DNA from: Acidobacteriota bacterium
Lineage (GTDB): Bacteria; Acidobacteriota; G020349885
Reading direction: 5' to 3'
DNA length: 64,000 bases
Assembly (NCBI GenBank): GCA_020349885.1
Contig: CP070701.1
Location: 1,604,846-1,668,845 of the forward strand
Made by a program: the position numbers and the translations under genes. Shown piece after piece: positions 1 through 64,000 of this stretch (the first letter of the stretch is position 1; each line of letters starts with the position of its first letter). Under the pieces are notes generated by a model. That model had not been told where the DNA came from and did not search any database. It saw only the letters and a program-made list of their open reading frames with translations.

Positions 1-228
1 CGCCGTGCGCGCGCCGGGGGAGAAATAGTCTCCCGCGCCGGCGCCGATGTCGAGCAGGAGGACGCTCGCGATCGCAAACGCGAGCCCCAGGAGTGCGAGG
101 ACCGGAACCGTCCTGCGCCAGTCGGACGGAAGCACCATGTCGACGACGAAGAGGACGAAGGCGAGCCCTATGACGTAGAACTCGCTTCCGAACGCGGTGA
201 GGTCCTGCAGGCTAAAGAAGGGCGCCAT
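1..228 (-). CDS. nuoN: NADH-quinone oxidoreductase subunit N, N-terminal part (runs off the window)
   Basis: The first 76 residues of a hydrophobic protein that begins MAPFFSLQDL with an ATG at 226-228; the gene continues past base 1. It lies 9 nt downstream of nuoM and is the last gene of a nuoJ-K-L-M-N run, the normal complex I order. The visible part has two membrane segments (about residues 15-33 and 40-60), as expected for the N terminus of this proton-pumping antiporter-like subunit. The identification rests on position plus hydrophobicity; the conserved lysines and glutamate of NuoN lie outside the window. Confidence 0.82.
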   Translation of the reverse strand, partial: MAPFFSLQDLTAFGSEFYVIGLAFVLFVVDMVLPSDWRRTVPVLALLGLAFAIASVLLLDIGAGAGDYFSPGARTA

Positions 229-237
229 TTCTCAAGA

Positions 238-1872
238 TCACCTGGGCAGGGATTCCGGCTCCAAGGAAATTTCCTCCGCCACGACGGCGGGCTCGGGCGG
301 CGCCGGGGGCCCGGCCTGCACGAGGCGCTCCTCTCCCTCGCCGAAGGCCCGCGCCTCCTCCATATGGAGGATAAGCTGCTCGACGGGCTTTTCGAGGTAA
401 TTCAGAAACGGCTTGGGATAGAGGCCGATCCAGAGGCTCAGGACGATGAGGGGCGCGAACTGCCACGCCTCGCGCGCGGAGCAGTCTCTGAGCGACTTGT
501 TCTTTTCGTTCTCGAGCGGCCCGAAGAAGACCCTCTGGTAAAGCCACAGGAGATACGCCGCCGCCAGGATGACGCCGACGGCCGCCGTGAACGCCCACCA
601 GAAGTTTTCCTGGTAGGCGCCGATGATGACGAGAAACTCGCCGATGAATCCGTTCAGCCCGGGAAGCCCCATCGAGGCGAGCGCCATGACCAGGAAGATG
701 GCGGCGTAGACGGGCATCACCTGCGCGAGGCCGCCGTAGTCGCGGATGAGGCGGGTGTGGCGGCGCTCGTAGATGATGCCGACGAGCATGAAGAGGGCGC
801 CCGTCGTGATGCCGTGGTTGATCATCTGGAGAAGGCCGCCCTTCATTCCCACCTCGTTCAGGACGAAGATGCCGAGCATGACGTAGCCCATGTGGCTCAC
901 GCTGGAGAAGGCGACGAGGCGCTTCATGTCGCGCTGCACGAGGCAGACGAGCGCGCCGTAAATGATGGCGATGAGGCAGAGGGCGATGAGAAGCTCTTTC
1001 CACGCCTCGAAACCCAGTGGAAGGACGGGCATCCCAACGCGGAAGAATCCGTAGGTGCCCATCTTGAGGAGGACGGCCGCGAGGATGACGCTTCCCGCCG
1101 TCGGGGCGTCCGTGTGCGCGTCCGGAAGCCACGTGTGGAAGGGGAACATCGGCACCTTGATGGCGAACCCGAGGAACATGCCGAAGAACACCCAGAACTG
1201 AAGGGTTGCGGGAATCTGCGCCGCGATGCCCTGCAAGTGGAGAATGTTCAGCGAGGGGGCGTTTCCGAGCCCCTCGATGCCGAACATCGGGATGCCAGTC
1301 GTGTTCACGAAGTAGAGCGCGAGTATGCCGACCAGGAGGAACACGCTTCCGAAAAGCGTGTAGAGGAAGAACTTGATGGCGGAGTAGAGCTTGTTGTCCG
1401 ATCCCCAGACGCCGATGAGGAAGTACATCGGCACGAGCATGACTTCCCAGAAGACGTAGAACAGGAAAAGGTCGAGGGCGATGAAGACGCCGAGCATCGA
1501 GGTTTGAAGGAAGAGAAGCATCACGTAATATTCCTTGACGCGCTCCGTGATGGCCGTGTAGGAGCAGGTGACGGCCAGGATTCCCAGAAGGGTCGTGAGC
1601 AGGATGAGAAGAAGGCTGACGCCGTCGATTCCGACGTGGTACTCGACGCCGATGGCGGGAATCCACGGGGCGCGCTTGACGAACTGCATGCCCGCGTAGT
1701 CCGGGGAAAAGCCCCGCCAGATGAGGAGCGCGAGCGCGAAGTCCGCCACGACGAAAACCGTGGCCAGGACGCGGATGAGGCGGTGCTTGGTTCCCGGAAC
1801 GAGGAACGCGATGAGCGCCGCGCCGATGAGGGGCAGGAACGTCGTCCAGGTCAGAATGTGGTCCATAAACAT
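238..1872 (-). CDS. nuoM: NADH-quinone oxidoreductase subunit M
   Basis: A 544-residue, many-times membrane-spanning, antiporter-like subunit of the proton-translocating arm of complex I in the cytoplasmic membrane. Key proton-path residues are visible: Glu143 in FWEVMLVPMY, Lys239 in AIKVPMFPFH, the LPDAHTDAPTAGS stretch at 249-261 and Lys270, matching the E144/K234/K265 set of the E. coli subunit. The start at 1872 has a GGAGG about 9 nt upstream; a second ATG two codons later is possible. The C terminus carries about 45 soluble Pro/Glu-rich residues beyond the usual end. It follows nuoL after 42 nt and belongs to the same operon. Confidence 0.97.
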   Translation of the reverse strand: MFMDHILTWTTFLPLIGAALIAFLVPGTKHRLIRVLATVFVVADFALALLIWRGFSPDYAGMQFVKRAPWIPAIGVEYHVGIDGVSLLLILLTTLLGILAVTCSYTAITERVKEYYVMLLFLQTSMLGVFIALDLFLFYVFWEVMLVPMYFLIGVWGSDNKLYSAIKFFLYTLFGSVFLLVGILALYFVNTTGIPMFGIEGLGNAPSLNILHLQGIAAQIPATLQFWVFFGMFLGFAIKVPMFPFHTWLPDAHTDAPTAGSVILAAVLLKMGTYGFFRVGMPVLPLGFEAWKELLIALCLIAIIYGALVCLVQRDMKRLVAFSSVSHMGYVMLGIFVLNEVGMKGGLLQMINHGITTGALFMLVGIIYERRHTRLIRDYGGLAQVMPVYAAIFLVMALASMGLPGLNGFIGEFLVIIGAYQENFWWAFTAAVGVILAAAYLLWLYQRVFFGPLENEKNKSLRDCSAREAWQFAPLIVLSLWIGLYPKPFLNYLEKPVEQLILHMEEARAFGEGEERLVQAGPPAPPEPAVVAEEISLEPESLPR

Positions 1873-1914
1873 TAGATTAGGCCTCCGTTTGGTGTATGGA
1901 ACATGCTCGATACT

Positions 1915-4032
1915 CTATACGATATACCAATAAAGGGCGACGAGCAGCAGAACGCCGCACGCGAAGAGAAACGCGTAGTTTTGGAGGAATCCCGTCTGCA
2001 GCTTGCGCACCTGGCCGCTTCCGCGTTGCGTGAGCCAGGCCCACAGGTTCACGAGGCCGTCCACGGCGAAGAGGTCGAAAAAGTGCATGAGCCACGCGAC
2101 GATTTTCGTAAAAATCCCTCCGAGGCCGTTCACGAAGAAGCCGTCGATGAGCCACTTGTCCACGTCCCACAGGCGGAAGCTCATCCATTTGACGCCGTCT
2201 ACAAAAACGAGATAGTAGGCCTCGTCCACGTAGTACTTCCGCTTGACGAGCGTGTAGAAGCCGCCGATTTTCTCGGCGAGCGCCCGCGGCGCGGTGAACG
2301 CGCCGTCGCGGTACCATGCCCGCGCCCAAAAGAATCCAAGCGCCGCCACCGCGACGGAAAACGCCATCAGGCCGAGCTCCAGAAGGGGAGAAGCGTGGGG
2401 CTCGCCGTGCACCCCGTGCACCTCGTGGAGCGTGGGCGCAAGCCACGCCTCGACCACGTGCGCGTGGCGGGCGAACGCCGCCGGGATTCCCAAGAATCCG
2501 GCGACCGTCGCCCCCGCCGCGAGGAAGACGAGCGGCACCCACATGACCTGCGGCGACTCGTGGATGCGCTGCCTCACGTCCTCGGACATGCGGGGCGCGC
2601 CGTGGAACGTCATGTAGTAGAGGCGGAACATGTAGAAGCTCGTCATGAGCGCCGTGGCGACGCCCAGGAACCACAGCGCGCGCGAGGCATTCGGGCCGGC
2701 GAAGGCGTTGAAGAGGATTTCATCCTTCGAGAAAAAGCCGGCGAGCGGCGGGAACCCGGCGATGGCGAGGCAGCCGACGATCATGGTGAAGTGCGTGATG
2801 GGCAGGTGCTTCTTGAGGCCGCCCATCCTGCGCAAGTCCTGCTCGCCCGAGAGGGCGTGGATGACCGAGCCGGCGCCCAGAAAGAGGAGCGCCTTGAAGA
2901 ACGCGTGCGTCGTCAGGTGAAACATCCCCGCCGTGAACGCCCCGACGCCGAGCGCGAGGAACATGTAGCCGAGTTGGCTCACCGTGGAATAGGCGAGCAC
3001 CTTCTTGATGTCGTCCTGCGCGAGGCCGATGGAGGCGGCAAAGAGCGCCGTCGCGCCGCCCACGACGGCCACCAGGGTGAGCGCGGGCAGGTATTCGCAT
3101 TGCTGGCCCACCTGGAAGACGCCGTTCAGGCGCACGATGGCGTAGATGCCGCTCGTGACCATCGTGGCGGCGTGGATGAGCGCCGAGACGGGCGTAGGGC
3201 CCGCCATGGCGTCGGGAAGCCACACGTAGAGCGGAAACTGGGCGGACTTGGCCGTCGCGGCGGCGAAGACCAGCAGGGCGGCGATCGAGCAGAGAAGCTC
3301 CGGCGAGAAGGCCTTGCCCCAGGGCACGAGGGGCGCGCCCAGCTCGTGCGCCTCGACGGCGCGCGCGTTCACCTCGGCGAAGTCGAGCGTCCCGAAGCTC
3401 ATCAGCACGAGGCCCACGGCCATGACCATGAAGAGGTCGCCCGCGCGGTTTACGATGAAGGCCTTGTTCGCGGCGTTCGTAGTCCAGATTTCCTTGTGCA
3501 GGAAGCCGATGAGGAGATACGAGCACAGCCCCACCCCCTCCCAGCCGATGAACATCGTCACGAAGTTCGCCGAGAGGACGAGGTTGAGCATCATGGCCAT
3601 GAAGAGATTCAGGTACGCGAAGTAGCGGAAGAAGCCCTTCTCGTGCGCCATGTAGCCGATGGAATAGACGTGGATGAGGAGGCCGACGCCCGTGATGACG
3701 AGCGCCATCAGGGCGGAGAGGGGATCGAAGCGGAATTCCCAGGCAATCTCAAGCTCCGCCCGGCGCCCGTCCGCGATTTGAAGATAACTTCCGGGAATGA
3801 ACGTGGCCACGTGGACGTCAGTGTTTTCGGAAAGAACGCGTTCCTCTGGGGAATATCCCGCGAGCTCCGCGGTGCAGACCACGGAAAGCAGGAACGATAA
3901 GAACACCGTGCCGCACGCGACGACCGAGACGATCGTCTTGTTGCGCCGCCAGAGCGCCGCGCCCACTACGCCGTTTGCGAGCGCCCCGAGCGCGGGGAGG
4001 AGAACGATCCAGACGACGAGGGAGGAAATCAT
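1915..4032 (-). CDS. nuoL: NADH-quinone oxidoreductase subunit L
   Basis: A 705-residue membrane subunit of complex I, the distal antiporter-like pump with the long lateral helix. Seen in the sequence: GWEGVGLCSYLLIGF at about 163-177 with the conserved Glu165, NRAGD near 195, the YVWLPDAMAGPTPVSALIHA motif in the middle, and many hydrophobic helices. The last 100 residues are amphipathic and then hydrophobic, consistent with the lateral helix and terminal anchor. The length is slightly above the family norm (about 610-650), mainly through a longer periplasmic loop near residues 55-100. It lies 43 nt downstream of nuoK. Confidence 0.97.
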   Translation of the reverse strand: MISSLVVWIVLLPALGALANGVVGAALWRRNKTIVSVVACGTVFLSFLLSVVCTAELAGYSPEERVLSENTDVHVATFIPGSYLQIADGRRAELEIAWEFRFDPLSALMALVITGVGLLIHVYSIGYMAHEKGFFRYFAYLNLFMAMMLNLVLSANFVTMFIGWEGVGLCSYLLIGFLHKEIWTTNAANKAFIVNRAGDLFMVMAVGLVLMSFGTLDFAEVNARAVEAHELGAPLVPWGKAFSPELLCSIAALLVFAAATAKSAQFPLYVWLPDAMAGPTPVSALIHAATMVTSGIYAIVRLNGVFQVGQQCEYLPALTLVAVVGGATALFAASIGLAQDDIKKVLAYSTVSQLGYMFLALGVGAFTAGMFHLTTHAFFKALLFLGAGSVIHALSGEQDLRRMGGLKKHLPITHFTMIVGCLAIAGFPPLAGFFSKDEILFNAFAGPNASRALWFLGVATALMTSFYMFRLYYMTFHGAPRMSEDVRQRIHESPQVMWVPLVFLAAGATVAGFLGIPAAFARHAHVVEAWLAPTLHEVHGVHGEPHASPLLELGLMAFSVAVAALGFFWARAWYRDGAFTAPRALAEKIGGFYTLVKRKYYVDEAYYLVFVDGVKWMSFRLWDVDKWLIDGFFVNGLGGIFTKIVAWLMHFFDLFAVDGLVNLWAWLTQRGSGQVRKLQTGFLQNYAFLFACGVLLLVALYWYIV

Positions 4033-4075
4033 ATCAAGGGACGGGTTTTCCGGTTTCTTGTCACAGGCGTCATTC

Positions 4076-4381
4076 CTACCACCTCAGAACGTTGAGCGCG
4101 CTCACGTCCACGGTTCTCTTGTTGCGGTAGAGGGCGATGAGAAGTGCGAGGCCCACGGCCACCTCGCCCGCCGCGATGCAGATGACGAAGACCGCGAAAA
4201 CCTGGCCGGTGATGTCGTTGAGGTGGCGGGCGAAGGCGAGGAAATTCAGGTTGGCCGCGTTGAGCATGAGCTCGAGCGACATGAGCACCACGATGGCGTT
4301 CCGGCGCACGAGCACGCCCACGAGGCCCACCGTGAACACGGCCAGCGAGAGCGTGAGGTAGTGGGTGACGGTGATTTCCAT
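4076..4381 (-). CDS. nuoK: NADH-quinone oxidoreductase subunit K
   Basis: 101 residues, exactly the usual NuoK size, with three membrane helices. The two buried glutamates of the proton path are present: Glu37 in MSLELMLNAANLN and Glu73 in AAGEVAVGLAL. Its start codon shares one base (4381) with the nuoJ stop, indicating translational coupling. It acts with NuoJ/A/N next to the quinone site of complex I. Confidence 0.97.
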   Translation of the reverse strand: MEITVTHYLTLSLAVFTVGLVGVLVRRNAIVVLMSLELMLNAANLNFLAFARHLNDITGQVFAVFVICIAAGEVAVGLALLIALYRNKRTVDVSALNVLRW

Positions 4382-4887
4382 TAAATATCCTTCTTGGCCA
4401 AAAGTATGGCGCCGATCATGGCGGCCAGGAGAAAGAGCGACGCGAGCTCGAAGGGAAAAAGGTAATTCCGGAAAAGCGTCATGGCGACCGTGGCGACGTT
4501 GCCGCCCTCCGCGGCGAGCGCCGGCGCCCCGCCGGGCGCCGGGCTTTTGAATACGGCCCCCCAGACGAGCCAGCCCATGGCGCTGAAGAAAAGGGCGCCC
4601 AGGAACACCGACTCGGCCATGTACGGATGGGTATGCGGGATGTTTTGCGTGCCGCGGAACGAGACAAGCATCACGGCGAACAGGAAGAGCACCATGATGC
4701 CGCCCGCGTAGACCAGGACCTGGACGGCGGCGATGAATTCGGCTTCGAGCGTAAGGTACAGCCCGGCGAGCGAGAGGAACGCGAGCACGAGGAACACGGC
4801 GCTGTGGATGAGGTTGCGGCTCGCCACCACGGCCACGGCGGATGCGAGAAGGAGAATTCCGAGAACGTAGAAAGCAACGAGCGCCAT
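4381..4887 (-). CDS. nuoJ: NADH-quinone oxidoreductase subunit J
   Basis: 168 residues with five hydrophobic segments. The LVYAGGIMVLFLFAVMLV stretch contains the glycine-rich transmembrane helix typical of NuoJ. It is the first gene of the nuoJKLMN transcript in this window; upstream on this strand lies a promoter (4898-4927) and then the divergent deacetylase gene. Subunits A-I are not adjacent, so the complex I genes are split into at least two loci or the upstream half lies elsewhere. Confidence 0.95.
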   Translation of the reverse strand: MALVAFYVLGILLLASAVAVVASRNLIHSAVFLVLAFLSLAGLYLTLEAEFIAAVQVLVYAGGIMVLFLFAVMLVSFRGTQNIPHTHPYMAESVFLGALFFSAMGWLVWGAVFKSPAPGGAPALAAEGGNVATVAMTLFRNYLFPFELASLFLLAAMIGAILLAKKDI

Positions 4888-4897
4888 AGAGAGTATG

Positions 4898-4927
4898 ATT
4901 CTACCGAAAAGAAGGAGAGGAGGTCAA
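4898..4927 (-). promoter_or_regulatory. Sigma-70-type promoter of nuoJKLMN, leaderless spacing
   Basis: On the minus strand, TTGACC (4927-4922), an 18-bp spacer and TAGAAT (4903-4898). The nuoJ ATG begins only 10 nt after the -10 box, so the transcript would start within a few bases of the ATG. No Shine-Dalgarno sequence fits between them. Confidence 0.6.
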
Positions 4928-4955
4928 ACGGCGATCAGGTATCAGCAAAATGTAG

Positions 4956-5002
4956 GGGTGGTTACGAACCGCCCACGGTCATGTGGCAATTCGTGAATTG
5001 CC
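4956..5002. repeat. Two adjacent intergenic hairpins
   Basis: First stem: GGGTGGTT (4956-4963) with AACCGCCC (4967-4974), 3-nt loop. Second: GGCAATTC (4985-4992) with GAATTGCC (4995-5002), 2-nt loop. They sit between the divergent nuoJ and deacetylase genes, and the second overlaps the -35 of the deacetylase promoter. They look like the small dispersed palindromes found between genes in many GC-rich environmental genomes; there is no T-run to make them terminators. Confidence 0.55.
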
Positions 5003-5026
5003 CCGACAGCTTGCTTAGGCTATCCT
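4998..5026 (+). promoter_or_regulatory. Promoter of the deacetylase gene, leaderless spacing
   Basis: TTGCCC (4998-5003), 17-bp spacer, TATCCT (5021-5026). The ATG at 5033 begins 6 nt after the -10 box, about where transcription itself should start, so the message is probably leaderless. The -35 lies inside the GGCAATTC/GAATTGCC palindrome. Confidence 0.5.
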
Positions 5027-5032
5027 GAACCG

Positions 5033-6441
5033 ATGCCCGCCTCGAAACCCAAGGCGAAGAAAGAAAAGTTTTTCTGCATCACGCACCCGACGCGGCGAGC
5101 GCGCAGGCGGTGCTACTTCTGCCGCCGGCCGCTCTGCCCGCGCTGCCAGTTTCGCCTTTCGGGTCACATCTTCTGCGGCGCTCTCTGCCACAACCGCTAC
5201 CAGCGGTGGGTGCGGCGCGAGCACTGGCGCAAAACGGCCGCGCGCGTCGCGGCGCACCCGGCGGCGCGCTGGACCGCGATGGGCCTCGCGCTCGCGGTGC
5301 TTGCCGTGACGGCGTATCTCTCGCTCACGGTGCTCCGCTCGAGTGAGCTCTACGCCGAGAATGAACTTGCAGCCGTCCCCGTCATGCCGGAACTCGACGT
5401 GGACGACGCGCGGTGGAGTCTTCCCGGCCTCATTCGCCTCACGGAGCCCGCCGACCGCTCGGAAACGACGCGCTCCCTCGTTCCCGTGCGCGGCGAAGCC
5501 CCCGCCGGGGCCATCGTGGGGCTTTACCTGAACGGCGAGCTTCTCGACGCGGCGCTCGCGGCGGACGGCACGTTCTCGTTCGACGAGGTGCCGCTCCCGA
5601 AGGACGCCAATACGGTTCAAGTGCGCTACTACGACCGCTACGGCACGAGCGCCTATTCAAACGCCGCCCTGGTCTTTGCGAGGGGGCGCACCGCTCAAAA
5701 GCCGCGCCCCATGAGGGTGGCCGAAACGCCTGAGGAAATTTCCCGGGCCGCAAACCACATCGTCCGGGGCTCCCGGGCGGTGCGTGTCGTATACCTGACG
5801 TTCGACGGCGGCTCCAGCGCAAACGTTGCCGAGGAAACTCTTCGCATGCTGGCGCAGCATCGGGTGCGTGCGACGATGTTCCTCACGGGGCGGTTCATCG
5901 AGCGCTATCCGTACATCGTGCGCCTCATTGTGCAGGACGGCCATGAGGTCGGAAACCACACCGACTCGCATCCGCATCTTACCACCTTCGCCGCAAACCG
6001 TCGCCACCAGACGCTGAACGGGGTGTCGCGCGCGTTCCTGCATGACCAGCTTCAAAAGACGAGCGCGCTCTTTGAAGAGGCGACGGGGCAAGAAATGCAA
6101 AAGATGTGGCGCGCGCCCTTCGGCGAGCACAACCATGAAATCCGGCGCTGGGCGGAAGAGCTCGGCTACATCCACGTGGGCTGGACAATCGACTCGCTCG
6201 ACTGGGTCGCCAAGCGCGACTCGCACCTCTACGCCCCCATGCGAAGTATTCTCGAGCGCCTGCTTTCCTTCGGCGAGGAAGCCCGCTGGGGCGCAAGCGG
6301 CAGCATCGTTCTGATGCACCTGGGCACCGAGCGCTCGCCTCCCGAGCGCCTGCCCGAGATTCTTCCCGATTTGATTGAGGGCTACCGCGCGCGCGGTTAC
6401 CGCTTCGGCCTCGCGAGCGAGCTGCTTCCCCGACGACGGCC

Positions 6442-6445
<4 letters not shown>
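5033..6445 (+). CDS. Membrane-anchored NodB-type polysaccharide deacetylase with N-terminal zinc finger
   Basis: 470 residues. Residues 12-50 hold a Cys/His array (C15, H18, C27, C30, C35, C38, C48) like a B-box or zinc ribbon. One membrane helix follows at about 82-100. An Ig-like or carboxypeptidase-regulatory-like beta module spans about 137-216, and a NodB deacetylase domain runs from 250 to the end. In NodB, motif 1 reads TFDGG (256-260): the catalytic Asp258 is kept, but the usual metal-binding second Asp is Gly259. The metal histidines H309 and H313 (NHTDSHPH), the RAPFGEH motif and the LMHLG motif are intact. The zinc finger would be cytoplasmic and the deacetylase extracytoplasmic. 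Probable substrate: peptidoglycan or another N-acetylated glycan, inferred from the family. The stop overlaps the next gene by 4 nt. Confidence 0.85.
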
Positions 6446-7913
<1,468 letters not shown>

Positions 7914-7917
<4 letters not shown>

Positions 7918-8138
7918 GCCTGAATCTCCGCGACCTTGCGGCGGCCCTTGTGTCCCCGGAGGACGCGCACGCGGGAGGGCGCCACGCCGAAGTGCCGCGC
8001 CAGGGCGCGGCGCACCGCGTCGTTCGCGCGGCCCTCGACGGGCGGCTCCTTGACGCGCACGACGTAGCTTCCGTCCGCCGAGCGCTCGACGTGCTCCTCC
8101 TTCGAGCGGGGCTTGACGTGGAGGGAAATTTTCATCAC
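7914..8138 (-). CDS. DUF167 (YggU-type) small protein
   Basis: 74 residues with the DUF167 hallmark VRVKEPPVEGRANDAVRRALA and a basic C terminus (SRVRVLRGHKGRRKV). The family is a conserved alpha/beta fold of unknown role. The start overlaps the thiL stop by 4 nt, so it is the second cistron of a thiL transcript. Its 3' end overlaps the convergent phosphohexomutase gene by 4 nt. A second ATG one codon later is equally possible. Confidence 0.9.
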
Positions 8139-9130
8139 TTCCCGAAGTGCTGGAAGCCCTTCCTGGAGGAAAGCGGCCGCTTGCGGCCGTCCTCCCCGAC
8201 GAGGAGTATGCCCCCGGCGCGGGTCAGCTTTCCGATTTCAGCGAGTGGAATCTTCAGCTTCTTTCCGAGCGCGAGCACCTCGCGGCGCTTCCGCGCGGGC
8301 GCTGCGAAAAGCAGCTCGTAGTCCTCGCCCCCGTGGAGCGCGAGCGAGAGCGCGTCCCCGGGAAACGCGCACCGGACGGCGGGGTCCACGGGAATGGAGC
8401 TCTCGCGCAGCACGGCGCCGGCCCGGTTTGCCGCACAGAACCGCTCCAGGTCCACCGAGAGGCCGTCGCTCAGGTCCATGGCGGCGCGCGCGAGATTCTT
8501 ACTTGCCAGCGCGCGCGCGAGCGCAAGGCGCACGGGCGGAAGCAGGTGGCGCCCGGCCAGCCGACGCCGAACGCCCCGCAGGCGACCGTAGCCGCCGCTT
8601 CGGCGAAGCGCGCGAAGCCCGGCGGCGGACGCCCCCAGCGCGCCCGAAACAAAGACGAGCGCACCAGGCCCCGCGCCGGTGCGCCGCAGACAGCGGCGCG
8701 GGTCCGCCTCCCCGAGGAGCGTGAGCGAAAGGAAAACCCCCTTCCGCGATGCCGTGGTGTCGCCCCCGAGGAGAACGACGCCGTGCCTTCGGGCTTCCCG
8801 CCGCACGCCGCGCAGGAGCTCCTGAACCCACGAGAAGGCGATATCTCCCGGGAGCGCCGCGTTCACGAGCGCCCAGCGCGGCTCGGCGCCCATGGCGCTC
8901 ATGTCGCTCAGGTTCGTCAGCACCAGCTTTCGGCCCAGGAGCAGGGGAGGGCACAGCTTTCGCTCGAAGTGCACGCCCTCGGCCATGTGGTCCGTCGTCG
9001 CGACGAGCACGCGCTTCGGGGAAACGCGCACGGCCGCCGCGTCGTCGCCGAGTGGAACCCGGACGGAGGGATCGCTGCGGAGGCGGCGCATCATTTCCCG
9101 GATGACGGTGTCTTCGCTCAGGCGGCGCAT
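8135..9130 (-). CDS. thiL: Thiamine-monophosphate kinase
   Basis: 331 residues, the normal ThiL length. Phosphorylates thiamine monophosphate to the diphosphate cofactor in the cytoplasm. Motifs: PLGDDAAA at 26-33 (ATP/Mg), TTDHMAEGVHF at 45-55, NLSDMSAMGA at 73-82, a LLGGDTT stretch, a second SDGLSVDLERF acidic motif and HGGEDYELLFA near the C terminus. The frame stays open upstream, but the ATG at 9128-9130 fits the family N terminus and the promoter, whose -10 box ends 9 nt before it. No other thiamine genes are nearby. Confidence 0.95.
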   Translation of the reverse strand: MRRLSEDTVIREMMRRLRSDPSVRVPLGDDAAAVRVSPKRVLVATTDHMAEGVHFERKLCPPLLLGRKLVLTNLSDMSAMGAEPRWALVNAALPGDIAFSWVQELLRGVRREARRHGVVLLGGDTTASRKGVFLSLTLLGEADPRRCLRRTGAGPGALVFVSGALGASAAGLRALRRSGGYGRLRGVRRRLAGRHLLPPVRLALARALASKNLARAAMDLSDGLSVDLERFCAANRAGAVLRESSIPVDPAVRCAFPGDALSLALHGGEDYELLFAAPARKRREVLALGKKLKIPLAEIGKLTRAGGILLVGEDGRKRPLSSRKGFQHFGK

Positions 9131-9139
9131 GGTACTCTC

Positions 9140-9169
9140 AATGTAGCACGCCGCTCGTGGGCGGGACAA
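9140..9169 (-). promoter_or_regulatory. Promoter of thiL, leaderless spacing
   Basis: Minus strand: TTGTCC (9169-9164), 18-bp spacer, TACATT (9145-9140), then 9 nt to the thiL ATG. Together with the plus-strand promoter at 9189-9217 it forms a compact divergent control region. No TPP riboswitch sequence is visible and there would be no leader to hold one. Confidence 0.5.
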
Positions 9170-9188
9170 GAACCCGCGACGCGTCTTC

Positions 9189-9217
9189 TTGACATTTCCA
9201 CGGGGCTTACTTATAAA
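9189..9217 (+). promoter_or_regulatory. Strong sigma-70 promoter of the threonylcarbamoyl-AMP synthase gene
   Basis: A consensus TTGACA (9189-9194), exactly 17 bp, TATAAA (9212-9217). Transcription would start near 9224, giving a leader of about 33 nt to the ATG at 9257, with no clear Shine-Dalgarno sequence. Confidence 0.75.
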
Positions 9218-9256
9218 GTAGGACAATGCCTGAAGCTCATCCACGAGCAGCGTAGC

Positions 9257-9883
9257 ATGCAGTCCCATATCGTCCCGCGGCATCCCCTTCAAGAGTCGGC
9301 GCGGCTGGCCGCCGAGGTGGTGAACACGGGCGGCGTCGTCCTCATTCCCACGGATACGTGCTACGGCCTCTCGGCTGGCGCGGCCGCCGCCGAGGCGATC
9401 CGGCGCGTGGAGAAACTGAAAGGCCGCGAGGGAAAACCCTTCAACGTCCTTCTCAAGGACGTCGCGGCGCTCGAGCGAGTTGCTACCTCCCTTCCGCCCT
9501 GCTTCGAGCGCCTGCGCGGCGTGCTCGTTCCGGGCCCCCTGACGTTGGTCGTTCGTTCGGAAAAACTTTCTTTCTCGTCCGATGGAACACTCGCGGTGCG
9601 CGTCCCCAGGAACGAATTTTTGGAGGCGGTCATGGAAAAAGTCCGGGAAGAGGGAATCATCTCTACGAGCGCCAATCCTTCGGGCGGGGCCGAGCCCTAC
9701 GCTCTCGACGACGTGGCGAAAGCCATTCTCCAGGGCGTGGACCTGTCCGTGGACGCGGGAAGGCTTCCTCCGACGCCTCCTTCCTCCATTCTGGACCTGA
9801 CGAAGGAGCCGCCCGCCCTCCTGCGCGAGGGCGCCGTTTCCAGGGCGAGGATCGAGGAGGTTCTTCGAACCGCGGTGGCGTAA
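9257..9883 (+). CDS. L-threonylcarbamoyladenylate synthase (Sua5/YciO/YrdC family)
   Basis: 208 residues forming a single YrdC domain; makes threonylcarbamoyl-AMP from Thr, bicarbonate and ATP for the t6A modification of ANN-decoding tRNAs. Seen: IPTDTCYGLSA at 30-40, KGREGKPFNVLL at 55-66, PGPLTLV, AVRVPRNEFL, ISTSANPSG and a C-terminal LREGAVSR. There is no C-terminal Sua5 extension, so it is the short YrdC form. The frame is open far upstream across thiL; ATG 9257 was chosen because it follows the promoter and matches the family N terminus. Confidence 0.93.
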   Translation: MQSHIVPRHPLQESARLAAEVVNTGGVVLIPTDTCYGLSAGAAAAEAIRRVEKLKGREGKPFNVLLKDVAALERVATSLPPCFERLRGVLVPGPLTLVVRSEKLSFSSDGTLAVRVPRNEFLEAVMEKVREEGIISTSANPSGGAEPYALDDVAKAILQGVDLSVDAGRLPPTPPSSILDLTKEPPALLREGAVSRARIEEVLRTAVA

Positions 9884-9919
9884 ACGGCGGTCCCTTGACC
9901 CGGGCGTGTCGCCCGCGCG

Positions 9920-9948
9920 TTGTGGGATTCCCGCGTGCGTGCTATTCT
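9920..9948 (+). promoter_or_regulatory. Promoter of birA-coaX, leaderless spacing
   Basis: TTGTGG (9920-9925), 17-bp spacer, TATTCT (9943-9948), followed 10 nt later by the birA ATG at 9959. Again no room for a ribosome-binding site. Confidence 0.45.
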
Positions 9949-9958
9949 AGTCTGGCTT

Positions 9959-10807
9959 ATGTTCCTGTCGCCGTTTTCTGAAAAAGCCCTCCGGCGGGCG
10001 CTCGAGCGGCGCGGCGCGAGTTTTATCCAGGATGTTTTCGTCTTTGAGAGCGTCGGCTCGACGAACGACGAGGCGAAGCGCCTGGCGCAGGGCGGTGCGC
10101 CCGAGGGGACGCTCGTCGCGGCGGACGAGCAGACCGCCGGGCGCGGCCGGGGGGAGAATTCCTGGCTCTCGCCCAAGGGCAAGGGGATCTACGCATCGCT
10201 CGTCCTGCGGCCCGCCCTCGAGCCCTCGCGCGGGGGGGAGCTGAGCCTTCTCGTCGGCGCGGCCGCCGCCGAAGCCCTCTCGGAAGAGACGGCGCTCCGG
10301 GTGGAAGTCAAGTGGCCGAACGACCTCGTGATTCACGGGCAGAAAGTGGGCGGCATCCTGGTCGAGGCGGCGGCGGGCGACCGCGTGCTCGAATACGCCG
10401 TCGCGGGAATCGGGGTAAACGTTTCTTTCGAGCGCAGGGAACTGCGCGGCGCGCACGTTCCCGCGACGTCGCTTGCTCTCGAAAAAGGGGATGTGCCGCC
10501 GCGCGAGGAAATCCTGGCCGCCGTGGCCGCCCGGCTCGGCCAGAGCTACCACGAATACCAAGAGCGGGGCTTTTCCCATTTGAAGAATCTTATGGAAACC
10601 GTGGCGACGCATCGGCGCGGCGACGCGCTCGCGCTCCAAACGGATGCGGGTATCCGGCGCGGCGCCTACGAGGGCATCGAGGAGGGCGGCCTGCTGCGCC
10701 TCCGCTTCGGGGACGGCTCCGTGAAAACCTTCGACTCGGACGGGGAGGCGCACGCGCTTCGCCCGAGCCCCGGCCCCGCTTCGGAGGGGCGGGCAAGCAC
10801 GCCGTGA
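9959..10807 (+). CDS. birA: Biotin-[acetyl-CoA-carboxylase] ligase, without DNA-binding domain
   Basis: 282 residues. Activates biotin as biotinyl-AMP and attaches it to the carboxyl-carrier protein. Motifs: SVGSTNDEAKRLA at 31-43, adenylate loop GRGRGENSW at 61-69, KWPNDL and KVGGILVE in the core, and a small C-terminal SH3-like domain. There is no N-terminal helix-turn-helix, so this is the monofunctional class and not a biotin-operon repressor. The ATG at 9959 follows the promoter; an upstream in-frame GTG at 9920 would lie within the promoter. coaX follows after 11 nt. Confidence 0.94.
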   Translation: MFLSPFSEKALRRALERRGASFIQDVFVFESVGSTNDEAKRLAQGGAPEGTLVAADEQTAGRGRGENSWLSPKGKGIYASLVLRPALEPSRGGELSLLVGAAAAEALSEETALRVEVKWPNDLVIHGQKVGGILVEAAAGDRVLEYAVAGIGVNVSFERRELRGAHVPATSLALEKGDVPPREEILAAVAARLGQSYHEYQERGFSHLKNLMETVATHRRGDALALQTDAGIRRGAYEGIEEGGLLRLRFGDGSVKTFDSDGEAHALRPSPGPASEGRASTP

Positions 10808-10818
10808 AGGAAAAGAAT

Positions 10819-11583
10819 ATGCTTTTGGCCGTAGATGTCGGAAACACGCAGACGGTTTTCGGGGTCTTCGAGGGCAAGACGCTCGCCGCCTCCCTGCGCG
10901 TGGCGACCGACCTTCAAAAAACCGAGGACGAGTACGCGCTTCTCCTGGACGCGTTTCTTGCGCAGCGCGACCGGAAAGGCAAGGTACAGGGCGTGGCCAT
11001 CGCAAACGTCGTGCCGCCGCTTGCGCCCGCGTTCGAGGCGCTGGCGAGGCGGCGCTTCGGCGTAGAGCCGCTCGTTGTGCGTGCCGGCGTCAAGACCGGC
11101 GTCCCCATCCTCTACGACAACCCTCTCGAAGTGGGCGCCGACCGCATCGTGAACGCCGTGGCCGTCTGCCAGCTCTACCGCGCCCCGGCCATCGTCGTGG
11201 ACTTCGGCACGGCGACCACGTTCGACGTCATCACGGCCAAGAATGAATACGCCGGCGGGATCATCGCGCCCGGCCTCACGCTTTCGGCGGAGACGCTTTT
11301 CGCGCACGCCTCGCGCCTTCCCCGCGTCGAGATCGCGCCCCCCTCGAAAACGGTCGCAACCAACACCATCGAAAGCATCCAGGCCGGCCTCTACCACGGC
11401 TACGTCGGTCTCGTCGAGGGCGTTCTCGAAAAAATTCGCGAGGAGCGCAAAGAGGATTTCTTCGTCGTCGCCACGGGCGGCCAGGCTTCCCTCATCGCCC
11501 CCTCGGTGTCGGCCATCGAGAAAGTGGACCTGGACTTGACGCTTCAGGGGCTGCGCATCCTCTATGAGAAGAACCGCTCCTAA
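10819..11583 (+). CDS. coaX: Type III pantothenate kinase
   Basis: 254 residues. Phosphorylates pantothenate in the first step of CoA synthesis. Typical ASKHA-fold motifs: AVDVGNTQT at 4-12 (phosphate loop), GADRIVNAVA in the middle, VDFGTATTFDVI (second phosphate loop) and GGIIAPGL. The ATG at 10819 starts at the usual MLLAVDVGNT and has AAGGA a few nt upstream. An in-frame GTG at 10804, overlapping the birA stop, is the alternative. The birA-coaX pairing is common in bacteria. Confidence 0.96.
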   Translation: MLLAVDVGNTQTVFGVFEGKTLAASLRVATDLQKTEDEYALLLDAFLAQRDRKGKVQGVAIANVVPPLAPAFEALARRRFGVEPLVVRAGVKTGVPILYDNPLEVGADRIVNAVAVCQLYRAPAIVVDFGTATTFDVITAKNEYAGGIIAPGLTLSAETLFAHASRLPRVEIAPPSKTVATNTIESIQAGLYHGYVGLVEGVLEKIREERKEDFFVVATGGQASLIAPSVSAIEKVDLDLTLQGLRILYEKNRS

Positions 11584-12328
11584 GGGCGCTCGCCGGACAC
11601 CAAAACTCGCTCGCACGAGCAAGGCTGAAAAGAGCAGAACGAGAAAGAAGGGGAAAAAAACCGCCGAAGCCGGGAAGGCGGGCTCCGCCGTGCGCTACTT
11701 CTCAGAGGCGGAAAAGCATTTCAGCCTGCGCTTCGGGCGGCCGCTCCTTCTCTCGCCGCGCGACGTCGCCAAGGTCGAGGAGTGGCACGCGATGGGCGTT
11801 CCCCTGCGCGCCGTGAAGCGCGGCATCGACCGCCACTTCGAGCGCCTCGACCCCTCGCGCCGCCGCAAGGCCGTCGTGCTCGCGTTCTGCGAGAACGCCG
11901 TCCTCGACGAGTGGGAAAACATGCGTGCGCAGGGCTCGCGGGGCGCGGCGCGGCCTCGCAAGGTAAAGGAATCCCCGAAGAAAACGCTTGAAAAATTTTT
12001 GAACCGCCTCAAGCGCGCCCGGAAGAAATCGAAGGCGGACTGGGCGGCGCCGCTTTTCGAAGAACTGCGCGGCGAGGCGGAAAGGGCGCTCGCCTCAAAG
12101 AAAATACCGACCGCGGAGAAATTCGCCGCGCGCCTCGAGCGCCGCGTCTTGAAGTTCCTCAAGGCCCGCGCCCCGAAGGAGCGGCTCGACCGCGCGCGCC
12201 GAAAAATCGCCAAGGCGCTCGCCCCCTACCGCCCACGCATGGACGAGGCCGTCTACCGCGAGGCGCTCGAGCACCAGACTCTGGAGGCGGTGTGGAAGGA
12301 GGCGGGGATTCCGAAGATACCGGGGTGA
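11564..12328 (+). CDS. Conserved hypothetical basic protein (YFSEAEKHF / LLLSPRDVAKVEEW type)
   Basis: 254 residues starting inside the end of coaX (20-nt overlap), so translationally coupled to it. Layout: a Lys/Arg-rich tail (1-40), a conserved-looking block YFSEAEKHFSLRFGRPLLLSPRDVAK (about 45-70) continuing to VPLRAVKRGIDRHFER, then an alpha-helical, Lys/Arg-rich C-terminal half likely to form coiled coils. Blocks like this (a fixed SP-D motif, then GIPL-VVLRGID) occur in hypothetical proteins of Acidobacteriota-like genomes; this is recalled similarity, not a search. Nucleic-acid binding is plausible from the charge. No catalytic motif seen. Confidence 0.75.
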   Translation: MRRTAPKGARRTPKLARTSKAEKSRTRKKGKKTAEAGKAGSAVRYFSEAEKHFSLRFGRPLLLSPRDVAKVEEWHAMGVPLRAVKRGIDRHFERLDPSRRRKAVVLAFCENAVLDEWENMRAQGSRGAARPRKVKESPKKTLEKFLNRLKRARKKSKADWAAPLFEELRGEAERALASKKIPTAEKFAARLERRVLKFLKARAPKERLDRARRKIAKALAPYRPRMDEAVYREALEHQTLEAVWKEAGIPKIPG

Positions 12329-12332
12329 CCCG

Positions 12333-13046
12333 CTAGCCCTGCCTCTCCCCGAAGATAGCCCGCCCAACCCGGACAAGCGTGGCACCTTCCTCGATCGCAA
12401 TCTGAAAATCCTCCGTCATGCCCATCGAGAGGTGGCGCATCGAAACGTGCGGAAAATTTCTTTCTCGCGCCCGCTCCGCGAGCTCGCGCAGGCGGACGAA
12501 GAAGGGGCGCGTCTTTTCGGGGTCGGGGTCGTAGGGAGGAAGCGTCATGAGTCCCTCGACGGCGACGCGCGGACAGGAGGCAAGCGCTTCGAGGAACGCC
12601 AGGAGATTCTCTGGAGCGACGCCCGCCCGCTCCGCCCTGTCCGAAAAATCCACCTGCGCCAGGACGGGCACGTGCTCCACGCCCGCGGCCTCGGCGCGCT
12701 TTTGAAGTTCCTTCGCAAGCTTTTCGCGGTCGAGCGAGTGCACCAGGGCGAAGCGCCCCACGAGGTCGCGCGCCTTCCGGGTCTGCACCTGCCCCACCAT
12801 GTGCCACGCGACGGAAATTTCCCGAAGCGCCTCCATCTTGGGGAGCGCCTCCTCGACGCGGTTCTCTCCGAAGACGCGCAGGCCCGCCGCGTGGGCGGCG
12901 CGGACGGTTTCGGGAGGAAAGGTTTTCGACACGGCGACGAGCTCCACGTCCTCCGCGCGGCGCCTCGCGCGGTCGCAGGCGCGCCCGATGCGCTCTCGAA
13001 CCTCTTCGATGCGCCTTGAAAGCTCCACGGCCGGGTCAGGGGACAA
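12333..13046 (-). CDS. YggS-family PLP homeostasis protein
   Basis: 237 residues forming a TIM-barrel of the alanine racemase N-terminal type. The PLP lysine is Lys41 in VAVSKTFP. Other family motifs: GENRVEEALPK, WHMVGQVQTRKA, LMTLPP and LSMGMTEDFQIAIEEGATLVRVGRAIFG at the end. It binds PLP without a known catalytic reaction and keeps PLP pools balanced. The start overlaps the RNase HI-like gene by 11 nt, so it is the last cistron of the zinc-ribbon / RNase HI / YggS group. Confidence 0.95.
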   Translation of the reverse strand: MSPDPAVELSRRIEEVRERIGRACDRARRRAEDVELVAVSKTFPPETVRAAHAAGLRVFGENRVEEALPKMEALREISVAWHMVGQVQTRKARDLVGRFALVHSLDREKLAKELQKRAEAAGVEHVPVLAQVDFSDRAERAGVAPENLLAFLEALASCPRVAVEGLMTLPPYDPDPEKTRPFFVRLRELAERARERNFPHVSMRHLSMGMTEDFQIAIEEGATLVRVGRAIFGERQG

Positions 13047-13560
13047 ACGGAAGTTTCTCGAACGGGAGAATTCCGGGGAAGGAGTTTTTCTTCAGGTTCA
13101 CGGCTATGTTCGCCAGCCGGTCGGCGCGCTTGTTCTCCTTGCGCGGGATGTGGGAAATCTCGAAGCGCTCGAACCGCGCCGCCTGCTTGACGGCCTCGGC
13201 GTGCAGGGGCTTGAGGTGCTCGTTCTGCACGCGGTAGAGGCCCTTCACCTGCTTGACCAGAAGCTCCGAGTCGGAGCGCACGAGAAGCGTCCGCGCCCCA
13301 GCGGCCCGGGCGTAGGCGAGCGCCGCGAGGAGCGCGCAGTATTCGGCGCGGTTGTTCGTGGCGCGGCCGAGATAACCGTACAATTCGACCTCCCTGTCCG
13401 TACCGGCGCCCGAGTCGGCGCGGGCGGGGCTTCCGTCTTCCCCCGCCGGGGCATCCGGGGCAAGCATGGCGATGACGCCGAAGCCCGATTCGCCGGGATT
13501 GCCGCGCGAAGCGCCGTCGATGTAAGCTGTCAGGGTTTTCGTCCGTCCCGGCGGGTTCAC
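13036..13560 (-). CDS. Ribonuclease HI-like protein
   Basis: 174 residues. RNase H fold with all four acidic active-site residues visible: Asp15 (YIDGASRGNPG), Glu73 (NNRAEYCAL), Asp97 (RSDSELLVKQ) and Asp147 (NKRADRLAN). It should cut RNA in RNA-DNA hybrids. A 25-30-residue Pro/Gly/Asp-rich insertion (about 33-58) interrupts the first beta-hairpin. The GTG start at 13558-13560 overlaps the stop of the zinc-ribbon gene (GTGA); this pairing is a familiar arrangement. Catalysis is inferred from the intact tetrad. Confidence 0.9.
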   Translation of the reverse strand: MNPPGRTKTLTAYIDGASRGNPGESGFGVIAMLAPDAPAGEDGSPARADSGAGTDREVELYGYLGRATNNRAEYCALLAALAYARAAGARTLLVRSDSELLVKQVKGLYRVQNEHLKPLHAEAVKQAARFERFEISHIPRKENKRADRLANIAVNLKKNSFPGILPFEKLPFVP

Positions 13561-14282
13561 GCGGAGGCCGCTTCTTCGTCCTCGCTCCAGATGAGGATCC
13601 GGCTGCAGTGCTCGCAGAGAAGGAGCTTCTCGCACTGGCGCACTTCCTGGATGTGCTGCGGCCGCACGAGCATGGCGCAGGCCTCGCACACCTCGCCCGC
13701 GATGCGGGAGACGGCAATGCCGTGGCGGTTCTCGACCAGGCGCATGAAAATATCGAGAGGCTCCGAGTCGAGCGCGCCGCTTTCCTCGCTCCAGCGTGCT
13801 TCGAGGCCCTCGCGGCGCGTGCTGAGCGCTTTTTCCTCCTCGTCGAACGCCCGAAGCTCCGACTCGACCCGCTGCTTGAAGGAAGGCTCCTCGCGCTTCT
13901 TCGCCTCGGCCTTCTTGCGCGTCTCCTCCTCCTCGGTCATGCATTCGAGAATCTGCTCCTCGATGCCGTGGATTTTTTCCCGAACCGACTTAATCTCACC
14001 AAGAAGCGCCTTGTAAGCCTCGTTGGTTTTGACTTCGAGAAGCTGCGAATCGTACTTGTTCTTCTGCTCGTTCAGCGCCTCCACGTCAACTTCGAGCGAA
14101 TGAATTACCTTGCGGACGGACGCGACGCCCTCGGAGAACGCCTTGAGCTCGGCCTCGAACGCTTCGCTTTCCTTTTGCAGGGCCGCCCGCTTGGCCGGGA
14201 GCGCCGCCAGCTGCTCGTCCGTTTCAGCGCGCGCCGTGTAGATTTCCTGCATGCGAATCAGCCGCGCGATGGTTTCCTTCAT
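13557..14282 (-). CDS. Coiled-coil protein with C4-type zinc ribbon (DUF164 type)
   Basis: 241 residues. Residues 1-170 are a long antiparallel coiled coil rich in Glu, Lys and Ala. The C terminus carries a zinc ribbon with CEAC ... CEHC cysteine pairs. The family often sits beside RNase HI-like and dinuclear-metal YqfO-type genes; its role is unclear, possibly nucleic-acid binding. The ATG at 14280-14282 gives the conserved start MKETIARLIRMQEI; an upstream ATG (14321) would lie inside the terminator hairpin. Confidence 0.88.
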   Translation of the reverse strand: MKETIARLIRMQEIYTARAETDEQLAALPAKRAALQKESEAFEAELKAFSEGVASVRKVIHSLEVDVEALNEQKNKYDSQLLEVKTNEAYKALLGEIKSVREKIHGIEEQILECMTEEEETRKKAEAKKREEPSFKQRVESELRAFDEEEKALSTRREGLEARWSEESGALDSEPLDIFMRLVENRHGIAVSRIAGEVCEACAMLVRPQHIQEVRQCEKLLLCEHCSRILIWSEDEEAASA

Positions 14283-14308
14283 CGTCCGCCGCTCTTTCCT
14301 GAGAAACG

Positions 14309-14339
14309 AAAAAGGGGACATTCCCTTGAGAACGTCCCC
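14309..14339 (-). terminator. Intrinsic terminator or attenuator hairpin
   Basis: Minus-strand stem GGGGAC / GTCCCC (14339-14334 with 14319-14314), extended by two A-T pairs beyond one mismatch, 8-nt loop, then five T (14313-14309). It follows the oxidoreductase array and precedes the zinc-ribbon gene, with a promoter at 14414-14442 just upstream. It could end the array transcript, end a small RNA, or attenuate the downstream gene. Confidence 0.65.
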
Positions 14340-14407
14340 GTGCTGCGCTTCGGGCGGCTTCTACACCGCCCGCCTCGGCTCACCTCGTTCGGCCTCATGC
14401 GTTGCAT
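14309..14407 (-). ncRNA. Candidate small RNA or attenuated leader (about 99 nt)
   Basis: A complete small transcription unit on the minus strand: promoter at 14442-14414, predicted start near 14407, an internal stem GGGCGG/CCGCCC, a short ATGC/GCAT stem near the 5' end, and the terminator hairpin ending at 14309. It contains no ORF of note. I do not recognise an Rfam family. The alternative is a 5' leader with attenuator for the zinc-ribbon gene starting 27 nt further on. Confidence 0.4.
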
Positions 14408-14413
14408 CAGTGC

Positions 14414-14442
14414 AGTATGCCAAAAAGAAACGCGCCATGCAA
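14414..14442 (-). promoter_or_regulatory. Promoter upstream of the candidate small RNA / zinc-ribbon operon
   Basis: TTGCAT (14442-14437), 17-bp spacer, CATACT (14419-14414) on the minus strand, between the last oxidoreductase gene and the terminator hairpin. Confidence 0.5.
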
Positions 14443-14504
14443 CACGTGCGCGGACTCGGCGCGGGTGCTCTGGACGCGTGCGGCCGCCGTCCGGTCGTGG
14501 ACGT

Positions 14505-16091
14505 CTACGCGGCGGCGATGCCCCTGCTCCAGTCCTTGAGGATCTGGAGTGCGGCGAGCCGGCCAGGCACGGACGAGATGCCGCCTCCGGGGTGCGCGCT
14601 CGAGCCGCAAAGGTAAAGGTTCCTGACCGGCATGCGGTAGTGCGCCCAGCCGGGCACGGGTCGCATGGATAGATCCTGGTCGAGAGTAATCTCTCCGTGG
14701 CAGATATCCCCGGCGGTGAGGCCGTAGACGGTTTCGAGATCGAGAGGCGTCAGCACCTGGCGGTGAAGGATGGCTTTCTTGACGTTGGGGGCGTACTTCG
14801 AGAGGGCTTCGATGACCAGGTCTCCCAGCTCCTCGCGCCGGTCGTTCCAGTTCCCTTCCTTGAGATGGTACGGGGTGTTCTGGACGAAAAGGTCCGCAAC
14901 GTACTTGCCCTCGGGAGCGAGGCTCGGGTCGAGGAGAGAGGGGATGGCCAAGTCGAAGCAAGGCGTCCTCGGGAAGCGGCCGTACTTGGCGTCGTCGTAG
15001 GCACGCTCCCAGTGCTCCATGCTGTGAGTCCCCGTCATGTATCCCCGCAGGTGCGGGCCGTCCCCGGGAAGACACGTGAAGTTCGGAAGCTCGCTCAGGG
15101 CAAGGTTTATCTTGGCCGAAGCCCCGTTCATCCTGAAGTTGCGGACATGCCACAGGAACTTGGGATCGAGAGAAGAGGGATCGAGCAGCTTCAGAAAGGT
15201 TCGGTGCAGGTCGGTGCTTGCGGCAACGATTTTTCCGGAAATCTCCTCGCCGCTTTCGAGTGCCACGCCGGCGGTCGCGCCGTTTTTGACAATAATTCTC
15301 GCCACGGGCGCCTCCGTGCGTATCTCTGCGCCGTAGCTCCTTGCGGACCTCGCGATGGCTTCGCTGATGGCGCCTATGCCTCCGCGCGGGAAGCCCGACC
15401 ACTCGACGGCCGTGTGGTAACCCAGCAGGAAAAAGGCCGAGCCCGGAGATTTCGGGCCCAACATCGGGCCGCCGGATATGAGCGAGGCGATCACGGCCTT
15501 CACAACGTCCGACTCAAACCACTCGTCCAGATAGTCCGATATGCTCATGGTAGTGAGCCGCATTAGCTCGTACATGTCGTTTTTGCCGAGCCTCCGGAAG
15601 CGAAGCGCCGTGCGCAGCAACCCCCACGTCGAGGAAAAGCTGGTATCGGCGATGTCCGGCGCCGGCGCACCGATAAGCGGAGAGACAAAACCGGAGAGAC
15701 GTTCAACGAAATCCATATACTCGGGGTACTTCTTCGCGTCCTTCCTGGAAAATTTCTCTATCTCTTTCTGGGCTTTCTCCACCTCGTCATGCAATATGAG
15801 ATACCTTCCGTCCGGCATGGGCGCGAACGCAGCGGAACTGCGGGGAAGGAATTCCAGGCCGTGCTTTACGAGATCCAGGTCGCGGACGACGGAGTCGGAC
15901 AGCCAATCGCATTGGATGGCGCAGGTGTTGTATTTGAATCCCGGAAAAATCTCCTCCGTCGCCGCCGCGCCGCCCAGGACGTGCCGCGCCTCGACGACCA
16001 GAACCTTCTTTCCGCTTTTAGCAAGGTAAGCGGCGGTCGTGAGGCCGTTGTGGCCTCCTCCTATGACGATTGCATCGTACTGTTTACTCAT
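14505..16091 (-). CDS. PYROXD2-like FAD-dependent oxidoreductase, paralog 1 (clade A)
   Basis: 528 residues. A flavin amine-oxidase/phytoene-desaturase-fold protein of the COG1233 type: FAD-binding GGGHNG at 11-16, Glu34 (VVEARHVLGG) as ribose ligand, and a C-terminal HPGGGISSVPGRLAA flavin motif. Clade-A signature SPGSAFFLLGYHTAVEW at 215-231 and FPRGGIGAISEA. Last of six same-strand copies in transcription order; 134 nt separate it from paralog 2. Preceded by AGGAGA about 10 nt before the ATG. The substrate is unknown: no phytoene synthase or other carotenoid gene is present. Its 3' flank (about 65 bp after the stop) still resembles the 3' flank of paralog 2. Confidence 0.9.
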   Translation of the reverse strand: MSKQYDAIVIGGGHNGLTTAAYLAKSGKKVLVVEARHVLGGAAATEEIFPGFKYNTCAIQCDWLSDSVVRDLDLVKHGLEFLPRSSAAFAPMPDGRYLILHDEVEKAQKEIEKFSRKDAKKYPEYMDFVERLSGFVSPLIGAPAPDIADTSFSSTWGLLRTALRFRRLGKNDMYELMRLTTMSISDYLDEWFESDVVKAVIASLISGGPMLGPKSPGSAFFLLGYHTAVEWSGFPRGGIGAISEAIARSARSYGAEIRTEAPVARIIVKNGATAGVALESGEEISGKIVAASTDLHRTFLKLLDPSSLDPKFLWHVRNFRMNGASAKINLALSELPNFTCLPGDGPHLRGYMTGTHSMEHWERAYDDAKYGRFPRTPCFDLAIPSLLDPSLAPEGKYVADLFVQNTPYHLKEGNWNDRREELGDLVIEALSKYAPNVKKAILHRQVLTPLDLETVYGLTAGDICHGEITLDQDLSMRPVPGWAHYRMPVRNLYLCGSSAHPGGGISSVPGRLAALQILKDWSRGIAAA

Positions 16092-16133
16092 TTTCCAGAT
16101 TCTCCTGTGTTGATGATTCTTGGGCGTTTCCTG

Positions 16134-16225
16134 TATTGAATATAGAGTCTACCATTGCCGCAGCCCCTGAGCACCTCCGGCGCGGGGGCTCTCGGCGCGT
16201 GCGACCGCCGTCAGGCCGCAGCCGT
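16134..16225 (-). repeat. Spacer with decayed oxidoreductase 3' end
   Basis: The 134-nt gap between paralogs 2 and 1. Its minus strand contains a degenerate copy (about 16179-16134) of the 3' coding tail found intact at the end of paralog 4 (LEMLKDFKSGRL and its stop). Next to it, about 65 bp resemble the sequence downstream of paralog 1. Read by eye; not translated as a gene. Confidence 0.5.
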
Positions 16226-17809
16226 TTACCCGGCGATGCCCAGGCGGCAGTCCTCGAGAATCTTGCGTGCGGCGAGCCGGCCCGGCGTGGCGGAGATGCC
16301 GCCTCCGGGGTGCGTGCTCGCGCCGCAAAGGTAAAGGTTCTTTATCGGCATGCGGTAGTGCGCCCAGCCCGGCACGGGCCGCATGAACAGAAGCTGATCG
16401 AGAGTAATCTCTCCTTGACAGATATCCCCGTTGGTGATGCCGTAGATGGTTTCGAGATCGAGCGGCGTCAGCACCTGGCGGTGAAGGATGGCTTTCTTGA
16501 TGTTGGGGGCGTACTTCGCGAGGGCGTCGATGACCAGGTCTCCCAGCTCCTCGCGCCGGTCGTTCCAGTTCCCTTCCTTGAGATGGTACGGGGTGTATTG
16601 GAGGAAGACGTCCATGACGTGCTTGCCCTCTGGGGCGAAGCTCGGGTCGACGAGCGAGGGGATGGCCGCGTCGAAACAGGGCGTCCTCGGGAAGCGGCCG
16701 TACTTGGCGTCGTCGTAGGCGCGCTCCAACTGCTCCATGCTGTTGATCCCCAGTATCATTCCCCGCAGGTGCGGCCCGTCTCCGGGAAGACACGTAAAGT
16801 TCGGAAGCTCACTAAGGGCCAAGTTTATCTTGGCCGAAGCCCCGTTCATCCTGAAGTTGCGGACGTGCCACAGGAACTTGGGCTCGAGATAAGCGGGATC
16901 GACCAGCTTCAGAAAGGTCCGGTGCAGGTCGGCGCTCGAGGCAACGATTTTTCCAAGAATTTCCTCGCCGCTTTCGAGGACCACGCCGGCGGCCGCGCCG
17001 TTTTTGAGGAGAACCTTCGCCACGGGCGCTTCCGTGCGTATCTCGACGCCGTGGCTCCTTGCGGACTTCGCTATGGCTTCGCTGATTGCGCCTATGCCTC
17101 CGCGCGGGAAGCCCGACCACTCGCCGGCCATGTGGTAACCCAGCAGGAAATAGCCCAAGCCTGGGGATTTCGGGCCCAACATCGGGCCGCCGGAGATGTC
17201 CGAGGCGATCACGGCCTTCAAGACGTCCGTCTCGAACCACTCGTCCAGACAGTCCGATACGCTCATGGAAACGAACCGCATGAACTCGTACATATCGTTC
17301 TTTCCGAGCCTCCTGAAGCGAAGCGCCGTGCGCAGCATCTGCCACGTCGAGGAGAAGCTGGTATCGGTGATGTCCGGCGCCGGCGCGGCGAGAATCGGAG
17401 CGGCGAAACTGGAAAGACGGGTCACAAAATCGTGATACTCGGCGAACTTCTGCGCGTCCTTCTTGGAAAACTTCTCTATTTCTTTCTGGGCTTCCTCCAT
17501 CTCGTCCCACAAAATGAAATATCTTCCGTCCGGCATGAGCGTGAACATCGAAGTGCTGCGGGGAAGAATTTCCAGGCCGTGCTTTTCGAGGTCCAGGTCG
17601 CGGACGACGGCCTCGGAGAGCCAGTCGCAGAGGAAGGCGCAGGTGTTGTATTTGAACCCCGGGCAAATTTCCTCAGTCGCCGCCGTGCCGCCCAGGACGT
17701 TCCGCGCCTCGACGACCAGAACCTTCTTTCCACTTTTCGCAAGGTATGCGGCGGTCGTGAGGCCGTTGTGGCCTCCTCCTATGACGATTGCGTCGTATTG
17801 GTTGCTCAT
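16226..17809 (-). CDS. PYROXD2-like FAD-dependent oxidoreductase, paralog 2 (clade A)
   Basis: 527 residues, very similar to paralog 1 throughout. FAD motif GGGHNG at 11-16, Glu34 in VVEARNVLGG, C-terminal HPGGGISATPGRLAARKIL. The clade-A signature reads SPGLGYFLLGYHMAGEW, with small changes from paralogs 1 and 3 exactly in the segment expected to line the substrate cavity. An AGGAGA ribosome-binding site precedes the ATG. It lies 92 nt after paralog 3. A flavin oxidoreductase role is well supported by the motifs; the substrate is not. Confidence 0.9.
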   Translation of the reverse strand: MSNQYDAIVIGGGHNGLTTAAYLAKSGKKVLVVEARNVLGGTAATEEICPGFKYNTCAFLCDWLSEAVVRDLDLEKHGLEILPRSTSMFTLMPDGRYFILWDEMEEAQKEIEKFSKKDAQKFAEYHDFVTRLSSFAAPILAAPAPDITDTSFSSTWQMLRTALRFRRLGKNDMYEFMRFVSMSVSDCLDEWFETDVLKAVIASDISGGPMLGPKSPGLGYFLLGYHMAGEWSGFPRGGIGAISEAIAKSARSHGVEIRTEAPVAKVLLKNGAAAGVVLESGEEILGKIVASSADLHRTFLKLVDPAYLEPKFLWHVRNFRMNGASAKINLALSELPNFTCLPGDGPHLRGMILGINSMEQLERAYDDAKYGRFPRTPCFDAAIPSLVDPSFAPEGKHVMDVFLQYTPYHLKEGNWNDRREELGDLVIDALAKYAPNIKKAILHRQVLTPLDLETIYGITNGDICQGEITLDQLLFMRPVPGWAHYRMPIKNLYLCGASTHPGGGISATPGRLAARKILEDCRLGIAG

Positions 17810-17846
17810 TTCTTAGAATCTCCTGTTTCAAGGCATATAGAAGTTT

Positions 17847-17890
17847 CCAATTTTAAAGTCTACCATTTCCAAAATCTTTTAGCATCTCAG
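17847..17890 (-). repeat. Decayed oxidoreductase 3' tail in spacer
   Basis: In the gap between paralogs 3 and 2 the minus strand resembles, over about 44 nt with one deletion and scattered changes, the last codons and stop of paralog 4 (19566-19522). Paralog 3 already has its own C-terminal helix just upstream, so this is an extra, broken copy, as a tandem duplication with a breakpoint near the 3' end would leave. Confidence 0.55.
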
Positions 17891-17901
17891 GTCGCGGCCG
17901 T

Positions 17902-19485
17902 TTACGCGGCGGTGACGCCGTGCCAGTCCTCGAGAATCTGGCGTGCGGCGAAGTGGCCCGGCCTGGCCGAGATGCCGGCCCCGGGGTGCGCGCTGGAGCC
18001 GCAAAGGTAGAGATTCTTGATCGGCATGCGGTAGTGCGTCCAGCCTGGCACGGGACGCATGAACAGAAGCTGGTCTAAAGTAAACTCTCCGTGGCTGTTA
18101 TCCCCATTGGTGAGGCCGTAGATGTTTTCGAGATCGAGCGGCGTCAACACCTGACGGTGCAGGATGGATTTCTTGAAGTTGGGAGCGTGCTGGGTAAGCA
18201 GGTCGACGGCCAGGTCGCCCAGCTCCTCGCGCCGGTCGTTCCAGTTTCCTTCCTTGAGATGGTACGGTACGTAATGGATGAAGAGGTTCATGACGTGCTT
18301 GCCCTTGGGGGCGAGGCCCGGATCCATGAGCGAGGGGATGAGCGCGTATAAGCAGGGCTCCTTCGGGAAGCGGCCGTACTTGGCGTCGTCGTAGGCGCGC
18401 TCCCAGAAATCCACGCTGGGGTACCTCAGCGTGAATCCCCGCTGGTGCGCGTCTCCGGGAAGACACGTGTAGTTCGGAAGCTCGCTCAGGGCCAGATTTA
18501 CCTTGGCCGAAGCCCCGTTCAGCCTGAAGTTGCGGACGTGCCACAGGAACTTGGGGTCGAGAGAGCCGGGGTCGAGCAGCTTCAGGAAGGTTCGATGCAG
18601 ATCGGTGCTTGCGGCAACAATTTTCCCGGAAATCTCCTCGCCGCTCTCGAGGGCCACGCCGGTTGTCGCGCCGTTTTTAACGATAATTCTCGCCACGGGC
18701 GCCTCCATGCGGATCTCGGCGCCGTGGCTCCTTGCGGACTTTGCGATGGATGCGCTGACGGCACCGATGCCCCCGCGCGGGTAGCCCGACCACTCGACGG
18801 CCGCGTGGTAACCTAGCAGGAAAAGGCCCGTGCCCGGAGATTTCGGGCCTATCATCGGGCAGCCGGAAAGAGTCGAGGCGAGCACACCCTTCAAAACGTC
18901 CGACTCAAACCACTCGTCCAGATAGTCCGATATGCTCATGGAAGTGAGCCTCATGAGCTCGTACATGTCTTCTTTTCCGAGCCTCCGGAAGCGAAGCGCC
19001 GTGCGCAGCATCTGCCACGTCGAGGAAAAGCTGGTATCGGTGATGTCCAGCGCCGGCACATTAAGAAACGGAGAGATAAAATCGGACACGCGTTCAACGA
19101 AATCTATATACTCGGGGTACTTCTGCGCGTCTTTTTTGGAAAATTTTGCAATCTCTTTCTGGGCTTCCTCCATCTCGTCTTCCCGGAGGAAGAAATATCC
19201 CCCGTCGGGCAAGGGCGAGAATGTCGTACTGGTTTGGGGAAGCATATCCAGGCCGTGCTTTACGAGTTCCAGGTCGCGGACGACGTCGTCGGATAGCCAA
19301 TCGCAGATCATGGCACAGCAGTCGTATTTGAACCCCGGATAAATTTCCTCCGTCACCGCCGCGCCGCCCAGGACGTTCCGGGCCTCGAGGACCAGAACTT
19401 TCTTTCCGCTCTTCGCGAGGTACGCGGCGGTCGTGAGGCCGTTGTGGCCCCCTCCTATAACGATTGCGTCGTATTGGCTGCTCAT
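17902..19485 (-). CDS. PYROXD2-like FAD-dependent oxidoreductase, paralog 3 (clade A)
   Basis: 527 residues. GGGHNG at 11-16, LVLEARNVLGG, clade-A signature SPGTGLFLLGYHAAVEW and YPRGGIGAVSAS. The C-terminal flavin motif is altered to HPGAGISARPGHFAA (an Ala for the middle Gly, and GHF for GRL), the only such change in the array. Preceded by AGGAGA. It begins 42 nt after paralog 4, marking the boundary between clade B (upstream) and clade A (downstream). Confidence 0.9.
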   Translation of the reverse strand: MSSQYDAIVIGGGHNGLTTAAYLAKSGKKVLVLEARNVLGGAAVTEEIYPGFKYDCCAMICDWLSDDVVRDLELVKHGLDMLPQTSTTFSPLPDGGYFFLREDEMEEAQKEIAKFSKKDAQKYPEYIDFVERVSDFISPFLNVPALDITDTSFSSTWQMLRTALRFRRLGKEDMYELMRLTSMSISDYLDEWFESDVLKGVLASTLSGCPMIGPKSPGTGLFLLGYHAAVEWSGYPRGGIGAVSASIAKSARSHGAEIRMEAPVARIIVKNGATTGVALESGEEISGKIVAASTDLHRTFLKLLDPGSLDPKFLWHVRNFRLNGASAKVNLALSELPNYTCLPGDAHQRGFTLRYPSVDFWERAYDDAKYGRFPKEPCLYALIPSLMDPGLAPKGKHVMNLFIHYVPYHLKEGNWNDRREELGDLAVDLLTQHAPNFKKSILHRQVLTPLDLENIYGLTNGDNSHGEFTLDQLLFMRPVPGWTHYRMPIKNLYLCGSSAHPGAGISARPGHFAARQILEDWHGVTAA

Positions 19486-19527
19486 TTTCTTAAGTCTCCT
19501 GCTAGGTATCCTCTATCGTTTCCGGTT

Positions 19528-21117
19528 TCAAAGTCTTCCGCTTTTAAAATCCTTGAGCATCTCCAGCGCGGCCAGCCATCCCGGCGCTCCCATGACGCCG
19601 CCTCCCGGATGGGCGCCGGAGCCGCACATATAAAGGCGGTTCACGGGCATGCGGTACTGCGCCCACCCCGGCACGGGGCGCATCATGAAAAGCTGATCGG
19701 CCGAGAGGTCGCCATGGAAAATGCTGCCGCCGGTGAGGCCGAACTCCTGCTCGTAATCCCAGGGCGAGAGCACCTGGCGGTGCAGAATGATGTCTTTCAA
19801 ATTGGGCGCGTGCTCGCACAAGGTGTCTATCACGTTATCGCCGAACGTCTCACGGTGGTCGTCCCAGGGACCGGCCTTGAGATGGTAAGGAGCGTAGCGG
19901 ACGGAGGCGGACATCACGTGCTTTCCGGGCGGCGCCATCGAGGGATCCACCAGGGAGGGAATTACGACGTCGAGGTAGGGCCTGTGCGAATATTTTCCGT
20001 ACTTTGCGTCGTCGTATGCGCGCTCCAGGTAGTCCGTGCTCGGGGCGATGGTGATGAACCCTCGCAGGTGCGGGCCGTCTCCGGGAAGAGCCGTGAAGTT
20101 CGGAAGTCCGTCGAGGGCCAGGTTGACCATGCCGGAGCAGCCCCGGACCTTGTATTGTCGAATTTTTTCATAAAACTCCGCCGGCATGTCCCCGGGGTCG
20201 AGCATTTTCAGAAATGTGAGGGGCGGATCCACGCCCGAGGCGACCGCCTTCGCGCGAATCTCCTCGCCGCTTTCCAGCACCACGCCGGCCGCCGCGCCGT
20301 CTCGGACGAGAATCTTCGAGACCGGTGCCTCCGTGCGGATCTCGGCGCCGTATTTTCTCGCCGCCCCGGCGAGGGCGTCGGCCAGGGCCCCCATGCCTCC
20401 GCGGAGGAAGCCCCACGAGCCGGTGTCCCCGTCCAGTTCCCCCATGTAGTGGTGAAGGAGCACGTAGGCCGTCCCGGGAGAGCGGATGCTCAGGAACGAA
20501 CCGATGACTCCGCTGGCGGACGTTTGGGCTTTCATAACGTCCGACTCGAAAAACATCTCGGCAAGCTCGAGCGAGCTCATGGTCATGAGCTTGGCGCAGG
20601 AATAGGCGTCTTTACCGAGCCCCCGGAAACGCATCCCGAGGCGGAAGAGCTTGAGGAGCTCGCGCGGATGAGACGACAACGGGTCGGGGGGGACCATGGA
20701 AAGGAAGGGATTGGCGACCCTCGCAAGGGTTGCCATGAATTCATGATATTTCGGATAGGCGTCCGCGTCATGTTTGGAAAAGCGGCTGATCTGTCTCCGG
20801 TTTTCCTCCTCGTCCTCCGCGAGGAAGAGGTGATTCCCGTCCGGCAGCGGAACGAAGTTGCTGTTAACGGGGATGACGTGGTAACCGTGGCTTTCAAGAT
20901 CCAGATCCCGGATGATCTCGGGCCGCATCAGGCTCACCGTGTACGATAAAACCGTGTACTTGAACCCCGGATAAATCTCTTCCGTCACGGTGCAGCCGCC
21001 CAACACGTACCGCCGCTCGAGGACCAGAACCTTTTTTCCGGCCTTCGCCAGGTACGCGGCGGCCGTGAGGCCGTTGTGGCCTCCACCTATGATGATTGCG
21101 TCGTACTTATTACCCAT
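19528..21117 (-). CDS. PYROXD2-like FAD-dependent oxidoreductase, paralog 4 (clade B)
   Basis: 529 residues from the ATG at 21115-21117. GGGHNG, LVLERRYVLGG, clade-B signature SPGTAYVLLHHYMGELDG then WGFLRGGMGALADA, C-terminal HPGGGVMGAPGWLAAL and tail LEMLKDFKSGRL. The SPGTAY(V/I)LLHH motif and the aspartate-rich loop match what I recall of PYROXD2-type proteins. It starts 4 nt after the paralog 5 stop, so paralogs 6-5-4 are tightly coupled. Confidence 0.9.
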   Translation of the reverse strand: MGNKYDAIIIGGGHNGLTAAAYLAKAGKKVLVLERRYVLGGCTVTEEIYPGFKYTVLSYTVSLMRPEIIRDLDLESHGYHVIPVNSNFVPLPDGNHLFLAEDEEENRRQISRFSKHDADAYPKYHEFMATLARVANPFLSMVPPDPLSSHPRELLKLFRLGMRFRGLGKDAYSCAKLMTMSSLELAEMFFESDVMKAQTSASGVIGSFLSIRSPGTAYVLLHHYMGELDGDTGSWGFLRGGMGALADALAGAARKYGAEIRTEAPVSKILVRDGAAAGVVLESGEEIRAKAVASGVDPPLTFLKMLDPGDMPAEFYEKIRQYKVRGCSGMVNLALDGLPNFTALPGDGPHLRGFITIAPSTDYLERAYDDAKYGKYSHRPYLDVVIPSLVDPSMAPPGKHVMSASVRYAPYHLKAGPWDDHRETFGDNVIDTLCEHAPNLKDIILHRQVLSPWDYEQEFGLTGGSIFHGDLSADQLFMMRPVPGWAQYRMPVNRLYMCGSGAHPGGGVMGAPGWLAALEMLKDFKSGRL

Positions 21118-21121
21118 ATAG

Positions 21122-22708
21122 TTAGAGCCTTCCACTCTTGAAGTCCTTGAGCATTTCCAGCGCGGCCAGGCGCCCCGGCGCTCCCATCACCCCGCCTCCC
21201 GGATGGGCGCCGGAGCCGCACAGGTAAAGACGATGCACGGGCATCCGGTACTGCGCCCACCCCGGCACGGGGCGCATCATGAAAATCTGCTCGGCCGCGA
21301 GGTCGCCGTGGAAAATATTGCCGTCCGTGAGGCCGTACTCCTCCTGAAAATCCCAGGGCGTGAGTACCTGGCGGTGGAGAATGATGTCTTTCAGATTGGG
21401 CGCGTACTCGCTCAGGGTGTCTACCACGGCGTCGCCGAACGCCTCGCGTTGTTCGTTCCAGTGGGTGTCCTTGAGCGTGAAGGGAGTGTACCGGGCGGAG
21501 ACGAACATCACGTGCTTGCCCGGCGGCGCCAGCGAGGGATCCACCATGGAGGGAATGACACACTCGAGGTAGGGTCTGCTCGAAAAGCTTCCGTACTTGG
21601 CTTCGAGGTAGGCGCACTCCAGGTAGTCGGTGCTCGGGGCGATGTTAAAGAACCCTTTCATGTGCGGTCCGTCGCCCGGCCTGCAGGTGAAGTTCGGAAG
21701 CCCGTCCAGGGCAAAGTTGACCTTGGCCGAGGCACCCCGAATCTTGTATTTTTGAATTTTTTTCAAAAACTCCGGAGGAACGTCCCCGGGGTCGAGCAGC
21801 TTCAGGAACGTGTGCTTCGGGTCCACGGACGAGGCTACCGCCTTCGCGCGAATCTCCTCACCGCTTTCCAGCACCACGCCGGTCGTCGCGCCGTTCCGGA
21901 CGAGAATCTTCGAGACCGGCGCCTCCGTGTGGATCTCAGCGCCGAATTCTCTCGCCGCCCCGGCGATGGCGCCGCTCACGGTCCCCATGCCCTTTCGGGG
22001 AATGCCCCACTCGCTGCCCACGTCCACTTCCCCGATGTGGTGGTGAAGTAGCACGTAGGCGGTTCCGGGAGAACTGATGCCCAGGAACGTGCCGATGACT
22101 CCGCCGCAGGACGTCAGGGCCTTCATCACGTCCGATTCGAAATACCTTTCGGCGAAGTCGAGCGAGCTCATGGTCATGAGCTTTGCCAAAGAGAAGGAAT
22201 CCTCGCCGAGCGCCCGGAATCGCTTTCCGAGACGAAGGAGCTTGCGTAGGTCGCGCGGACGGAACGACCTCGGATCGGGAGGGACCATGGAAAAGGTCGG
22301 ATGAACGAACTCCGCAAGGCGCGTCATGAGCTGGTTGAATTCAAGGTGGGCGTCCGCATCGCGCTTGGAAAAACGGCTTATCTGTCTGCGGTTTTCCTCT
22401 TCGTCCTCCGTGAAGTGGAGATAATTTCCGTCCGGCAGCGGAGAGAAGTTGCTCTCAATGGGGATGATGTCGTAGCCGTGCTTCTCGAGCTCCAGCTCCC
22501 GGACGATCTCGGACCGCATCATGCCCACCACGTACGCCAAGACGGAATAAATGAATCCGGGAAAAACCTCCTCCGTAATGGTGCAGCCGCCCACGATGTG
22601 CCTTCGCTCGAGCACGAGCACCTTTTTCCCGCCCTTCGCCAAATAGGCCGCGGCAATGAGGCCGTTGTGGCCGCTTCCTATGATAACGGCGTCGTACTGC
22701 TTGCCCAT
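21122..22708 (-). CDS. PYROXD2-like FAD-dependent oxidoreductase, paralog 5 (clade B)
   Basis: 528 residues. The dinucleotide motif is GSGHNG, with Ser for the middle Gly, which still fits a Rossmann GxGxxG. LVLERRHIVGG, SPGTAYVLLHHHIGEVDV, then WGIPRKGMGTVSGA, where the usual RGGMG is RKGMG. C-terminal HPGGGVMGAPGRLAALEMLKDFKSGRL, identical to its neighbours. It begins 2 nt after paralog 6. Confidence 0.9.
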   Translation of the reverse strand: MGKQYDAVIIGSGHNGLIAAAYLAKGGKKVLVLERRHIVGGCTITEEVFPGFIYSVLAYVVGMMRSEIVRELELEKHGYDIIPIESNFSPLPDGNYLHFTEDEEENRRQISRFSKRDADAHLEFNQLMTRLAEFVHPTFSMVPPDPRSFRPRDLRKLLRLGKRFRALGEDSFSLAKLMTMSSLDFAERYFESDVMKALTSCGGVIGTFLGISSPGTAYVLLHHHIGEVDVGSEWGIPRKGMGTVSGAIAGAAREFGAEIHTEAPVSKILVRNGATTGVVLESGEEIRAKAVASSVDPKHTFLKLLDPGDVPPEFLKKIQKYKIRGASAKVNFALDGLPNFTCRPGDGPHMKGFFNIAPSTDYLECAYLEAKYGSFSSRPYLECVIPSMVDPSLAPPGKHVMFVSARYTPFTLKDTHWNEQREAFGDAVVDTLSEYAPNLKDIILHRQVLTPWDFQEEYGLTDGNIFHGDLAAEQIFMMRPVPGWAQYRMPVHRLYLCGSGAHPGGGVMGAPGRLAALEMLKDFKSGRL

Positions 22709-22710
22709 CT

Positions 22711-24297
22711 TCAGAGCCTCCCGCTTTTAAAATCCTTGAGCATTTCCAGCGCAGCCAGGCGTCCCGGCGCTCCCATCACCCCTCCCCCCGGATGGGCGCC
22801 GGAGCTGCACATGTAAAGGCGGTTCACCGGCATGCGGTACTGCGCCCACCCCGGCGCGGGGCGGAACATGAAAGTCTGCTCGACCGTGAGGTCGCCGTGG
22901 AAAATGTTGCCGCCCGTGAGGTTGAACTCGTTCTCGTAATCCCAGGGCGTGACGACCTGGCGGTGGAGAATGATGTCCTTCAAATTGGGCGCGTACTCGC
23001 TCAGGGTGTCTATCACCGTGTCGCCGAGCGCCTCGCGGTGGTCGTTCCAGTGTCCGGCCTTGAGATTTAAGGGAGTGTACCGGCCGGAGATGGACATCAC
23101 GTGCTTGCCGGGCGGCGCCATCGAGGGATCCAGCAAGGAAGGAATCACGATGTCGAGGAAGGGCCTGCGCGAAAAGTTTCCGTACTTGGCTTCGTCGAAG
23201 GCGCGCACCAGGTAGTCGGGGCTCGGGGCCACCATAAGGGTCCCACGCAGGTGCGGGCCGTCGCCCGGCATGCAGGTGAAATCGGGAAGAGCGTCCAGGG
23301 CCAGATTGACCTTGCACGATGCGCCTACCACGGTGTATTTGCGGATTTTATCCAGAAACTCCGTAGGAACGTCCCCCGGGTCGAGCAGCTTCAGGAACGT
23401 GACCTTCGGGTCGACGCCCGAGGCGACCGACTTCGCGCGAATCTCCTCGCCGCTTTCAAGCACCACGCCCGTCGCCGTGCCGTTCCGGACGAGAATTTTC
23501 GAAACCGGCGCCTCCGTGCGAATCTCGACGCCGTGGCTCTTTGCGGCCTTTGCGATGGCTTCGGCCACGCCCCCCATGCCTCCGCGTTGAAAGCCCCACG
23601 TGCCGGTGGTCCCGTCCACGTCCCCCATACCGAGGTGAAGTAGCACGTAGGCCGTTCCGGGAGCGCGTATGCTCCCTTTGCCGAAGATTCCCCCGACTGC
23701 CGCTTGGGCCTTCATAACGTCCGACTCGAAGAACATCTCGGCAAGGTGGAGCGCGCTCATGCTCATGAGCTTGACGAAGGACAGGGAATCCTCGCCGAGC
23801 TCACGGAAGCCCTTCCAGAGGCGGAAGAGCTTGAGGAGCTCGCGCGGACTGAACGACATCGGATCGGGGGGGACCATGGAAAGGAAAGGGTGAACGAAAC
23901 TCGCAAGCCTTGTCAGGAATTCATGGAATTCCGGATAGGCGTCCGCGTCACGCCGGGAAAAGCGGCTTATCTCCCTGTGGTTTTCCTTCTCGTCCTCCGA
24001 GAGGAAAAGGCGGTTTCCGTCCGGCAGCAGAGACAGGCTGGTGTGCATGGGGATGACGTCGTAGCCGTGCTTTGCAAGCTCAAGCTCCCGGATGATCTCG
24101 GGCCGCATCAGGCTCACCACGTACGATAAAACCGTGTACTTGAACCCCGGATAAATCTCCTCCGTCACGGTGCAGCCGCCCAACACGTACCGCCGCTCGA
24201 GCACGAGCACCTTTTTCCCCGCCTTCGCCAGGTACGCGGCGGCCGTGAGACCGTTGTGTCCGCCTCCCACGATAATTGCGTCGTAGATTTTGGCCAT
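22711..24297 (-). CDS. PYROXD2-like FAD-dependent oxidoreductase, paralog 6 (clade B), first gene of the six-gene run
   Basis: 528 residues. GGGHNG, LVLERRYVLGG. The clade-B signature is modified to APGTAYVLLHLGMGDVDG (SPG to APG; HHYMGE to HLGMGD), again a change confined to the predicted substrate side; WGFQRGGMGGVAEA follows. It is promoter-proximal: a TTGATT-17-TATCCT promoter lies about 125 nt upstream. The AGAGAA before the ATG is only a weak Shine-Dalgarno sequence. Confidence 0.9.
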   Translation of the reverse strand: MAKIYDAIIVGGGHNGLTAAAYLAKAGKKVLVLERRYVLGGCTVTEEIYPGFKYTVLSYVVSLMRPEIIRELELAKHGYDVIPMHTSLSLLPDGNRLFLSEDEKENHREISRFSRRDADAYPEFHEFLTRLASFVHPFLSMVPPDPMSFSPRELLKLFRLWKGFRELGEDSLSFVKLMSMSALHLAEMFFESDVMKAQAAVGGIFGKGSIRAPGTAYVLLHLGMGDVDGTTGTWGFQRGGMGGVAEAIAKAAKSHGVEIRTEAPVSKILVRNGTATGVVLESGEEIRAKSVASGVDPKVTFLKLLDPGDVPTEFLDKIRKYTVVGASCKVNLALDALPDFTCMPGDGPHLRGTLMVAPSPDYLVRAFDEAKYGNFSRRPFLDIVIPSLLDPSMAPPGKHVMSISGRYTPLNLKAGHWNDHREALGDTVIDTLSEYAPNLKDIILHRQVVTPWDYENEFNLTGGNIFHGDLTVEQTFMFRPAPGWAQYRMPVNRLYMCSSGAHPGGGVMGAPGRLAALEMLKDFKSGRL

Positions 24298-24419
24298 AGT
24301 CTATTTTCTCTTGGAGTGGTGTTCAGGAACGGGGGTGCCGCGCGCGGTGCTGGAAGCGAGGGATTTGCCGGCAACGCTTTTGCTTAAGGCAAATCTTTCG
24401 CTTCGTCATGGAAAAGGTA

Positions 24420-24448
24420 AGGATAGGGGAAAACCCCTTGAGAATCAA
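24420..24448 (-). promoter_or_regulatory. Promoter of the six-gene oxidoreductase operon, with palindromes
   Basis: Minus strand TTGATT (24448-24443), 17-bp spacer, TATCCT (24425-24420). The spacer is nearly filled by an AGGGG-AAAA-CCCCT inverted repeat, and the -35 lies in CTTGA-GAA-TCAAG (24437-24449). Both are candidate operators. Confidence 0.5.
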
Positions 24449-24500
24449 GATTTGGCAGAGCGGTGCCGGTCGAACGCGTTTTTTCCGAGGCATCTTTCTC

Positions 24501-24538
24501 CAAGATTCTTGACACGACATTCTTTCGCGGAGTAAATT
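24501..24538 (+). promoter_or_regulatory. Promoter of paralog 7 with palindrome over the -35
   Basis: TTGACA (24509-24514), 18-bp spacer, TAAATT (24533-24538). The -35 overlaps the perfect palindrome CAAGATTCTTG (24501-24511). The predicted leader to the ATG at 24683 is about 138 nt long. The 385-nt divergent region 24298-24682 holds this promoter, the opposing one, and a CCGCGCGCGG palindrome; no ORF of interest. Confidence 0.55.
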
Positions 24539-24682
24539 GTACTTGGTTCGTCCATCGGAACGGCTCAAATTGTAGGGACAGAGAAAAAGAGGGAACGTTT
24601 CAGCGGAAAGTCGCCGCGGTCGAAAGTGAGGGTCGGGCCGATGCGGTCGCGTTGTTCTTCCGGTTAGGCAAAAGAGCGGAGC

Positions 24683-26260
24683 ATGGCCGAACGCTACGAC
24701 GCCATCATAATCGGAGGCGGGCACAACGGCCTCGCGTGCGCCGCTTACCTGGCGAAGGCGGGGAAAAAGGTGCTCGTGCTGGAGCGAAGGCACGTCCTGG
24801 GCGGCTGCGCCGTGACGGAGGAGATTTATCCGGGCTTTAAGTACACGGTTCTGTCCTACGTGGTGAGCCTGCTCCGGCCCGAGGTAATCCGCGAGCTCGA
24901 GCTTACGAAGTACGGCCTCGACATCATTCCCCTCGACTGCGCCTTCACTCCGCTCCCGGACGGAAACTACCTCACCCGCTGGGGCGACCGTGAAAAAACC
25001 TACCGCGAAATCAGCCGCTTCTCCCGCCGCGACGCGGAAGCCGTCCGGGAATTCGGAAGGCTCATGGTGCAGCTTGCCTGGTTCGTGAAGCCGATTCTCG
25101 CCATGACGCCTCCCGACCCGGCGTCCCTCGACCCCCGCGAGCTTTTCAAGCTCCTCAAGCTGGGAAAGCGCCTGCAGGGGCTGGGCGACGATGCCCCGCA
25201 CTTTCAGGCGAAACTCATGACCATGAGCGCGCTCGGATTTCTCGACATGTTCTTCGAGAGCGATGTCCTGAAAGCGTCCATGTCCATCAGCGGCATCATC
25301 GGCACGTACCTCGGAATCCGCTCTCCCGGAACGGCGTACGTGCTGCTCCACCACTACATGGGAGAGCTGGACGGGGCGTACCGGGCGTGGGGCATCTCGC
25401 GGGGAGGCACGGGGGCGGTGAGCGAGGCCTTCGCCGGCGCCGCGAGGCACCACGGCGCCGAAATCCGCACGGAGGCCCCCGTCGCGAAGATTCTCGTCAA
25501 AAACGGCGCGGCCGCCGGCGTTGTCCTCGAGAACGGCGACGAGATTCGCGCCAACATCGTGGCCGCAAGCACCGATCCGAAGCGCACGTTCTTGAAATTT
25601 CTCGAGCCCGGGCACGTGCCCGCGGATTTCCTGGAAAAAATTCGAAAATACAAAATCCGGGGCTCAACGGCCAAGGTCAACATGGCCCTGGACGGGCTTC
25701 CGAATTTCACGTGCCTTCCCGGTAACGGCCCGCACCTCAGCGGAGACATCTTCGTGGCCCCGAGCACCGAATACCTGGAGCGCGCCTACGACGACGCCAA
25801 GTACGGGAAATTCTCCAGGCGGCCCTTCCTGGAGGCCGTGATCCCCTCGCTCATGGATCCCTCGGTGGCGCCGCCCGGAAAGCACGTGATGTCCATCTTC
25901 GTCCAGTACGCTCCCTACGACCTAAAGGCCGGCCACTGGAACGACCACCGCGAGGCGCTCGGCGACACGGTGGTGGACACCCTCAGCGAGTACGCGCCCA
26001 ACCTGAAGAACATCATTCTGCACCGCCAGGTCGTCACGCCCTGGGACATGGAGCAGGAGTTCGGCCTCACGGAAGGCAACATCTTCGCGGGCGAGATTAC
26101 GCCGGATCAAATCTTCATGCTGCGCCCCGTTCCCGGCTGGGCTCAGTACCGCATGCCGTTGAAGAACCTTTACATGTGCGGCCACGGCGCCCATCCCGGA
26201 GGCGGCATCATGGGAGCCCCGGGACGCCTTGCCGCCCACGCAATCCTGAAGGATTCTTAA
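24683..26260 (+). CDS. PYROXD2-like FAD-dependent oxidoreductase, paralog 7 (clade B, divergent)
   Basis: 525 residues, transcribed away from the other six. GGGHNG at 11-16, LVLERRHVLGG, clade-B signature SPGTAYVLLHHYMGELDG, WGISRGGTGAVSEA, C-terminal HPGGGIMGAPGRLAAHAILKDS. It lacks the KSGRL tail of paralogs 4-6, and in the loop before the signature it carries a short insertion (DDAPHFQAKLM). Of the seven it is closest to the SPGTAY...HH form I would expect of the founder. It is convergent with ppdK. Confidence 0.9.
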   Translation: MAERYDAIIIGGGHNGLACAAYLAKAGKKVLVLERRHVLGGCAVTEEIYPGFKYTVLSYVVSLLRPEVIRELELTKYGLDIIPLDCAFTPLPDGNYLTRWGDREKTYREISRFSRRDAEAVREFGRLMVQLAWFVKPILAMTPPDPASLDPRELFKLLKLGKRLQGLGDDAPHFQAKLMTMSALGFLDMFFESDVLKASMSISGIIGTYLGIRSPGTAYVLLHHYMGELDGAYRAWGISRGGTGAVSEAFAGAARHHGAEIRTEAPVAKILVKNGAAAGVVLENGDEIRANIVAASTDPKRTFLKFLEPGHVPADFLEKIRKYKIRGSTAKVNMALDGLPNFTCLPGNGPHLSGDIFVAPSTEYLERAYDDAKYGKFSRRPFLEAVIPSLMDPSVAPPGKHVMSIFVQYAPYDLKAGHWNDHREALGDTVVDTLSEYAPNLKNIILHRQVVTPWDMEQEFGLTEGNIFAGEITPDQIFMLRPVPGWAQYRMPLKNLYMCGHGAHPGGGIMGAPGRLAAHAILKDS

Positions 26261-26289
26261 AGATTTTTCAGGAGACGGGTGCTGGCGGC

Positions 26290-26312
26290 GGCTCGCGACG
26301 GCTTCGTCGCGG
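26290..26312. other. GC-rich hairpin between convergent genes
   Basis: CGCGACG (26294-26300) pairs with CGTCGCG (26305-26311) around a GCTT loop, in the 57-nt gap between paralog 7 and ppdK. It may help end both transcripts, but there is no T-run on either side. Confidence 0.35.
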
Positions 26313-26317
26313 CCGGC

Positions 26318-29050
26318 CTACCGCGTGTCGCTTTTCTTAACGGCGCCCTTGCGCTCGAGCGCCGCCTGCGCGGCGGCGAGGCGGGCGATCGGCACTCGGT
26401 AGGGCGAGCAGGAGACGTAATCGAGGCCGACGCTGTAGCAGAATTTGATGGACGAGGGGTCGCCTCCATGCTCGCCGCAGATGCCGATCTTGAGCGAGGC
26501 CTTGGCGGCGCGGCCGCCCTCCACGCCCATCCGGACGAGCTCGCCGACGCCCTCCACGTCGAGCTGCGAAAATGGATCGACGCCCAGAATCTCCTTGGCG
26601 ATGTATTCGGGAAGAAACGAGCCGGTGTCGTCGCGGCTGAACCCGTAGGTCATCTGCGTGAGGTCGTTCGTGCCGAAAGAGAAAAAGTCGGCCTCCTGGG
26701 CGATCGCCCCGGCTTGCAGGCAGGCGCGCGGAACCTCCATCATGGTGCCGATGGGGTACGACGCCGCTTCCTTGGAGACGGCCGCCGCGACGGCCTCGAC
26801 GCGCGAGCGCAGGAAGGAAAATTCGTTCGGGTTCGCGATGAGCGGAAGCATGATTTCGGGCCGCGCGTCGACGCCCCGCTTCCTGAGGGACGCCGCCGCC
26901 TCCAGGATGGCGCGCGCCTGCATTTCGTAGATTTCGGGATAGGTGATCGCGAGGCGGCAGCCGCGATGGCCGAGCATGGGGTTGGCCTCGCGGAGCGATT
27001 CCACCTTGGCCCGCACCTCGTCGGTCGGAAGATTCATGCGGCGCCCGAGCGCTTCAAGCGCGGCCTTATCGTGGGGCAGGAACTCATGAAGCGGCGGGTC
27101 GAGGAGCCGGATCGTCACGGGCAGCCCCGCCATGGCGCGCAGGATTCCGGTAAAGTCGTCGCGCTGGAAGGGAAGGAGTTTTTCGAGCGCGCGGAGGCGT
27201 TCCTCCTCCGTGCGTGAGAGAATCATCTCGCGCACCGCCGGAATGCGCTCCTCTTCGAAGAACATGTGCTCCGTGCGGCAGAGGCCTATGCCCTCGGCGC
27301 CGAAAGCGCGCGCGCTGGCGGCGTCCTCGGGCGTGTCGGCGTTGGCGCGAACCTTCATGTCGCGCGCCTCGTCCACCCACGCCGAGAAGCGCTCGTAGAG
27401 ACGGTACAGAGGCGCCTCGTCGGGCGCGAGGCTTTTCTCGACGAGGACGCGCACGACCTCCGAGGGGCTCGTGGCGAGCTCTCCCGCCAGGACCTCGCCC
27501 GCCGAGCCGTCGAGCGAAAGGTAGTCGCCCCGCTTGAAGGTGCGGCCGCTGACGCGAACTTCCCCTTTCTTATGGTCGATGTCGACCGCCTTGCATCCCG
27601 TCACGCAGGGCTTTCCCATGCCGCGCGCCACGACCGCGGCGTGGGACGTCATCCCCCCGCGCGCAGTCAGGATCCCCTTCGCGGCGCTCATGCCGGCCAC
27701 GTCTTCAGGCGACGTCTCGACGCGCACCAGGACGACCCGCCCGTCCCCGCCTTGGGCCATCTCGACGGCCTCCTCGGCCGAAAGGGCGATACGGCCCGAG
27801 GCGGCCCCGGGGCTGGCGGCGAGTCCCTTCGCGAGAAATTTCTTCTCGGCGAGCGCCTTCTTTTTCGCCGCGGCGTCGAAGACGGAGCCGAGAATTTGCT
27901 CCAGGTGCGCCGGCTCGACGCGCAGCACCGCTTCCTCGCGGCTGATTAATCCCTCGTCGACCATCTCGACGGCCGCCCGGAGCGCCGCCGTGCCCGTGCG
28001 CTTGCCGACGCGCGTCTGAAGCATGAAAAGTTTTTTCGACTCCACGGTGAACTCGATGTCGAGCATGTCGCGGTAGTGCTTCTCCAGGCGCTCGCGGATG
28101 CCGCAGAGCTCTTCGTAGACCTCGGGCAGCTTGGCCTCGAGGCTTTCCTCTCCTCCCTCCGGTGCGCTGGCGAGAGGGTAGGGCGTGCGGATTCCCGCCA
28201 CCACGTCCTCGCCCTGCGCGTTGGGAAGGAATTCGCCGTAGAAGCGGTTCTCGCCCGTTGAGGGGTCGCGCGTGAAGGCGACGCCGGTCGCCGAATCCAT
28301 GCCGACGTTGCCGAACACCATGGCCTGCACCGTCACGGCCGTGCCCAAATCGTGGGGAATGCCGTGGAGGCGGCGGTAGGTGAGGGCGCGGTCGTTGTTC
28401 CAGGAGCGAAAAACAGCCTCGATGGCCTGCCGAAGCTGGGTGAAAACGTCCTGCGGAAAATCCGCGCGCGTCCGCTCCCGATAGAGCGCCTTGTAGCGTT
28501 CGAGAACTTTTTTCCAGTCCCCCGCTTCCAGCTGGTAATCGTGCTCGGCCAGGCGGCGGCTCTTGGCCTCGGTGAGAATCTCGTCGAACGCCTCGTGCGG
28601 GACGCCGTGCACGATCTCGCCGAACTTTTCGACGAGGCGGCGGTAGCAGTCGAGCGCGAACGCTTCATTGCCGGTCTGGCGCGCGAGGCCTTCCGTTGTC
28701 TCGTCGTTCAGTCCGAGATTGAGGATGGTGTCCATCATGCCGGGCATTGAAAACTTCGCGCCCGAGCGAACGGAGACGAGAAGCGGGTTCTTCTTGTTGC
28801 CGAATTTCCTGTCCATGAGCTTCTCGACGCGGGCGAGATTCTCCTGAATCCGCGGCTCCAGGGACTGAAGCACCGAGGGATTCTTGAGATATTCGACGCA
28901 GACGTGCGTCGAGACGGTGAAGCCCGGAGGGACGGGGATGCCCAGGTTCGTCATCTCCGCCAGGTTCGCTCCCTTGCCGCCGAGAAGATTCTTCATTTGG
29001 GAGGAGCCGTCGGCCCGCCCCGCTCCGAAAAAGTAGACGTTCTTTTCCAT
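26318..29050 (-). CDS. ppdK: Pyruvate, phosphate dikinase
   Basis: 910 residues. Interconverts pyruvate + ATP + Pi with PEP + AMP + PPi in glycolysis/gluconeogenesis. N-terminal ATP-grasp (MKNLLGGKGANLAEM at 19-33, VSVRSGAKFSMPGM at 92-105), a central swivelling domain with the phosphorylated His470 in RGGMTSHAAVVARG, preceded by the regulatory-type Thr468, and a C-terminal PEP-binding TIM barrel with GLCRTEHMFF, FGTNDLTQMTYGFSRDD and the catalytic cysteine in GICGEHGGDP. The ATG at 29050 gives the family N terminus MEKNVYFFGAG. No PDRP regulator gene is adjacent. Confidence 0.97.
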   Translation of the reverse strand: MEKNVYFFGAGRADGSSQMKNLLGGKGANLAEMTNLGIPVPPGFTVSTHVCVEYLKNPSVLQSLEPRIQENLARVEKLMDRKFGNKKNPLLVSVRSGAKFSMPGMMDTILNLGLNDETTEGLARQTGNEAFALDCYRRLVEKFGEIVHGVPHEAFDEILTEAKSRRLAEHDYQLEAGDWKKVLERYKALYRERTRADFPQDVFTQLRQAIEAVFRSWNNDRALTYRRLHGIPHDLGTAVTVQAMVFGNVGMDSATGVAFTRDPSTGENRFYGEFLPNAQGEDVVAGIRTPYPLASAPEGGEESLEAKLPEVYEELCGIRERLEKHYRDMLDIEFTVESKKLFMLQTRVGKRTGTAALRAAVEMVDEGLISREEAVLRVEPAHLEQILGSVFDAAAKKKALAEKKFLAKGLAASPGAASGRIALSAEEAVEMAQGGDGRVVLVRVETSPEDVAGMSAAKGILTARGGMTSHAAVVARGMGKPCVTGCKAVDIDHKKGEVRVSGRTFKRGDYLSLDGSAGEVLAGELATSPSEVVRVLVEKSLAPDEAPLYRLYERFSAWVDEARDMKVRANADTPEDAASARAFGAEGIGLCRTEHMFFEEERIPAVREMILSRTEEERLRALEKLLPFQRDDFTGILRAMAGLPVTIRLLDPPLHEFLPHDKAALEALGRRMNLPTDEVRAKVESLREANPMLGHRGCRLAITYPEIYEMQARAILEAAASLRKRGVDARPEIMLPLIANPNEFSFLRSRVEAVAAAVSKEAASYPIGTMMEVPRACLQAGAIAQEADFFSFGTNDLTQMTYGFSRDDTGSFLPEYIAKEILGVDPFSQLDVEGVGELVRMGVEGGRAAKASLKIGICGEHGGDPSSIKFCYSVGLDYVSCSPYRVPIARLAAAQAALERKGAVKKSDTR

Positions 29051-29104
29051 AATCTTACTGGACCGCGAAAAACCCACTCTACGTCACCGGTCCGCCAAAA
29101 CGAT

Positions 29105-29132
29105 AAGGTAACACCATTTTCGACTTTGTCAA
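29105..29132 (-). promoter_or_regulatory. Promoter of ppdK
   Basis: TTGACA (29132-29127), 16-bp spacer, TACCTT (29110-29105) on the minus strand, overlapping the stop codon of the cytidine deaminase gene. The leader is about 50 nt. Confidence 0.55.
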
Positions 29133-29563
29133 CGTTTCCGGCGGCTCTTTTCCGCTGTCGCCCGGGCGCGGCTGCGCGTGTGGGGAAGGAGGGCGCGAAT
29201 GCTCAGGCGCACGGGACGGCCCGAGGGCCGCGAGAGATCGCACGCACGGGCAAGGTAGACGGGCATCGAGGGGGAGGATGCGAACTTATAGAGCGCCTCC
29301 CGGCAGACGCCGCAGGGCGTGACGGCCTCGCGGCCGTTCGTCACGACGGCCGCCGCCTCGATGCGGAGAAAGCCCTCGGAGATGGCCTTGTACAGGGCGG
29401 TGCGCTCCGCGCAGAGGCCGAGCTCGTTCATGCCGACCTCGATGTTGCAGCCCGAGAAAATTCTTCCACCCTCGACGCGCACGGCCGCGCCCACGGGGAA
29501 TCCCGACTTGGGCGCGTAGGCGTGCGCCTGGGCCGCGCGCGCCGCTTCGAGGAGAGCTTTCAC
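29129..29563 (-). CDS. cdd: Cytidine deaminase
   Basis: 144 residues, homotetrameric-type size. Deaminates cytidine/deoxycytidine in pyrimidine salvage. Zinc site: Cys51-Ala-Glu53 (CAERTALYKAI) and Pro83-Cys84-x-x-Cys87 (PCGVCREAL); nucleoside-binding FPVGAA and the CNIE motif at 39-42 are present. The GTG start at 29561-29563 gives the normal N terminus; the open frame upstream overlaps the M48 gene and is not family-like. The C terminus is basic and about 15 residues longer than usual. Confidence 0.88.
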   Translation of the reverse strand: MKALLEAARAAQAHAYAPKSGFPVGAAVRVEGGRIFSGCNIEVGMNELGLCAERTALYKAISEGFLRIEAAAVVTNGREAVTPCGVCREALYKFASSPSMPVYLARACDLSRPSGRPVRLSIRALLPHTRSRARATAEKSRRKR

Positions 29564-29591
29564 CCGTCCCGAACCCGCCGGCGCGCGTGCG

Positions 29592-30773
29592 CTACGAGCC
29601 CTTCTTTTTGGCTTCTTTGGTTTCTTTTTTCTTGTCGAGCTTGGCAAGATATTCCCTCGCGGTTTCATCGTCGGGGCGGACGCGCAGCACCCGCTCGAAT
29701 TCCTTTCGCGCCACCTTGCTGCGCCCCTCCTCGAAATCATGCTCCGCCGCCTTGAGCGTCCACGCCACCATGCGCTGCTGATAGCCTCCTGTGTCTATGG
29801 GCAGGGCGGAGAAATCGCGGTAGTGCCACGCGATTTCCTCCTCCTGGTTGCGCTTGCGCACCTTGTTCGTGGAGTGATTGCCGTAGAAAAAGTTGATCGC
29901 CTTGGGTGTGTCGCCGTAGACGGCGTTAAAGAGGTCCCAGACCTTGGGGCCCTCGCGCGGGTCGTAGCCAGCCGCGGTCGAGTAGCGCAGGCCCACGCGG
30001 TCGGACTGGTCCTCCTGGTTGCGGCCGTGGCCGTTCACGGCCGCGTTGAGGGCCAGCCCTATGAGCAGCGACTCGGCCTGGGAAAGTCCCGGATTCACGA
30101 AAATCGTAGTGACGTTGAGAAAGATGCTCGGAAAATAGAATTTTTTATACGTGCGCTCCGAGTGGCGCTCGGTGACGTGGGCAATCTCGTGTCCCAGGAT
30201 GGTCACCAATTGCGCCTCGTTCTCGACGCGCCCCAGGAGCCCCGTGAACACGTAGATCTGGCCGCCCGGCATGGCGAAGGCGTTGACCTCGGGATGGTCG
30301 AGAACGCGAAACCTGAAATTAATCTGGGGCCCGGCCCACTCGGGCACAAGACGCATCCCGAGCCCCCCCACGTAGGCGTTCAGCTCCTCGTCTTCCACGA
30401 GCTTCATTTTCTTGTTCTTGTCCTTGGCAATCTCCTCCTCGGCCCTCCGGGAGGCCTTTTCCAGTTTGCGGCGGAAGGAGACGCCCGGGTTGGCCTTTTT
30501 GATGTGCACCGAGCTTGCTTTGACCGTTCCGTCGGGAAGAATCTCGCCGCGCACGCGGGCGAAGAGGCCGGGCTGCACCTCCTCCAGCGAGCGGACGTGC
30601 CCCCTCACGCCCGATTCACCGACGTGCACGTCGTAGGAATCAACCCGCAGCACCGCTCTCTCGACGTTTACGGCCTCCACGAACGCGCGGAGCGAAACGG
30701 AACGCTCCGCGCCGAACGCCAGCAGAGCGAGCCCGAGGGCGAGCGCTGCGGCACGAGCCAGTCGTTTGCGCAT
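29592..30773 (-). CDS. Exported M48-family zinc metalloprotease
   Basis: 393 residues from the ATG at 30773 (TGAGGA just upstream; ATGs at 30785 and 30800 are alternatives). A signal peptide spans about 1-22. A small beta-rich module (about 30-95, RGHV...DGTVKASSVHI) comes next, then the M48 protease: NAFAMPGGQIYVFTGLL at 164-180, zinc site HEIAH at 195-199, and a downstream acidic zinc ligand in the QEDQSDRVGLRY region. A TPR-like helix pair and a Lys-rich tail end the protein. Likely periplasmic and BepA/YfgC-like in quality control; this assignment is by domain layout only. Confidence 0.9.
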   Translation of the reverse strand: MRKRLARAAALALGLALLAFGAERSVSLRAFVEAVNVERAVLRVDSYDVHVGESGVRGHVRSLEEVQPGLFARVRGEILPDGTVKASSVHIKKANPGVSFRRKLEKASRRAEEEIAKDKNKKMKLVEDEELNAYVGGLGMRLVPEWAGPQINFRFRVLDHPEVNAFAMPGGQIYVFTGLLGRVENEAQLVTILGHEIAHVTERHSERTYKKFYFPSIFLNVTTIFVNPGLSQAESLLIGLALNAAVNGHGRNQEDQSDRVGLRYSTAAGYDPREGPKVWDLFNAVYGDTPKAINFFYGNHSTNKVRKRNQEEEIAWHYRDFSALPIDTGGYQQRMVAWTLKAAEHDFEEGRSKVARKEFERVLRVRPDDETAREYLAKLDKKKETKEAKKKGS

Positions 30774-30867
30774 TGTTTTCCTCATGATAGGCGAGTGCAT
30801 GCGGCGGCGCAAGAATCGGAAAAACCGGCGTGGCCGGGCTTTGCGGCATACCCCGCAAGGGCGGCCG

Positions 30868-32313
30868 CTATCGGCGCGGACGCCGCCCTGAACGACCTTT
30901 CTTAGATGCCTTCGCGCGCGTCTTCCCGGCCGCGGCACGGCCTTTGCCGTAGCGGGCGGGCTTCGCCCTGACGAGAAGCCGGAGCGGCGTTCCATCGAGC
31001 GAATAGCAAGCACGCAGCTCACGCTCCATGTAGCGCAGGTAGGCCTGGGTAAGCCCGCCCGCGCGGTTGGCGAAGAGCACCATGGTGGGCGGCGGCGCCA
31101 GTGGCTGGGTGGCGTACAGGAGACGGAACGCGGCTCGCCCGCGCGAGGGAGGCGGGTTCTTGAGGACGATGCGCTTCAGGTCGCGGTTGAGGCGGGCGGT
31201 GGGGACCCGGAACCGGCGCGCGCGCTCCGCGCGGACGATTTTTTGAAAAAGCGCCTTTATGCCCCGCCCGCGCAAAGCCGAGGTCGTCGCGACGAGCGCG
31301 TAGTCGAGAAACGGCATGTGCCGCCGGAGGTGCCGCTGCATGGCTTCCGCGTCGGCGCTTCCTTCAATGAGGTCGCACTTGCTGAGCACCAGAACGGTGG
31401 CGGCGCCCGATTCTTTGATGAGCCGCCCGATGGCCAGGTCCTGGCGGGCGAGCTCGCGCACCGAGTCCAGCACCAGGAGGGCCACGTCCGCGCGCTCGAG
31501 CGCCGCCCGCGCGCGAAGAACCGACAGCGTGGCCAGGTGCGCCTTGACGCGCGCCCGCCGCCGTATGCCCGCCGTGTCGATGAAGACGTACCGCACGCCG
31601 TCGCGCACGCACCCGGCGTCCACGGCGTCGCGGGTGGTGCCGGGAATCTCGGAAACGAGCGCGCGCCCCTCGCCCAGGAGGGCGTTGAGGAGCGACGATT
31701 TTCCCACGTTCGGACGCCCCACGATGGCGACCGCGATGCGTTCCTCCGGCTCCTCGGAGCCGGAAAAGGCCGGCTCGAACGCGGAGAGTGCCGCAAGGAG
31801 CGCCTCGAGGAATTCGTCCATAAAGCGCCCGTGCTCGGCGGAAAGAAGCTGCGCCGCGCCGAAGCCCAGGGCCTGGAAGTCGTGGACGGCCGCCTCGTCG
31901 CGCCGCCCGTCCACCTTGTTCGCGACCAAGAGCACGGGCTTGTCGAGCCGGTGCAACCGCTCGGCTAGCATCTCGTCGGCCGCGGTGGGCCCCTGCTTGG
32001 CGTCCACCATAAAGACCACGACGTCCACCATCTCCAGCACGCCCTCGGCGGCCTGCCACACGAGCGGGGTCAGTGCGTCCCCGACGGGCTCGGTGAGACC
32101 GCCCGTGTCAATCAGCTCGAACCGGCGCCCTTCACGCTCGACGGTCTGGGAAAGGTAGTCCCGCGTGACGCCGGGCGCGGGATGCACGATGGCCTTGCGG
32201 GAGCCGACCAGGCGGTTGAACAGCGTGGACTTGCCCACGTTCGGGCGCCCCGCAATGGCGACCCGCGGCAGGAGCGGGCCGCGCGCTTTGGCCTTGGATG
32301 AAGCGGCGGGCAT
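30868..32313 (-). CDS. der: GTPase Der (EngA), 50S ribosome assembly
   Basis: 481 residues with two tandem GTPase domains and a C-terminal KH-like domain, the defining Der layout. First G domain: GRPNVGKST at 22-30, DTGGL at 69-73, NKVD. Second: GRPNVGKSS, DTAGIRRR, SKCD. The C terminus (after about 365) has the KH region and a Lys/Arg-rich tail. It is needed for late 50S assembly. The gap to the upstream M1 gene is 88 nt and contains a seven-T run but no clear stem. Confidence 0.97.
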   Translation of the reverse strand: MPAASSKAKARGPLLPRVAIAGRPNVGKSTLFNRLVGSRKAIVHPAPGVTRDYLSQTVEREGRRFELIDTGGLTEPVGDALTPLVWQAAEGVLEMVDVVVFMVDAKQGPTAADEMLAERLHRLDKPVLLVANKVDGRRDEAAVHDFQALGFGAAQLLSAEHGRFMDEFLEALLAALSAFEPAFSGSEEPEERIAVAIVGRPNVGKSSLLNALLGEGRALVSEIPGTTRDAVDAGCVRDGVRYVFIDTAGIRRRARVKAHLATLSVLRARAALERADVALLVLDSVRELARQDLAIGRLIKESGAATVLVLSKCDLIEGSADAEAMQRHLRRHMPFLDYALVATTSALRGRGIKALFQKIVRAERARRFRVPTARLNRDLKRIVLKNPPPSRGRAAFRLLYATQPLAPPPTMVLFANRAGGLTQAYLRYMERELRACYSLDGTPLRLLVRAKPARYGKGRAAAGKTRAKASKKGRSGRRPRR

Positions 32314-32401
32314 AACTTATCTCGACGAGGACAGGTTCAGGAAATCAGGAAAAAGGAAAAAAATTCATGGGAGCATCGCACGGACCACCGGCCCTTGACG
32401 G

Positions 32402-34951
32402 CTAATCTTTCTCCTCTTCCCGGCGCTTCTCCTTTTCTTTTTGCAGTTCTTTTACCGCTTCCTTCGCGGCTTCGCGGACGTAGTCGATCGGGTCCTCTTC
32501 GGCGGCGACGACGAGGGCGGGAACGGCGAGCGGCTCGCCCAGCTCCTCGAGAACCGAGCAGGCGGCGCCGCGCACGCGGTGGCTCTTGTCCTCGAGGAAC
32601 GCGAGCACCGTGCGCGCCGCCTCCTCCGGGTCGTCCTCCGAGAGTTCTCCGAAGGCGCGAAGGGCCGCCGTGCGGCATAACGTCGGCTTCCCGTACGCCA
32701 TCCACTCCCTGAGCGTCGGGACGGCTTCCTCGTCATCCATCTCGACGTAGGCGTCGAAAACGGCGCGGCGGATGACTTCCAGGTGCGACGGCATCTCGAG
32801 AGCCTTGGACAGAATTTCTTCAAGCTCCTCGCGCGGGAGCGCCTCCGGGGAGGATTCTTCCTTTTCTTCCTCTTCTTTCTCGCCTTCCTCGGCTTCGCCG
32901 CCGCGGTCTTCCTTTTTGCTTTCTTTTTCAGGAGAAAGCTTTGCGAGCGCCTTAACGGCCTCGGCCTGCACGCGGTAGGAGAGGTCTTTTTCAAAGAGCG
33001 CCTTGAGACGCGCGACAGCTGGCCCGCTTCCCGGCCCTTTGTGCTCCCCGAGCGCCCGCGCGGCCGCGACGCGGACGCGCGCGTCCGGGTCCTCCGTCGC
33101 GTCGAGAAGCGCCGCGCGCGCCTCGTCCGTAGCGATGTCCGCGAGCAGCTTCGCCGCCTCCGCGCGCACGCCGTAATAGGAATCCTCCCGAAGCGCTTTC
33201 GCGAGCGCCGCGATGGCCTTGGGCGACGGGTAGGCGGCGAGCTCCTCGGCCGCCTCGATGCGCCCCAGCATGTCCGAGTCGCTCTCTATCTGGCGGAGCC
33301 ATTCTTCCTCCTCTTTCTCGAAGCTCAGCTCCTTGAGCACCCAGCCGTCCTTGTCGAAGCGCACCGCCGGCGGCTTCTTCGGGGCGGGGAGGTAAATCCT
33401 CTGCTCCGCGCCGTCGAGCACGACGCGGTGGAGGCGCGCCCCGTCCTCCGCCGCGATTTCCACGCCCACGGCCACGCGAAACGGCTCGCCCTCCTGGGTC
33501 TGCCTCACGCGGAGCTCGACCATCCCGGTGCCCTCGTCCCAGCTCCACTCGACGTCGAACTCCGGGTGGCCCGCGCGGTAAAGCCACTGCTCGAAAAACC
33601 ATTCGAGGTTCTTCCCCGCGGCGTCCTCGAACGCGAGCCGCAGGTCGTTCGTCGTGACGTTCTGCTTCTGGTGGCGCCGGGCGTAAAGCTGGACGCCCCG
33701 CCAGAAGTCGCGCTCCCCCAGGTGATAGCGGAGCATGTGGAGCACCCAGGAGCCTTTCTCGTAGGAGTGGCCGTCGAACATGTCTCCCGGAATCTCGTAC
33801 TCCCTCCAGACGACGGGGCGCGGGCGCCAGCCGTGGTCTTCGAGGTACCACTCCTTGTTGCGCAGCATGTCGAGCTTGAATTCGTCCGCGCCGCGGTCGT
33901 GCTCCTTGAAGAGGGCGTCGAAGTACGTGGCGAACCCCTCGTTGAGCCACAGGTGCGACCAGTCGCGGCACGTGAGCAGGTCGCCCCACCACTGGTGCGC
34001 GAGTTCGTGCGCGACGAGGCCCTCGCTGTCCTCCGTGAGGTGCGCGCGGTCGTCGTGTATGGTGTGCTGCGTGAGCGTCGTGGCGGAGACGTTTTCCATG
34101 CCGCCCCACATGTACTCCTCGACGGGCGTCTGCGCGTATTTCTCGTACGGGTATCGTATGCCGATTCTATCCGAGAAGAATCGCATCATCTCGGGCGTCT
34201 TGCGGAAGGAGTTCATCGCGTGCTCGACGTCCTTTTGCTGGACGTAGTACCTGAGCGGAACGCCGTCCCACTCGGCCCGGATTTCTTCGAACTCCCCCAC
34301 GATGAGGCTCACGAGGTAGCTCACGTGCGGCACGCGCTCCCTCCAGCGGAACGTTCTCCACTTGCCGTCCCCGGACTCCTCGACCCCGAGGAGCTCGCCG
34401 TTCGAGATGACGATGTAGGGCTTCCGCACCGTGGCGTTAATTTCCGACTCGGCGAGCTCGTTGGGATAGTCGTAGCAGGGGAAGTAATAGTGGGAGTCCT
34501 CGTCCTCGCCCTGCGTCCAGATCTGGTAGGGCTTCGAGGGGTAGCCCTCGTCGGGCCGGACGAAGTAAAGGCCGCGCCGGGGCTTCGCCTCGTACTCGAC
34601 GGCCAGGTCGAGGCGGTCGCCGCGGCCGTACTCCCTGCCGAGGCGGACGGTCAGCCTGCGCCCCTCGTGCTCGAACTTCAGGCGCTTGCCGCGAAGCACG
34701 ACTTTCTTGATCTCCATGTCCTCGGCGTCGAGGACGACGGTGTCCACGTCGTCCCAGAGGGGGACGAACGTGTGCGTCGCCGCGCCCCGGATTTTCCCTT
34801 CCTTCTCGTCCAGCGTCACGTCCAGGCGAATCTTTTCGAAGTCCACCGTCTTGCGCGGCGGAGCGTTCTTCGCCTCGTCCGCGAAGAGGGGCGCGCGGAG
34901 CGCGAGAAAACTTCCCAGCAAACACAGCGCCAGGACGCGGCGCTTTCTCAT
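32402..34951 (-). CDS. Exported M1 aminopeptidase with C-terminal HEAT repeats
   Basis: 849 residues. Signal peptide MRKRRVLALCLLGSFLALRAPLFA (cleavage near 24). M1 catalytic features: exopeptidase motif GGMEN at 283-287, zinc site HELAH at 315-319, and Glu338 in LNEGFATYF. From about residue 575 there are alpha-helical repeats of the HEAT/PBS-lyase type (AIAALAKALREDSYYGVRAEA..., DATEDPDARVRVAAARALG), split by an acidic Lys/Glu low-complexity stretch (about 700-730). The start has an ideal AGGAGG 8 nt upstream. It probably digests peptides outside the cytoplasm, with HEAT repeats for protein contacts (inferred). Confidence 0.93.
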   Translation of the reverse strand: MRKRRVLALCLLGSFLALRAPLFADEAKNAPPRKTVDFEKIRLDVTLDEKEGKIRGAATHTFVPLWDDVDTVVLDAEDMEIKKVVLRGKRLKFEHEGRRLTVRLGREYGRGDRLDLAVEYEAKPRRGLYFVRPDEGYPSKPYQIWTQGEDEDSHYYFPCYDYPNELAESEINATVRKPYIVISNGELLGVEESGDGKWRTFRWRERVPHVSYLVSLIVGEFEEIRAEWDGVPLRYYVQQKDVEHAMNSFRKTPEMMRFFSDRIGIRYPYEKYAQTPVEEYMWGGMENVSATTLTQHTIHDDRAHLTEDSEGLVAHELAHQWWGDLLTCRDWSHLWLNEGFATYFDALFKEHDRGADEFKLDMLRNKEWYLEDHGWRPRPVVWREYEIPGDMFDGHSYEKGSWVLHMLRYHLGERDFWRGVQLYARRHQKQNVTTNDLRLAFEDAAGKNLEWFFEQWLYRAGHPEFDVEWSWDEGTGMVELRVRQTQEGEPFRVAVGVEIAAEDGARLHRVVLDGAEQRIYLPAPKKPPAVRFDKDGWVLKELSFEKEEEEWLRQIESDSDMLGRIEAAEELAAYPSPKAIAALAKALREDSYYGVRAEAAKLLADIATDEARAALLDATEDPDARVRVAAARALGEHKGPGSGPAVARLKALFEKDLSYRVQAEAVKALAKLSPEKESKKEDRGGEAEEGEKEEEEKEESSPEALPREELEEILSKALEMPSHLEVIRRAVFDAYVEMDDEEAVPTLREWMAYGKPTLCRTAALRAFGELSEDDPEEAARTVLAFLEDKSHRVRGAACSVLEELGEPLAVPALVVAAEEDPIDYVREAAKEAVKELQKEKEKRREEEKD

Positions 34952-35084
34952 GCGGTTCACCTCCTGCATCGGTTTGACATAGAGCACCCGGAGAACGCAT
35001 TGTAACATGCCTAAGGGAGGGGATTGGTGTTCGGTCGCCCGGTTAGAGCCGAGGAACTGAGAAACGGAATGGAAAAAACTCCTT

Positions 35085-36044
35085 TCACTTCGCAGGAGCT
35101 ATTTCGAAAAGTCCGTCGTCCATCATGCGCTCAAGAAGGGCGCGGCTCCCCTCGGGGTTGACGTGGATGCCGTCGGCGAAACCGGAATCGCTTCCGTCGA
35201 GGGCGCGGCTGTAGTCGAAGAACGGCACCCCTCCCCGTGCGCAGATATCTTCCGTTTCCCGAATCCAGTCCGCAAGGCCGGTTCTCTTTTCGCGCATCTC
35301 GGGGTGCATGGGGGTCATGACCACAGCGAGCGCGATGCCTTCACGCTTGCAGAATTGGACCGTGCGCTCCATCGCTTCGAGGTTCTCCGGAAGTGTGCGG
35401 GCCTTCTGGCTACGCGAGCGCCGGATGGCTTCCAGCTTGCGCGGCGTCAGTTTTTTCGGGTTGATCCACGTCTGGTCGTCGCGCCGGAGGTAGGCCAGCG
35501 ACCGGATAAAGAACTCGGAATTGAAGGAAGAGAGGCGAAGCGTCTTGGAGAGAAGGCCCATCGAGGGGAAATGGCGGTCCGCGAGACTGGAGACGCGGGG
35601 CGAAATTTTCCGAAAGGCGTTCAATTTCGCCGCCACGGAATGACAGGACATCAGGGCGGTGGCCTCCGAGATCACCAGGCGAGGCGGCGGATGGCGCTCG
35701 AAGTAGTCCCGGAGCAGGCTCTCGGCGACCTCGGCCGAGACGCCGTTGTAGGCCAGGTTGAAGCACGGCCTGCCGGTCCGGAGCGAGACCTCGGGAGCGT
35801 AGAAGGCGTTAACGGCGCGGGAGTCTCCCACGACCAGGATTTCCGCCTCGGCGCGTCCGGCGTAGAGGCGGGAAAAGCGGTTCCGGCTCTTCAGCAGGAG
35901 AAAGTCCGCAAACTGCCCCAGCACGAAGTCTCCCGCGAAGACGACCACGGCGAGCAGCACGAGGAAGCGCAGCAGGGCCACGCCCTGTTTACGAGGGAAC
36001 GGGTTTCCTATGAATCGCCGCCTGTCTTTCATGTATGCCATCAA
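35085..36044 (-). CDS. Membrane-anchored SGNH-like protein, partner of the MBOAT acyltransferase
   Basis: 319 residues. One N-terminal membrane helix (about 21-43), then an SGNH/GDSL-hydrolase-like domain: VVGDSRAVNAF at 71-81 with the presumed nucleophile Ser75, and DGIHVNPEGS near the C terminus supplying the Asp/His pair. The start overlaps the MBOAT stop by 4 nt, so the two are translated together. AlgJ/AlgX- or DltD-like partners of MBOAT proteins transfer acyl groups to extracellular polymers; the same is inferred here. The acceptor polymer is unknown. Confidence 0.82.
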   Translation of the reverse strand: MMAYMKDRRRFIGNPFPRKQGVALLRFLVLLAVVVFAGDFVLGQFADFLLLKSRNRFSRLYAGRAEAEILVVGDSRAVNAFYAPEVSLRTGRPCFNLAYNGVSAEVAESLLRDYFERHPPPRLVISEATALMSCHSVAAKLNAFRKISPRVSSLADRHFPSMGLLSKTLRLSSFNSEFFIRSLAYLRRDDQTWINPKKLTPRKLEAIRRSRSQKARTLPENLEAMERTVQFCKREGIALAVVMTPMHPEMREKRTGLADWIRETEDICARGGVPFFDYSRALDGSDSGFADGIHVNPEGSRALLERMMDDGLFEIAPAK

Positions 36045-37468
36045 AACTGAAAGTAAATGAAACGCTGCCCGGTGAGATTGCCGAGAAACACCAGAGTCCA
36101 GATTCCCATGGCCAGCGCCAGAAGCCTCGCCCCCGGATGCCGGTCGAGGAATGATTCGAAATCAAAGCGGAAGGAGACCGCCTCCAGCACGAGCACGCAC
36201 CCGCAGAGGACGAGCGCCTTGGCCGTCAGTACGGCGTGCATGACCTGGAACGCGGCGGGCGCGCCCAGCGCCGCCATGCCGCCAAGGTACACGGCGGCGT
36301 CATGGAACGAGGGGGCGCGAAAGAATATCAGGCTCGCGCAGAAGCCATGGAACACCACGGCGCGCGCCAGAAGCAGCCGGACCGGGCCGGGCACTCCCAG
36401 CGCCCGGGCGAGGCCGCGGAGGGAATCTCCGACGAGCCTTTCCGCCGCGATGTAGATTCCGTTCAGAAAGCCCCAGAACACGAACGTCCACTTCGCCCCG
36501 TGCCACAGCCCGCCCACGAGCATCGTGAGCATGAGGTTTTGAAACGCTCGGAACCCTCCGAGGCGGTTGCCCCCGAGGGGGATGTACACGTAATCGCGGA
36601 ACCAGGAGGACAGCGAGACGTGCCACCGCTGCCAGAACTCGCGAAAGGAGCCGGCGAAATAGGGGCGGTCGAAGTTCATCCGGAGATCGAAGCCCAGTAT
36701 GCGCGCCGTGCCGACGGCGATGTCCGAATATCCCGAGAAATCGCAGTAGAGCTGGAGGGCGAAAAAGTACATGCCCAGCCAGAGATCGAGCGGGGAATGC
36801 GCAAGGGGGGACGAGAAGCGGAGGTCCACCAGCATGCTCAGCGAATCGGCCACGACCACTTTCTTGACGAAGCCCCACAGGGCGAGCTGGAACCCCGAGA
36901 CGAAGCGGTGCGCGTCAAGGGCATGCTCGCGGGAGAACTGGGGCAGAAGATGGGAGGCGCGCTCGATGGGACCCGCGACGAGCTGGGGGAAAAAAGCCAC
37001 GTAGGAGGCGTAACGGAGCCAGCTCCGCTCGGCCGCCGTCCGCCCCCGATAGACGTCGATCACGTAGCCGAGCGATTGAAAGGTGTAGAAGCTGATTCCC
37101 ACCGGAAGAATTATCTCGAGAGCGGGGGTGGCGACGTCCACGCCGACGGCGCGGGCGGCGTCCTTGAAACTGTCGACGAAGAAATTGAAATACTTGAAAA
37201 AACCCAGGATGGAAAGGTTGGAAACGATGCTGGTGAGAAGAAAGCGCTTCCTTTTCTCCGGCGAGGCGCAATTTTCCAGTTTTCTCGCCATCGCGTAGTC
37301 CAGCGTCGAGGTGAAGCCGATGAGCGCAAGGAAACGCCAGTCCCACCATCCGTAGAACACGTAGCTGGCCGCAAGGAGAAAGATCGTCCGCCCCGTTCCC
37401 CGCAGGGCGAAGTAGACGACGAAGAACAGGACGAAGAAAACGAGAAAGCTCAGAGAGTTAAACAGCAT
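36041..37468 (-). CDS. MBOAT-family O-acyltransferase (AlgI/DltB type)
   Basis: 475 residues with about ten membrane helices. Both conserved histidines are present: His283 in FWQRWHVSLSSW and the catalytic-type His323 in VGGLWHGAKWTF, close to His322 of AlgI. RDYVYIPLGGN and FCDFSGYSDIA-like motifs (here YCDFSGYSDIA) are also typical. It should pass acyl groups across the membrane to the SGNH partner for O-acetylation of a cell-surface glycan. No glycan-synthesis genes lie alongside, so the acceptor cannot be inferred. Confidence 0.94.
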   Translation of the reverse strand: MLFNSLSFLVFFVLFFVVYFALRGTGRTIFLLAASYVFYGWWDWRFLALIGFTSTLDYAMARKLENCASPEKRKRFLLTSIVSNLSILGFFKYFNFFVDSFKDAARAVGVDVATPALEIILPVGISFYTFQSLGYVIDVYRGRTAAERSWLRYASYVAFFPQLVAGPIERASHLLPQFSREHALDAHRFVSGFQLALWGFVKKVVVADSLSMLVDLRFSSPLAHSPLDLWLGMYFFALQLYCDFSGYSDIAVGTARILGFDLRMNFDRPYFAGSFREFWQRWHVSLSSWFRDYVYIPLGGNRLGGFRAFQNLMLTMLVGGLWHGAKWTFVFWGFLNGIYIAAERLVGDSLRGLARALGVPGPVRLLLARAVVFHGFCASLIFFRAPSFHDAAVYLGGMAALGAPAAFQVMHAVLTAKALVLCGCVLVLEAVSFRFDFESFLDRHPGARLLALAMGIWTLVFLGNLTGQRFIYFQF

Positions 37469-37469
37469 G

Positions 37470-37500
37470 GCTTCGTGAGCGAAGCGGCGGCGTTCCGCCG
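37470..37500 (-). promoter_or_regulatory. Two hairpins immediately before the MBOAT start codon
   Basis: GCTTCG/CGAAGC (37470-37475 with 37480-37485, 4-nt loop) ends 1 nt before the ATG, and CGGCGG/CCGCCG (37485-37490 with 37495-37500) abuts it. In the minus-strand mRNA they would cover the ribosome-binding region, where no Shine-Dalgarno sequence is visible. Confidence 0.45.
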
Positions 37501-37598
37501 ACCTGCTATTTTACTACCATGATGCGAAAGAAACCTCCGAAAAATGCTTCCATGCCGTTCCAAAGTTTTTTCCCGCGCCGTCCCGAAGGCGGAGTCAA

Positions 37599-37627
37599 TT
37601 GTCGCCCCAGCCGTGGTGTGATAAAAT
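37599..37627 (+). promoter_or_regulatory. Promoter of mqnE-mqnA-mqnC
   Basis: TTGTCG (37599-37604), 17-bp spacer, TAAAAT (37622-37627), 22 nt before the mqnE ATG at 37650. Confidence 0.6.
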
Positions 37628-37649
37628 ATTTTTCGTATCTCCTAGGGCC

Positions 37650-38777
37650 ATGAGCATCCAAGCCGCACGAAAATTTTCACGGAACAATCTCGCGGACATC
37701 GCCGAAAAAGTCCGCGCCGGCGGGCGCCTCTCGTTCGAGGACGGGGTGCGCCTTTTCGAGTCGAACGACCTTCTCACTCTCGGCTCGCTCGCGAACGAGG
37801 TGCGCGAGCGCCTCCACGGCGACGCCGCCCACTTCAACCTGAACCGCCACCTCAACCCCACGAACGTCTGCGTGTACTCCTGCGCGTTCTGCGCCTTCGC
37901 GCGCAAGGGGGGCGAGGACGGCGCCTACGCCTACACGCTGGACGAGATCCGCGAGAAGGTGCGCGCACTCGGCGCGCGGGTTCGCGAAATCCACGTCGTG
38001 GGCGGCATGCACGCGGGCCTGCCTTACTCGTACTACCTCGACGTCCTGCGCGCGGTCAAGAAGGAGCGCCCCGACGTCCATCTCAAGGCCTACACGGCGG
38101 TCGAGATCGATTTTTTCTCCGGCATCGCCCACAAGCCGCTGGAGGCGGTGCTCGACGACCTGGTGGAGGCGGGTCTCGACTCGTTGCCCGGCGGGGGGGC
38201 GGAGATTTTCCACCCCGAGGTGCGCGAAAGAATCTGCGATTACAAGCTCGACTGGAAGGAATGGGCCGACGTCCACCGCGCCGTCCACCGGCGCGGCCTG
38301 CGCTCGACGTGCACGATGCTCTACGGGCACATCGAAACATACGAGCACCGCGTGGACCACTTGCTGCGCCTCCGCTCCCTGCAGGACGAGACGGGCGGGT
38401 TCCTGGCGTTCGTCCCGCTCGCGTTCCACCCCGAGCACACGCCGCTCGTCAAGGAGCTCGGGGAAAAGAACCTTCCCGGCCCCACGGGGTGGGACTCTTT
38501 GAAAACCATCGCCGTAAGCCGCCTCCTCCTGGACAATATTTCCCACATCAAGGCCTACTGGGTCATGCTCGGAATCAACGTGGCCCAGACGGCGCTCTCC
38601 TTCGGCGCGGACGACCTGGACGGCACCATCGTCGAGGAAAAGATCGCCCACATGGCGGGCGCCGCGTCGCCGCAGGAGCTTTCCCTCGACGGCCTGGTGA
38701 AACTCGTCCGCGACGCGGGCCGGACGCCCGTCGAGCGGGACACGGTGTACAACGTGGTGCGCCGGCATTCGGCATGA
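37650..38777 (+). CDS. mqnE: Aminofutalosine synthase
   Basis: 375 residues. Radical SAM enzyme of the futalosine route to menaquinone: joins 3-[(1-carboxyvinyl)oxy]benzoate with a SAM-derived adenosyl radical to give aminofutalosine. Cluster motif CVYSCAFCAF with Cys74, Cys78 and Cys81 (CxxxCxxC). Family-specific stretches HVVGGMHAGLPYSYY, GLDSLPGGGAEIF and AYWVMLGINVAQTALSFGADDLDGT distinguish MqnE from MqnC. The ATG at 37650 was chosen from the promoter and family length. First gene of a three-gene menaquinone unit. Confidence 0.95.
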   Translation: MSIQAARKFSRNNLADIAEKVRAGGRLSFEDGVRLFESNDLLTLGSLANEVRERLHGDAAHFNLNRHLNPTNVCVYSCAFCAFARKGGEDGAYAYTLDEIREKVRALGARVREIHVVGGMHAGLPYSYYLDVLRAVKKERPDVHLKAYTAVEIDFFSGIAHKPLEAVLDDLVEAGLDSLPGGGAEIFHPEVRERICDYKLDWKEWADVHRAVHRRGLRSTCTMLYGHIETYEHRVDHLLRLRSLQDETGGFLAFVPLAFHPEHTPLVKELGEKNLPGPTGWDSLKTIAVSRLLLDNISHIKAYWVMLGINVAQTALSFGADDLDGTIVEEKIAHMAGAASPQELSLDGLVKLVRDAGRTPVERDTVYNVVRRHSA

Positions 38778-38811
38778 TGGTTTGAGCCTTCCGAAAAACT
38801 CGTCCCTATCA

Positions 38812-39675
38812 ATGAAAACTCAAGAAAAGAAAAACGCCGTGTCCAACCTCGTCTCCCTCGTACGCGTCCGCTCCGTCGGCTACCTGAACGCCGCGCCCCT
38901 CGAGTGGGGCCTCGAGCGGAAAACGGGCGAAGGAATCATCGTGAAGCGAGAAAGCCCCGCGGGCTGTCTCGCGGCGCTCCGGGAAGAGCGCGCCGACGTG
39001 GGCCTCGTTCCTTCCGCGGGATACGAGGGGCGCTGGCGCGCCGTTCCGGACGTCGCCATCGCGTCGGACGGGGCCGCGGAAAGCGTCCTTCTCGCGGGCC
39101 GCGCCGAGGCTCCGGACATGAAGCGCGTGGCGCTCGACACGGCCTCGCGCACGGCGGCGGCGCTTGTGAAGGTTCTCTTCCGCGAACGCTGGGGGAGCGA
39201 GCCCGACTACGTCGAGGCGCCGGCCGAGGGCGCCGTGGAGGACGAGACGTTCGACGGCGTTTTGGTCATCGGCGACCCGGCGCTCCATCTCCCGCTGCGC
39301 GAAGGCGGCTCGCCCGTCGAGGGATCGGGAGGAAATTCTCCCTTCCCGCACGTGTACGACCTCGGGGCGGAGTGGAAGGCGCTCACGGGCCTGCCGTTCG
39401 TCTTCGCGTTCTGGGCGGGGCGCGAGGATTTGCCCGTGCACGTCGTCCGTCTCCTTCAAAAAGCGAAGGAGGAGGGGCGCGGGCACCTGCGCGAGCTGGC
39501 CGAGCGCTACGCCCGCACGCACAGCCGCGGCGCAGACTTCTACGAGCACTACCTCCGCGACGCCATCCGCTACGACTGGACGCCGCGCGAGACGGAGGGC
39601 CTCGCCGCCTTCTGGCGCCTCGCCGAGAAGCACGAGGTGATTCCGAAGGCGCCCCGGCTGTCGTTTTACGAGTGA
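38812..39675 (+). CDS. mqnA: Chorismate dehydratase
   Basis: 287 residues. Converts chorismate to 3-[(1-carboxyvinyl)oxy]benzoate, the first futalosine-pathway step. It has the periplasmic-binding-protein-like fold seen in MqnA/MqnD: VRSVGYLNAAPLEWGL at the start, CLAALREERADVGLVPSAGY, and LPFVFAFWAGRED near the C terminus. The ATG at 38812 is 34 nt after mqnE; an in-frame TTG at 38782 is less likely. The segment at about 165-180 is a Gly/Ser-rich insertion (EGGSPVEGSGGN). Its stop overlaps a possible GTG start of mqnC. Confidence 0.94.
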   Translation: MKTQEKKNAVSNLVSLVRVRSVGYLNAAPLEWGLERKTGEGIIVKRESPAGCLAALREERADVGLVPSAGYEGRWRAVPDVAIASDGAAESVLLAGRAEAPDMKRVALDTASRTAAALVKVLFRERWGSEPDYVEAPAEGAVEDETFDGVLVIGDPALHLPLREGGSPVEGSGGNSPFPHVYDLGAEWKALTGLPFVFAFWAGREDLPVHVVRLLQKAKEEGRGHLRELAERYARTHSRGADFYEHYLRDAIRYDWTPRETEGLAAFWRLAEKHEVIPKAPRLSFYE

Positions 39676-39683
39676 GAGAGCGC

Positions 39684-40781
39684 ATGGGACACGCCGCCTT
39701 GCAGGACATAGTTTCCTCCGGCCGCCGCCTCTCGTTCGACGAGGCCGTGGCGCTCTATAACGAAGCGCCGCTTCTCGAGCTCGGCCGCGCGGCGCACGCC
39801 GTGCGCCTGAGGAAACACCCCGAGCCCGTCGTCACCTACGTCATCGACCGCAACATAAACTACACGAACGTCTGTTACGTGGACTGCGCCTTCTGCGCCT
39901 TCTACGTGCGGCCCGGCGTCGAGGAGGACGCGCGCGGCGAGCGGGCCTACGTTCTGCCGCACGAGGAGATCGGGAAGAAAATCGACGAGACGAAGGCGCT
40001 CGGGGGAACTCAAATTCTCCTCCAGGGCGGCCACCACCCGGACCTGAAGATCGACTATTACGAGGACCTCTTCCGCTACATAAAGAAGAACCATCCCATC
40101 CACCTCCACGCGCTCTCGCCGCCCGAGGTCATGCACATCGTGAAAGTTTCCAAAATCACGCTCGACGAGGCGCTCGACCGGCTCATCGAGGCGGGGCTCG
40201 ATTCCATCCCCGGGGGCGGCGCGGAGATTCTCACGGATCGCGTGCGCGAGGTCACCGCCCCCAGGAAGGCCACGGCGCAGGAGTGGCTCGACGTGATGGA
40301 GGCGGCGCATAGGAAGGGCCTCCGGACGACGGCCACGATGATGTTCGGCTCGGTTGACACCGTCGAGGACCGCGTCGAGCATCTTCTTAAATTAAGGGAC
40401 CTCCAGGACCGCACGGGAGGATTCACGGCCTTCATCTGCTGGGCCTACCAGCGTCCCGGCCCGGAGAACCACGCCCTCGGCCTCGACCTCGAGGCGCGCG
40501 ACACCTCGGCGCACACGTACCTGAAGACCCTGGCCCTCGCGCGCCTCGTCCTGGACAATTTCGAGAATCTCCAATCTTCGTGGGTCACGATGGGGCACGG
40601 CGTGGGGCAGCTGTCGCTCCAGTTCGGGTCGAACGACTTCGGCTCGCTCATGATCGAGGAGAACGTCGTCTCGCGGGCCGGCGTCGATTACTGCATGAGC
40701 CTGGAATATCTCGAGCACCTCATCCTCGACACGGGCTACACCCCGAAGCGGCGGAACATGTTCTACGAGGTGTTGAACTAG
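39684..40781 (+). CDS. mqnC: Cyclic dehypoxanthinyl futalosine synthase
   Basis: 365 residues. Radical SAM enzyme that cyclises dehypoxanthinyl futalosine. Cluster motif CYVDCAFCAF with Cys64, Cys68 and Cys71. Family stretches: QGGHHPDLKIDYYEDLF, HALSPPEVMHI, GLDSIPGGGAEIL and SSWVTMGHGVGQLSLQFGSNDFG. The ATG at 39684 is used; a GTG at 39672 overlapping the mqnA stop (GTGA) is an equally good alternative. MqnB and MqnD are not in the window. Confidence 0.95.
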   Translation: MGHAALQDIVSSGRRLSFDEAVALYNEAPLLELGRAAHAVRLRKHPEPVVTYVIDRNINYTNVCYVDCAFCAFYVRPGVEEDARGERAYVLPHEEIGKKIDETKALGGTQILLQGGHHPDLKIDYYEDLFRYIKKNHPIHLHALSPPEVMHIVKVSKITLDEALDRLIEAGLDSIPGGGAEILTDRVREVTAPRKATAQEWLDVMEAAHRKGLRTTATMMFGSVDTVEDRVEHLLKLRDLQDRTGGFTAFICWAYQRPGPENHALGLDLEARDTSAHTYLKTLALARLVLDNFENLQSSWVTMGHGVGQLSLQFGSNDFGSLMIEENVVSRAGVDYCMSLEYLEHLILDTGYTPKRRNMFYEVLN

Positions 40782-40825
40782 GGGAAGAACCCTTCGTCGC
40801 CGCTCTCCGTTCGGCGGAAATCCGC

Positions 40826-40854
40826 TTGCAACGCCCGCCGCGCCGCCGTAGAAT
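40826..40854 (+). promoter_or_regulatory. Promoter of the ankyrin gene pair
   Basis: TTGCAA (40826-40831), 17-bp spacer, TAGAAT (40849-40854). The leader runs to the ATG at 40900 and includes AGAAGGGA as ribosome-binding site. Confidence 0.6.
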
Positions 40855-40899
40855 TGCCTTGGCACAACCGAAAAAACACCAAAGAGAAGGGACGCAACG

Positions 40900-41463
40900 A
40901 TGAAACAACCAAACAAGCTGCTTTTTTTGATTAGCCTCTTACTGGTAACAATCGCCTGCGGCAGGAGCCCGCAGGACGCTCCCAAGGAGCCGGAACAGAT
41001 GGATATCCCCCGTAGCGAAGCCGGCGGCAGGAGTCCGGAGGACGCTCGCAAGGAACTGGAACAGTTGGATATCCCCTATAGCGAGACCAGTTTTCTGGAG
41101 CGGGTGAAGGGAAACGACCCGGTCGCGGTCGAGTTATTTCTGGACGCGGGCATGAACCCGGACGTAATGAACGCTAGTGGTATTACCCCCCTGATGATTG
41201 CGGCCGAGGATGGCTACACCGGAATGGCGAAGGTTCTGATCGACGCGGATGCCGACGTGAACGCGAGGAACGAAAGAGGCGCGACCGCCTTGATAATTGC
41301 GGCCTTTAAAGGTCACGCCGAGACGACGAAGGTCCTGATAAATGCCGGCGCGGACATGGACATCAAAACCAAAGAGAACGGCATGACCGCCCTGATGATT
41401 GCGGAAAAGATGAAGCACACCGAGATCGTGGAGATTCTCGGACAGGACGGGGCGAAGGAATGA
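40900..41463 (+). CDS. Small ankyrin-repeat protein, probable lipoprotein
   Basis: 187 residues. An N-terminal hydrophobic segment ends in VTIAC (Cys20), a near-lipobox, followed by GRSPQDAPKEPEQ. The stretch QDAPKEPEQMDIPRSE is then repeated as EDARKELEQLDIPYSE (about 23-38 and 44-60), an internal duplication. Three ankyrin repeats follow (about 80-180: GITPLMIAAEDGYTGMAKVLIDADADVN..., GATALIIAAFKGHAETTKVLINAGADM...). It binds protein partners in the periplasm or at a membrane (inferred). It overlaps the next ankyrin gene by 4 nt. Confidence 0.85.
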   Translation: MKQPNKLLFLISLLLVTIACGRSPQDAPKEPEQMDIPRSEAGGRSPEDARKELEQLDIPYSETSFLERVKGNDPVAVELFLDAGMNPDVMNASGITPLMIAAEDGYTGMAKVLIDADADVNARNERGATALIIAAFKGHAETTKVLINAGADMDIKTKENGMTALMIAEKMKHTEIVEILGQDGAKE

Positions 41464-42794
41464 AAAAAATGAGGCTTTCCTTTAAGGCAATTCTATTTCT
41501 GCTCCCGCTGCTTTTCGCGCAGGCGGCATACGGAGACATCGATTCAGACCTGATCGAGGCGGCGAAGGCCGGCGATGCCGCCGAAGTGGAAAAATTGCTC
41601 GAGCAAGGCGCATACGTGAACGCACAGGACAACGACGGCTCTACTGCCCTGATGAGGGCGGCATTTGGAGGCCACACTGAGATAGCAAAGGCACTGGTTG
41701 ACGCGGGTGCGGACGTGAACGCGGAAAACAAAGACGGCTTAACCGCCTTGATGCTTGCGGCGGAGAAGGGCCGCACCGAGACGGTGAACGTCCTGATTGA
41801 CGCAGGTACGGACGTGAACGCGGAGGGCGAAGACGGCAAGACCGCCTTGATGGCTGCGGCATGGGGGGGCCGCACCGAGACGGTGAACGTCCTGATTGAC
41901 GCGGGTGCGGACGTGAACGCGGAGAGCGAAGACGGCAAGACCGCCATGATGATTGCGGTATATTGGGGCCACACCGGTACGGTGAAGACCCTGATTGATG
42001 CGGGCGTAGACGTGAATGCAAAATACGGAGAAGGCTGGCCAGTCCTGATGTTTGCGGCACAGAAGGGCCACACCGAAATGGTGAATGCCTTGATTGATGC
42101 GGGCGCGGACGTGAACGCGAATGACAAAGAGGATAGGACTGCCTTGATGGTTGCGGCTATGGCAGGCCGAACCGAGGCGGTGAAGATCCTGATTGACGCG
42201 GGCGCGAACGTGACGACCACCCTGATTCTCGCGGTTGTGACAGGCCAAACCGAGGCGGTGAAGGTCCTGATTAACGCAGGTGCGGACGTGAATGTGAAGG
42301 ATGAAGACGGATGGACCGCCCTGATGTTTGCGGTAAGGGGGGGCCAAACCGAGGCGGTGAAGGCCCTGATTGATGCGGGGGCAGACGTGAACGCGAAAGA
42401 CGGATACGGTCAAACCGCCCTGGTGCTTGCGGCAGATAGTGGTCACACCGAAATGGTGAAAGCCCTGATTGGAGCGGGCGTGGACGTGAACATGAAAGAA
42501 GACAAATTCGGCAGGACCGCCTTGATGATCGCGGCGGAGTTGAGCCACACCGAGACGGTAAAGATCTTGATTAACGCTGGCGCAGACGCAAACGCAAAAG
42601 ATGAGATATTGGGTCTTACAGCACTGATGGTTGCGGCACAGGAAGGCCACGCCGGGACGGTGAAGGCCTTGATTGCCGCAGGCGCGAACGTGAACGCGAA
42701 GGACGAAGACGGCTGGACCGCCTTGATGATTGCGACATCCAAAGGCTACACAGAGATTATGGAGATTCTGAAGCAGGCCGGGGCGAAGGAGTAA
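41460..42794 (+). CDS. Exported protein of 13 ankyrin repeats
   Basis: 444 residues. Signal peptide MKKMRLSFKAILFLLPLLFAQAAYG, then 13 tandem ankyrin repeats of about 33 residues to the last residue (consensus TALM-AA--GHTE-VK-LIDAGADVNAKDEDG). The repeats are also recognisable as an imperfect 99-bp DNA repeat from about 41,640 to 42,790. Repeat 7-8 is shortened by about five residues (NVTTTLILAVVTG), and repeats 10 and 11 carry one-residue loop insertions. The likely role is a protein-binding scaffold outside the cytoplasm, working with the upstream lipoprotein. Confidence 0.92.
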   Translation: MKKMRLSFKAILFLLPLLFAQAAYGDIDSDLIEAAKAGDAAEVEKLLEQGAYVNAQDNDGSTALMRAAFGGHTEIAKALVDAGADVNAENKDGLTALMLAAEKGRTETVNVLIDAGTDVNAEGEDGKTALMAAAWGGRTETVNVLIDAGADVNAESEDGKTAMMIAVYWGHTGTVKTLIDAGVDVNAKYGEGWPVLMFAAQKGHTEMVNALIDAGADVNANDKEDRTALMVAAMAGRTEAVKILIDAGANVTTTLILAVVTGQTEAVKVLINAGADVNVKDEDGWTALMFAVRGGQTEAVKALIDAGADVNAKDGYGQTALVLAADSGHTEMVKALIGAGVDVNMKEDKFGRTALMIAAELSHTETVKILINAGADANAKDEILGLTALMVAAQEGHAGTVKALIAAGANVNAKDEDGWTALMIATSKGYTEIMEILKQAGAKE

Positions 42795-42811
42795 ACATGA
42801 TAATCGACCTG

Positions 42812-42883
42812 CTCGCCAATCAGCAGGCGAGTTACCGATCACCGATGACCAATTCAATCGGTTATCGGTCATTGGTCATCGGT
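42812..42883. repeat. Hairpin and palindromic GTCATCGGT-type repeats
   Basis: CTCGCC/GGCGAG hairpin (42812-42831), then a 13-bp perfect inverted repeat ACCGATGACCAAT (42841-42853) / ATTGGTCATCGGT (42871-42883), with further partial copies of the word inside the loop. It fills the 118-nt gap between the ankyrin gene and the amidohydrolase gene and may act as a terminator-like structure; it resembles decayed intergenic repeat arrays. Confidence 0.55.
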
Positions 42884-42912
42884 CATTAATTCAAAACAAG
42901 GAGCACAAAAAA

Positions 42913-44649
42913 ATGGCGAACATGCAAAAATGCCTGTGGCTCTCCTCTATATCTCTTCTGTTGATGGTGTGTTCTGCCGCTTGCGGGCCCGCCTGTCAAA
43001 AAGCTGACTGGGTGCTCACCGGCGGCAAGATATTTACCGTGGACGATGAGAACCCCTGGGCGGAGGCGGTCGCCGTCAAGGACGGAAAGTTCGTCTACGT
43101 GGGCGATGACGCGGGCGCCGCGAAATTCGCTTCGGATGCCACGCGCAAGAGCGACCTGGGCGGAAGGCTCGTCATCCCCGGCATCGTGGACAGCCATACC
43201 CACCCCGCCCGCATCAATCTTGCTCCGTACGCGGCCCCCATGGATGAGACGAGCAAGGAGGACATACTGGCCGCCGTCAAGGAGTACGCGGAAAGCAATC
43301 CCGAGCTCGAGTGGGTTCGCATGTGCTGCTGGCCGGTCGACTTGTACGGCACAAGCGGGCCCAACAAGAATGACCTGGACAGAATCGTGCCCGACCGCCC
43401 GGTCTGGCTGACCAGCAGCGCGGGGCACAGCATCTGGGTCAACTCCAAGGCGCTCGAGGTGCTGGGGGTGGACCGGGACACGCCCGATCCTTTGCCGGGA
43501 GTCGCGGTCTACGTCCGGGACGAGGACGGAGAGACCACCGGGTGGATCAAGGAAGGCGCCTACAGGATATTCGGCGAGGATTATTTCGAGGTCGATGCGG
43601 AAGCCCACGAGGAGGGGACGACGGCGATGCTGGACTACATGAGCCGGCACGGCGTGACCACCGTCTACGACGGCGGCAATCTCCTGCATAATGATCGCGT
43701 CTACGCGTTCATGGCGAAGCTCGAGAGAGAGGGAAGGCTGCCGTTTCGTTACGAAGGCACATATCCCATTTTCGTCCCCCGGCAAAAGGATACCGCCATC
43801 GCGGAGTTGCTGAGACTGCGTGATGCGTACGGCGGCGACAGGCTCCGCTTCAATACGATGAAGATTTATATGGACGGTGTGAACGAGAACCGCACGGGCG
43901 CGATGCTCGAGCCCTACGAAGACGATCCGGGAAACCGCGGCAATACCATGATGACCACGGACGAGCTGCGGGATTTCCTTCTCGAGCTGAACGAGGAAAA
44001 GCTCGACCTGCACCTTCACACCGTGGGCGACCGCGCCGTGCGCACCGTGCTTGACGCGGTGGAGGCGGTGAGGGACTCGGCCGGGGGCGAGCTCTATCCG
44101 AGGGTGACCGTTTGCCACCTGGACATCATCGACCCGCCCGACTATGCCCGGATCAAGGAACTGGGCGTCGTTTGCAACTACACGCCGTGGTGGCACGGCG
44201 TCAATTACGACGACACCGTAAAGCACGCCCTCGGCGAGGAACGCTACGCGCGCACCCTGATCCTGAAGCCGCTGTTCGACATGGGCGCCGTCGTCACGTT
44301 TGGCAGCGACGACTGGGACCTGGAATACATGAGCCCCTTCCTTGGAATGCAAATCGGCCACACCCGTCAGTATCCCGAAGAGTGGGAGGAGCCGGGCTTC
44401 GACATCGAGGAGATCAGGGGACCCGCCTCCGAGCAGCTGGATCTCGAGCTGATGATCCGGGGCTACACGATCAACGGCGCCTACCAGCTCCGAATGGAAG
44501 ATGAGATCGGCTCCATCGAGGCCGGCAAGCTGGCGGATCTCGTCGTGCTCGATGAAAACCTCTTTGAAATGGACCGCTACGAGATCCACAAGATCGAGCC
44601 CGCGGCGGTGATGATGGAGGGCGAGCTCCTGCACGGCGCCTTGCCATGA
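42913..44649 (+). CDS. Exported amidohydrolase (YtcJ-like)
   Basis: 578 residues. The N-terminal hydrophobic segment ends near SAACGPAC (Cys24 a possible lipid attachment site). Amidohydrolase-superfamily metal motif GIVDSHTHPA with His95 and His97 at the end of the first barrel strand; a composite beta-sandwich of N-terminal (ADWVLTGGKIFTVDDENPWAE) and C-terminal (IGSIEAGKLADLVVLDENLF) parts; downstream HLHTVGDRAVR and FGSDDW metal/catalytic motifs. YtcJ-type enzymes hydrolyse N-acyl or amide bonds of uncertain substrates. AAGGAG precedes the ATG by about 10 nt. It belongs to the accessory block. Confidence 0.9.
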   Translation: MANMQKCLWLSSISLLLMVCSAACGPACQKADWVLTGGKIFTVDDENPWAEAVAVKDGKFVYVGDDAGAAKFASDATRKSDLGGRLVIPGIVDSHTHPARINLAPYAAPMDETSKEDILAAVKEYAESNPELEWVRMCCWPVDLYGTSGPNKNDLDRIVPDRPVWLTSSAGHSIWVNSKALEVLGVDRDTPDPLPGVAVYVRDEDGETTGWIKEGAYRIFGEDYFEVDAEAHEEGTTAMLDYMSRHGVTTVYDGGNLLHNDRVYAFMAKLEREGRLPFRYEGTYPIFVPRQKDTAIAELLRLRDAYGGDRLRFNTMKIYMDGVNENRTGAMLEPYEDDPGNRGNTMMTTDELRDFLLELNEEKLDLHLHTVGDRAVRTVLDAVEAVRDSAGGELYPRVTVCHLDIIDPPDYARIKELGVVCNYTPWWHGVNYDDTVKHALGEERYARTLILKPLFDMGAVVTFGSDDWDLEYMSPFLGMQIGHTRQYPEEWEEPGFDIEEIRGPASEQLDLELMIRGYTINGAYQLRMEDEIGSIEAGKLADLVVLDENLFEMDRYEIHKIEPAAVMMEGELLHGALP

Positions 44650-45141
44650 TGATGGCGGTACGCTAACAGGCCGGGGCGGAGGAGTGACGTGAACGGCCGA
44701 TAGTCAATAGTCCTTTTTTGACTCTTGCTCCTGTCTAAAATTCGGCAAATCCGATGGCCGGAACCTCCCTTTCGTAAAGGGGGGTTGGGGGGATTACAGA
44801 ATTACGGAAAGGGCATCAAAATAATCCCCCTTGTTCCCCCTTCCTCGCTCCGCCGAAGTGCTCGGACTTGCCCGACAAAGCGAAGGCCCCCCAACGTTAA
44901 TTTATTTCATGTTTTGATTATTAACTTGACAACGGCCATCTTATCTACTATGTTTTTTTCATGAAAAAGTAGAAAACAGCATGGCCATACGACACAGCAC
45001 AGCGCTATACCTTGCTCCCCCCTTCGTGGAACTGAGGCGGCGTGACGCTCCCTTCGACCTTGCTCAGGGCAAGCCTCAGGTACACCGTTTTGTCAAGTCG
45101 TTTCGGGACAGGACACCAGCTACAACCCAAGGAGAAAAACC
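44650..45141. other. 492-nt intergenic region with palindromes and a promoter
   Basis: Contains a CCCTTT-CGT-AAAGGG hairpin (44767-44781) followed by two G6 runs, and about 30-60 nt later a complementary run of C5-TTGTT-C5, so the segment 44767-44840 can fold on itself. It also holds an AT-rich stretch with a promoter (44926-44954), and at about 45050-45095 a segment (GCTCAGGGCAAGCCTCAGG) that recurs in part near 52,790. No convincing coding sequence. Confidence 0.55.
44926..44954 (+). promoter_or_regulatory. Promoter of the secreted repeat-protein gene
   Basis: Consensus TTGACA (44926-44931), 17-bp spacer, TATGTT (44949-44954) in an AT-rich patch. The leader to the ATG at 45142 is about 180 nt. 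Confidence 0.55.
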
Positions 45142-46734
45142 ATGAAAAAATCGCTTCAAATCGCTTTCCTCGCGGGAATCCTTCTCGCGCTTTTCCACCC
45201 CGCTGCCTTTGCCGAGATAACCTGGGCGCGTACCTACGGCGGCGGTGGTAGTGATGTTGCCTATTCCGTCCAGCAGACCAGGGATGGCGGCTACGTCGTG
45301 GCGGGAATTACCAACTCCTTCGGCGCTGACTATTATGATGACGATTATGATATTTTGGTGTTGAAGCTGGACGCCTTGGGAAAAATCCGGTGGCAGAAGA
45401 CCTACGGCGGTGCTTCGGACGATTGCGCCTACTCCATCCAGCAGACCACGGACGGCGGCTACGTCGTGGCAGGATATACGTTCTCCTTCGGCGTTGGCGG
45501 CGGCGTCTGGCCTGGCTACATGAACATCTGGGTTCTGAAACTGGACGCTGATGGGAATGTTGGCCCGTTATTTCCTGGAACATGGCGGAGGGCCTATGGG
45601 GGGGATGATTGGGATGAAGCCAGATCCGTCCAACAGACTGCGGACGGCGGCTTCATCGTGTCAGGGTATACGTGGAGCTTCGGCGGGCCCCGCCGGAATG
45701 CTTGGGTATTGAAGCTGAACCCCTATGGGCGTGTAATATGGCAGAAGGTTTACGGCGGGGACGAAGTCACCTCCATCCAGCAGACCATGGACGGCGGCTT
45801 CGTCGCGTCGGGGTATATCGACACCGACACTCCTGCATGGCCTGATGGATGGCTTGATAATGATATCTGGGTTCTGAGGCTGGATGCCTGGGGAAATGTC
45901 TATTGGTCGAAGAGCTATGGCAGTGGCAACTGGGAATTTACCGCCTCCATCGAGGAAACAACGTGTTGCGGCTTCGTCGTGACAGGAGCAACTTGGTCTG
46001 ATGACAGTCAATCTTTTGATGTCTTGGTGCTGAAGCTTGGCGCCTCAGGCAACGTCTCTTGGCAGAAGACCTACAGCAGAATCATTATGGATGAGTGGCC
46101 CGCCTCCATCCGGCAGACCGCGGACGGCGGCTTCGTCGTGGCAGGATATACAGATTCTGTTGGCGCGGGCGGTTATGATTTCTGGGTACTGAAGCTGGAC
46201 GTCTGCGGCAACGTCACGTGGCAGAAGACCTATTACAACGGGTCTCCTACTAAGATTGGCGAGCCCATCCAGCAGACCGGGGACGGCGGCTACGTCGTGG
46301 CAGGATATACAGACTCTGTTGGCGCGGGCGGTTATGATTTCTGGGTACTGAAGCTGGACGCCAACGGAGAGATTGACCCGTCCTGCACGTTTTATTCCGA
46401 TACCTTCGTGACGAGCGCGAATTCCACGATTGAGACCCGCGACGCCTCCAGGTGGTGGACGAAATCTACAATGATGTCCGAAGAGAGCAACGTGACGAGC
46501 GTGGATTCCGAGGTCACTTTCTTTGAGCAATGCGCGAACCCGGACTTCGACGGTGACGGCGAGCCCAATGCCACGGACAACTGCCCGATGGTGCCGAACA
46601 ATCAGGATGAAGATGCGGACGGCGACGACGTCGGCGACGCGTGCGACCCAGATTATTTGATGATGATTCGGGCTATGCGGGAAGCAATCGAGGAGCGGAA
46701 AGTGATCGAGAAGTGGTTCTTGCCATCTCCTTGA
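45142..46734 (+). CDS. Secreted repeat protein with type-3 thrombospondin tail
   Basis: 530 residues. Signal peptide (1-24, ending AAFA). About seven repeats of 45-60 residues with the pattern W-KTYGG---D-A-SIQQT-DGGYVVAGYT-SFG---D-WVLKLDA-GN, a blade-like beta repeat expected to form a propeller. The C-terminal part has a calcium-binding type-3 thrombospondin segment (DFDGDGEPNATDNCPMVPNN / DEDADGDDVGDACDPD, about 470-510). AAGGAGA precedes the ATG. Such proteins are exported, often surface-attached; the function is unknown. Codon use appears less GC-rich than the flanking core genes. Confidence 0.88.
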   Translation: MKKSLQIAFLAGILLALFHPAAFAEITWARTYGGGGSDVAYSVQQTRDGGYVVAGITNSFGADYYDDDYDILVLKLDALGKIRWQKTYGGASDDCAYSIQQTTDGGYVVAGYTFSFGVGGGVWPGYMNIWVLKLDADGNVGPLFPGTWRRAYGGDDWDEARSVQQTADGGFIVSGYTWSFGGPRRNAWVLKLNPYGRVIWQKVYGGDEVTSIQQTMDGGFVASGYIDTDTPAWPDGWLDNDIWVLRLDAWGNVYWSKSYGSGNWEFTASIEETTCCGFVVTGATWSDDSQSFDVLVLKLGASGNVSWQKTYSRIIMDEWPASIRQTADGGFVVAGYTDSVGAGGYDFWVLKLDVCGNVTWQKTYYNGSPTKIGEPIQQTGDGGYVVAGYTDSVGAGGYDFWVLKLDANGEIDPSCTFYSDTFVTSANSTIETRDASRWWTKSTMMSEESNVTSVDSEVTFFEQCANPDFDGDGEPNATDNCPMVPNNQDEDADGDDVGDACDPDYLMMIRAMREAIEERKVIEKWFLPSP

Positions 46735-46785
46735 CAAGCCGCCGGGGCGGCGCCATGTTGCAGGGGATGAGACCAGCAAGCAAAA

Positions 46786-46862
46786 TAGCTGTTAGCAGTT
46801 GGCAGTTAGCGACTGGAAAATTTTAAATTCCGCTCGCCAACGGCCAAAGGCTAACGGCCAAC
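46786..46862. repeat. Decayed GTTAGC/CTAACGG-type intergenic repeats
   Basis: Imperfect copies of GTTAGCAGTTGGCAGTTAGC on one side and their near-complement GCCAACGGCCAAAGGCTAACGG on the other, around an AATTTTAAATT core. It lies in the 256-nt gap after the thrombospondin-tail gene; the rest of the gap to 46,990 shows small GC-rich palindromes (GGCATAATGCC) and no gene. Confidence 0.5.
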
Positions 46863-46990
46863 GGCGCCTTCAGTTATTCGGTTCTGAGCCGCAGGCGAAG
46901 GATCGGAAGACCCCCCCGCTCCTCGCAAGGAAGGAGTGAGGAAGACGCCTCGCTTGCTTCGAGAGGACATGGCATAATGCCCTCTCAGCG

Positions 46991-48187
46991 ATGACCTCCA
47001 AGTCCATCAAGCCCGTAAAGCACAAGCCCAAACCCAAGCGCGCTCCCGGCTTCTCGACCCGCGCCATTCACGCGGGCTACAGGCCCGAGCCCGTGACCGG
47101 CTCCGTGATACCGCCCCTTTACCTGACCTCCACCTTCGAGATGGAGAGCCTCGGAAAATACCGCGACGGCTACGATTACTCGCGCTCTAAGCACCCCAAC
47201 CGCGTCATGCTCGAGCGGACGGTGGCGTCGCTCGAGGGCGGCCGGTACGCCAGCGCCTACGCCTCGGGCGTGGCCGCCGTCGCGGCCGTCATGGGCCTTC
47301 TCAAGCCGGGCGACCACGTCATCGCATCCGAGAGCATCTACGGCGGCACGTACCGCCTGTTCGAGCGCATCCTGCGCGGCCGGGGGCTCGACCTCGCGTA
47401 CGCGGACGTGTCGCGCCCGGAGAACATCGAGCGGGCGGCGACGCCCCGGACCCGGATGGTCTACGTCGAGTCGCCCACGAATCCGCTTCTCAGGCTCGTG
47501 GACCTTCGCGCCGTCTCCAAAGTCTGCCGCAAGCACCGCTGGCTGCACGCCGTGGACAACACGTTCATGACGCCCGTCTCTCAGCGGCCGCTCTCGCTCG
47601 GTGTGAGCATCGTCATTCACTCGACCACGAAATTCCTCAACGGCCACAGCGACTCGCTGGGCGGAGTCGTGGTCACCTCGAGCAAGCGCCTCGCGGACTG
47701 GCTGCATTTTCTCCAAAAGTCCACGGGCGCCGTTCTGAGCCCCTTCGACTGCTGGCTCGTGCTCCGGAGCCTCAAGACCCTGGTGCCGCGCATGGCGGCG
47801 CACGAGCGAAACGCGCGGCGCCTGGCGAAGTTTCTCGACGGCCACCGCAAGGTCAAGCGCGTCATCTATCCCGGCCTCGCCTCGCACCCGCAGCACAGCC
47901 TCGCGAAGCGCCAGGCGGGGGGGTTCGGCGCGATCATCACGTTCGACCTCGGCTCCAAGCAGCGCGCCGCCCGGTTCTTGAATTCGCTCAAGCTCTGCAT
48001 CCTCGCCGAGAGCCTCGGCGGTGTCGAGACGCTTGTCTCGCAACCCGCCACGATGTCGCACGCCTTCGTTCCGACCGCCGAGAAGAAACGCCTGGGCATC
48101 ACCGAGGGCCTCGTGCGCATCTCCGTGGGCCTGGAGGACGTCGAGGATCTGGAGGAGGATTTGCAGCAGGCGCTTGCGAAGCTTTAA
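46991..48187 (+). CDS. Cys/Met-metabolism PLP enzyme (cystathionine gamma-synthase/lyase type)
   Basis: 398 residues of fold-type I, with PLP Lys214 in HSTTKFLNGHSD. Other family motifs: TRAIHAGY, DYSRSKHPNR, EGGRYASAYASGVAA, VYVESPTNPLLR, VDNTFMTP and LAESLGGVETLVSQPATMSHA. It makes or breaks C-S bonds of cystathionine, methionine or O-acyl-homoserine; motifs alone do not tell synthase from lyase. The N terminus has about 20 extra Lys/Pro-rich residues. It stands alone in front of ftsE. Confidence 0.92.
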   Translation: MTSKSIKPVKHKPKPKRAPGFSTRAIHAGYRPEPVTGSVIPPLYLTSTFEMESLGKYRDGYDYSRSKHPNRVMLERTVASLEGGRYASAYASGVAAVAAVMGLLKPGDHVIASESIYGGTYRLFERILRGRGLDLAYADVSRPENIERAATPRTRMVYVESPTNPLLRLVDLRAVSKVCRKHRWLHAVDNTFMTPVSQRPLSLGVSIVIHSTTKFLNGHSDSLGGVVVTSSKRLADWLHFLQKSTGAVLSPFDCWLVLRSLKTLVPRMAAHERNARRLAKFLDGHRKVKRVIYPGLASHPQHSLAKRQAGGFGAIITFDLGSKQRAARFLNSLKLCILAESLGGVETLVSQPATMSHAFVPTAEKKRLGITEGLVRISVGLEDVEDLEEDLQQALAKL

Positions 48188-48297
48188 AATGCTCTCTTGC
48201 AAAGGCCGCTTCTTCCCCAATGCCAAAGGGGGCGGCGTGGAAAGCCCTACAGCGGAGCGAACTTAATAGCAGGGAGCGCCGAGGTCGCCGAAACGCC

Positions 48298-48989
<692 letters not shown>

Positions 48990-48993
<4 letters not shown>

Positions 48994-49889
48994 AGACGCT
49001 GGCGCGCGCGCTTTGGTATTTTTTCGAGGAGGCGGCGCACCACCTCATGGCGAACCGCGTGATGACCGGGCTCGCCGTGGCGACGACCGCCGTGGCGTTC
49101 TTCATCACGGGGCTTCTCCTGCTCTTCAACCAGACCGCCGCGGAGGGGCTGCGCCTCTGGGCCCAGCGCGCGGAGGTGAACCTTTTTCTCGACGACGCGC
49201 TCACACCGAGCGAAACGGCCGCCCTGGTCGAAACGCTCTCCGAGCGCCCCGACGTGGAGGCGGTGCACGCCATCGGAAAGAACGATGCCGTGCGGCAGCT
49301 CGAAACGCTTTTTCCCGCGCTGCGCGAAAGCCTTTCGCTCCTCGAGGCGAACCCCCTGCCCGCCAGCCTCGAGGTCACGCTCCGGCCCGAGTACGGGACG
49401 CCCGACTCGGTGCGCCGCTTCGTCGAGGAGGGTCGCGCCCTTCCGGGCGTGACCGACCTCCAGTACGACCTCCCGTGGATGGAGCGCGTCGAGCGTGCGC
49501 TCTGGTGGGCGAGGTGCCTGGGTTACGCCCTGGCGTCGGTGTTTCTGATCTCGACGGCCTTCACGCTCTCGAACGTCGTGCGCATCACCGTCTACGCGCG
49601 GCGCGACGAGATCGCCATCATGCGCGTGGTGGGCGCGACGAACGCGTTCATCAAGGGGCCTTTCCTTCTCGAAGCGGCCGCCGAAGGAGCCGCCGGTGCC
49701 GTGCTCGGGCTCGCGGCGCTTTACGGCGCCCACCAGGTGGCCTCGCTGGGACTCTCGCGCCTTCCCTGGGCCGGGGCGATGGCGCACGATTTCCTCTCCG
49801 CCGGCTCGATCGCCGCGCTGGCCGCTGCCGCGGCCGCCATGGGAATGGCGGGAAGCATGCTCGCCCTTCGGCGGCTTCCGACCGTTTAG
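48990..49889 (+). CDS. ftsX: Cell-division membrane protein FtsX
   Basis: 299 residues with the FtsX layout: one N-terminal helix (about 20-45), an extracytoplasmic domain (AEVNLFLDDALTPSE... to about 160), and three C-terminal helices containing RRDEIAIMRVVGATNAFIKGPF. It recruits or activates peptidoglycan hydrolases together with FtsE. No hydrolase gene follows directly, but a lytic transglycosylase lies at 60,884. Confidence 0.95.
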
Positions 49890-49973
49890 CCGGGGCGATG
49901 GCGTACGTGCATGACAAGACGATACTTCCTTCGGTAGGATTCTATAAGATTCTATATGACGTGATTCGACAGA

Positions 49974-50003
49974 TTGATAGCCCGCCGCCCGCTGGAGTAT
50001 AAT
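49974..50003 (+). promoter_or_regulatory. Promoter of the HMA-domain protein gene
   Basis: TTGATA (49974-49979), 18-bp spacer, consensus TATAAT (49998-50003). Leader of about 65 nt to the ATG at 50077. It lies in the 187-nt gap after ftsX, which otherwise shows only AT-richer sequence with TATA-like words. Confidence 0.65.
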
Positions 50004-50076
50004 CATCCTTCATTAAGCCTACATACCGCCTGGAGTTAAATAATACTTATCCATGACAAAAGGAGACGAACAAATC

Positions 50077-50619
50077 ATGAAACAAAGAAACGTAGCCCTC
50101 AGCACAGTGCTTGTGCTGGTCGTGGCCGCGGGTTTCGCCTTTGCCGCCACGGAGTCCGACTCGGCCCTGGAAACGGCCGGAGCTGAGCCCGCGGAGGAAG
50201 CCGCCGTGGAAGAAGCTGAGCCCGCGGAGGAAGCCGCCGCGGAAGAGGCTGAGCCTGCGGAGGAAGCCGCCGCGGAAGAGGCTGAGCCTGCGGAGGAAGC
50301 CGCCGCAGAAGAAGCTGAGCCCGCGGAGGAAGCCGCCATGGAAGAGGCTGAACCCGCGGAGGAAGCCCCCGTAGAGGAAGCAGAAGCTGAAGCGGAAGGC
50401 GCCGTGAAGACCTGCCGCCTCGACGTGCAGGGAATGCACTGCGGCGGATGCGCCGTCCGGGGCCAGCGCGCGCTCGAGGGCGTGAAAGGCGTAAAGAGCG
50501 CCAAGGTCAGCTTCCCGGACAAAGAGGCCGTCGTTGAATACGACGCCGACGAGACTTCTCCCGAAGAGCTGATAGCAGCGCTCGCAGCAACCAGACTGCG
50601 AGCGAAAGAAAAAGAGTAA
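50077..50619 (+). CDS. Exported heavy-metal-associated (MerP-like) protein with acidic repeat spacer
   Basis: 180 residues from the ATG at 50077 (AGGAG 11 nt upstream; an ATG at 50053 is the alternative). Signal peptide about 1-23. Residues 36-108 are a low-complexity spacer of six or so copies of an 11-residue unit, EPAEEAAAEEA. The C-terminal HMA domain carries GMHCGGC with Cys122 and Cys125. HMA domains bind Cu(I) or similar soft metals and hand them to ATPases; a periplasmic metal-binding role is likely. No metal-transport gene is nearby. Confidence 0.88.
   Translation: MKQRNVALSTVLVLVVAAGFAFAATESDSALETAGAEPAEEAAVEEAEPAEEAAAEEAEPAEEAAAEEAEPAEEAAAEEAEPAEEAAMEEAEPAEEAPVEEAEAEAEGAVKTCRLDVQGMHCGGCAVRGQRALEGVKGVKSAKVSFPDKEAVVEYDADETSPEELIAALAATRLRAKEKE
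50182..50385 (+). repeat. 33-bp coding tandem repeat
   Basis: About six copies of a 33-bp unit encoding EPAEEAAAEEA inside the HMA-protein gene, nearly identical at the DNA level, so the copy number may vary by slippage. Confidence 0.8.
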
Positions 50620-50743
50620 GGGGAAAAGTAGCGCGCTTTCCCGCCGAGGCGCCTCGAGTCCCGGAGAAACGTTCGAGCGCGCCTTTTCTCAGTCGCCCGT
50701 TTCCAGGAGTCGGCGGCCGGCAGGGGCTCCGCGCCCCGGCCGC

Positions 50744-51235
50744 TCACCACTCCACGTCCAGGCGCACGACGCGCTTTTCGTCCGTGCAATCCCTCAGAAG
50801 CTCGGCGATGGTCTTTTGAATAACGGGATGGCGAATCTCGGGAGCAATTTCCGCAAGCGGCATCAGCGCGAAGCGCCGCTCGTGGAGGCGGGGATGGGGA
50901 ATCGTTAAGTCCTTTTCTTCGACGGTGCGCGCGCCGTAGAGAAGGATGTCCAGGTCGATCTCCCGCTCCGCCCAGCGTCCGCGCACGACGCGCCCGAGGC
51001 GGCGCTCGATGTCCTTGACGTGCCTCAACAGCTCCAGCGGCGCAAGTGGAGTCTGCGCCTCGACGGCGGCGTTGAGATAGGGCTCCTGATCGTCCGATCC
51101 CTCGGGTTCGGAGGCGTAGAGTGACGAGCGGCTCAGCACGCGGATACGGTCTTCGGAAAGCGCTTCGACCGCCCGCCTCATAAATCCGCGCCTGTCACCC
51201 ACGTTTCCGCCCAGTCCGAGAAAGATGCTTTCCAT
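50744..51235 (-). CDS. folK: 2-amino-4-hydroxy-6-hydroxymethyldihydropteridine pyrophosphokinase
   Basis: 163 residues, a normal HPPK. Transfers pyrophosphate from ATP to hydroxymethyl-dihydropterin in folate synthesis. Motifs: FLGLGGNVGDRRG at 5-17, YASEPEGSDDQEPYLNAAVE, the ATP/Mg segment RGRWAEREIDLDILLYG, and IPHPRLHERRFALMPLAEIAP. The downstream gap (50620-50743) holds a strong GC-rich stem (GCGGCC...GGCCGC with GGGGC/GCCCC) that may end folK transcription. No other folate gene is adjacent. Confidence 0.96.
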   Translation of the reverse strand: MESIFLGLGGNVGDRRGFMRRAVEALSEDRIRVLSRSSLYASEPEGSDDQEPYLNAAVEAQTPLAPLELLRHVKDIERRLGRVVRGRWAEREIDLDILLYGARTVEEKDLTIPHPRLHERRFALMPLAEIAPEIRHPVIQKTIAELLRDCTDEKRVVRLDVEW

Positions 51236-51248
51236 TTGATTTCTTCCT

Positions 51249-51278
51249 ACGGTAGCACGCCGCCGCTGAGGCGTTCAA
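51249..51278 (-). promoter_or_regulatory. Promoter of folK, very short leader
   Basis: Minus strand TTGAAC (51278-51273), 18-bp spacer, TACCGT (51254-51249), 13 nt before the folK ATG; AGGAAG lies between. Confidence 0.45.
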
Positions 51279-51296
51279 CGCCTGCCAAGGCGCCCG

Positions 51297-51319
51297 CCCC
51301 GACGGGAGATCCGTCGGGG
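51297..51319. repeat. 9-bp-stem hairpin between divergent promoters
   Basis: CCCCGACGG (51297-51305) with CCGTCGGGG (51311-51319), loop GAGAT, placed between the folK and SDR promoters. Possible operator or dispersed palindrome. Confidence 0.5.
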
Positions 51320-51320
51320 C

Positions 51321-51349
51321 TTGCCCCGTCCGCGTGCTTCTGATAGGCT
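51321..51349 (+). promoter_or_regulatory. Possible promoter of the SDR gene
   Basis: TTGCCC (51321-51326), 17-bp spacer, TAGGCT (51344-51349), with a leader of about 35 nt. Confidence 0.35.
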
Positions 51350-51390
51350 GTGTCGCTCGCGCACACTGCGTCGAAGCAGACCTCTTTCCA

Positions 51391-52128
51391 ATGCGCTTGA
51401 AGGACAAAATTGCTGTGGTGACGGGCGGAGGCCGCGGCTTGGGCCGCGCGCTCGCGCTTCGCCTGGCCGAGGAAGGCGCCAGCGTGGTGGTCGCGGACCT
51501 CGCGCGAAGCGACATGGAGGCTACCGTCGAGGAAATCCGCGCCAAAGGCCACCGCGCCGCGGCCGTCGAGGCCGACATCTCGAGCTACGCCGACGCCAAC
51601 CGCATCGCTGAGGCGGCGGCCGAACTGGGAGGCGCGGACATTCTCGTCAACAACGCCGCCACCTACGTGCGCCACCTGACGGTGGATTTCCCGCCCGAGG
51701 AGTGGGAGCGCGTCATTCGCGTCAACCTCGTCGGAGCCTTCTTCGTGACGCGCGCCCTTCTTCCCGCCATGATTGCGGCGGGGCGCGGCACCATCATCAA
51801 TATCTCGTCCATCCATGGCCTCGTGGGGGACGAGAAACTGAGCGCGCACTGCGCCTCGAAGTTCGGCCTCATCGGCTTCACGCAGTCGCTCGCCAAGGAG
51901 CTGCGCTCCTACAACATCACCGTGAACGCCATCTGTCCGGGCGCCCTCTCCACGGCAAAGCCGGGTGACGCGGCCGCGACCAAGAAAGGGCTCGAGTCGC
52001 TCGTGCCGCCGCACGCCGTCGCCCAGGCGGTCATGTTCCTCGCCACGCAAAACCCGCCCGCGATCACCGGCGCGTCGCTCAACGTCTACGGCGGCACCGA
52101 CACGAAGATCACGGTGCATACCGCGTAG
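51391..52128 (+). CDS. Short-chain dehydrogenase/reductase with His in place of the catalytic Tyr
   Basis: 245 residues of the classical SDR fold: NAD(P)-binding TGGGRGLG (11-18), NNAA at 87-90, Asn112-type VNLVGAF, and INISSIHG with the active-site serine at 139-140. The YxxxK dyad reads H153-C-A-S-K157 (SAHCASKFGL): Lys157 is kept but Tyr153 is His (codon CAC, one transition from TAC). The rest, including the PGALSTAKPGD loop and the C-terminal ITGASLNVYGG, looks well preserved. It may be inactive, a binding protein, or use altered chemistry. The ATG at 51391 matches the usual N terminus. Confidence 0.9.
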   Translation: MRLKDKIAVVTGGGRGLGRALALRLAEEGASVVVADLARSDMEATVEEIRAKGHRAAAVEADISSYADANRIAEAAAELGGADILVNNAATYVRHLTVDFPPEEWERVIRVNLVGAFFVTRALLPAMIAAGRGTIINISSIHGLVGDEKLSAHCASKFGLIGFTQSLAKELRSYNITVNAICPGALSTAKPGDAAATKKGLESLVPPHAVAQAVMFLATQNPPAITGASLNVYGGTDTKITVHTA

Positions 52129-52164
52129 GGAGTACCAGCCGAAGGGGGGGCGGGCTCGGAGCCC

Positions 52165-52656
52165 TTACTTTTTTTGAGGGGCTTTCCTGCGTCTTGCGGC
52201 GGGTTTTTTTCCGCCGGGGAGCGGCTCCGAAGGGCCGAGCTTGCGTTTCTTGTCCGTCAATCCCCGCGCCAGGTCTTCAACGGTCATGGACTTGAGATAG
52301 GTCAGCATCTGCTCTCGCAGTTCTTTCCACGATTCGTGGATGGGGCATGGATTGCTATCGGAGCACCCGTAGAGTCCCACGGCGCAGCGCTCCTCGAGGT
52401 TCTCGCGGTCGATGAGCTGCATGATGTCGTAGAGGGAAATCTCCGAGGCGGGCTTTGCGAGCTTGAAGCCGCCCGTCGGCCCCTTGAAGGAGTGCAGGAG
52501 ACCGAATTTCACCAAATCCTGGAGGAGCTTCGCCAGGAAGTACAGGGGGATGTTCTCGGCTTTGGCGATGTTTTTCGCCATGCAGAAACCGTCCCCCTGG
52601 AGCGCGATGTGAATCAGCGCCCGGAACGAGTATTCACACGATTTCGAGTAAAGCAT
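52165..52656 (-). CDS. Rrf2-family regulator with IscR-type cluster ligands
   Basis: 163 residues. N-terminal winged helix (YSFRALIHIAL, LAKLLQDLVKFGLLHSFKGPTGGFKLAK) and three cysteines plus a histidine: C91, C98, C104 and H107, the same spacing as the C92/C98/C104/H107 [2Fe-2S] ligands of IscR. It should sense Fe-S status, redox or NO. The C terminus has an extra Lys/Arg/Pro-rich tail of about 25 residues. No isc or suf genes are in the window, so its targets are unknown. Confidence 0.9.
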   Translation of the reverse strand: MLYSKSCEYSFRALIHIALQGDGFCMAKNIAKAENIPLYFLAKLLQDLVKFGLLHSFKGPTGGFKLAKPASEISLYDIMQLIDRENLEERCAVGLYGCSDSNPCPIHESWKELREQMLTYLKSMTVEDLARGLTDKKRKLGPSEPLPGGKKPAARRRKAPQKK

Positions 52657-52752
52657 GCGTCCTCAAGGAAATTTTCGTCTTCCGAAGCCTTCGTATTGAG
52701 AAAGCAGGAGTTTAATATATTCCGGCGGAAATAGCAAGCTCCGGGGCCGCCG

Positions 52753-52836
52753 AAAAAAGTCCCCAAACCGTGCCCCCGTCTGCAGGTTCAGGGCAAGCGC
52801 CCACGTAGCCGGGGCCAAGCCTCAGGGGCACGGTTT
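52753..52836 (-). terminator. Probable hemL terminator (long GC-rich hairpin)
   Basis: A perfect 12-bp inverted repeat, AAACCGTGCCCC (52765-52776) with GGGGCACGGTTT (52825-52836), downstream of hemL on the minus strand. A run of six T (52758-52753) follows six bases after the stem. Inside the loop are smaller GGGC/GCCC stems. It forms most of the 216-nt gap between hemL and the Rrf2 gene; the Rrf2 promoter was not recognised. Confidence 0.5.
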
Positions 52837-52872
52837 CTTTGAAAGCTTCGGGAAGTGCGACTTGCGGCGGCG

Positions 52873-54171
52873 CTAGGACGCGCCGGCGGCCTTGGCAAAG
52901 GCCCGCTTGGCCACGCGAACGGTGTGCTTGATGTCCGCGTCCGAATGGGCCGTGGAGAGGAAGCACGCCTCGAACGGCGAGGGAGGGAGCATGATGCCGC
53001 TCTTGAGCATGGCGCGGAAGAACGCCACGAAGCGCGCCGCGTCCGACTTCTGCACCGAGGCGTAGTCGCGGACCGGCGCTTCGGAAAAGAACACGGTGAA
53101 CATGGAGCCGACGCGGTTGATGGTCACGGGAACGCCCGCCGCGCTCGCGGCCTTTTCAAAGCCCTCCTGCAGCGTTTTCCCCTGGCGCTCGAGGTGCTCG
53201 TAGGGGGACTCCTCGCGCAGGACGTCGAGCGTGGCAACGCCGGCCGCCATCGCGAGCGGGTTGCCGGAAAGCGTCCCCGCCTGGTAGACCGCGCCCTCGG
53301 GCGCGAGCATGTCCATGAGGTCCCGCCGTCCGCCGTAGGCCCCGACGGGAAGGCCGCCGCCCACGATTTTCCCGAGCGTCGTCAGGTCGGCGCGGACGCC
53401 GTAGCGCTCCTGCGCGCCGCCGTAGGCGACGCGGAAGCCGGTGATGACCTCGTCGAGGACGAGAAGCGCGCCGTGGCGGTCGCAGAGCGCGCGCAGCCCG
53501 CCGAGGAAATTCTCCTCGGGCGGCACGACGCCCATGTTGCCCGCGACGGGCTCGACGAGGATGCACGCGATGTCCCGCCCGTGCTCCTCCATCAGGCGCT
53601 CGACCGAGGCTAGGTCGTTGTAGGGCGCGGTGAGCGTGGGCTGGGTGAACTCCTTCGGGACGCCGGGTGTAGCGGGAATTCCCAGCGTGGCGATGCCGGA
53701 GCCGGCCTCCGCGAGGAGGTGGTCGGCGTGGCCGTGGTAGCCGCCCGCGAACTTCAGGATTTTCGAGCGCTCCGTCGCGGCGCGCGCGAGGCGCACGGCG
53801 CTCATCACGGCCTCGGTGCCGGAGTTCACGAAGCGCACCTTCTCTATGCCGGGGAACGCCGCGACGACGCGCTCCGCGAGCTCTACCTCGAGCGGCGAGC
53901 ACGTCCCGAAGCTCGTCCCGTTCGAAGCCGCCAACTGGACGGCGTCCACCACGCGGGGATGGGCGTGCCCCAGAATCATCGGCCCCCAGGAGCCCATGCA
54001 GTCGAGATAGGAGCGCCCCTCCACGTCCGTGACGAAGGCGCCCTTCGCGTAGGCGATGAACCGGGGAGTCTCGCCCACGGCCTTGTACGCGCGCACGGGG
54101 CTGTTCACGCCCCCCGGAAGGAGCGCCTGTGCTTTCTCGAACCACGCTTTGGAATTCATGCCGTCAGTCAT
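52873..54171 (-). CDS. hemL: Glutamate-1-semialdehyde 2,1-aminomutase
   Basis: 432 residues. Makes 5-aminolevulinate from glutamate-1-semialdehyde in the C5 route to haem. PLP Lys268 in TTLGKIVGGGLPVGAYGG; GGVNSPVRAYK at 20-30, NSGTEAVMSAVRLAR at 116-130, GGYHGHAD at 143-150 and LDEVITGFR at 239-247 are all as in the family. TTGGAGA lies about 7 nt before the ATG. It follows yidC after 42 nt on the same strand and may be co-transcribed with it. Confidence 0.97.
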   Translation of the reverse strand: MTDGMNSKAWFEKAQALLPGGVNSPVRAYKAVGETPRFIAYAKGAFVTDVEGRSYLDCMGSWGPMILGHAHPRVVDAVQLAASNGTSFGTCSPLEVELAERVVAAFPGIEKVRFVNSGTEAVMSAVRLARAATERSKILKFAGGYHGHADHLLAEAGSGIATLGIPATPGVPKEFTQPTLTAPYNDLASVERLMEEHGRDIACILVEPVAGNMGVVPPEENFLGGLRALCDRHGALLVLDEVITGFRVAYGGAQERYGVRADLTTLGKIVGGGLPVGAYGGRRDLMDMLAPEGAVYQAGTLSGNPLAMAAGVATLDVLREESPYEHLERQGKTLQEGFEKAASAAGVPVTINRVGSMFTVFFSEAPVRDYASVQKSDAARFVAFFRAMLKSGIMLPPSPFEACFLSTAHSDADIKHTVRVAKRAFAKAAGAS

Positions 54172-54213
54172 AGGAAGTCTCCAACAAAGTTTATAGAAGG
54201 TTTCGAGTACATT

Positions 54214-56106
54214 CTACTTCTTCTTCTCGGCGTTTTCCGCATCTTCTTTTTCCGCGTCCTTCTTCTCGGCATCCTTTTTGCGGCGCCCCTTCTCCTTGGC
54301 GGGCTTCGGAGGGGCCGAGGCGTCGGTGGCCTTGTTAATCCAGCGCTGCTGCACGATGGACAAGACGTTGTTCGTGAGCCAGTAGAGAACGAGGCCGCTC
54401 GGGAAGCTCAGGAAAAGCCAGGTGAAGAAAACGGGCATCCACTTCATCAACCGCATCTGCAACTCGCTGCCCGCCGCGGCGGGGGGCTGGCTCATCCGCT
54501 GCTGAAGGAACATCGTGATTCCCATGACGATGGGCGTGACGTAGTAAGGGTCGGGCTGGGAGAGGTCTTTAATCCAGAGATAGAACGGTGCCTGCCGTAT
54601 CTCGATCGAGACCATAAGGAGGCTGTAGAAGGCGAAGAGCACCGGCATCTGCAGGAGAAGCGGCAGGCACCCCCCGAGCGGATTCACCCCCTCCTTCTTG
54701 TAGAGCGCCATCATCTCCTCGTTCATCTTCTGCCGCGATTCCGCGTCTTTCTTTTTGCGGTACTTTTCCCGGAGGGCGCTCATCTTGGGCTGCAGCTTCT
54801 GCATGCGCCGCATGGAGACCATGCCCTTGTGCGTGAGCGGGTGGAAGAGGATTTTTACGACAACGGTCACCAGGATGATGGCGATGCCGTAGTTTCCCAC
54901 GTATCCGTGGAAGAAATTGAGAAGCCACAAAAGCGGGAGCGAGAGCCACCAGAGGAAGCCCAGATCGACCAGGTCCGAGAGCTTCTGCTCCATTGGGCGC
55001 AGAACGCGGAAGTCCTTGGGAATGAAAGCCAGTTGCGTGAGGGCGTCGGCCGGAACGCCCAGGCCCGCCGCCTCGACTTCCACAAGGGGCTCCTCCTCGC
55101 CGGGAATCTTCTTCTCTTTCACCGCTGTGTGGAGGCGTGCCTCCGGAAAGCCCTGCTCCGACAGGGCGACGGCCGAGAAGTAGTTGTCGCCCATGGCGGC
55201 CCAGCGGGGCGCTTCGACGAGGCGCACCGAACCTTCCGCTACGGGCGCGTAGGGCAGGCTCTTAAAAACAAGGAGAAAGCTCGAGAGCATGCCCGCTTCG
55301 CTGCTTTTCGCCGCTTCCAGAACGTCATCTCTGGAGGCGCGCTCCACGCGCCACGCGCCTCCCTGCGAAAAGCCGAACACGAACTCGCGGATGTTGTAGA
55401 AACGGCTGCTCTCGGCCTCCTCGTCGGTGCCGAAGCCGGGGCCGAGCCTGACGTAGACGGGAAGGCGCACGCCGCCCTCGGCGGCCTCCACCTCCACCTC
55501 GAAGGGATAGGCATCCTTGTGAAACCGGAAAAATTTGCGCACGTAGAAATCGTCCTCGGAGGCGTAGAGAAACGTCGCGCGGATTTCTTTGTCCTGCTCC
55601 TCCACCTCGGACAGGTAGAGGGCGCGGTTGGCTTCCTCGGTGCGCCCGGGACGTCCGTCGATATCCACGGCGAGCGGCAGCCGATAGCCCATCGGCTTGG
55701 TGTTCATGCCGTCGTAGACCAGCTCGAGTGGCCTGCCCCCGGCGTCCAGGTACTCCTTCAGCACGAAGCTTTCCAGGCGCGCGCCGCGCGTCGTGAAGCT
55801 GGCGTGGAATTTGTCCGTGGAGAGGACGACCCCTTGCTCGCGCTCCGGGACGCCGGCGCGGTATACTTCGGAGAATTCTTTCCACCTCTCGCCCGCTTCC
55901 TCCGCTTGGTCAGGGGAGGGTTCTTCTGGCGGCGGTGCGTCCTCTTGACCCCCCTCAGGCGACGGGAGGGCCCCGTCAGGGGAAGGCTCTTGCACGGACT
56001 CCGGCTCAGGAGGGACGGGCTCGGGGGGCGTGAAGAGCTTGATCCACACCACGAAGATGAGCATGGAGAGTCCCAACGCAAGGAGCAGGCGCTGTTCGTG
56101 GCTCAT
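54214..56106 (-). CDS. yidC: Membrane protein insertase YidC
   Basis: 630 residues. N-terminal signal-anchor helix, a long periplasmic beta-supersandwich (about 60-345) as in Gram-negative YidC, then the conserved five-helix insertase core (after about 370) with [24 protein letters not shown], the charged hairpin [20 protein letters not shown] and a hydrophobic C-terminal part. Residues 24-70 are Pro/Glu-rich, and the C-terminal tail is Lys/Glu/Ala-rich. The large periplasmic domain suggests a double-membrane cell. Overlaps yidD by 4 nt. Confidence 0.96.
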
Positions 56107-56369
56107 CGCGGTGTGTGTTCTTCCCGCGGGCTCTCCGCGCCGCCCGGAGGCGGCACCGGGTCAAGGCCCCCGGCGCAGAAGGGATGGCACCGCAGCAGGC
56201 GTCCGAGCGTCAGCATCGCTCCGCGCACAAGGCCTTGTGTTCGAAAGGCATCTTCCGCGTATTCCGAACATGTCGGCAGAAAGCGGCACGAAGGCGGAAG
56301 GAGCGGCGAGACGAGCACGCGGTAAGCGCGCACCCCGAGAATAACCGCCAGCACGGACAATTGCTTCAT
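56103..56369 (-). CDS. yidD: Membrane protein insertion efficiency factor YidD
   Basis: 88 residues. Family core [33 protein letters not shown] with the three conserved cysteines, then [14 protein letters not shown]-like ending (here [16 protein letters not shown]). A peripheral membrane protein that assists YidC. Overlaps rnpA (4 nt) upstream and yidC (4 nt) downstream. Confidence 0.95.
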
Positions 56370-56833
56370 CGTTCGGCTAGTTTTTTCAGGAGATTGCCGA
56401 GCGCCTGGGCGATCTCCGCGTAGCGAAGGCTCGACGCGTCCACGCCGTCGCGCGCGCGCAGAACAATGTCAAAGGAGTCGCAAAGGACGCCTTTTTCGCG
56501 GCGGTAGGCCTCGCGGAGAAGGCGCTTGAGGCGGTTGCGGCGCACGGCTTTGCCGACGCGGCGCGAAACGACGAGTCCCAGGCGGCTCGCTGGCTGTTTC
56601 GTGGGAAGCACATGGGCCACAAACCAGGGGAAGGCGTGCCGCTTGCCCTGGCGCATGACCCGCCTGAATTGCGCGGGCGTTTTAAGCCGCTCGGAGGGGC
56701 GAAACGCTTCCTTCTTGCGGCGCCCGGCGCCCGGCGCCTGCCGCGCCGCGGCGCCCGCACGGGCGGCGGGCCGCTTCGACGGGGGAACTGGGAATCCGGA
56801 CTTTCTGGAAGAACGCTCCGAGGTTTCGCGCAC
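56366..56833 (-). CDS. rnpA: Ribonuclease P protein component, with N-terminal extension
   Basis: 155 residues from a GTG at 56831-56833. The RnpA core begins at about residue 48 ([18 protein letters not shown]) and includes the RNR-like basic motif [22 protein letters not shown]. The first 45 residues ([21 protein letters not shown] and a basic stretch) are an unusual extension; there is no other in-frame start before the core, so the extension is probably real or the start is a rarer codon. It sits 80 nt after rpmH and overlaps yidD by 4 nt, the classic rpmH-rnpA-yidD-yidC order. Confidence 0.85.
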
Positions 56834-56913
56834 AGCGTTTCCCTTTTTAGGAGGCCGGCGCCTTGTCCTCCCGATGGAAGGGTCAGCGCTCGGAACGGAG
56901 CGGAGCACCTCCC

Positions 56914-57048
56914 TCACACCGCGAGGTGATGGCGGCTCTTCTGGCGGCGGCGCTTGATGATCTTGCGACCGTTCTTCGTCTTCATGCGCTTTCGGAAGCC
57001 GTGCTTCTTGTGCCGCTTGCGGTTGTTGGGGCGGTAGGTGATGCTCAT
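56914..57048 (-). CDS. rpmH: 50S ribosomal protein L34
   Basis: 44 residues, full length: begins [18 protein letters not shown] and continues with [20 protein letters not shown], the standard L34 sequence. First gene of the rpmH-rnpA-yidD-yidC cluster, often next to dnaA and the chromosome origin; dnaA is not here, a kinase gene is instead. Confidence 0.97.
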
Positions 57049-57071
57049 GGGTTTCTTTCCGCAGAGACTCT

Positions 57072-57100
57072 ATCCTACAGGCGGCGGTGGCGCCTGTCAA
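57072..57100 (-). promoter_or_regulatory. Promoter of rpmH-rnpA-yidD-yidC
   Basis: Minus strand consensus TTGACA (57100-57095), 17-bp spacer, TAGGAT (57077-57072); leader of about 17 nt. Confidence 0.65.
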
Positions 57101-57125
57101 GCGGCGACGGGCCTGAAACGCTTCT

Positions 57126-57154
57126 TTGACATTCCCTGCGAACGTTGCTACAGT
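57126..57154 (+). promoter_or_regulatory. Promoter of the double-kinase gene
   Basis: Consensus TTGACA (57126-57131), 17-bp spacer, TACAGT (57149-57154); the -10 lies inside the first copy of a 17-bp direct repeat. Confidence 0.55.
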
Positions 57155-57174
57155 AATAACGTTGCTAAAGTAAT
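57141..57174 (+). repeat. Tandem 17-bp direct repeat at the kinase promoter
   Basis: AACGTTGCTACAGTAAT (57141-57157) followed at once by AACGTTGCTAAAGTAAT (57158-57174), 16 of 17 identical, covering the -10 box and the start point. Likely regulator sites, or a duplicated -10 region. Confidence 0.65.
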
Positions 57175-57205
57175 ACGGTAATATAACAAGGGAGTCTTGG
57201 GAGTC

Positions 57206-60200
57206 ATGGGCTACTGTCTCTTTTGCGACGTGGAGAACCCCCCCGGCGCCGTGTTCTGCTCGGGCTGCGGAGCATCGCTTGAGGAAGCGGCGGAGGGGGA
57301 CAGCCTCGCACCCGCCTCGGCGCCCTCTTCGGGAGCGTCCCGCGCGGCCCCGGAGCCTCCCGTCGAGGCCGCGACGCCTTTTGCGAAGGGCTCGGTCCTG
57401 AGCGGGCGCTACGAGCTCCTGGAGGTCTCGGGCTCCGGCACCTACGCCTCCATCTGGAAAGCGCGCGACCAGCGAACGGGAGAGGCGGTGGCCGTCAAGG
57501 TTCTGGACTTTACTCCTTTCGACGAGGCGGAAAACAAGGAAGCCAAGGCACGGTTTCTGCGCGAGGGGGCCATCTGCCAAAAGCTGAAACACGACCACAT
57601 CGTCCGCGTGTTCGAGGTCGACGAGGCCCAAGACACGCCCTATTTCGTGATGGAATGGATGCAGAGCCAATCCCTCCGCTATGTGCTCGACAAGAAGGGC
57701 GCCCTTGGCGTTCCGCAAGCCGTGGACATCGCCCGCAAGGTGGCGGAAGCCCTCGAGTGCGCGCACGGCATGGGCGTCTACCATCGAGATTTGAAGCCCG
57801 CGAACATCGTGTTCAACGAGGACGGCGAAGTGAAGCTCACCGATTTCGGCATCGCCAAGGTGCTCGACGACATGGGCGAGGGCGGCTTGACGCGCCCCGG
57901 CACGGTTCTGGGCACGATCGAGTACATCGCGCCCGAATACATTAGCGACGGCAGGGTCGGCCCCGCGTCGGACATCTACTCCCTGGGCATGGTGCTTTAC
58001 GAAATGCTCGCCGGCCGGCTCGCGTTCACGGGAAAAACGCCCCTCGACATCATGCGCAAGCACCTGAAGGAAATTCCCGTGCCGCCGTCCCAGAAGAATC
58101 CCAACGCGGACATCTCCCCCCTTCTCGAATCGGTCGTCTTGAAGTGCCTGGACAAAAACCCGGAGGACCGCTACGGGAATCCCTCGGCTCTGCTCAAGGA
58201 TTTAGACCGCGCCGTCCCCCGGCCCTCCGAGGCGCCGCAAGTCCCGGGGCAGGCGCCCGCGGAGGCGGGCATGGTGGGCCGAACGATTCGCGACTACGAA
58301 ATCGTGGAGCTTCTGGGCGAGGGCGGCATGGCCTCGGTCTACAAGGCCCGCCACACGCGCCTCGGGAGCTTCCGCGCCATCAAGGTCATCCGCAGGGAAC
58401 TGGGGGAGCAGCCCAATTTCTACGAGCGGTTCCGCGCCGAGGCCCAAATCGCCGAGCGTCTTTCCCACCCGAGCCTTGCGATCCTGCACGATTTCAGCCA
58501 GACCGATGACGGCCTCATCTACGCCGTCTGGGAGTTCGTCGAAGGGGACACGATTCAAAAACGGTTTGGAGCGGGAAAGCCCTTTCTGCCCCAGGAGGCC
58601 GCCGAAATCGTATGGCAGGTGGCCGGGGGACTCGTGGCCGCCCATCAACAGGGCATCTACCACCGCGACATCGCTCCCGACAACATCATTCTGCTTGCGA
58701 CCGAGGACGGCTCCGTCCGCGTAAAGGTCATTGACTTCGGCATCGCCAAGTTCGTCCGCGGCGAGGACGAGAACGTCCAGACCGACTACCGCTACTTCCT
58801 CGGCAAAGTGGGCTACAGCGCGCCCGAGCAGATAGGAAACCTCAAACCGGGAGAGGTGCTCGACGGGCGCTGCGACGTCTTCTCTCTCGGCGCCGTGCTC
58901 TACGAGCTGCTCGCGGGGCAGCGGCTCTTTAAGGCCAACGCCTTTTTCCCTTACATGAAGGAGCTCGCGCTCATGGACCCCTCGAGCCTTGCGTTTCCGG
59001 GCTCGGTGCCCGAAGCGCTGCAAACGGTGGTGCGGCGCGCCGTCCAGCCCGACCGCAACGCGCGCTACGCCTCGATGGAGGAATTTACCGAAGAGTTTTT
59101 GCATGTGATGAATCAGGCGTTCGCGGAGCCGGCCCCGTCGGAGGAGGAGGCTCCCGAGCCCGCGGAACCCGAGCCCGCGGAACCCGAGCCCGCGGAACCC
59201 GAGCCCGCGGAACCCGAGCCCGCGCCCCCCGCGGCCGAGCGCGCCGCTCCCAGGCCGCGCCCTGTGGCGCCGGCCAAACCGGTGCCTCCTCCGCGGCTGC
59301 GCCCCATCACGGGGCAGGAAAAAATTCCCGAAAAACGCACGCCGTTCCGCCCGCCCCTCCTGCGGGAGACGGCGAGAATTAATTTGGAGCACGTCTCGCT
59401 TCCGGCGCTTTTGGGAAACATGTTTCGCCAGAAGAAAACCGGCGCCTTGTGCTTCTCCTTCGGCGCGCACCGCTTCGACGTGTACGCCCACGCCGGCGCG
59501 GTCGTCAACATCGCGGGAGACGGCGCGGCCTTCGTGAAGGACCTGCGGGGGCTGGCTTCGCCGCTGCGCTTCTTCACGCAGAATCCCGAAATCAAGTGCG
59601 CCTTCGGCGCGACAGGCCCGTCGGCCGTGCCGCACGATTTTTCCCTTTCGCTCGCGGCGCTCATGTGGGAGGTCTGCCAGCCGGAAGACGTGGCCAAGGC
59701 CGCGGAGGTCATGCGCGACATCAAGGCAAGTCCCGCGCTGACGATGTCCTCCATGGAGATTGCCAAGCACATTGCGCTCACGTCGGAAGAGGCGTACTTT
59801 TTGGGCATGGTGGAGGCCGCGTCCTCGTTCCGCGAGCTCTTGGCAAGCAGTCCCCTGGAGACCGATGACGCGGCGAGATTGGTTGCGTGTCTTGTGTGGA
59901 TGGGCGCCATCCCCGTCGCCTCGGAAGAGCCCCAGTGGCTCGACGCGGATCTTTTCGAGCATGCCCTCAACGCCGAAACACTCGTCTCGAAAGAGCAGGA
60001 GGCCGAGAAGCAGAAGATACTGTCCTTTTACGAAAAGCTGCGCGAGGCGCCGGGGCCCGCGGACGTTTTGGGTGTTTCTTCGACGGCCATCGACGCGCAT
60101 GTGGAGAGCGCCCACGCGGCCCTCGCGCAGGAGTACGCCGCGGAGCGCTTCTCACCGGCCGTGCGCAAGGCCCTCTCGCACGAGCTTGCCATGATCGGGA

Positions 60201-60724
60201 TGCGCCTTTCGGAGGCCTATCTTCTCATGCTCAATCGCAAGGCGCGCGCGCCCGACCAGGCGCCGGTGCATGACGACGCCGAGCTGCTTGACGACGAGAA
60301 ATACAGGGTGCGCGTGAGCACGATCAAAACGAGCAAGGAAAAAGAGCAGGAGGATAAGCTGCGCATCGCCGAGAGCTACTACCATCAGGCGCAAGCGGCC
60401 TTCAAGAAAAACGATTACTGGCCGTGCATCCAACTCTGCGAAGCCGCCGTTTCGGCTAACCCCGGCCGCCCCGAGTTCTACATCCTCATGGGGCGAGCGC
60501 AAAGGAAGAACCCGAAATGGATCAAGAGAGCCATCACCTCGCTCGAAAAGGCCATCTCGCTTGATCTCGTGAACGAGGAGGCCCGCCTGGAGCTTGCAAA
60601 GCTCTACATCGAGAAGGGCATGAAGACGCGCGCGCGCCATGAACTTGAGGAGCTCATGCGTCACATCCCCAAGTCGCAGGAAGCCGCCGACCTTCTCAGT
60701 GGGCTCGGAAAGAGAAAACGGTAG
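57206..60724 (+). CDS. Soluble protein with zinc ribbon and two Ser/Thr kinase domains
   Basis: 1172 residues. Zinc ribbon at 4-21 (C4, C7, C18, C21). Kinase 1 at about 69-335: GSGTYAS loop, Lys98, HRDLKPAN (193-200), DFG (213-215). Kinase 2 at about 363-635: GEGGMAS loop (371-377), Lys393, HRDIAPDN (486-493) with Ala in place of the catalytic-loop Lys, and DFG (510-512). A Pro/Glu repeat linker (EPAEP units, about 650-675) follows, then a DUF4388-like domain (about 722-860, INLEHVSLPALLGNMFRQKKTGAL), and a C-terminal helical region with TPR-like repeats (about 1070-1172). No membrane helix, unlike PknB. The ATG at 57206 has GGGAG just upstream. A signalling protein; the substrates are unknown. 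Confidence 0.9.
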   Translation: MGYCLFCDVENPPGAVFCSGCGASLEEAAEGDSLAPASAPSSGASRAAPEPPVEAATPFAKGSVLSGRYELLEVSGSGTYASIWKARDQRTGEAVAVKVLDFTPFDEAENKEAKARFLREGAICQKLKHDHIVRVFEVDEAQDTPYFVMEWMQSQSLRYVLDKKGALGVPQAVDIARKVAEALECAHGMGVYHRDLKPANIVFNEDGEVKLTDFGIAKVLDDMGEGGLTRPGTVLGTIEYIAPEYISDGRVGPASDIYSLGMVLYEMLAGRLAFTGKTPLDIMRKHLKEIPVPPSQKNPNADISPLLESVVLKCLDKNPEDRYGNPSALLKDLDRAVPRPSEAPQVPGQAPAEAGMVGRTIRDYEIVELLGEGGMASVYKARHTRLGSFRAIKVIRRELGEQPNFYERFRAEAQIAERLSHPSLAILHDFSQTDDGLIYAVWEFVEGDTIQKRFGAGKPFLPQEAAEIVWQVAGGLVAAHQQGIYHRDIAPDNIILLATEDGSVRVKVIDFGIAKFVRGEDENVQTDYRYFLGKVGYSAPEQIGNLKPGEVLDGRCDVFSLGAVLYELLAGQRLFKANAFFPYMKELALMDPSSLAFPGSVPEALQTVVRRAVQPDRNARYASMEEFTEEFLHVMNQAFAEPAPSEEEAPEPAEPEPAEPEPAEPEPAEPEPAPPAAERAAPRPRPVAPAKPVPPPRLRPITGQEKIPEKRTPFRPPLLRETARINLEHVSLPALLGNMFRQKKTGALCFSFGAHRFDVYAHAGAVVNIAGDGAAFVKDLRGLASPLRFFTQNPEIKCAFGATGPSAVPHDFSLSLAALMWEVCQPEDVAKAAEVMRDIKASPALTMSSMEIAKHIALTSEEAYFLGMVEAASSFRELLASSPLETDDAARLVACLVWMGAIPVASEEPQWLDADLFEHALNAETLVSKEQEAEKQKILSFYEKLREAPGPADVLGVSSTAIDAHVESAHAALAQEYAAERFSPAVRKALSHELAMIGMRLSEAYLLMLNRKARAPDQAPVHDDAELLDDEKYRVRVSTIKTSKEKEQEDKLRIAESYYHQAQAAFKKNDYWPCIQLCEAAVSANPGRPEFYILMGRAQRKNPKWIKRAITSLEKAISLDLVNEEARLELAKLYIEKGMKTRARHELEELMRHIPKSQEAADLLSGLGKRKR
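59155..59226 (+). repeat. 15-bp coding tandem repeat in the kinase linker
   Basis: Four to five perfect copies of a 15-bp unit (GAACCCGAGCCCGCG) encode EPEPA repeats. They are exact at the DNA level and therefore prone to copy-number change in frame. Confidence 0.8.
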
Positions 60725-60802
60725 TCGGTTTCCGGCCAAAAAGACGCAAGGGAGGGATTCAGGGCGTAAGCACCGCAAATCAGCCCCAATCTATGGGGGG
60801 AC

Positions 60803-60831
60803 TTGACAAACGCTACAAAATGTGGTATACT
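60803..60831 (+). promoter_or_regulatory. Strong promoter of the lytic transglycosylase gene
   Basis: TTGACA (60803-60808), exactly 17 bp, TATACT (60826-60831). The leader of about 46 nt can form a CCGCC-TAAG-GGCGG hairpin (60864-60877) that covers the G-rich ribosome-binding region before the ATG at 60884. The preceding gap from 60725 shows a small CCCC/GGGG hairpin. Confidence 0.75.
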
Positions 60832-60883
60832 CACTTCTTTGATGGCGTAATCAAGGGAATTATCCGCCTAAGGGCGGGGGCAT

Positions 60884-61540
60884 ATGAAAGGGAGACAAGT
60901 TCGATGCGCCTTGGGAGCCGCGCTGTGCCTCGGCATGGGGGTGAGCCTTAACCTCGCGCCGAGCGACGGCCCTTCTGTGCGCTCCCCCGTTCCGCAGCAC
61001 CAGGCGCGCCACGCCGAGCCGGTCCTGATGATGGACGGCTTCAACTGGCACGAGGTGTTCCAAATCAAGCACTACCTCGAACGCTATCCGGCCCCCCTGT
61101 CCGAGCAAGAAGCGGAGACCATTGCCTACGCGGTGTACCTCGCAAGCCTCAAGTACAACCTCTCGCCGGAGATGATTCTCGCCGTGATAGCCACCGAAAG
61201 CTCCTTCAATGCCCAGGCCGTCTCGCCCAAGGGCGCCGTGGGACTCATGCAGATTATGCCCTCGACGGGGCAGTACCTTGCGGCGGGGCTGGGATTCGGT
61301 CTGGAGAGCGACACGGAGAGGCTCACCGATCCCTGGCTCAACATCGACTGCGGCGCCTACTACTTGAGAGACCTGATGCGCCGCTTCGGAAGCGTCGAGA
61401 CCGCCCTCGTCGCCTACAACTACGGCCCGACCGAAATCGCCTACCGAATCGAGAGCGGCGATTTTTCCCCCCGCGCCTACAGCTATCCGAAGAAAGTTCT
61501 TCGAGAGAATTGGCCGGGCGCGCTCGCCCCGCTGCGATAG
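60884..61540 (+). CDS. Exported lytic transglycosylase (SLT domain)
   Basis: 218 residues. An N-terminal hydrophobic segment (signal peptide or anchor, about 8-27) and a goose-lysozyme-like SLT domain: catalytic Glu in AVIATESSFNAQAVSPKGAVG, LMQIMPSTGQYLA, LTDPWLNIDCGAYYLRDL, and ALVAYNYGP. It cleaves peptidoglycan glycan strands to 1,6-anhydro ends. It is followed by an intrinsic terminator, so it is a single-gene unit. Confidence 0.94.
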   Translation: MKGRQVRCALGAALCLGMGVSLNLAPSDGPSVRSPVPQHQARHAEPVLMMDGFNWHEVFQIKHYLERYPAPLSEQEAETIAYAVYLASLKYNLSPEMILAVIATESSFNAQAVSPKGAVGLMQIMPSTGQYLAAGLGFGLESDTERLTDPWLNIDCGAYYLRDLMRRFGSVETALVAYNYGPTEIAYRIESGDFSPRAYSYPKKVLRENWPGALAPLR

Positions 61541-61578
61541 AGGACGGGGCCTGCGCACCGCGGCCCGAGACCGTAAAC

Positions 61579-61607
61579 AAAAAGGGGCGCATAAGCGCCC
61601 CTTTTTT
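61579..61607 (+). terminator. Intrinsic terminator of the transglycosylase gene
   Basis: GGGGCGC (61584-61590), loop ATAA, GCGCCCC (61595-61601), six T (61602-61607); five A precede the stem, so it could act on both strands. Confidence 0.9.
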
Positions 61608-61620
61608 GAGGAGGGACTGT

Positions 61621-61642
61621 GCGCAGTTTGTGGAAACTGCGC
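61621..61642 (+). other. Perfect 9-bp hairpin after the terminator
   Basis: GCGCAGTTT (61621-61629), GTGG loop, AAACTGCGC (61634-61642). No T-run. Role unknown. Confidence 0.55.
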
Positions 61643-61700
61643 TGTCTAGGGTGCCCCCAGAATAGCACGGGGGGTGCCCGTTGTCAAGCGTGTGTACGGG

Positions 61701-61786
61701 CCCCCAATCCCGATATAGAGGAAGAGGATTGAAAAACAAGGCCTTGTCCGCCCCGCCGCTTCCTTGCTTGTATATCGGGATGGGGG
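61701..61786. repeat. Long inverted repeat with nested palindrome
   Basis: CCCCCAATCCCGATATA (61701-61717) matches the complement of TATATCGGGATGGGGG (61771-61786) with a single-base gap. At its centre is the perfect palindrome ACAAGGCCTTGT (61735-61746), and AGGAAG/CTTCCT lie symmetrically between. The whole 86 nt can form one long stem-loop in the 298-nt gap before miaB; no ORF. Confidence 0.65.
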
Positions 61787-61800
61787 AGGGCAGGGAGACG

Positions 61801-61841
61801 TTGACGCGGCGTCGGAGATGGCCCATACTTAAAAAAGTATG
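61801..61841 (+). promoter_or_regulatory. miaB promoter and start-codon hairpin
   Basis: TTGACG (61801-61806), 17-bp spacer, CATACT (61824-61829), 9 nt before the ATG at 61839. The same bases form a perfect inverted repeat CATACTT-AAAA-AAGTATG (61824-61841) that includes the start codon. If transcription starts near the A of ATG the message is leaderless and the hairpin exists only in DNA; if it starts upstream the hairpin would hide the start codon. Confidence 0.45.
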
Positions 61842-63212
61842 GAAGCGCCGAAACGCTATTTCGTCGAGACCTGGGGCTGCCAGATGAACGACCACGACTC
61901 GGAAAAGCTGGCCGGGCATCTGGAGCGGCGCGGCTACCGCACCTGTGCGGCGGCCGAGGAGGCCGACGTCATCCTGCTCAATACGTGCTCTGTGCGCGGC
62001 AAGGCCGCCGAGAAGTTCTACTCTGACCTTGGCCGCCTGAAGCTCCTCAAGCGCCGCCGCCCCGACCTTCTCCTCGTCGTCTGCGGGTGCGTGGCCCAGC
62101 ACGACCGGGAGCGCGTTCTGGAGCGCGCGCCTTACGTGGACGTCGTCCTGGGGACGCGCGGCACGAACCACTTGCCCGAGCTCCTCGACCGCCGCATCGA
62201 GGAGCAGACCCCGCAGGTCGATATGCGACGCTACGCCGATGCGCTCTACTACGATCCGCGGTACATCCGGCGCGGCTCGAAGGTGAAGGCGTACATAACG
62301 GCTATGGAAGGCTGCAGCAAGGTCTGCACCTTCTGCATCGTGCCCGTGACGCGCGGCGCCGAGGTGAGCCGCCCGTTCGAGGACGTTCTCGCCGAGGCCC
62401 GGTTGCTCGCCGAGCGGGGCTACAAGGAGGTGCAGATACTCGGGCAGAACGTCAGCTCCTATAGCTCGGGCGGCAGGGATTTTGCCGACTTGCTAGAAGC
62501 GGTGGCGCGGGTGAAGGGGCTCGAGCGGGTGCGCTTCGTCACGTCCTACCCGAGCGAGTTCACCGAGCGGACGATGGACGTCATGGCCGCCTACGACACC
62601 ATCGCCAAGGCCCTGCATTTTCCCGTGCAGGCCGGCTCGAACCGCGTGCTCCGGCGCATGAAGCGTTTCTATACGCGCGAGGAGTATCTCGAAAAGGCGG
62701 CGCTTCTTCGCAAGAAGATGCCCCGAATCGCCCTCTCGACCGACGTCATCGTGGGCTTCCCCGGCGAGACGGAGGAAGATTTCCAGGAGACGATGTCGCT
62801 CGTGCGCGAGGCGGGTTTCGAGTGGATGTATTCGTTCAAGTATTCTCCGCGCCGCGGCACGCCCGCCGCGCGCTACGAGGACACGGTGCCCGAGGCCGCG
62901 AAGCGGGACCGCCTGGAGCGGCTCCAGGCCATGCATCGACCCATGCAGGAGCGGGCGCTGCGCGCCTGCGAGGGACGCACCGAGGAGGTGCTCGTGGAGG
63001 ACTCGAGCAAGAGGGGCGGGGGCGCCCTCACCGGCCGCACCGAGGCGAACTACGTGGTGAATTTCCCGGGCGACGCCGCGCTCGTCGGGCGGCTCGTGCC
63101 GGTGCGCATCGAGCGAGCCAACCCGAACAGCCTGTGGGGAGAAGTTGTTTCCAACTCCGCGTCGCGGTCCCTCCTCGGCGGCGCCCGGCCGCACGGACAG
63201 GCGGGCCTTTAG
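61839..63212 (+). CDS. miaB: tRNA-2-methylthio-N6-dimethylallyladenosine synthase
   Basis: 457 residues. Adds the 2-methylthio group to i6A37 of tRNA. N-terminal methylthiotransferase domain with cluster cysteines C14, C50 and C84; radical SAM domain with C159, C163 and C166 (CSKVCTFCIVP); MiaB-type LGQNVSSYSSGG and HFPVQAGSNRVLRRMKR; and a C-terminal TRAM domain (about 375-440). The last 15 residues are a Gly/Arg-rich addition. Confidence 0.96.
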   Translation: MEAPKRYFVETWGCQMNDHDSEKLAGHLERRGYRTCAAAEEADVILLNTCSVRGKAAEKFYSDLGRLKLLKRRRPDLLLVVCGCVAQHDRERVLERAPYVDVVLGTRGTNHLPELLDRRIEEQTPQVDMRRYADALYYDPRYIRRGSKVKAYITAMEGCSKVCTFCIVPVTRGAEVSRPFEDVLAEARLLAERGYKEVQILGQNVSSYSSGGRDFADLLEAVARVKGLERVRFVTSYPSEFTERTMDVMAAYDTIAKALHFPVQAGSNRVLRRMKRFYTREEYLEKAALLRKKMPRIALSTDVIVGFPGETEEDFQETMSLVREAGFEWMYSFKYSPRRGTPAARYEDTVPEAAKRDRLERLQAMHRPMQERALRACEGRTEEVLVEDSSKRGGGALTGRTEANYVVNFPGDAALVGRLVPVRIERANPNSLWGEVVSNSASRSLLGGARPHGQAGL

Positions 63213-63285
63213 GAGGAGGCTCACCTTGGAGGGAATTGTGCCGGGTCCATGAGAAAGCTCACGAAGAGCGCACCTTAAAGCGCCT

Positions 63286-64000
63286 ATGCTGCTCCTGCTC
63301 CTCGCCTTCGCGCTTTCTTTTCTTCTCTCCCTTTACGGGACGCCGCTGGCCGCGGCGGCCGCGCGCCGCTTCGGCATCGTGGACCGGCCGGATGGACACC
63401 TGAAGGTTCATACCGAGTCCGTTCCCTACCTCGGCGGCCTCGCCGTCTACATCGCCTTTCTTCTCTCCTACGGCGTCGTATTCGACTACGAGCCGCGAAT
63501 TTTGGGACTTCTGCTTTCCGCGAACATTGTGGTCACGCTGGGTCTTCTCGACGACTTCGGGGCCATCACACCCAAGGTCAAGTTCCTTGGCCAGCTTCTT
63601 GCCGCGTTCGTGCTGGTGCGCAGCGACATCGTCATCGAGCTCGCCATCCTGCCGCCGTGGCTCAACGCGGCGCTCACCGTCATCTGGGTCATAGGCATGA
63701 TGAACGCACTCAACATCATCGACATCATGGACGGCCTCGCCGGCGGTACGGCCCTGGTCGCGGCCGCGTTTTTCATGGGTATCTCCGTGCTCACGAACGC
63801 CTCTTTTATGAGCTTCGTGGCGGCGACGCTTCTTGGAAGCCTTCTCGGCTTCCTGCGCCACAACTATCATCCGGCGAGCATTTACCTGGGCGACACGGGA
63901 AGCATGTTCCTGGGCCTCGTACTGGCCACGTTCGCCCTGGTCGCCGACTACTCGGACCGAAATCCTTTGGGCTTCCTTAGTCCCCTTTTTATCCTGTGCG
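63286..64000 (+). CDS. WecA/TagO-type undecaprenyl-phosphate sugar-1-phosphate transferase (cut by the window end)
   Basis: The first 238 residues of a polytopic membrane enzyme; the gene runs past base 64000. Begins MLLLLLAFALSFLLSLYGTP. Typical motifs: KVHTESVPYLGGLAVY, the Mg-binding LGLLDDFGAITPKVKFLGQ, NALNIIDIMDGLAGG and YLGDTGSMFLG. It transfers a UDP-linked amino-sugar phosphate to undecaprenyl phosphate, starting O-antigen, teichoic-acid-like or exopolysaccharide synthesis. GlcNAc as substrate is the usual case for this branch but is not proven here. No good ribosome-binding site before the ATG. Confidence 0.92.
   Translation, partial: MLLLLLAFALSFLLSLYGTPLAAAAARRFGIVDRPDGHLKVHTESVPYLGGLAVYIAFLLSYGVVFDYEPRILGLLLSANIVVTLGLLDDFGAITPKVKFLGQLLAAFVLVRSDIVIELAILPPWLNAALTVIWVIGMMNALNIIDIMDGLAGGTALVAAAFFMGISVLTNASFMSFVAATLLGSLLGFLRHNYHPASIYLGDTGSMFLGLVLATFALVADYSDRNPLGFLSPLFILC

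Follow-up and report, generated by a model that had tools for sequence, protein, structure and literature searches.

A tandem-kinase protein of an Acidobacteriota bacterium and a clade of kinases with a putative exchange of the catalytic-loop lysine

A gene on contig CP070701.1 of an Acidobacteriota bacterium encodes one protein with two kinase domains, here called K1 and K2, the second of which lacks the lysine of the catalytic loop. The question raised by this locus is whether K2 is an inactive partner of K1 or an enzyme in its own right. The window analyzed was the whole stretch of 64,000 nucleotides, and all positions refer to it.

Gene and domain layout

The features of the gene and its upstream region are as follows.

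57126..57154, + strand: promoter-like sequence TTGACA-17-TACAGT, 5' of the gene (consensus match only)
57141..57175, + strand: direct repeat of 17 nt in 2.1 copies, which overlaps the promoter-like sequence (repeat detection)
57206..60724, + strand: whole gene of the tandem-kinase protein, 1172 aa, ATG at 57206
57212..57280, + strand: N-terminal zinc ribbon, Cys 4, 7, 18 and 21 (Pfam below cut-off; Cys positions)
57404..58195, + strand: K1, kinase domain of canonical type with HRDLKPAN; T237 corresponds to PKA T201 (Pfam and catalytic residues)
58292..59089, + strand: K2, swapped-class kinase domain (class defined below) with HRDIAPDN and K534 (Pfam, alignment and tree)
59153..59224, + strand: acidic Pro-rich linker, encoded by 4.8 in-frame copies of a 15-bp repeat (PEPAE; repeat detection)
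59369..60721, + strand: C-terminal module, with homology to a DUF4388-helical-TPR protein that occurs on its own (sequence comparison)
60356..60700, + strand: TPR region (Pfam and structure model)

The order in the protein is thus zinc ribbon, K1, K2, a Pro/Glu linker and a DUF4388-like/helical/TPR module. Pfam matched Pkinase (PF00069) in two stretches, with 329.9 bits combined; in the search of the bacterium's own genome, K1 (residues 69-329) scored 194 bits and K2 (residues 364-627) 143.8 bits, against a cut-off of 31.7. By this score both are Hanks-type Ser/Thr kinase domains. The zinc ribbon profile Zn_Ribbon_1 reached 22.0 bits, below its cut-off of 25, and TPR_19 was matched with an E value of 1.2e-8. 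The match to DUF4388 (PF14332) was weak (14.5 bits vs a cut-off of 25, E 0.037), and the protein was not among the 7 DUF4388 matches in its own genome. Over its full length, the C-terminal module can be aligned at 23-25% identity with a stand-alone family of the same phylum, two members of which match DUF4388 with E values of 2.8e-11 and 8.4e-16. Foldseek searches with the model of this module gave only TPR proteins among the 50 matches listed. By eye, the helical stretch preceding the TPRs resembles a J-domain, with no Pfam support.

Neither PASTA repeats (Pfam scan) nor a membrane segment (hydropathy; best 19-residue mean 1.39 vs 2.07 in the paralogue L010) was found in the protein. Assignment as the PASTA kinase PknB (NF033483) was rejected on these two grounds and because its 512.9 bits exceed the cut-off of 450 only by summing the two kinase stretches. 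An earlier reading made from the sequence alone had described a soluble protein without a membrane anchor, with two kinase domains, a zinc ribbon and DUF4388-like and TPR-like modules. That description holds throughout, for the DUF4388-like module by way of its homologs.

The mechanically assigned first start of the ORF was a TTG located 9 bases 5' of the ATG. Five promoter-like sites were present in 4 kb, where shuffled sequence had a mean of 0.5. The direct repeat upstream of the gene is possibly an operator. The neighboring genes examined (YidC, SLT transglycosylase, radical-SAM/TRAM) included no T6SS or PP2C gene.

Catalytic residues and the swapped-Lys clade

The catalytic residues of K1, an ordinary kinase, are K98, E120, D195, K197, N200, D213 and T237. 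The corresponding residues of K2 are K393, E412, D488, A490, N493, D510 and K534. K2 retains the glycine loop, the beta3 Lys, the alphaC Glu, the HRD Asp, the Asn and the DFG motif, and the beta3 Lys and DFG are present in both domains, as the sequence-only reading had it. That reading had also noted Ala in place of the catalytic-loop Lys in HRDIAPDN, which is A490; the Lys at the Thr201 position of K2, like the total of 11 kinase domains in the genome, had not been noted. The two codons that distinguish K2 are these.

58673..58675, + strand: codon of A490, the site of the canonical catalytic-loop Lys (PKA K168; alignment)
58805..58807, + strand: codon of K534, the site of the canonical Thr/Ser (PKA T201; alignment)

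O'Boyle et al. 2025 (PMC12599244) define a pseudokinase as one whose beta3 Lys, HRD Asp and/or DFG Asp is missing. K393, D488 and D510 are all present, and K2 falls outside this definition.

An alignment of 115 kinase domains was assembled from searches by similarity to K2, with the whole protein and with a catalytic-loop DNA pattern; none of the domains was selected on position 201. In the resulting tree, the 43 sampled domains of the same phylum that lack the catalytic-loop Lys formed one clade (support 96/96). Position 201 is Lys in 42 of these and Asn in one, compared with Thr in 66 and Ser in 3 of the 69 canonical domains. An alignment-free count likewise gave Lys at 201 in 42/43 Lys-less and 0/70 canonical domains. 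The single exception, L089, lacks both lysines, having Ser at the K168 position and Asn at 201. We refer to this group, a name coined here, as the swapped-Lys clade: Ser or Ala at K168 and Lys at T201, with the other catalytic residues kept. By alignment and tree, K2 is a member of it. In effect, the catalytic-loop Lys and the P+1-loop Thr appear to have traded places (A490, K534).

Outside the phylum, both changes were found in one Myxococcota kinase and ten alphaproteobacterial plasmid kinases, and seven of these (L184-L190), chosen on homology alone, carry both in 7/7 cases. Eight of the ten plasmid kinases adjoin genes annotated as T6SS and five adjoin PP2C genes. Three swapped kinases are from Rhizobiaceae (L184-L186), L185 from Rhizobium etli; one of the three adjoins annotated T6SS genes and two are at similar loci. 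The first search of plasmids and phages with K2 gave canonical kinases among the matches inspected (L143-L145, L177, L178), and a search of genome contigs for relatives gave one weak planctomycete locus with one recognized kinase domain.

With the trait columns included, the tree requires a single change. With these columns masked, the free quick tree needed three changes, which suggested several independent origins; this was not upheld, as holding all 54 swapped domains together was not worse (AU 0.824). The exchange may thus have arisen once, and the 42/43 therefore counts retention and not repeated origin. A literature search with partial coverage found no paper describing the K168/T201 exchange.

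Tandem and paired kinases in the genome and its relatives

The 11 kinase domains of the host genome are spread over 8 ORFs, and three ORFs carry two each. One of these three is L010, a paralogue with 39% identity over residues 32-634 and the same domain order, which the sequence-only reading had proposed to search for; its K2 is the sister of the K2 under study (support 100/99). In six relatives, a canonical and a K2-type kinase are encoded by adjacent genes. Coupling of a canonical to a K2-type kinase therefore recurs, in two fused paralogues and six adjacent gene pairs.

It could be argued that the fusion is accidental, K1 and K2 acting independently and the class of K2 having no bearing on the tandem protein. 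Bacterial kinases fuse freely, and fusions in the reverse order occur (L111; and L110, whose partner is degenerate). Most K2-type kinases are also single: 22 of the 31 readable K2-type loci had no second kinase at hand, and a further 8/8 were likewise alone. However, swapped-class kinases in the host genome are found only behind a canonical kinase (2/2, the protein under study and L010), and the six gene pairs, from two families, all have the same upstream-downstream order. We consider an accidental fusion rather unlikely. As a control, 20 loci were chosen by hand among the 71 canonical ones listed for two genomes, and 0/20 had a fused or adjacent co-oriented kinase. The pairing enrichment (p 0.008) is soft, since the one canonical domain of that list already known to be fused (G005:C169) was outside the control and six orthologous pairs are counted among the 31 test loci. 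In a quick tree the upstream kinases of the gene pairs joined K1 (SH-aLRT 87), but in a careful tree they did not. AU tests of fused versus split pairs rejected neither the K1 grouping (p 0.303; p 0.272) nor the K2 grouping (p 0.126).

The same pairing, together with the loss of the catalytic-loop Lys, would suit a dead or crippled K2 that binds ATP and exerts allosteric control over K1, as in JAK-type tandems. The lineage does use this principle: in L009, a TPR-pseudokinase-kinase protein of the host genome, the first domain has neither beta3 Lys nor HRD Asp and is, by its residues, a true pseudokinase, and pseudokinase-kinase tandems are also present in relatives. K2, in contrast, keeps all three activity-defining residues, and decay would not be expected to bring in a Lys at 201 along with the loss. 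The clade spans many single-kinase proteins from many families and therefore does not represent decay of one copy; the preponderance of lone K2-type kinases also speaks against a regulatory half. A regulatory K2 thus seems distinctly unlikely.

The sequence-only reading had suggested such a pseudokinase-like half. The Ala on which this was based is a hallmark of the clade, accompanied by the gained Lys, and the JAK analogy fails further in that the altered domain is second here, whereas JAK-like order has the pseudokinase N-terminal. A functional pairing is supported in part, in that canonical and K2-type kinases recur together. Independent genes in relatives, which had been named as a refutation, do occur, and together with the 22 of 31 loci without a second kinase they refute that reading in part. 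No K1-K2 interface was fixed by an AlphaFold2 model of the tandem (pTM 0.53; 13-row alignment, 2 rows of it tandem).

A proposed mechanism and comparison with known systems

The explanation that we favor, and hold to be reasonably probable, is that the protein places two active, PknB-like Hanks-type kinases on one soluble scaffold, with K534 replacing the lost Lys. In an old bacterial clade, the catalytic-loop Lys (PKA K168) would have become Ser or Ala and its active-site neighbor T201 would have become Lys. K534 would reach in from the P+1 loop, neutralize the transferred phosphate and brace D488, allowing K2, which is probably catalytic, to transfer phosphate. The tethered K1 and K2 would most likely phosphorylate one another on the activation segment, as well as shared clients presumably recruited by the DUF4388-like/TPR module. 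The T6SS kinase PpkA (Atu4330) of Agrobacterium tumefaciens is reported to be required for phosphorylation of TssL Thr14, which is lost in a D161A/N166A mutant (PMC3953482). If PpkA is of the swapped class, like the Rhizobiaceae kinases L184-L186, its activity would lend indirect support to catalysis by this class.

Alternatively, the Lys/Thr exchange might govern the choice of phosphoacceptor or substrate and not rescue catalysis, the P+1-loop Lys selecting acidic or unusual sites. Tyrosine kinases, too, are distinct from Ser/Thr kinases at K168 and at T201. The change lies in the P+1 loop beside the APE motif, and other clade-specific residues are nearby (alignment column 213). Lys at 201 may serve substrate choice because T201 also lines the substrate site, contacting in PKA the substrate Arg at P-2 (PMC8970585). 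We find this reading improbable, as one would still have to explain why Lys at 201 goes together with the missing catalytic-loop Lys, and PpkA, if swapped, phosphorylates Thr.

Returning to two active kinases, a wider claim, on which we are evenly divided, is that the old K168/T201 exchange, which was found in three phyla or more and extends to T6SS kinases, represents a second "migrated lysine" solution that gives active enzymes. The tandem would then be a two-enzyme relay with one kinase per chemistry and no dead partner. Should the relocated Lys prove functional, a residue by which kinases are judged active or dead from sequence could be replaced predictably, and an entire class of bacterial kinases, at risk of being misfiled by motif rules, would be active. 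The exchange allows a clean experiment, as two residues can be switched back and forth in one enzyme. With L009 and the kinase-kinase tandems, both designs can be compared in one genome.

Both domains resemble the Hanks kinases (PF00069) of the PknB/PknA/StkP type, and the nearest solved structures by sequence and fold are of PknB. Unlike these, the protein has its two domains in tandem without PASTA or membrane segment, and PknB has Lys and Thr where K2 has A490 and K534. The alphaproteobacterial T6SS kinases (PpkA) include the ten plasmid-borne examples of the same exchange, but those are single kinases in T6SS loci. In WNK kinases, the beta3 Lys is relocated within the active site (PMC12599244). 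The principle of moving a catalytic Lys to another active-site element is shared, but WNK moved the ATP-anchoring Lys, whereas K2 misses that of the catalytic loop; a WNK-like replacement of the beta3 Lys from the glycine loop or beta2 was ruled out, as K393 is kept. JAK and the plant tandem kinase-pseudokinase proteins likewise have two kinase domains per chain, but here neither domain is a pseudokinase by definition and the altered one is second. L009 is another seemingly soluble protein in which two kinase domains are combined with TPRs; it differs in its true pseudokinase first domain, and its domain order is not homologous to that of the protein studied.

Layout and surroundings of the tandem-kinase gene

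The open frame at 57206-60724 (+) encodes a product of 1172 aa, and its domain make-up is as the sequence-only reading described it: a zinc ribbon, two kinase domains, a module that ends in TPRs and, by hydropathy, no membrane segment. The features are as follows.

N-terminal, Cys 4, 7, 18 and 21: zinc ribbon
Residues 69-329: first kinase domain (K1, HRDLKPAN), between zinc ribbon and K2
Residues 364-627: second kinase domain (K2, HRDIAPDN; Ala490 and Lys534), between K1 and linker
After K2: Pro/Glu linker, encoded by a 15-bp repeat in 4.8 copies
After the linker: C-terminal module, about 450 residues, TPRs at its end
Just 5' of the gene: promoter-like site (consensus match)
60803-60831: second promoter-like site (consensus match), 5' of the next gene, for an SLT transglycosylase

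Judging from these consensus matches, the gene is probably transcribed alone, since it has its own promoter-like site and a separate one precedes the transglycosylase gene. A 17-nt direct repeat (window 57141-57175) overlaps the promoter-like site of the tandem-kinase gene and is possibly an operator.

The C-terminal module is a fused copy of a stand-alone protein family. A search with residues 701-1055 matched 25 of 297 same-phylum genomes, its own included (E 1e-5 or better); the matches listed lie in open frames 480-929 aa long. The full C-terminus was matched by 11 of the fetched relatives, 10 of which align to it at 23-25% identity. DUF4388 was significant in both stand-alone relatives scanned (n=2); in the tandem-kinase protein about 60 alignment columns of this region are absent. 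The model of the module (pLDDT 68.7, pTM 0.33) is confident in the TPR part, and its best structural match is an idealised TPR (E 5.6e-6).

A paired Lys/Thr exchange

Kinase domains were collected with similarity searches that used the whole protein (40 genomes) or K2 (396 genomes, 93 matching at E 1e-45), and with a DNA pattern for HRD[ILV/M][SA]P[DE]N, which Ser codons AGY escape. None of these collections used the position equivalent to PKA T201 as a criterion. The DNA pattern gave 32 matches in 20 of 297 genomes, and its reversed control none in 297 rows. In the resulting 115-row alignment, 43 domains, hereafter swapped, have Ser (38) or Ala (5) in place of the catalytic-loop Lys found in 69 canonical domains, and they form one clade (96/96). 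At the T201-equivalent column the swapped domains have Lys (42) or Asn (1), whereas the canonical domains have Thr (66) or Ser (3); these two columns are the most discriminating of the alignment. An alignment-free regex count likewise found Lys at 201 in 42 of 43 swapped domains and in 0 of 70 others, besides one HRDIRPSN domain with Ser. The altered catalytic loop of K2 is a clade feature. The earlier suggestion that K2 is pseudokinase-like is unlikely, because the Lys loss belongs to a 43-domain clade in which the remaining catalytic residues are kept, DFG being DLG or DMG in part. The sole exception at position 201, L089:3526-6309, has Ser at 168 and Asn at 201, hence neither lysine; among members of the clade it is a candidate for true inactivity.

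The exchange also occurs outside the phylum. A plasmid search, started with a swapped-motif probe of our own design, identified one kinase from Myxococcota (L179) and three from Alphaproteobacteria (L180-L182); seven more loci (L184-L190), found by homology to L180 alone, all have both changes. T6SS-annotated neighbours are present for 8 of the 10 alphaproteobacterial swapped kinases; L185 has a Clp-protease neighbour and L184 is unannotated. A further swapped kinase (L183), encoded close to T6SS genes on a plasmid from Parasedimentitalea, has its frame broken and is annotated as two genes. Canonical kinases are also found on plasmids (L143-L145, L177, L178). In a 130-row set, Lys is at 201 in 53 of 54 swapped rows; of the 75 canonical rows, 72 have Thr there and 3 have Ser. 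The tree that includes the trait columns gives one origin of the exchange (SH-aLRT 87). With these columns masked the free tree requires three changes, and a tree keeping all 54 swapped rows together is not worse (AU 0.824).

In PKA, T201 hydrogen-bonds to D166 and K168. T201 also touches the substrate Arg, and D166 and K168 are catalytic-loop residues close to the nucleotide (PMC8970585). With Lys at 201 (Lys534 in K2) and a small residue at 168 (Ala490 in K2), this contact would still be made up of one Lys and a small or hydroxyl side chain, each in the other's position. A profile search for a solved swapped structure found none among the 18 sequences that reached E 1e-60 (alignments inspected for two), all named PknB, PknA, StkP, Stk1 or generic kinase. 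In Agrobacterium tumefaciens, phosphorylation of TssL Thr14 requires PpkA and is abolished by D161A/N166A (PMC3953482); this PpkA is likely swapped, since three other Rhizobiaceae kinases (L184-L186) are. Kannan et al. 2007 discuss how loss of the other Lys (K72) is compensated, and the ten key residues named there do not include K168 (PMC1821047); O'Boyle et al. 2025 review bacterial pseudokinases by a three-residue rule (PMC12599244). Our literature search, with most subscription papers outside its reach, found no account of the Lys/Thr exchange. The paired exchange is the finding worth keeping.

Pairing of canonical and swapped kinases

Pairing of canonical with swapped kinases is real and recurrent. 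Among 31 of the 32 pattern matches (L109 being unreadable), three are fused to another kinase domain (the tandem-kinase protein, L111 and L110), six lie directly 3' of a same-strand canonical kinase gene, the two open frames being separated by 3-71 nt, and 22 are without a partner kinase. Five of the six gene pairs (L084, L085, L086, L088, L090) are one family and L091 is another. Eight more swapped loci picked by similarity (L115-L122) have no partner, and a fused or adjacent co-oriented kinase was found at 0 of 20 canonical control loci, a soft, hand-picked control with the known-fused G005:C169 outside the 20. Three of the pairs (L084, L085, L091) were scanned. In each, the 5' gene encodes a kinase with an FHA domain; in the product of the 3' gene the kinase is preceded, by eye, by two N-terminal CxxC motifs that resemble a zinc ribbon, a region unmatched in a Pfam scan at 0.01. 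At L107, two same-strand swapped-class kinase genes, one with HRDLSCSN, lie 1.2 kb apart.

The fusions in L111 and L110 are in reverse order. In the 1338-aa frame L110:5541-9554, a degenerate kinase-like domain (VVLT, HSALSPQN, DVA) comes after the swapped-class kinase. Because the homologue of this second domain is intact in L111, its loss seems to be under way in one lineage. The K1-K2 model (mean pLDDT 84.5, pTM 0.53) has two PknB-like halves, and no two-kinase structure was among its best 50 structural matches. Kinase-TPR architectures are listed by Krupa and Srinivasan 2005 (PMC1262709).

Tandem kinases of the same genome

The genome has 8 ORFs with 11 kinase domains in total, three ORFs having two each: the tandem-kinase protein, L010 and L009. 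L010 has K1 (HRDIKPGN), K2 (HRDLSLDN), a membrane segment and TPRs, and is 39% identical to the tandem-kinase protein over residues 32-634. L014, a single kinase, is 54% identical to K1 over residues 47-338; its TPR tail (Pfam TPR_19, E 1.4e-4) resembles, by eye, that of the tandem-kinase protein. In the 115-row tree K1 groups with L014 (100/100) and K2 with the K2 of L010 (100/99); the AU test does not reject (0.303) the placing of K1, L014 and the K1 of L010 in a single clade. These groupings are compatible with an ancestral K1-K2 tandem that was duplicated.

The JAK analogy drawn in the sequence-only reading fits not the tandem-kinase protein but L009 (3755-6706, +), which has TPRs, a degenerate domain and a canonical kinase, and its relatives, ordered TPR - pseudokinase - kinase. 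In all 13 readable proteins of this type (L009, L166-L174, L176, L025 and L030; L175 is unreadable), the domain that precedes the active kinase has lost both the beta3 Lys and the HRD Asp; a canonical kinase follows in 12, and L173 stops before that point. The L009-type proteins have a genuine JAK-like order, found across several families of the phylum.
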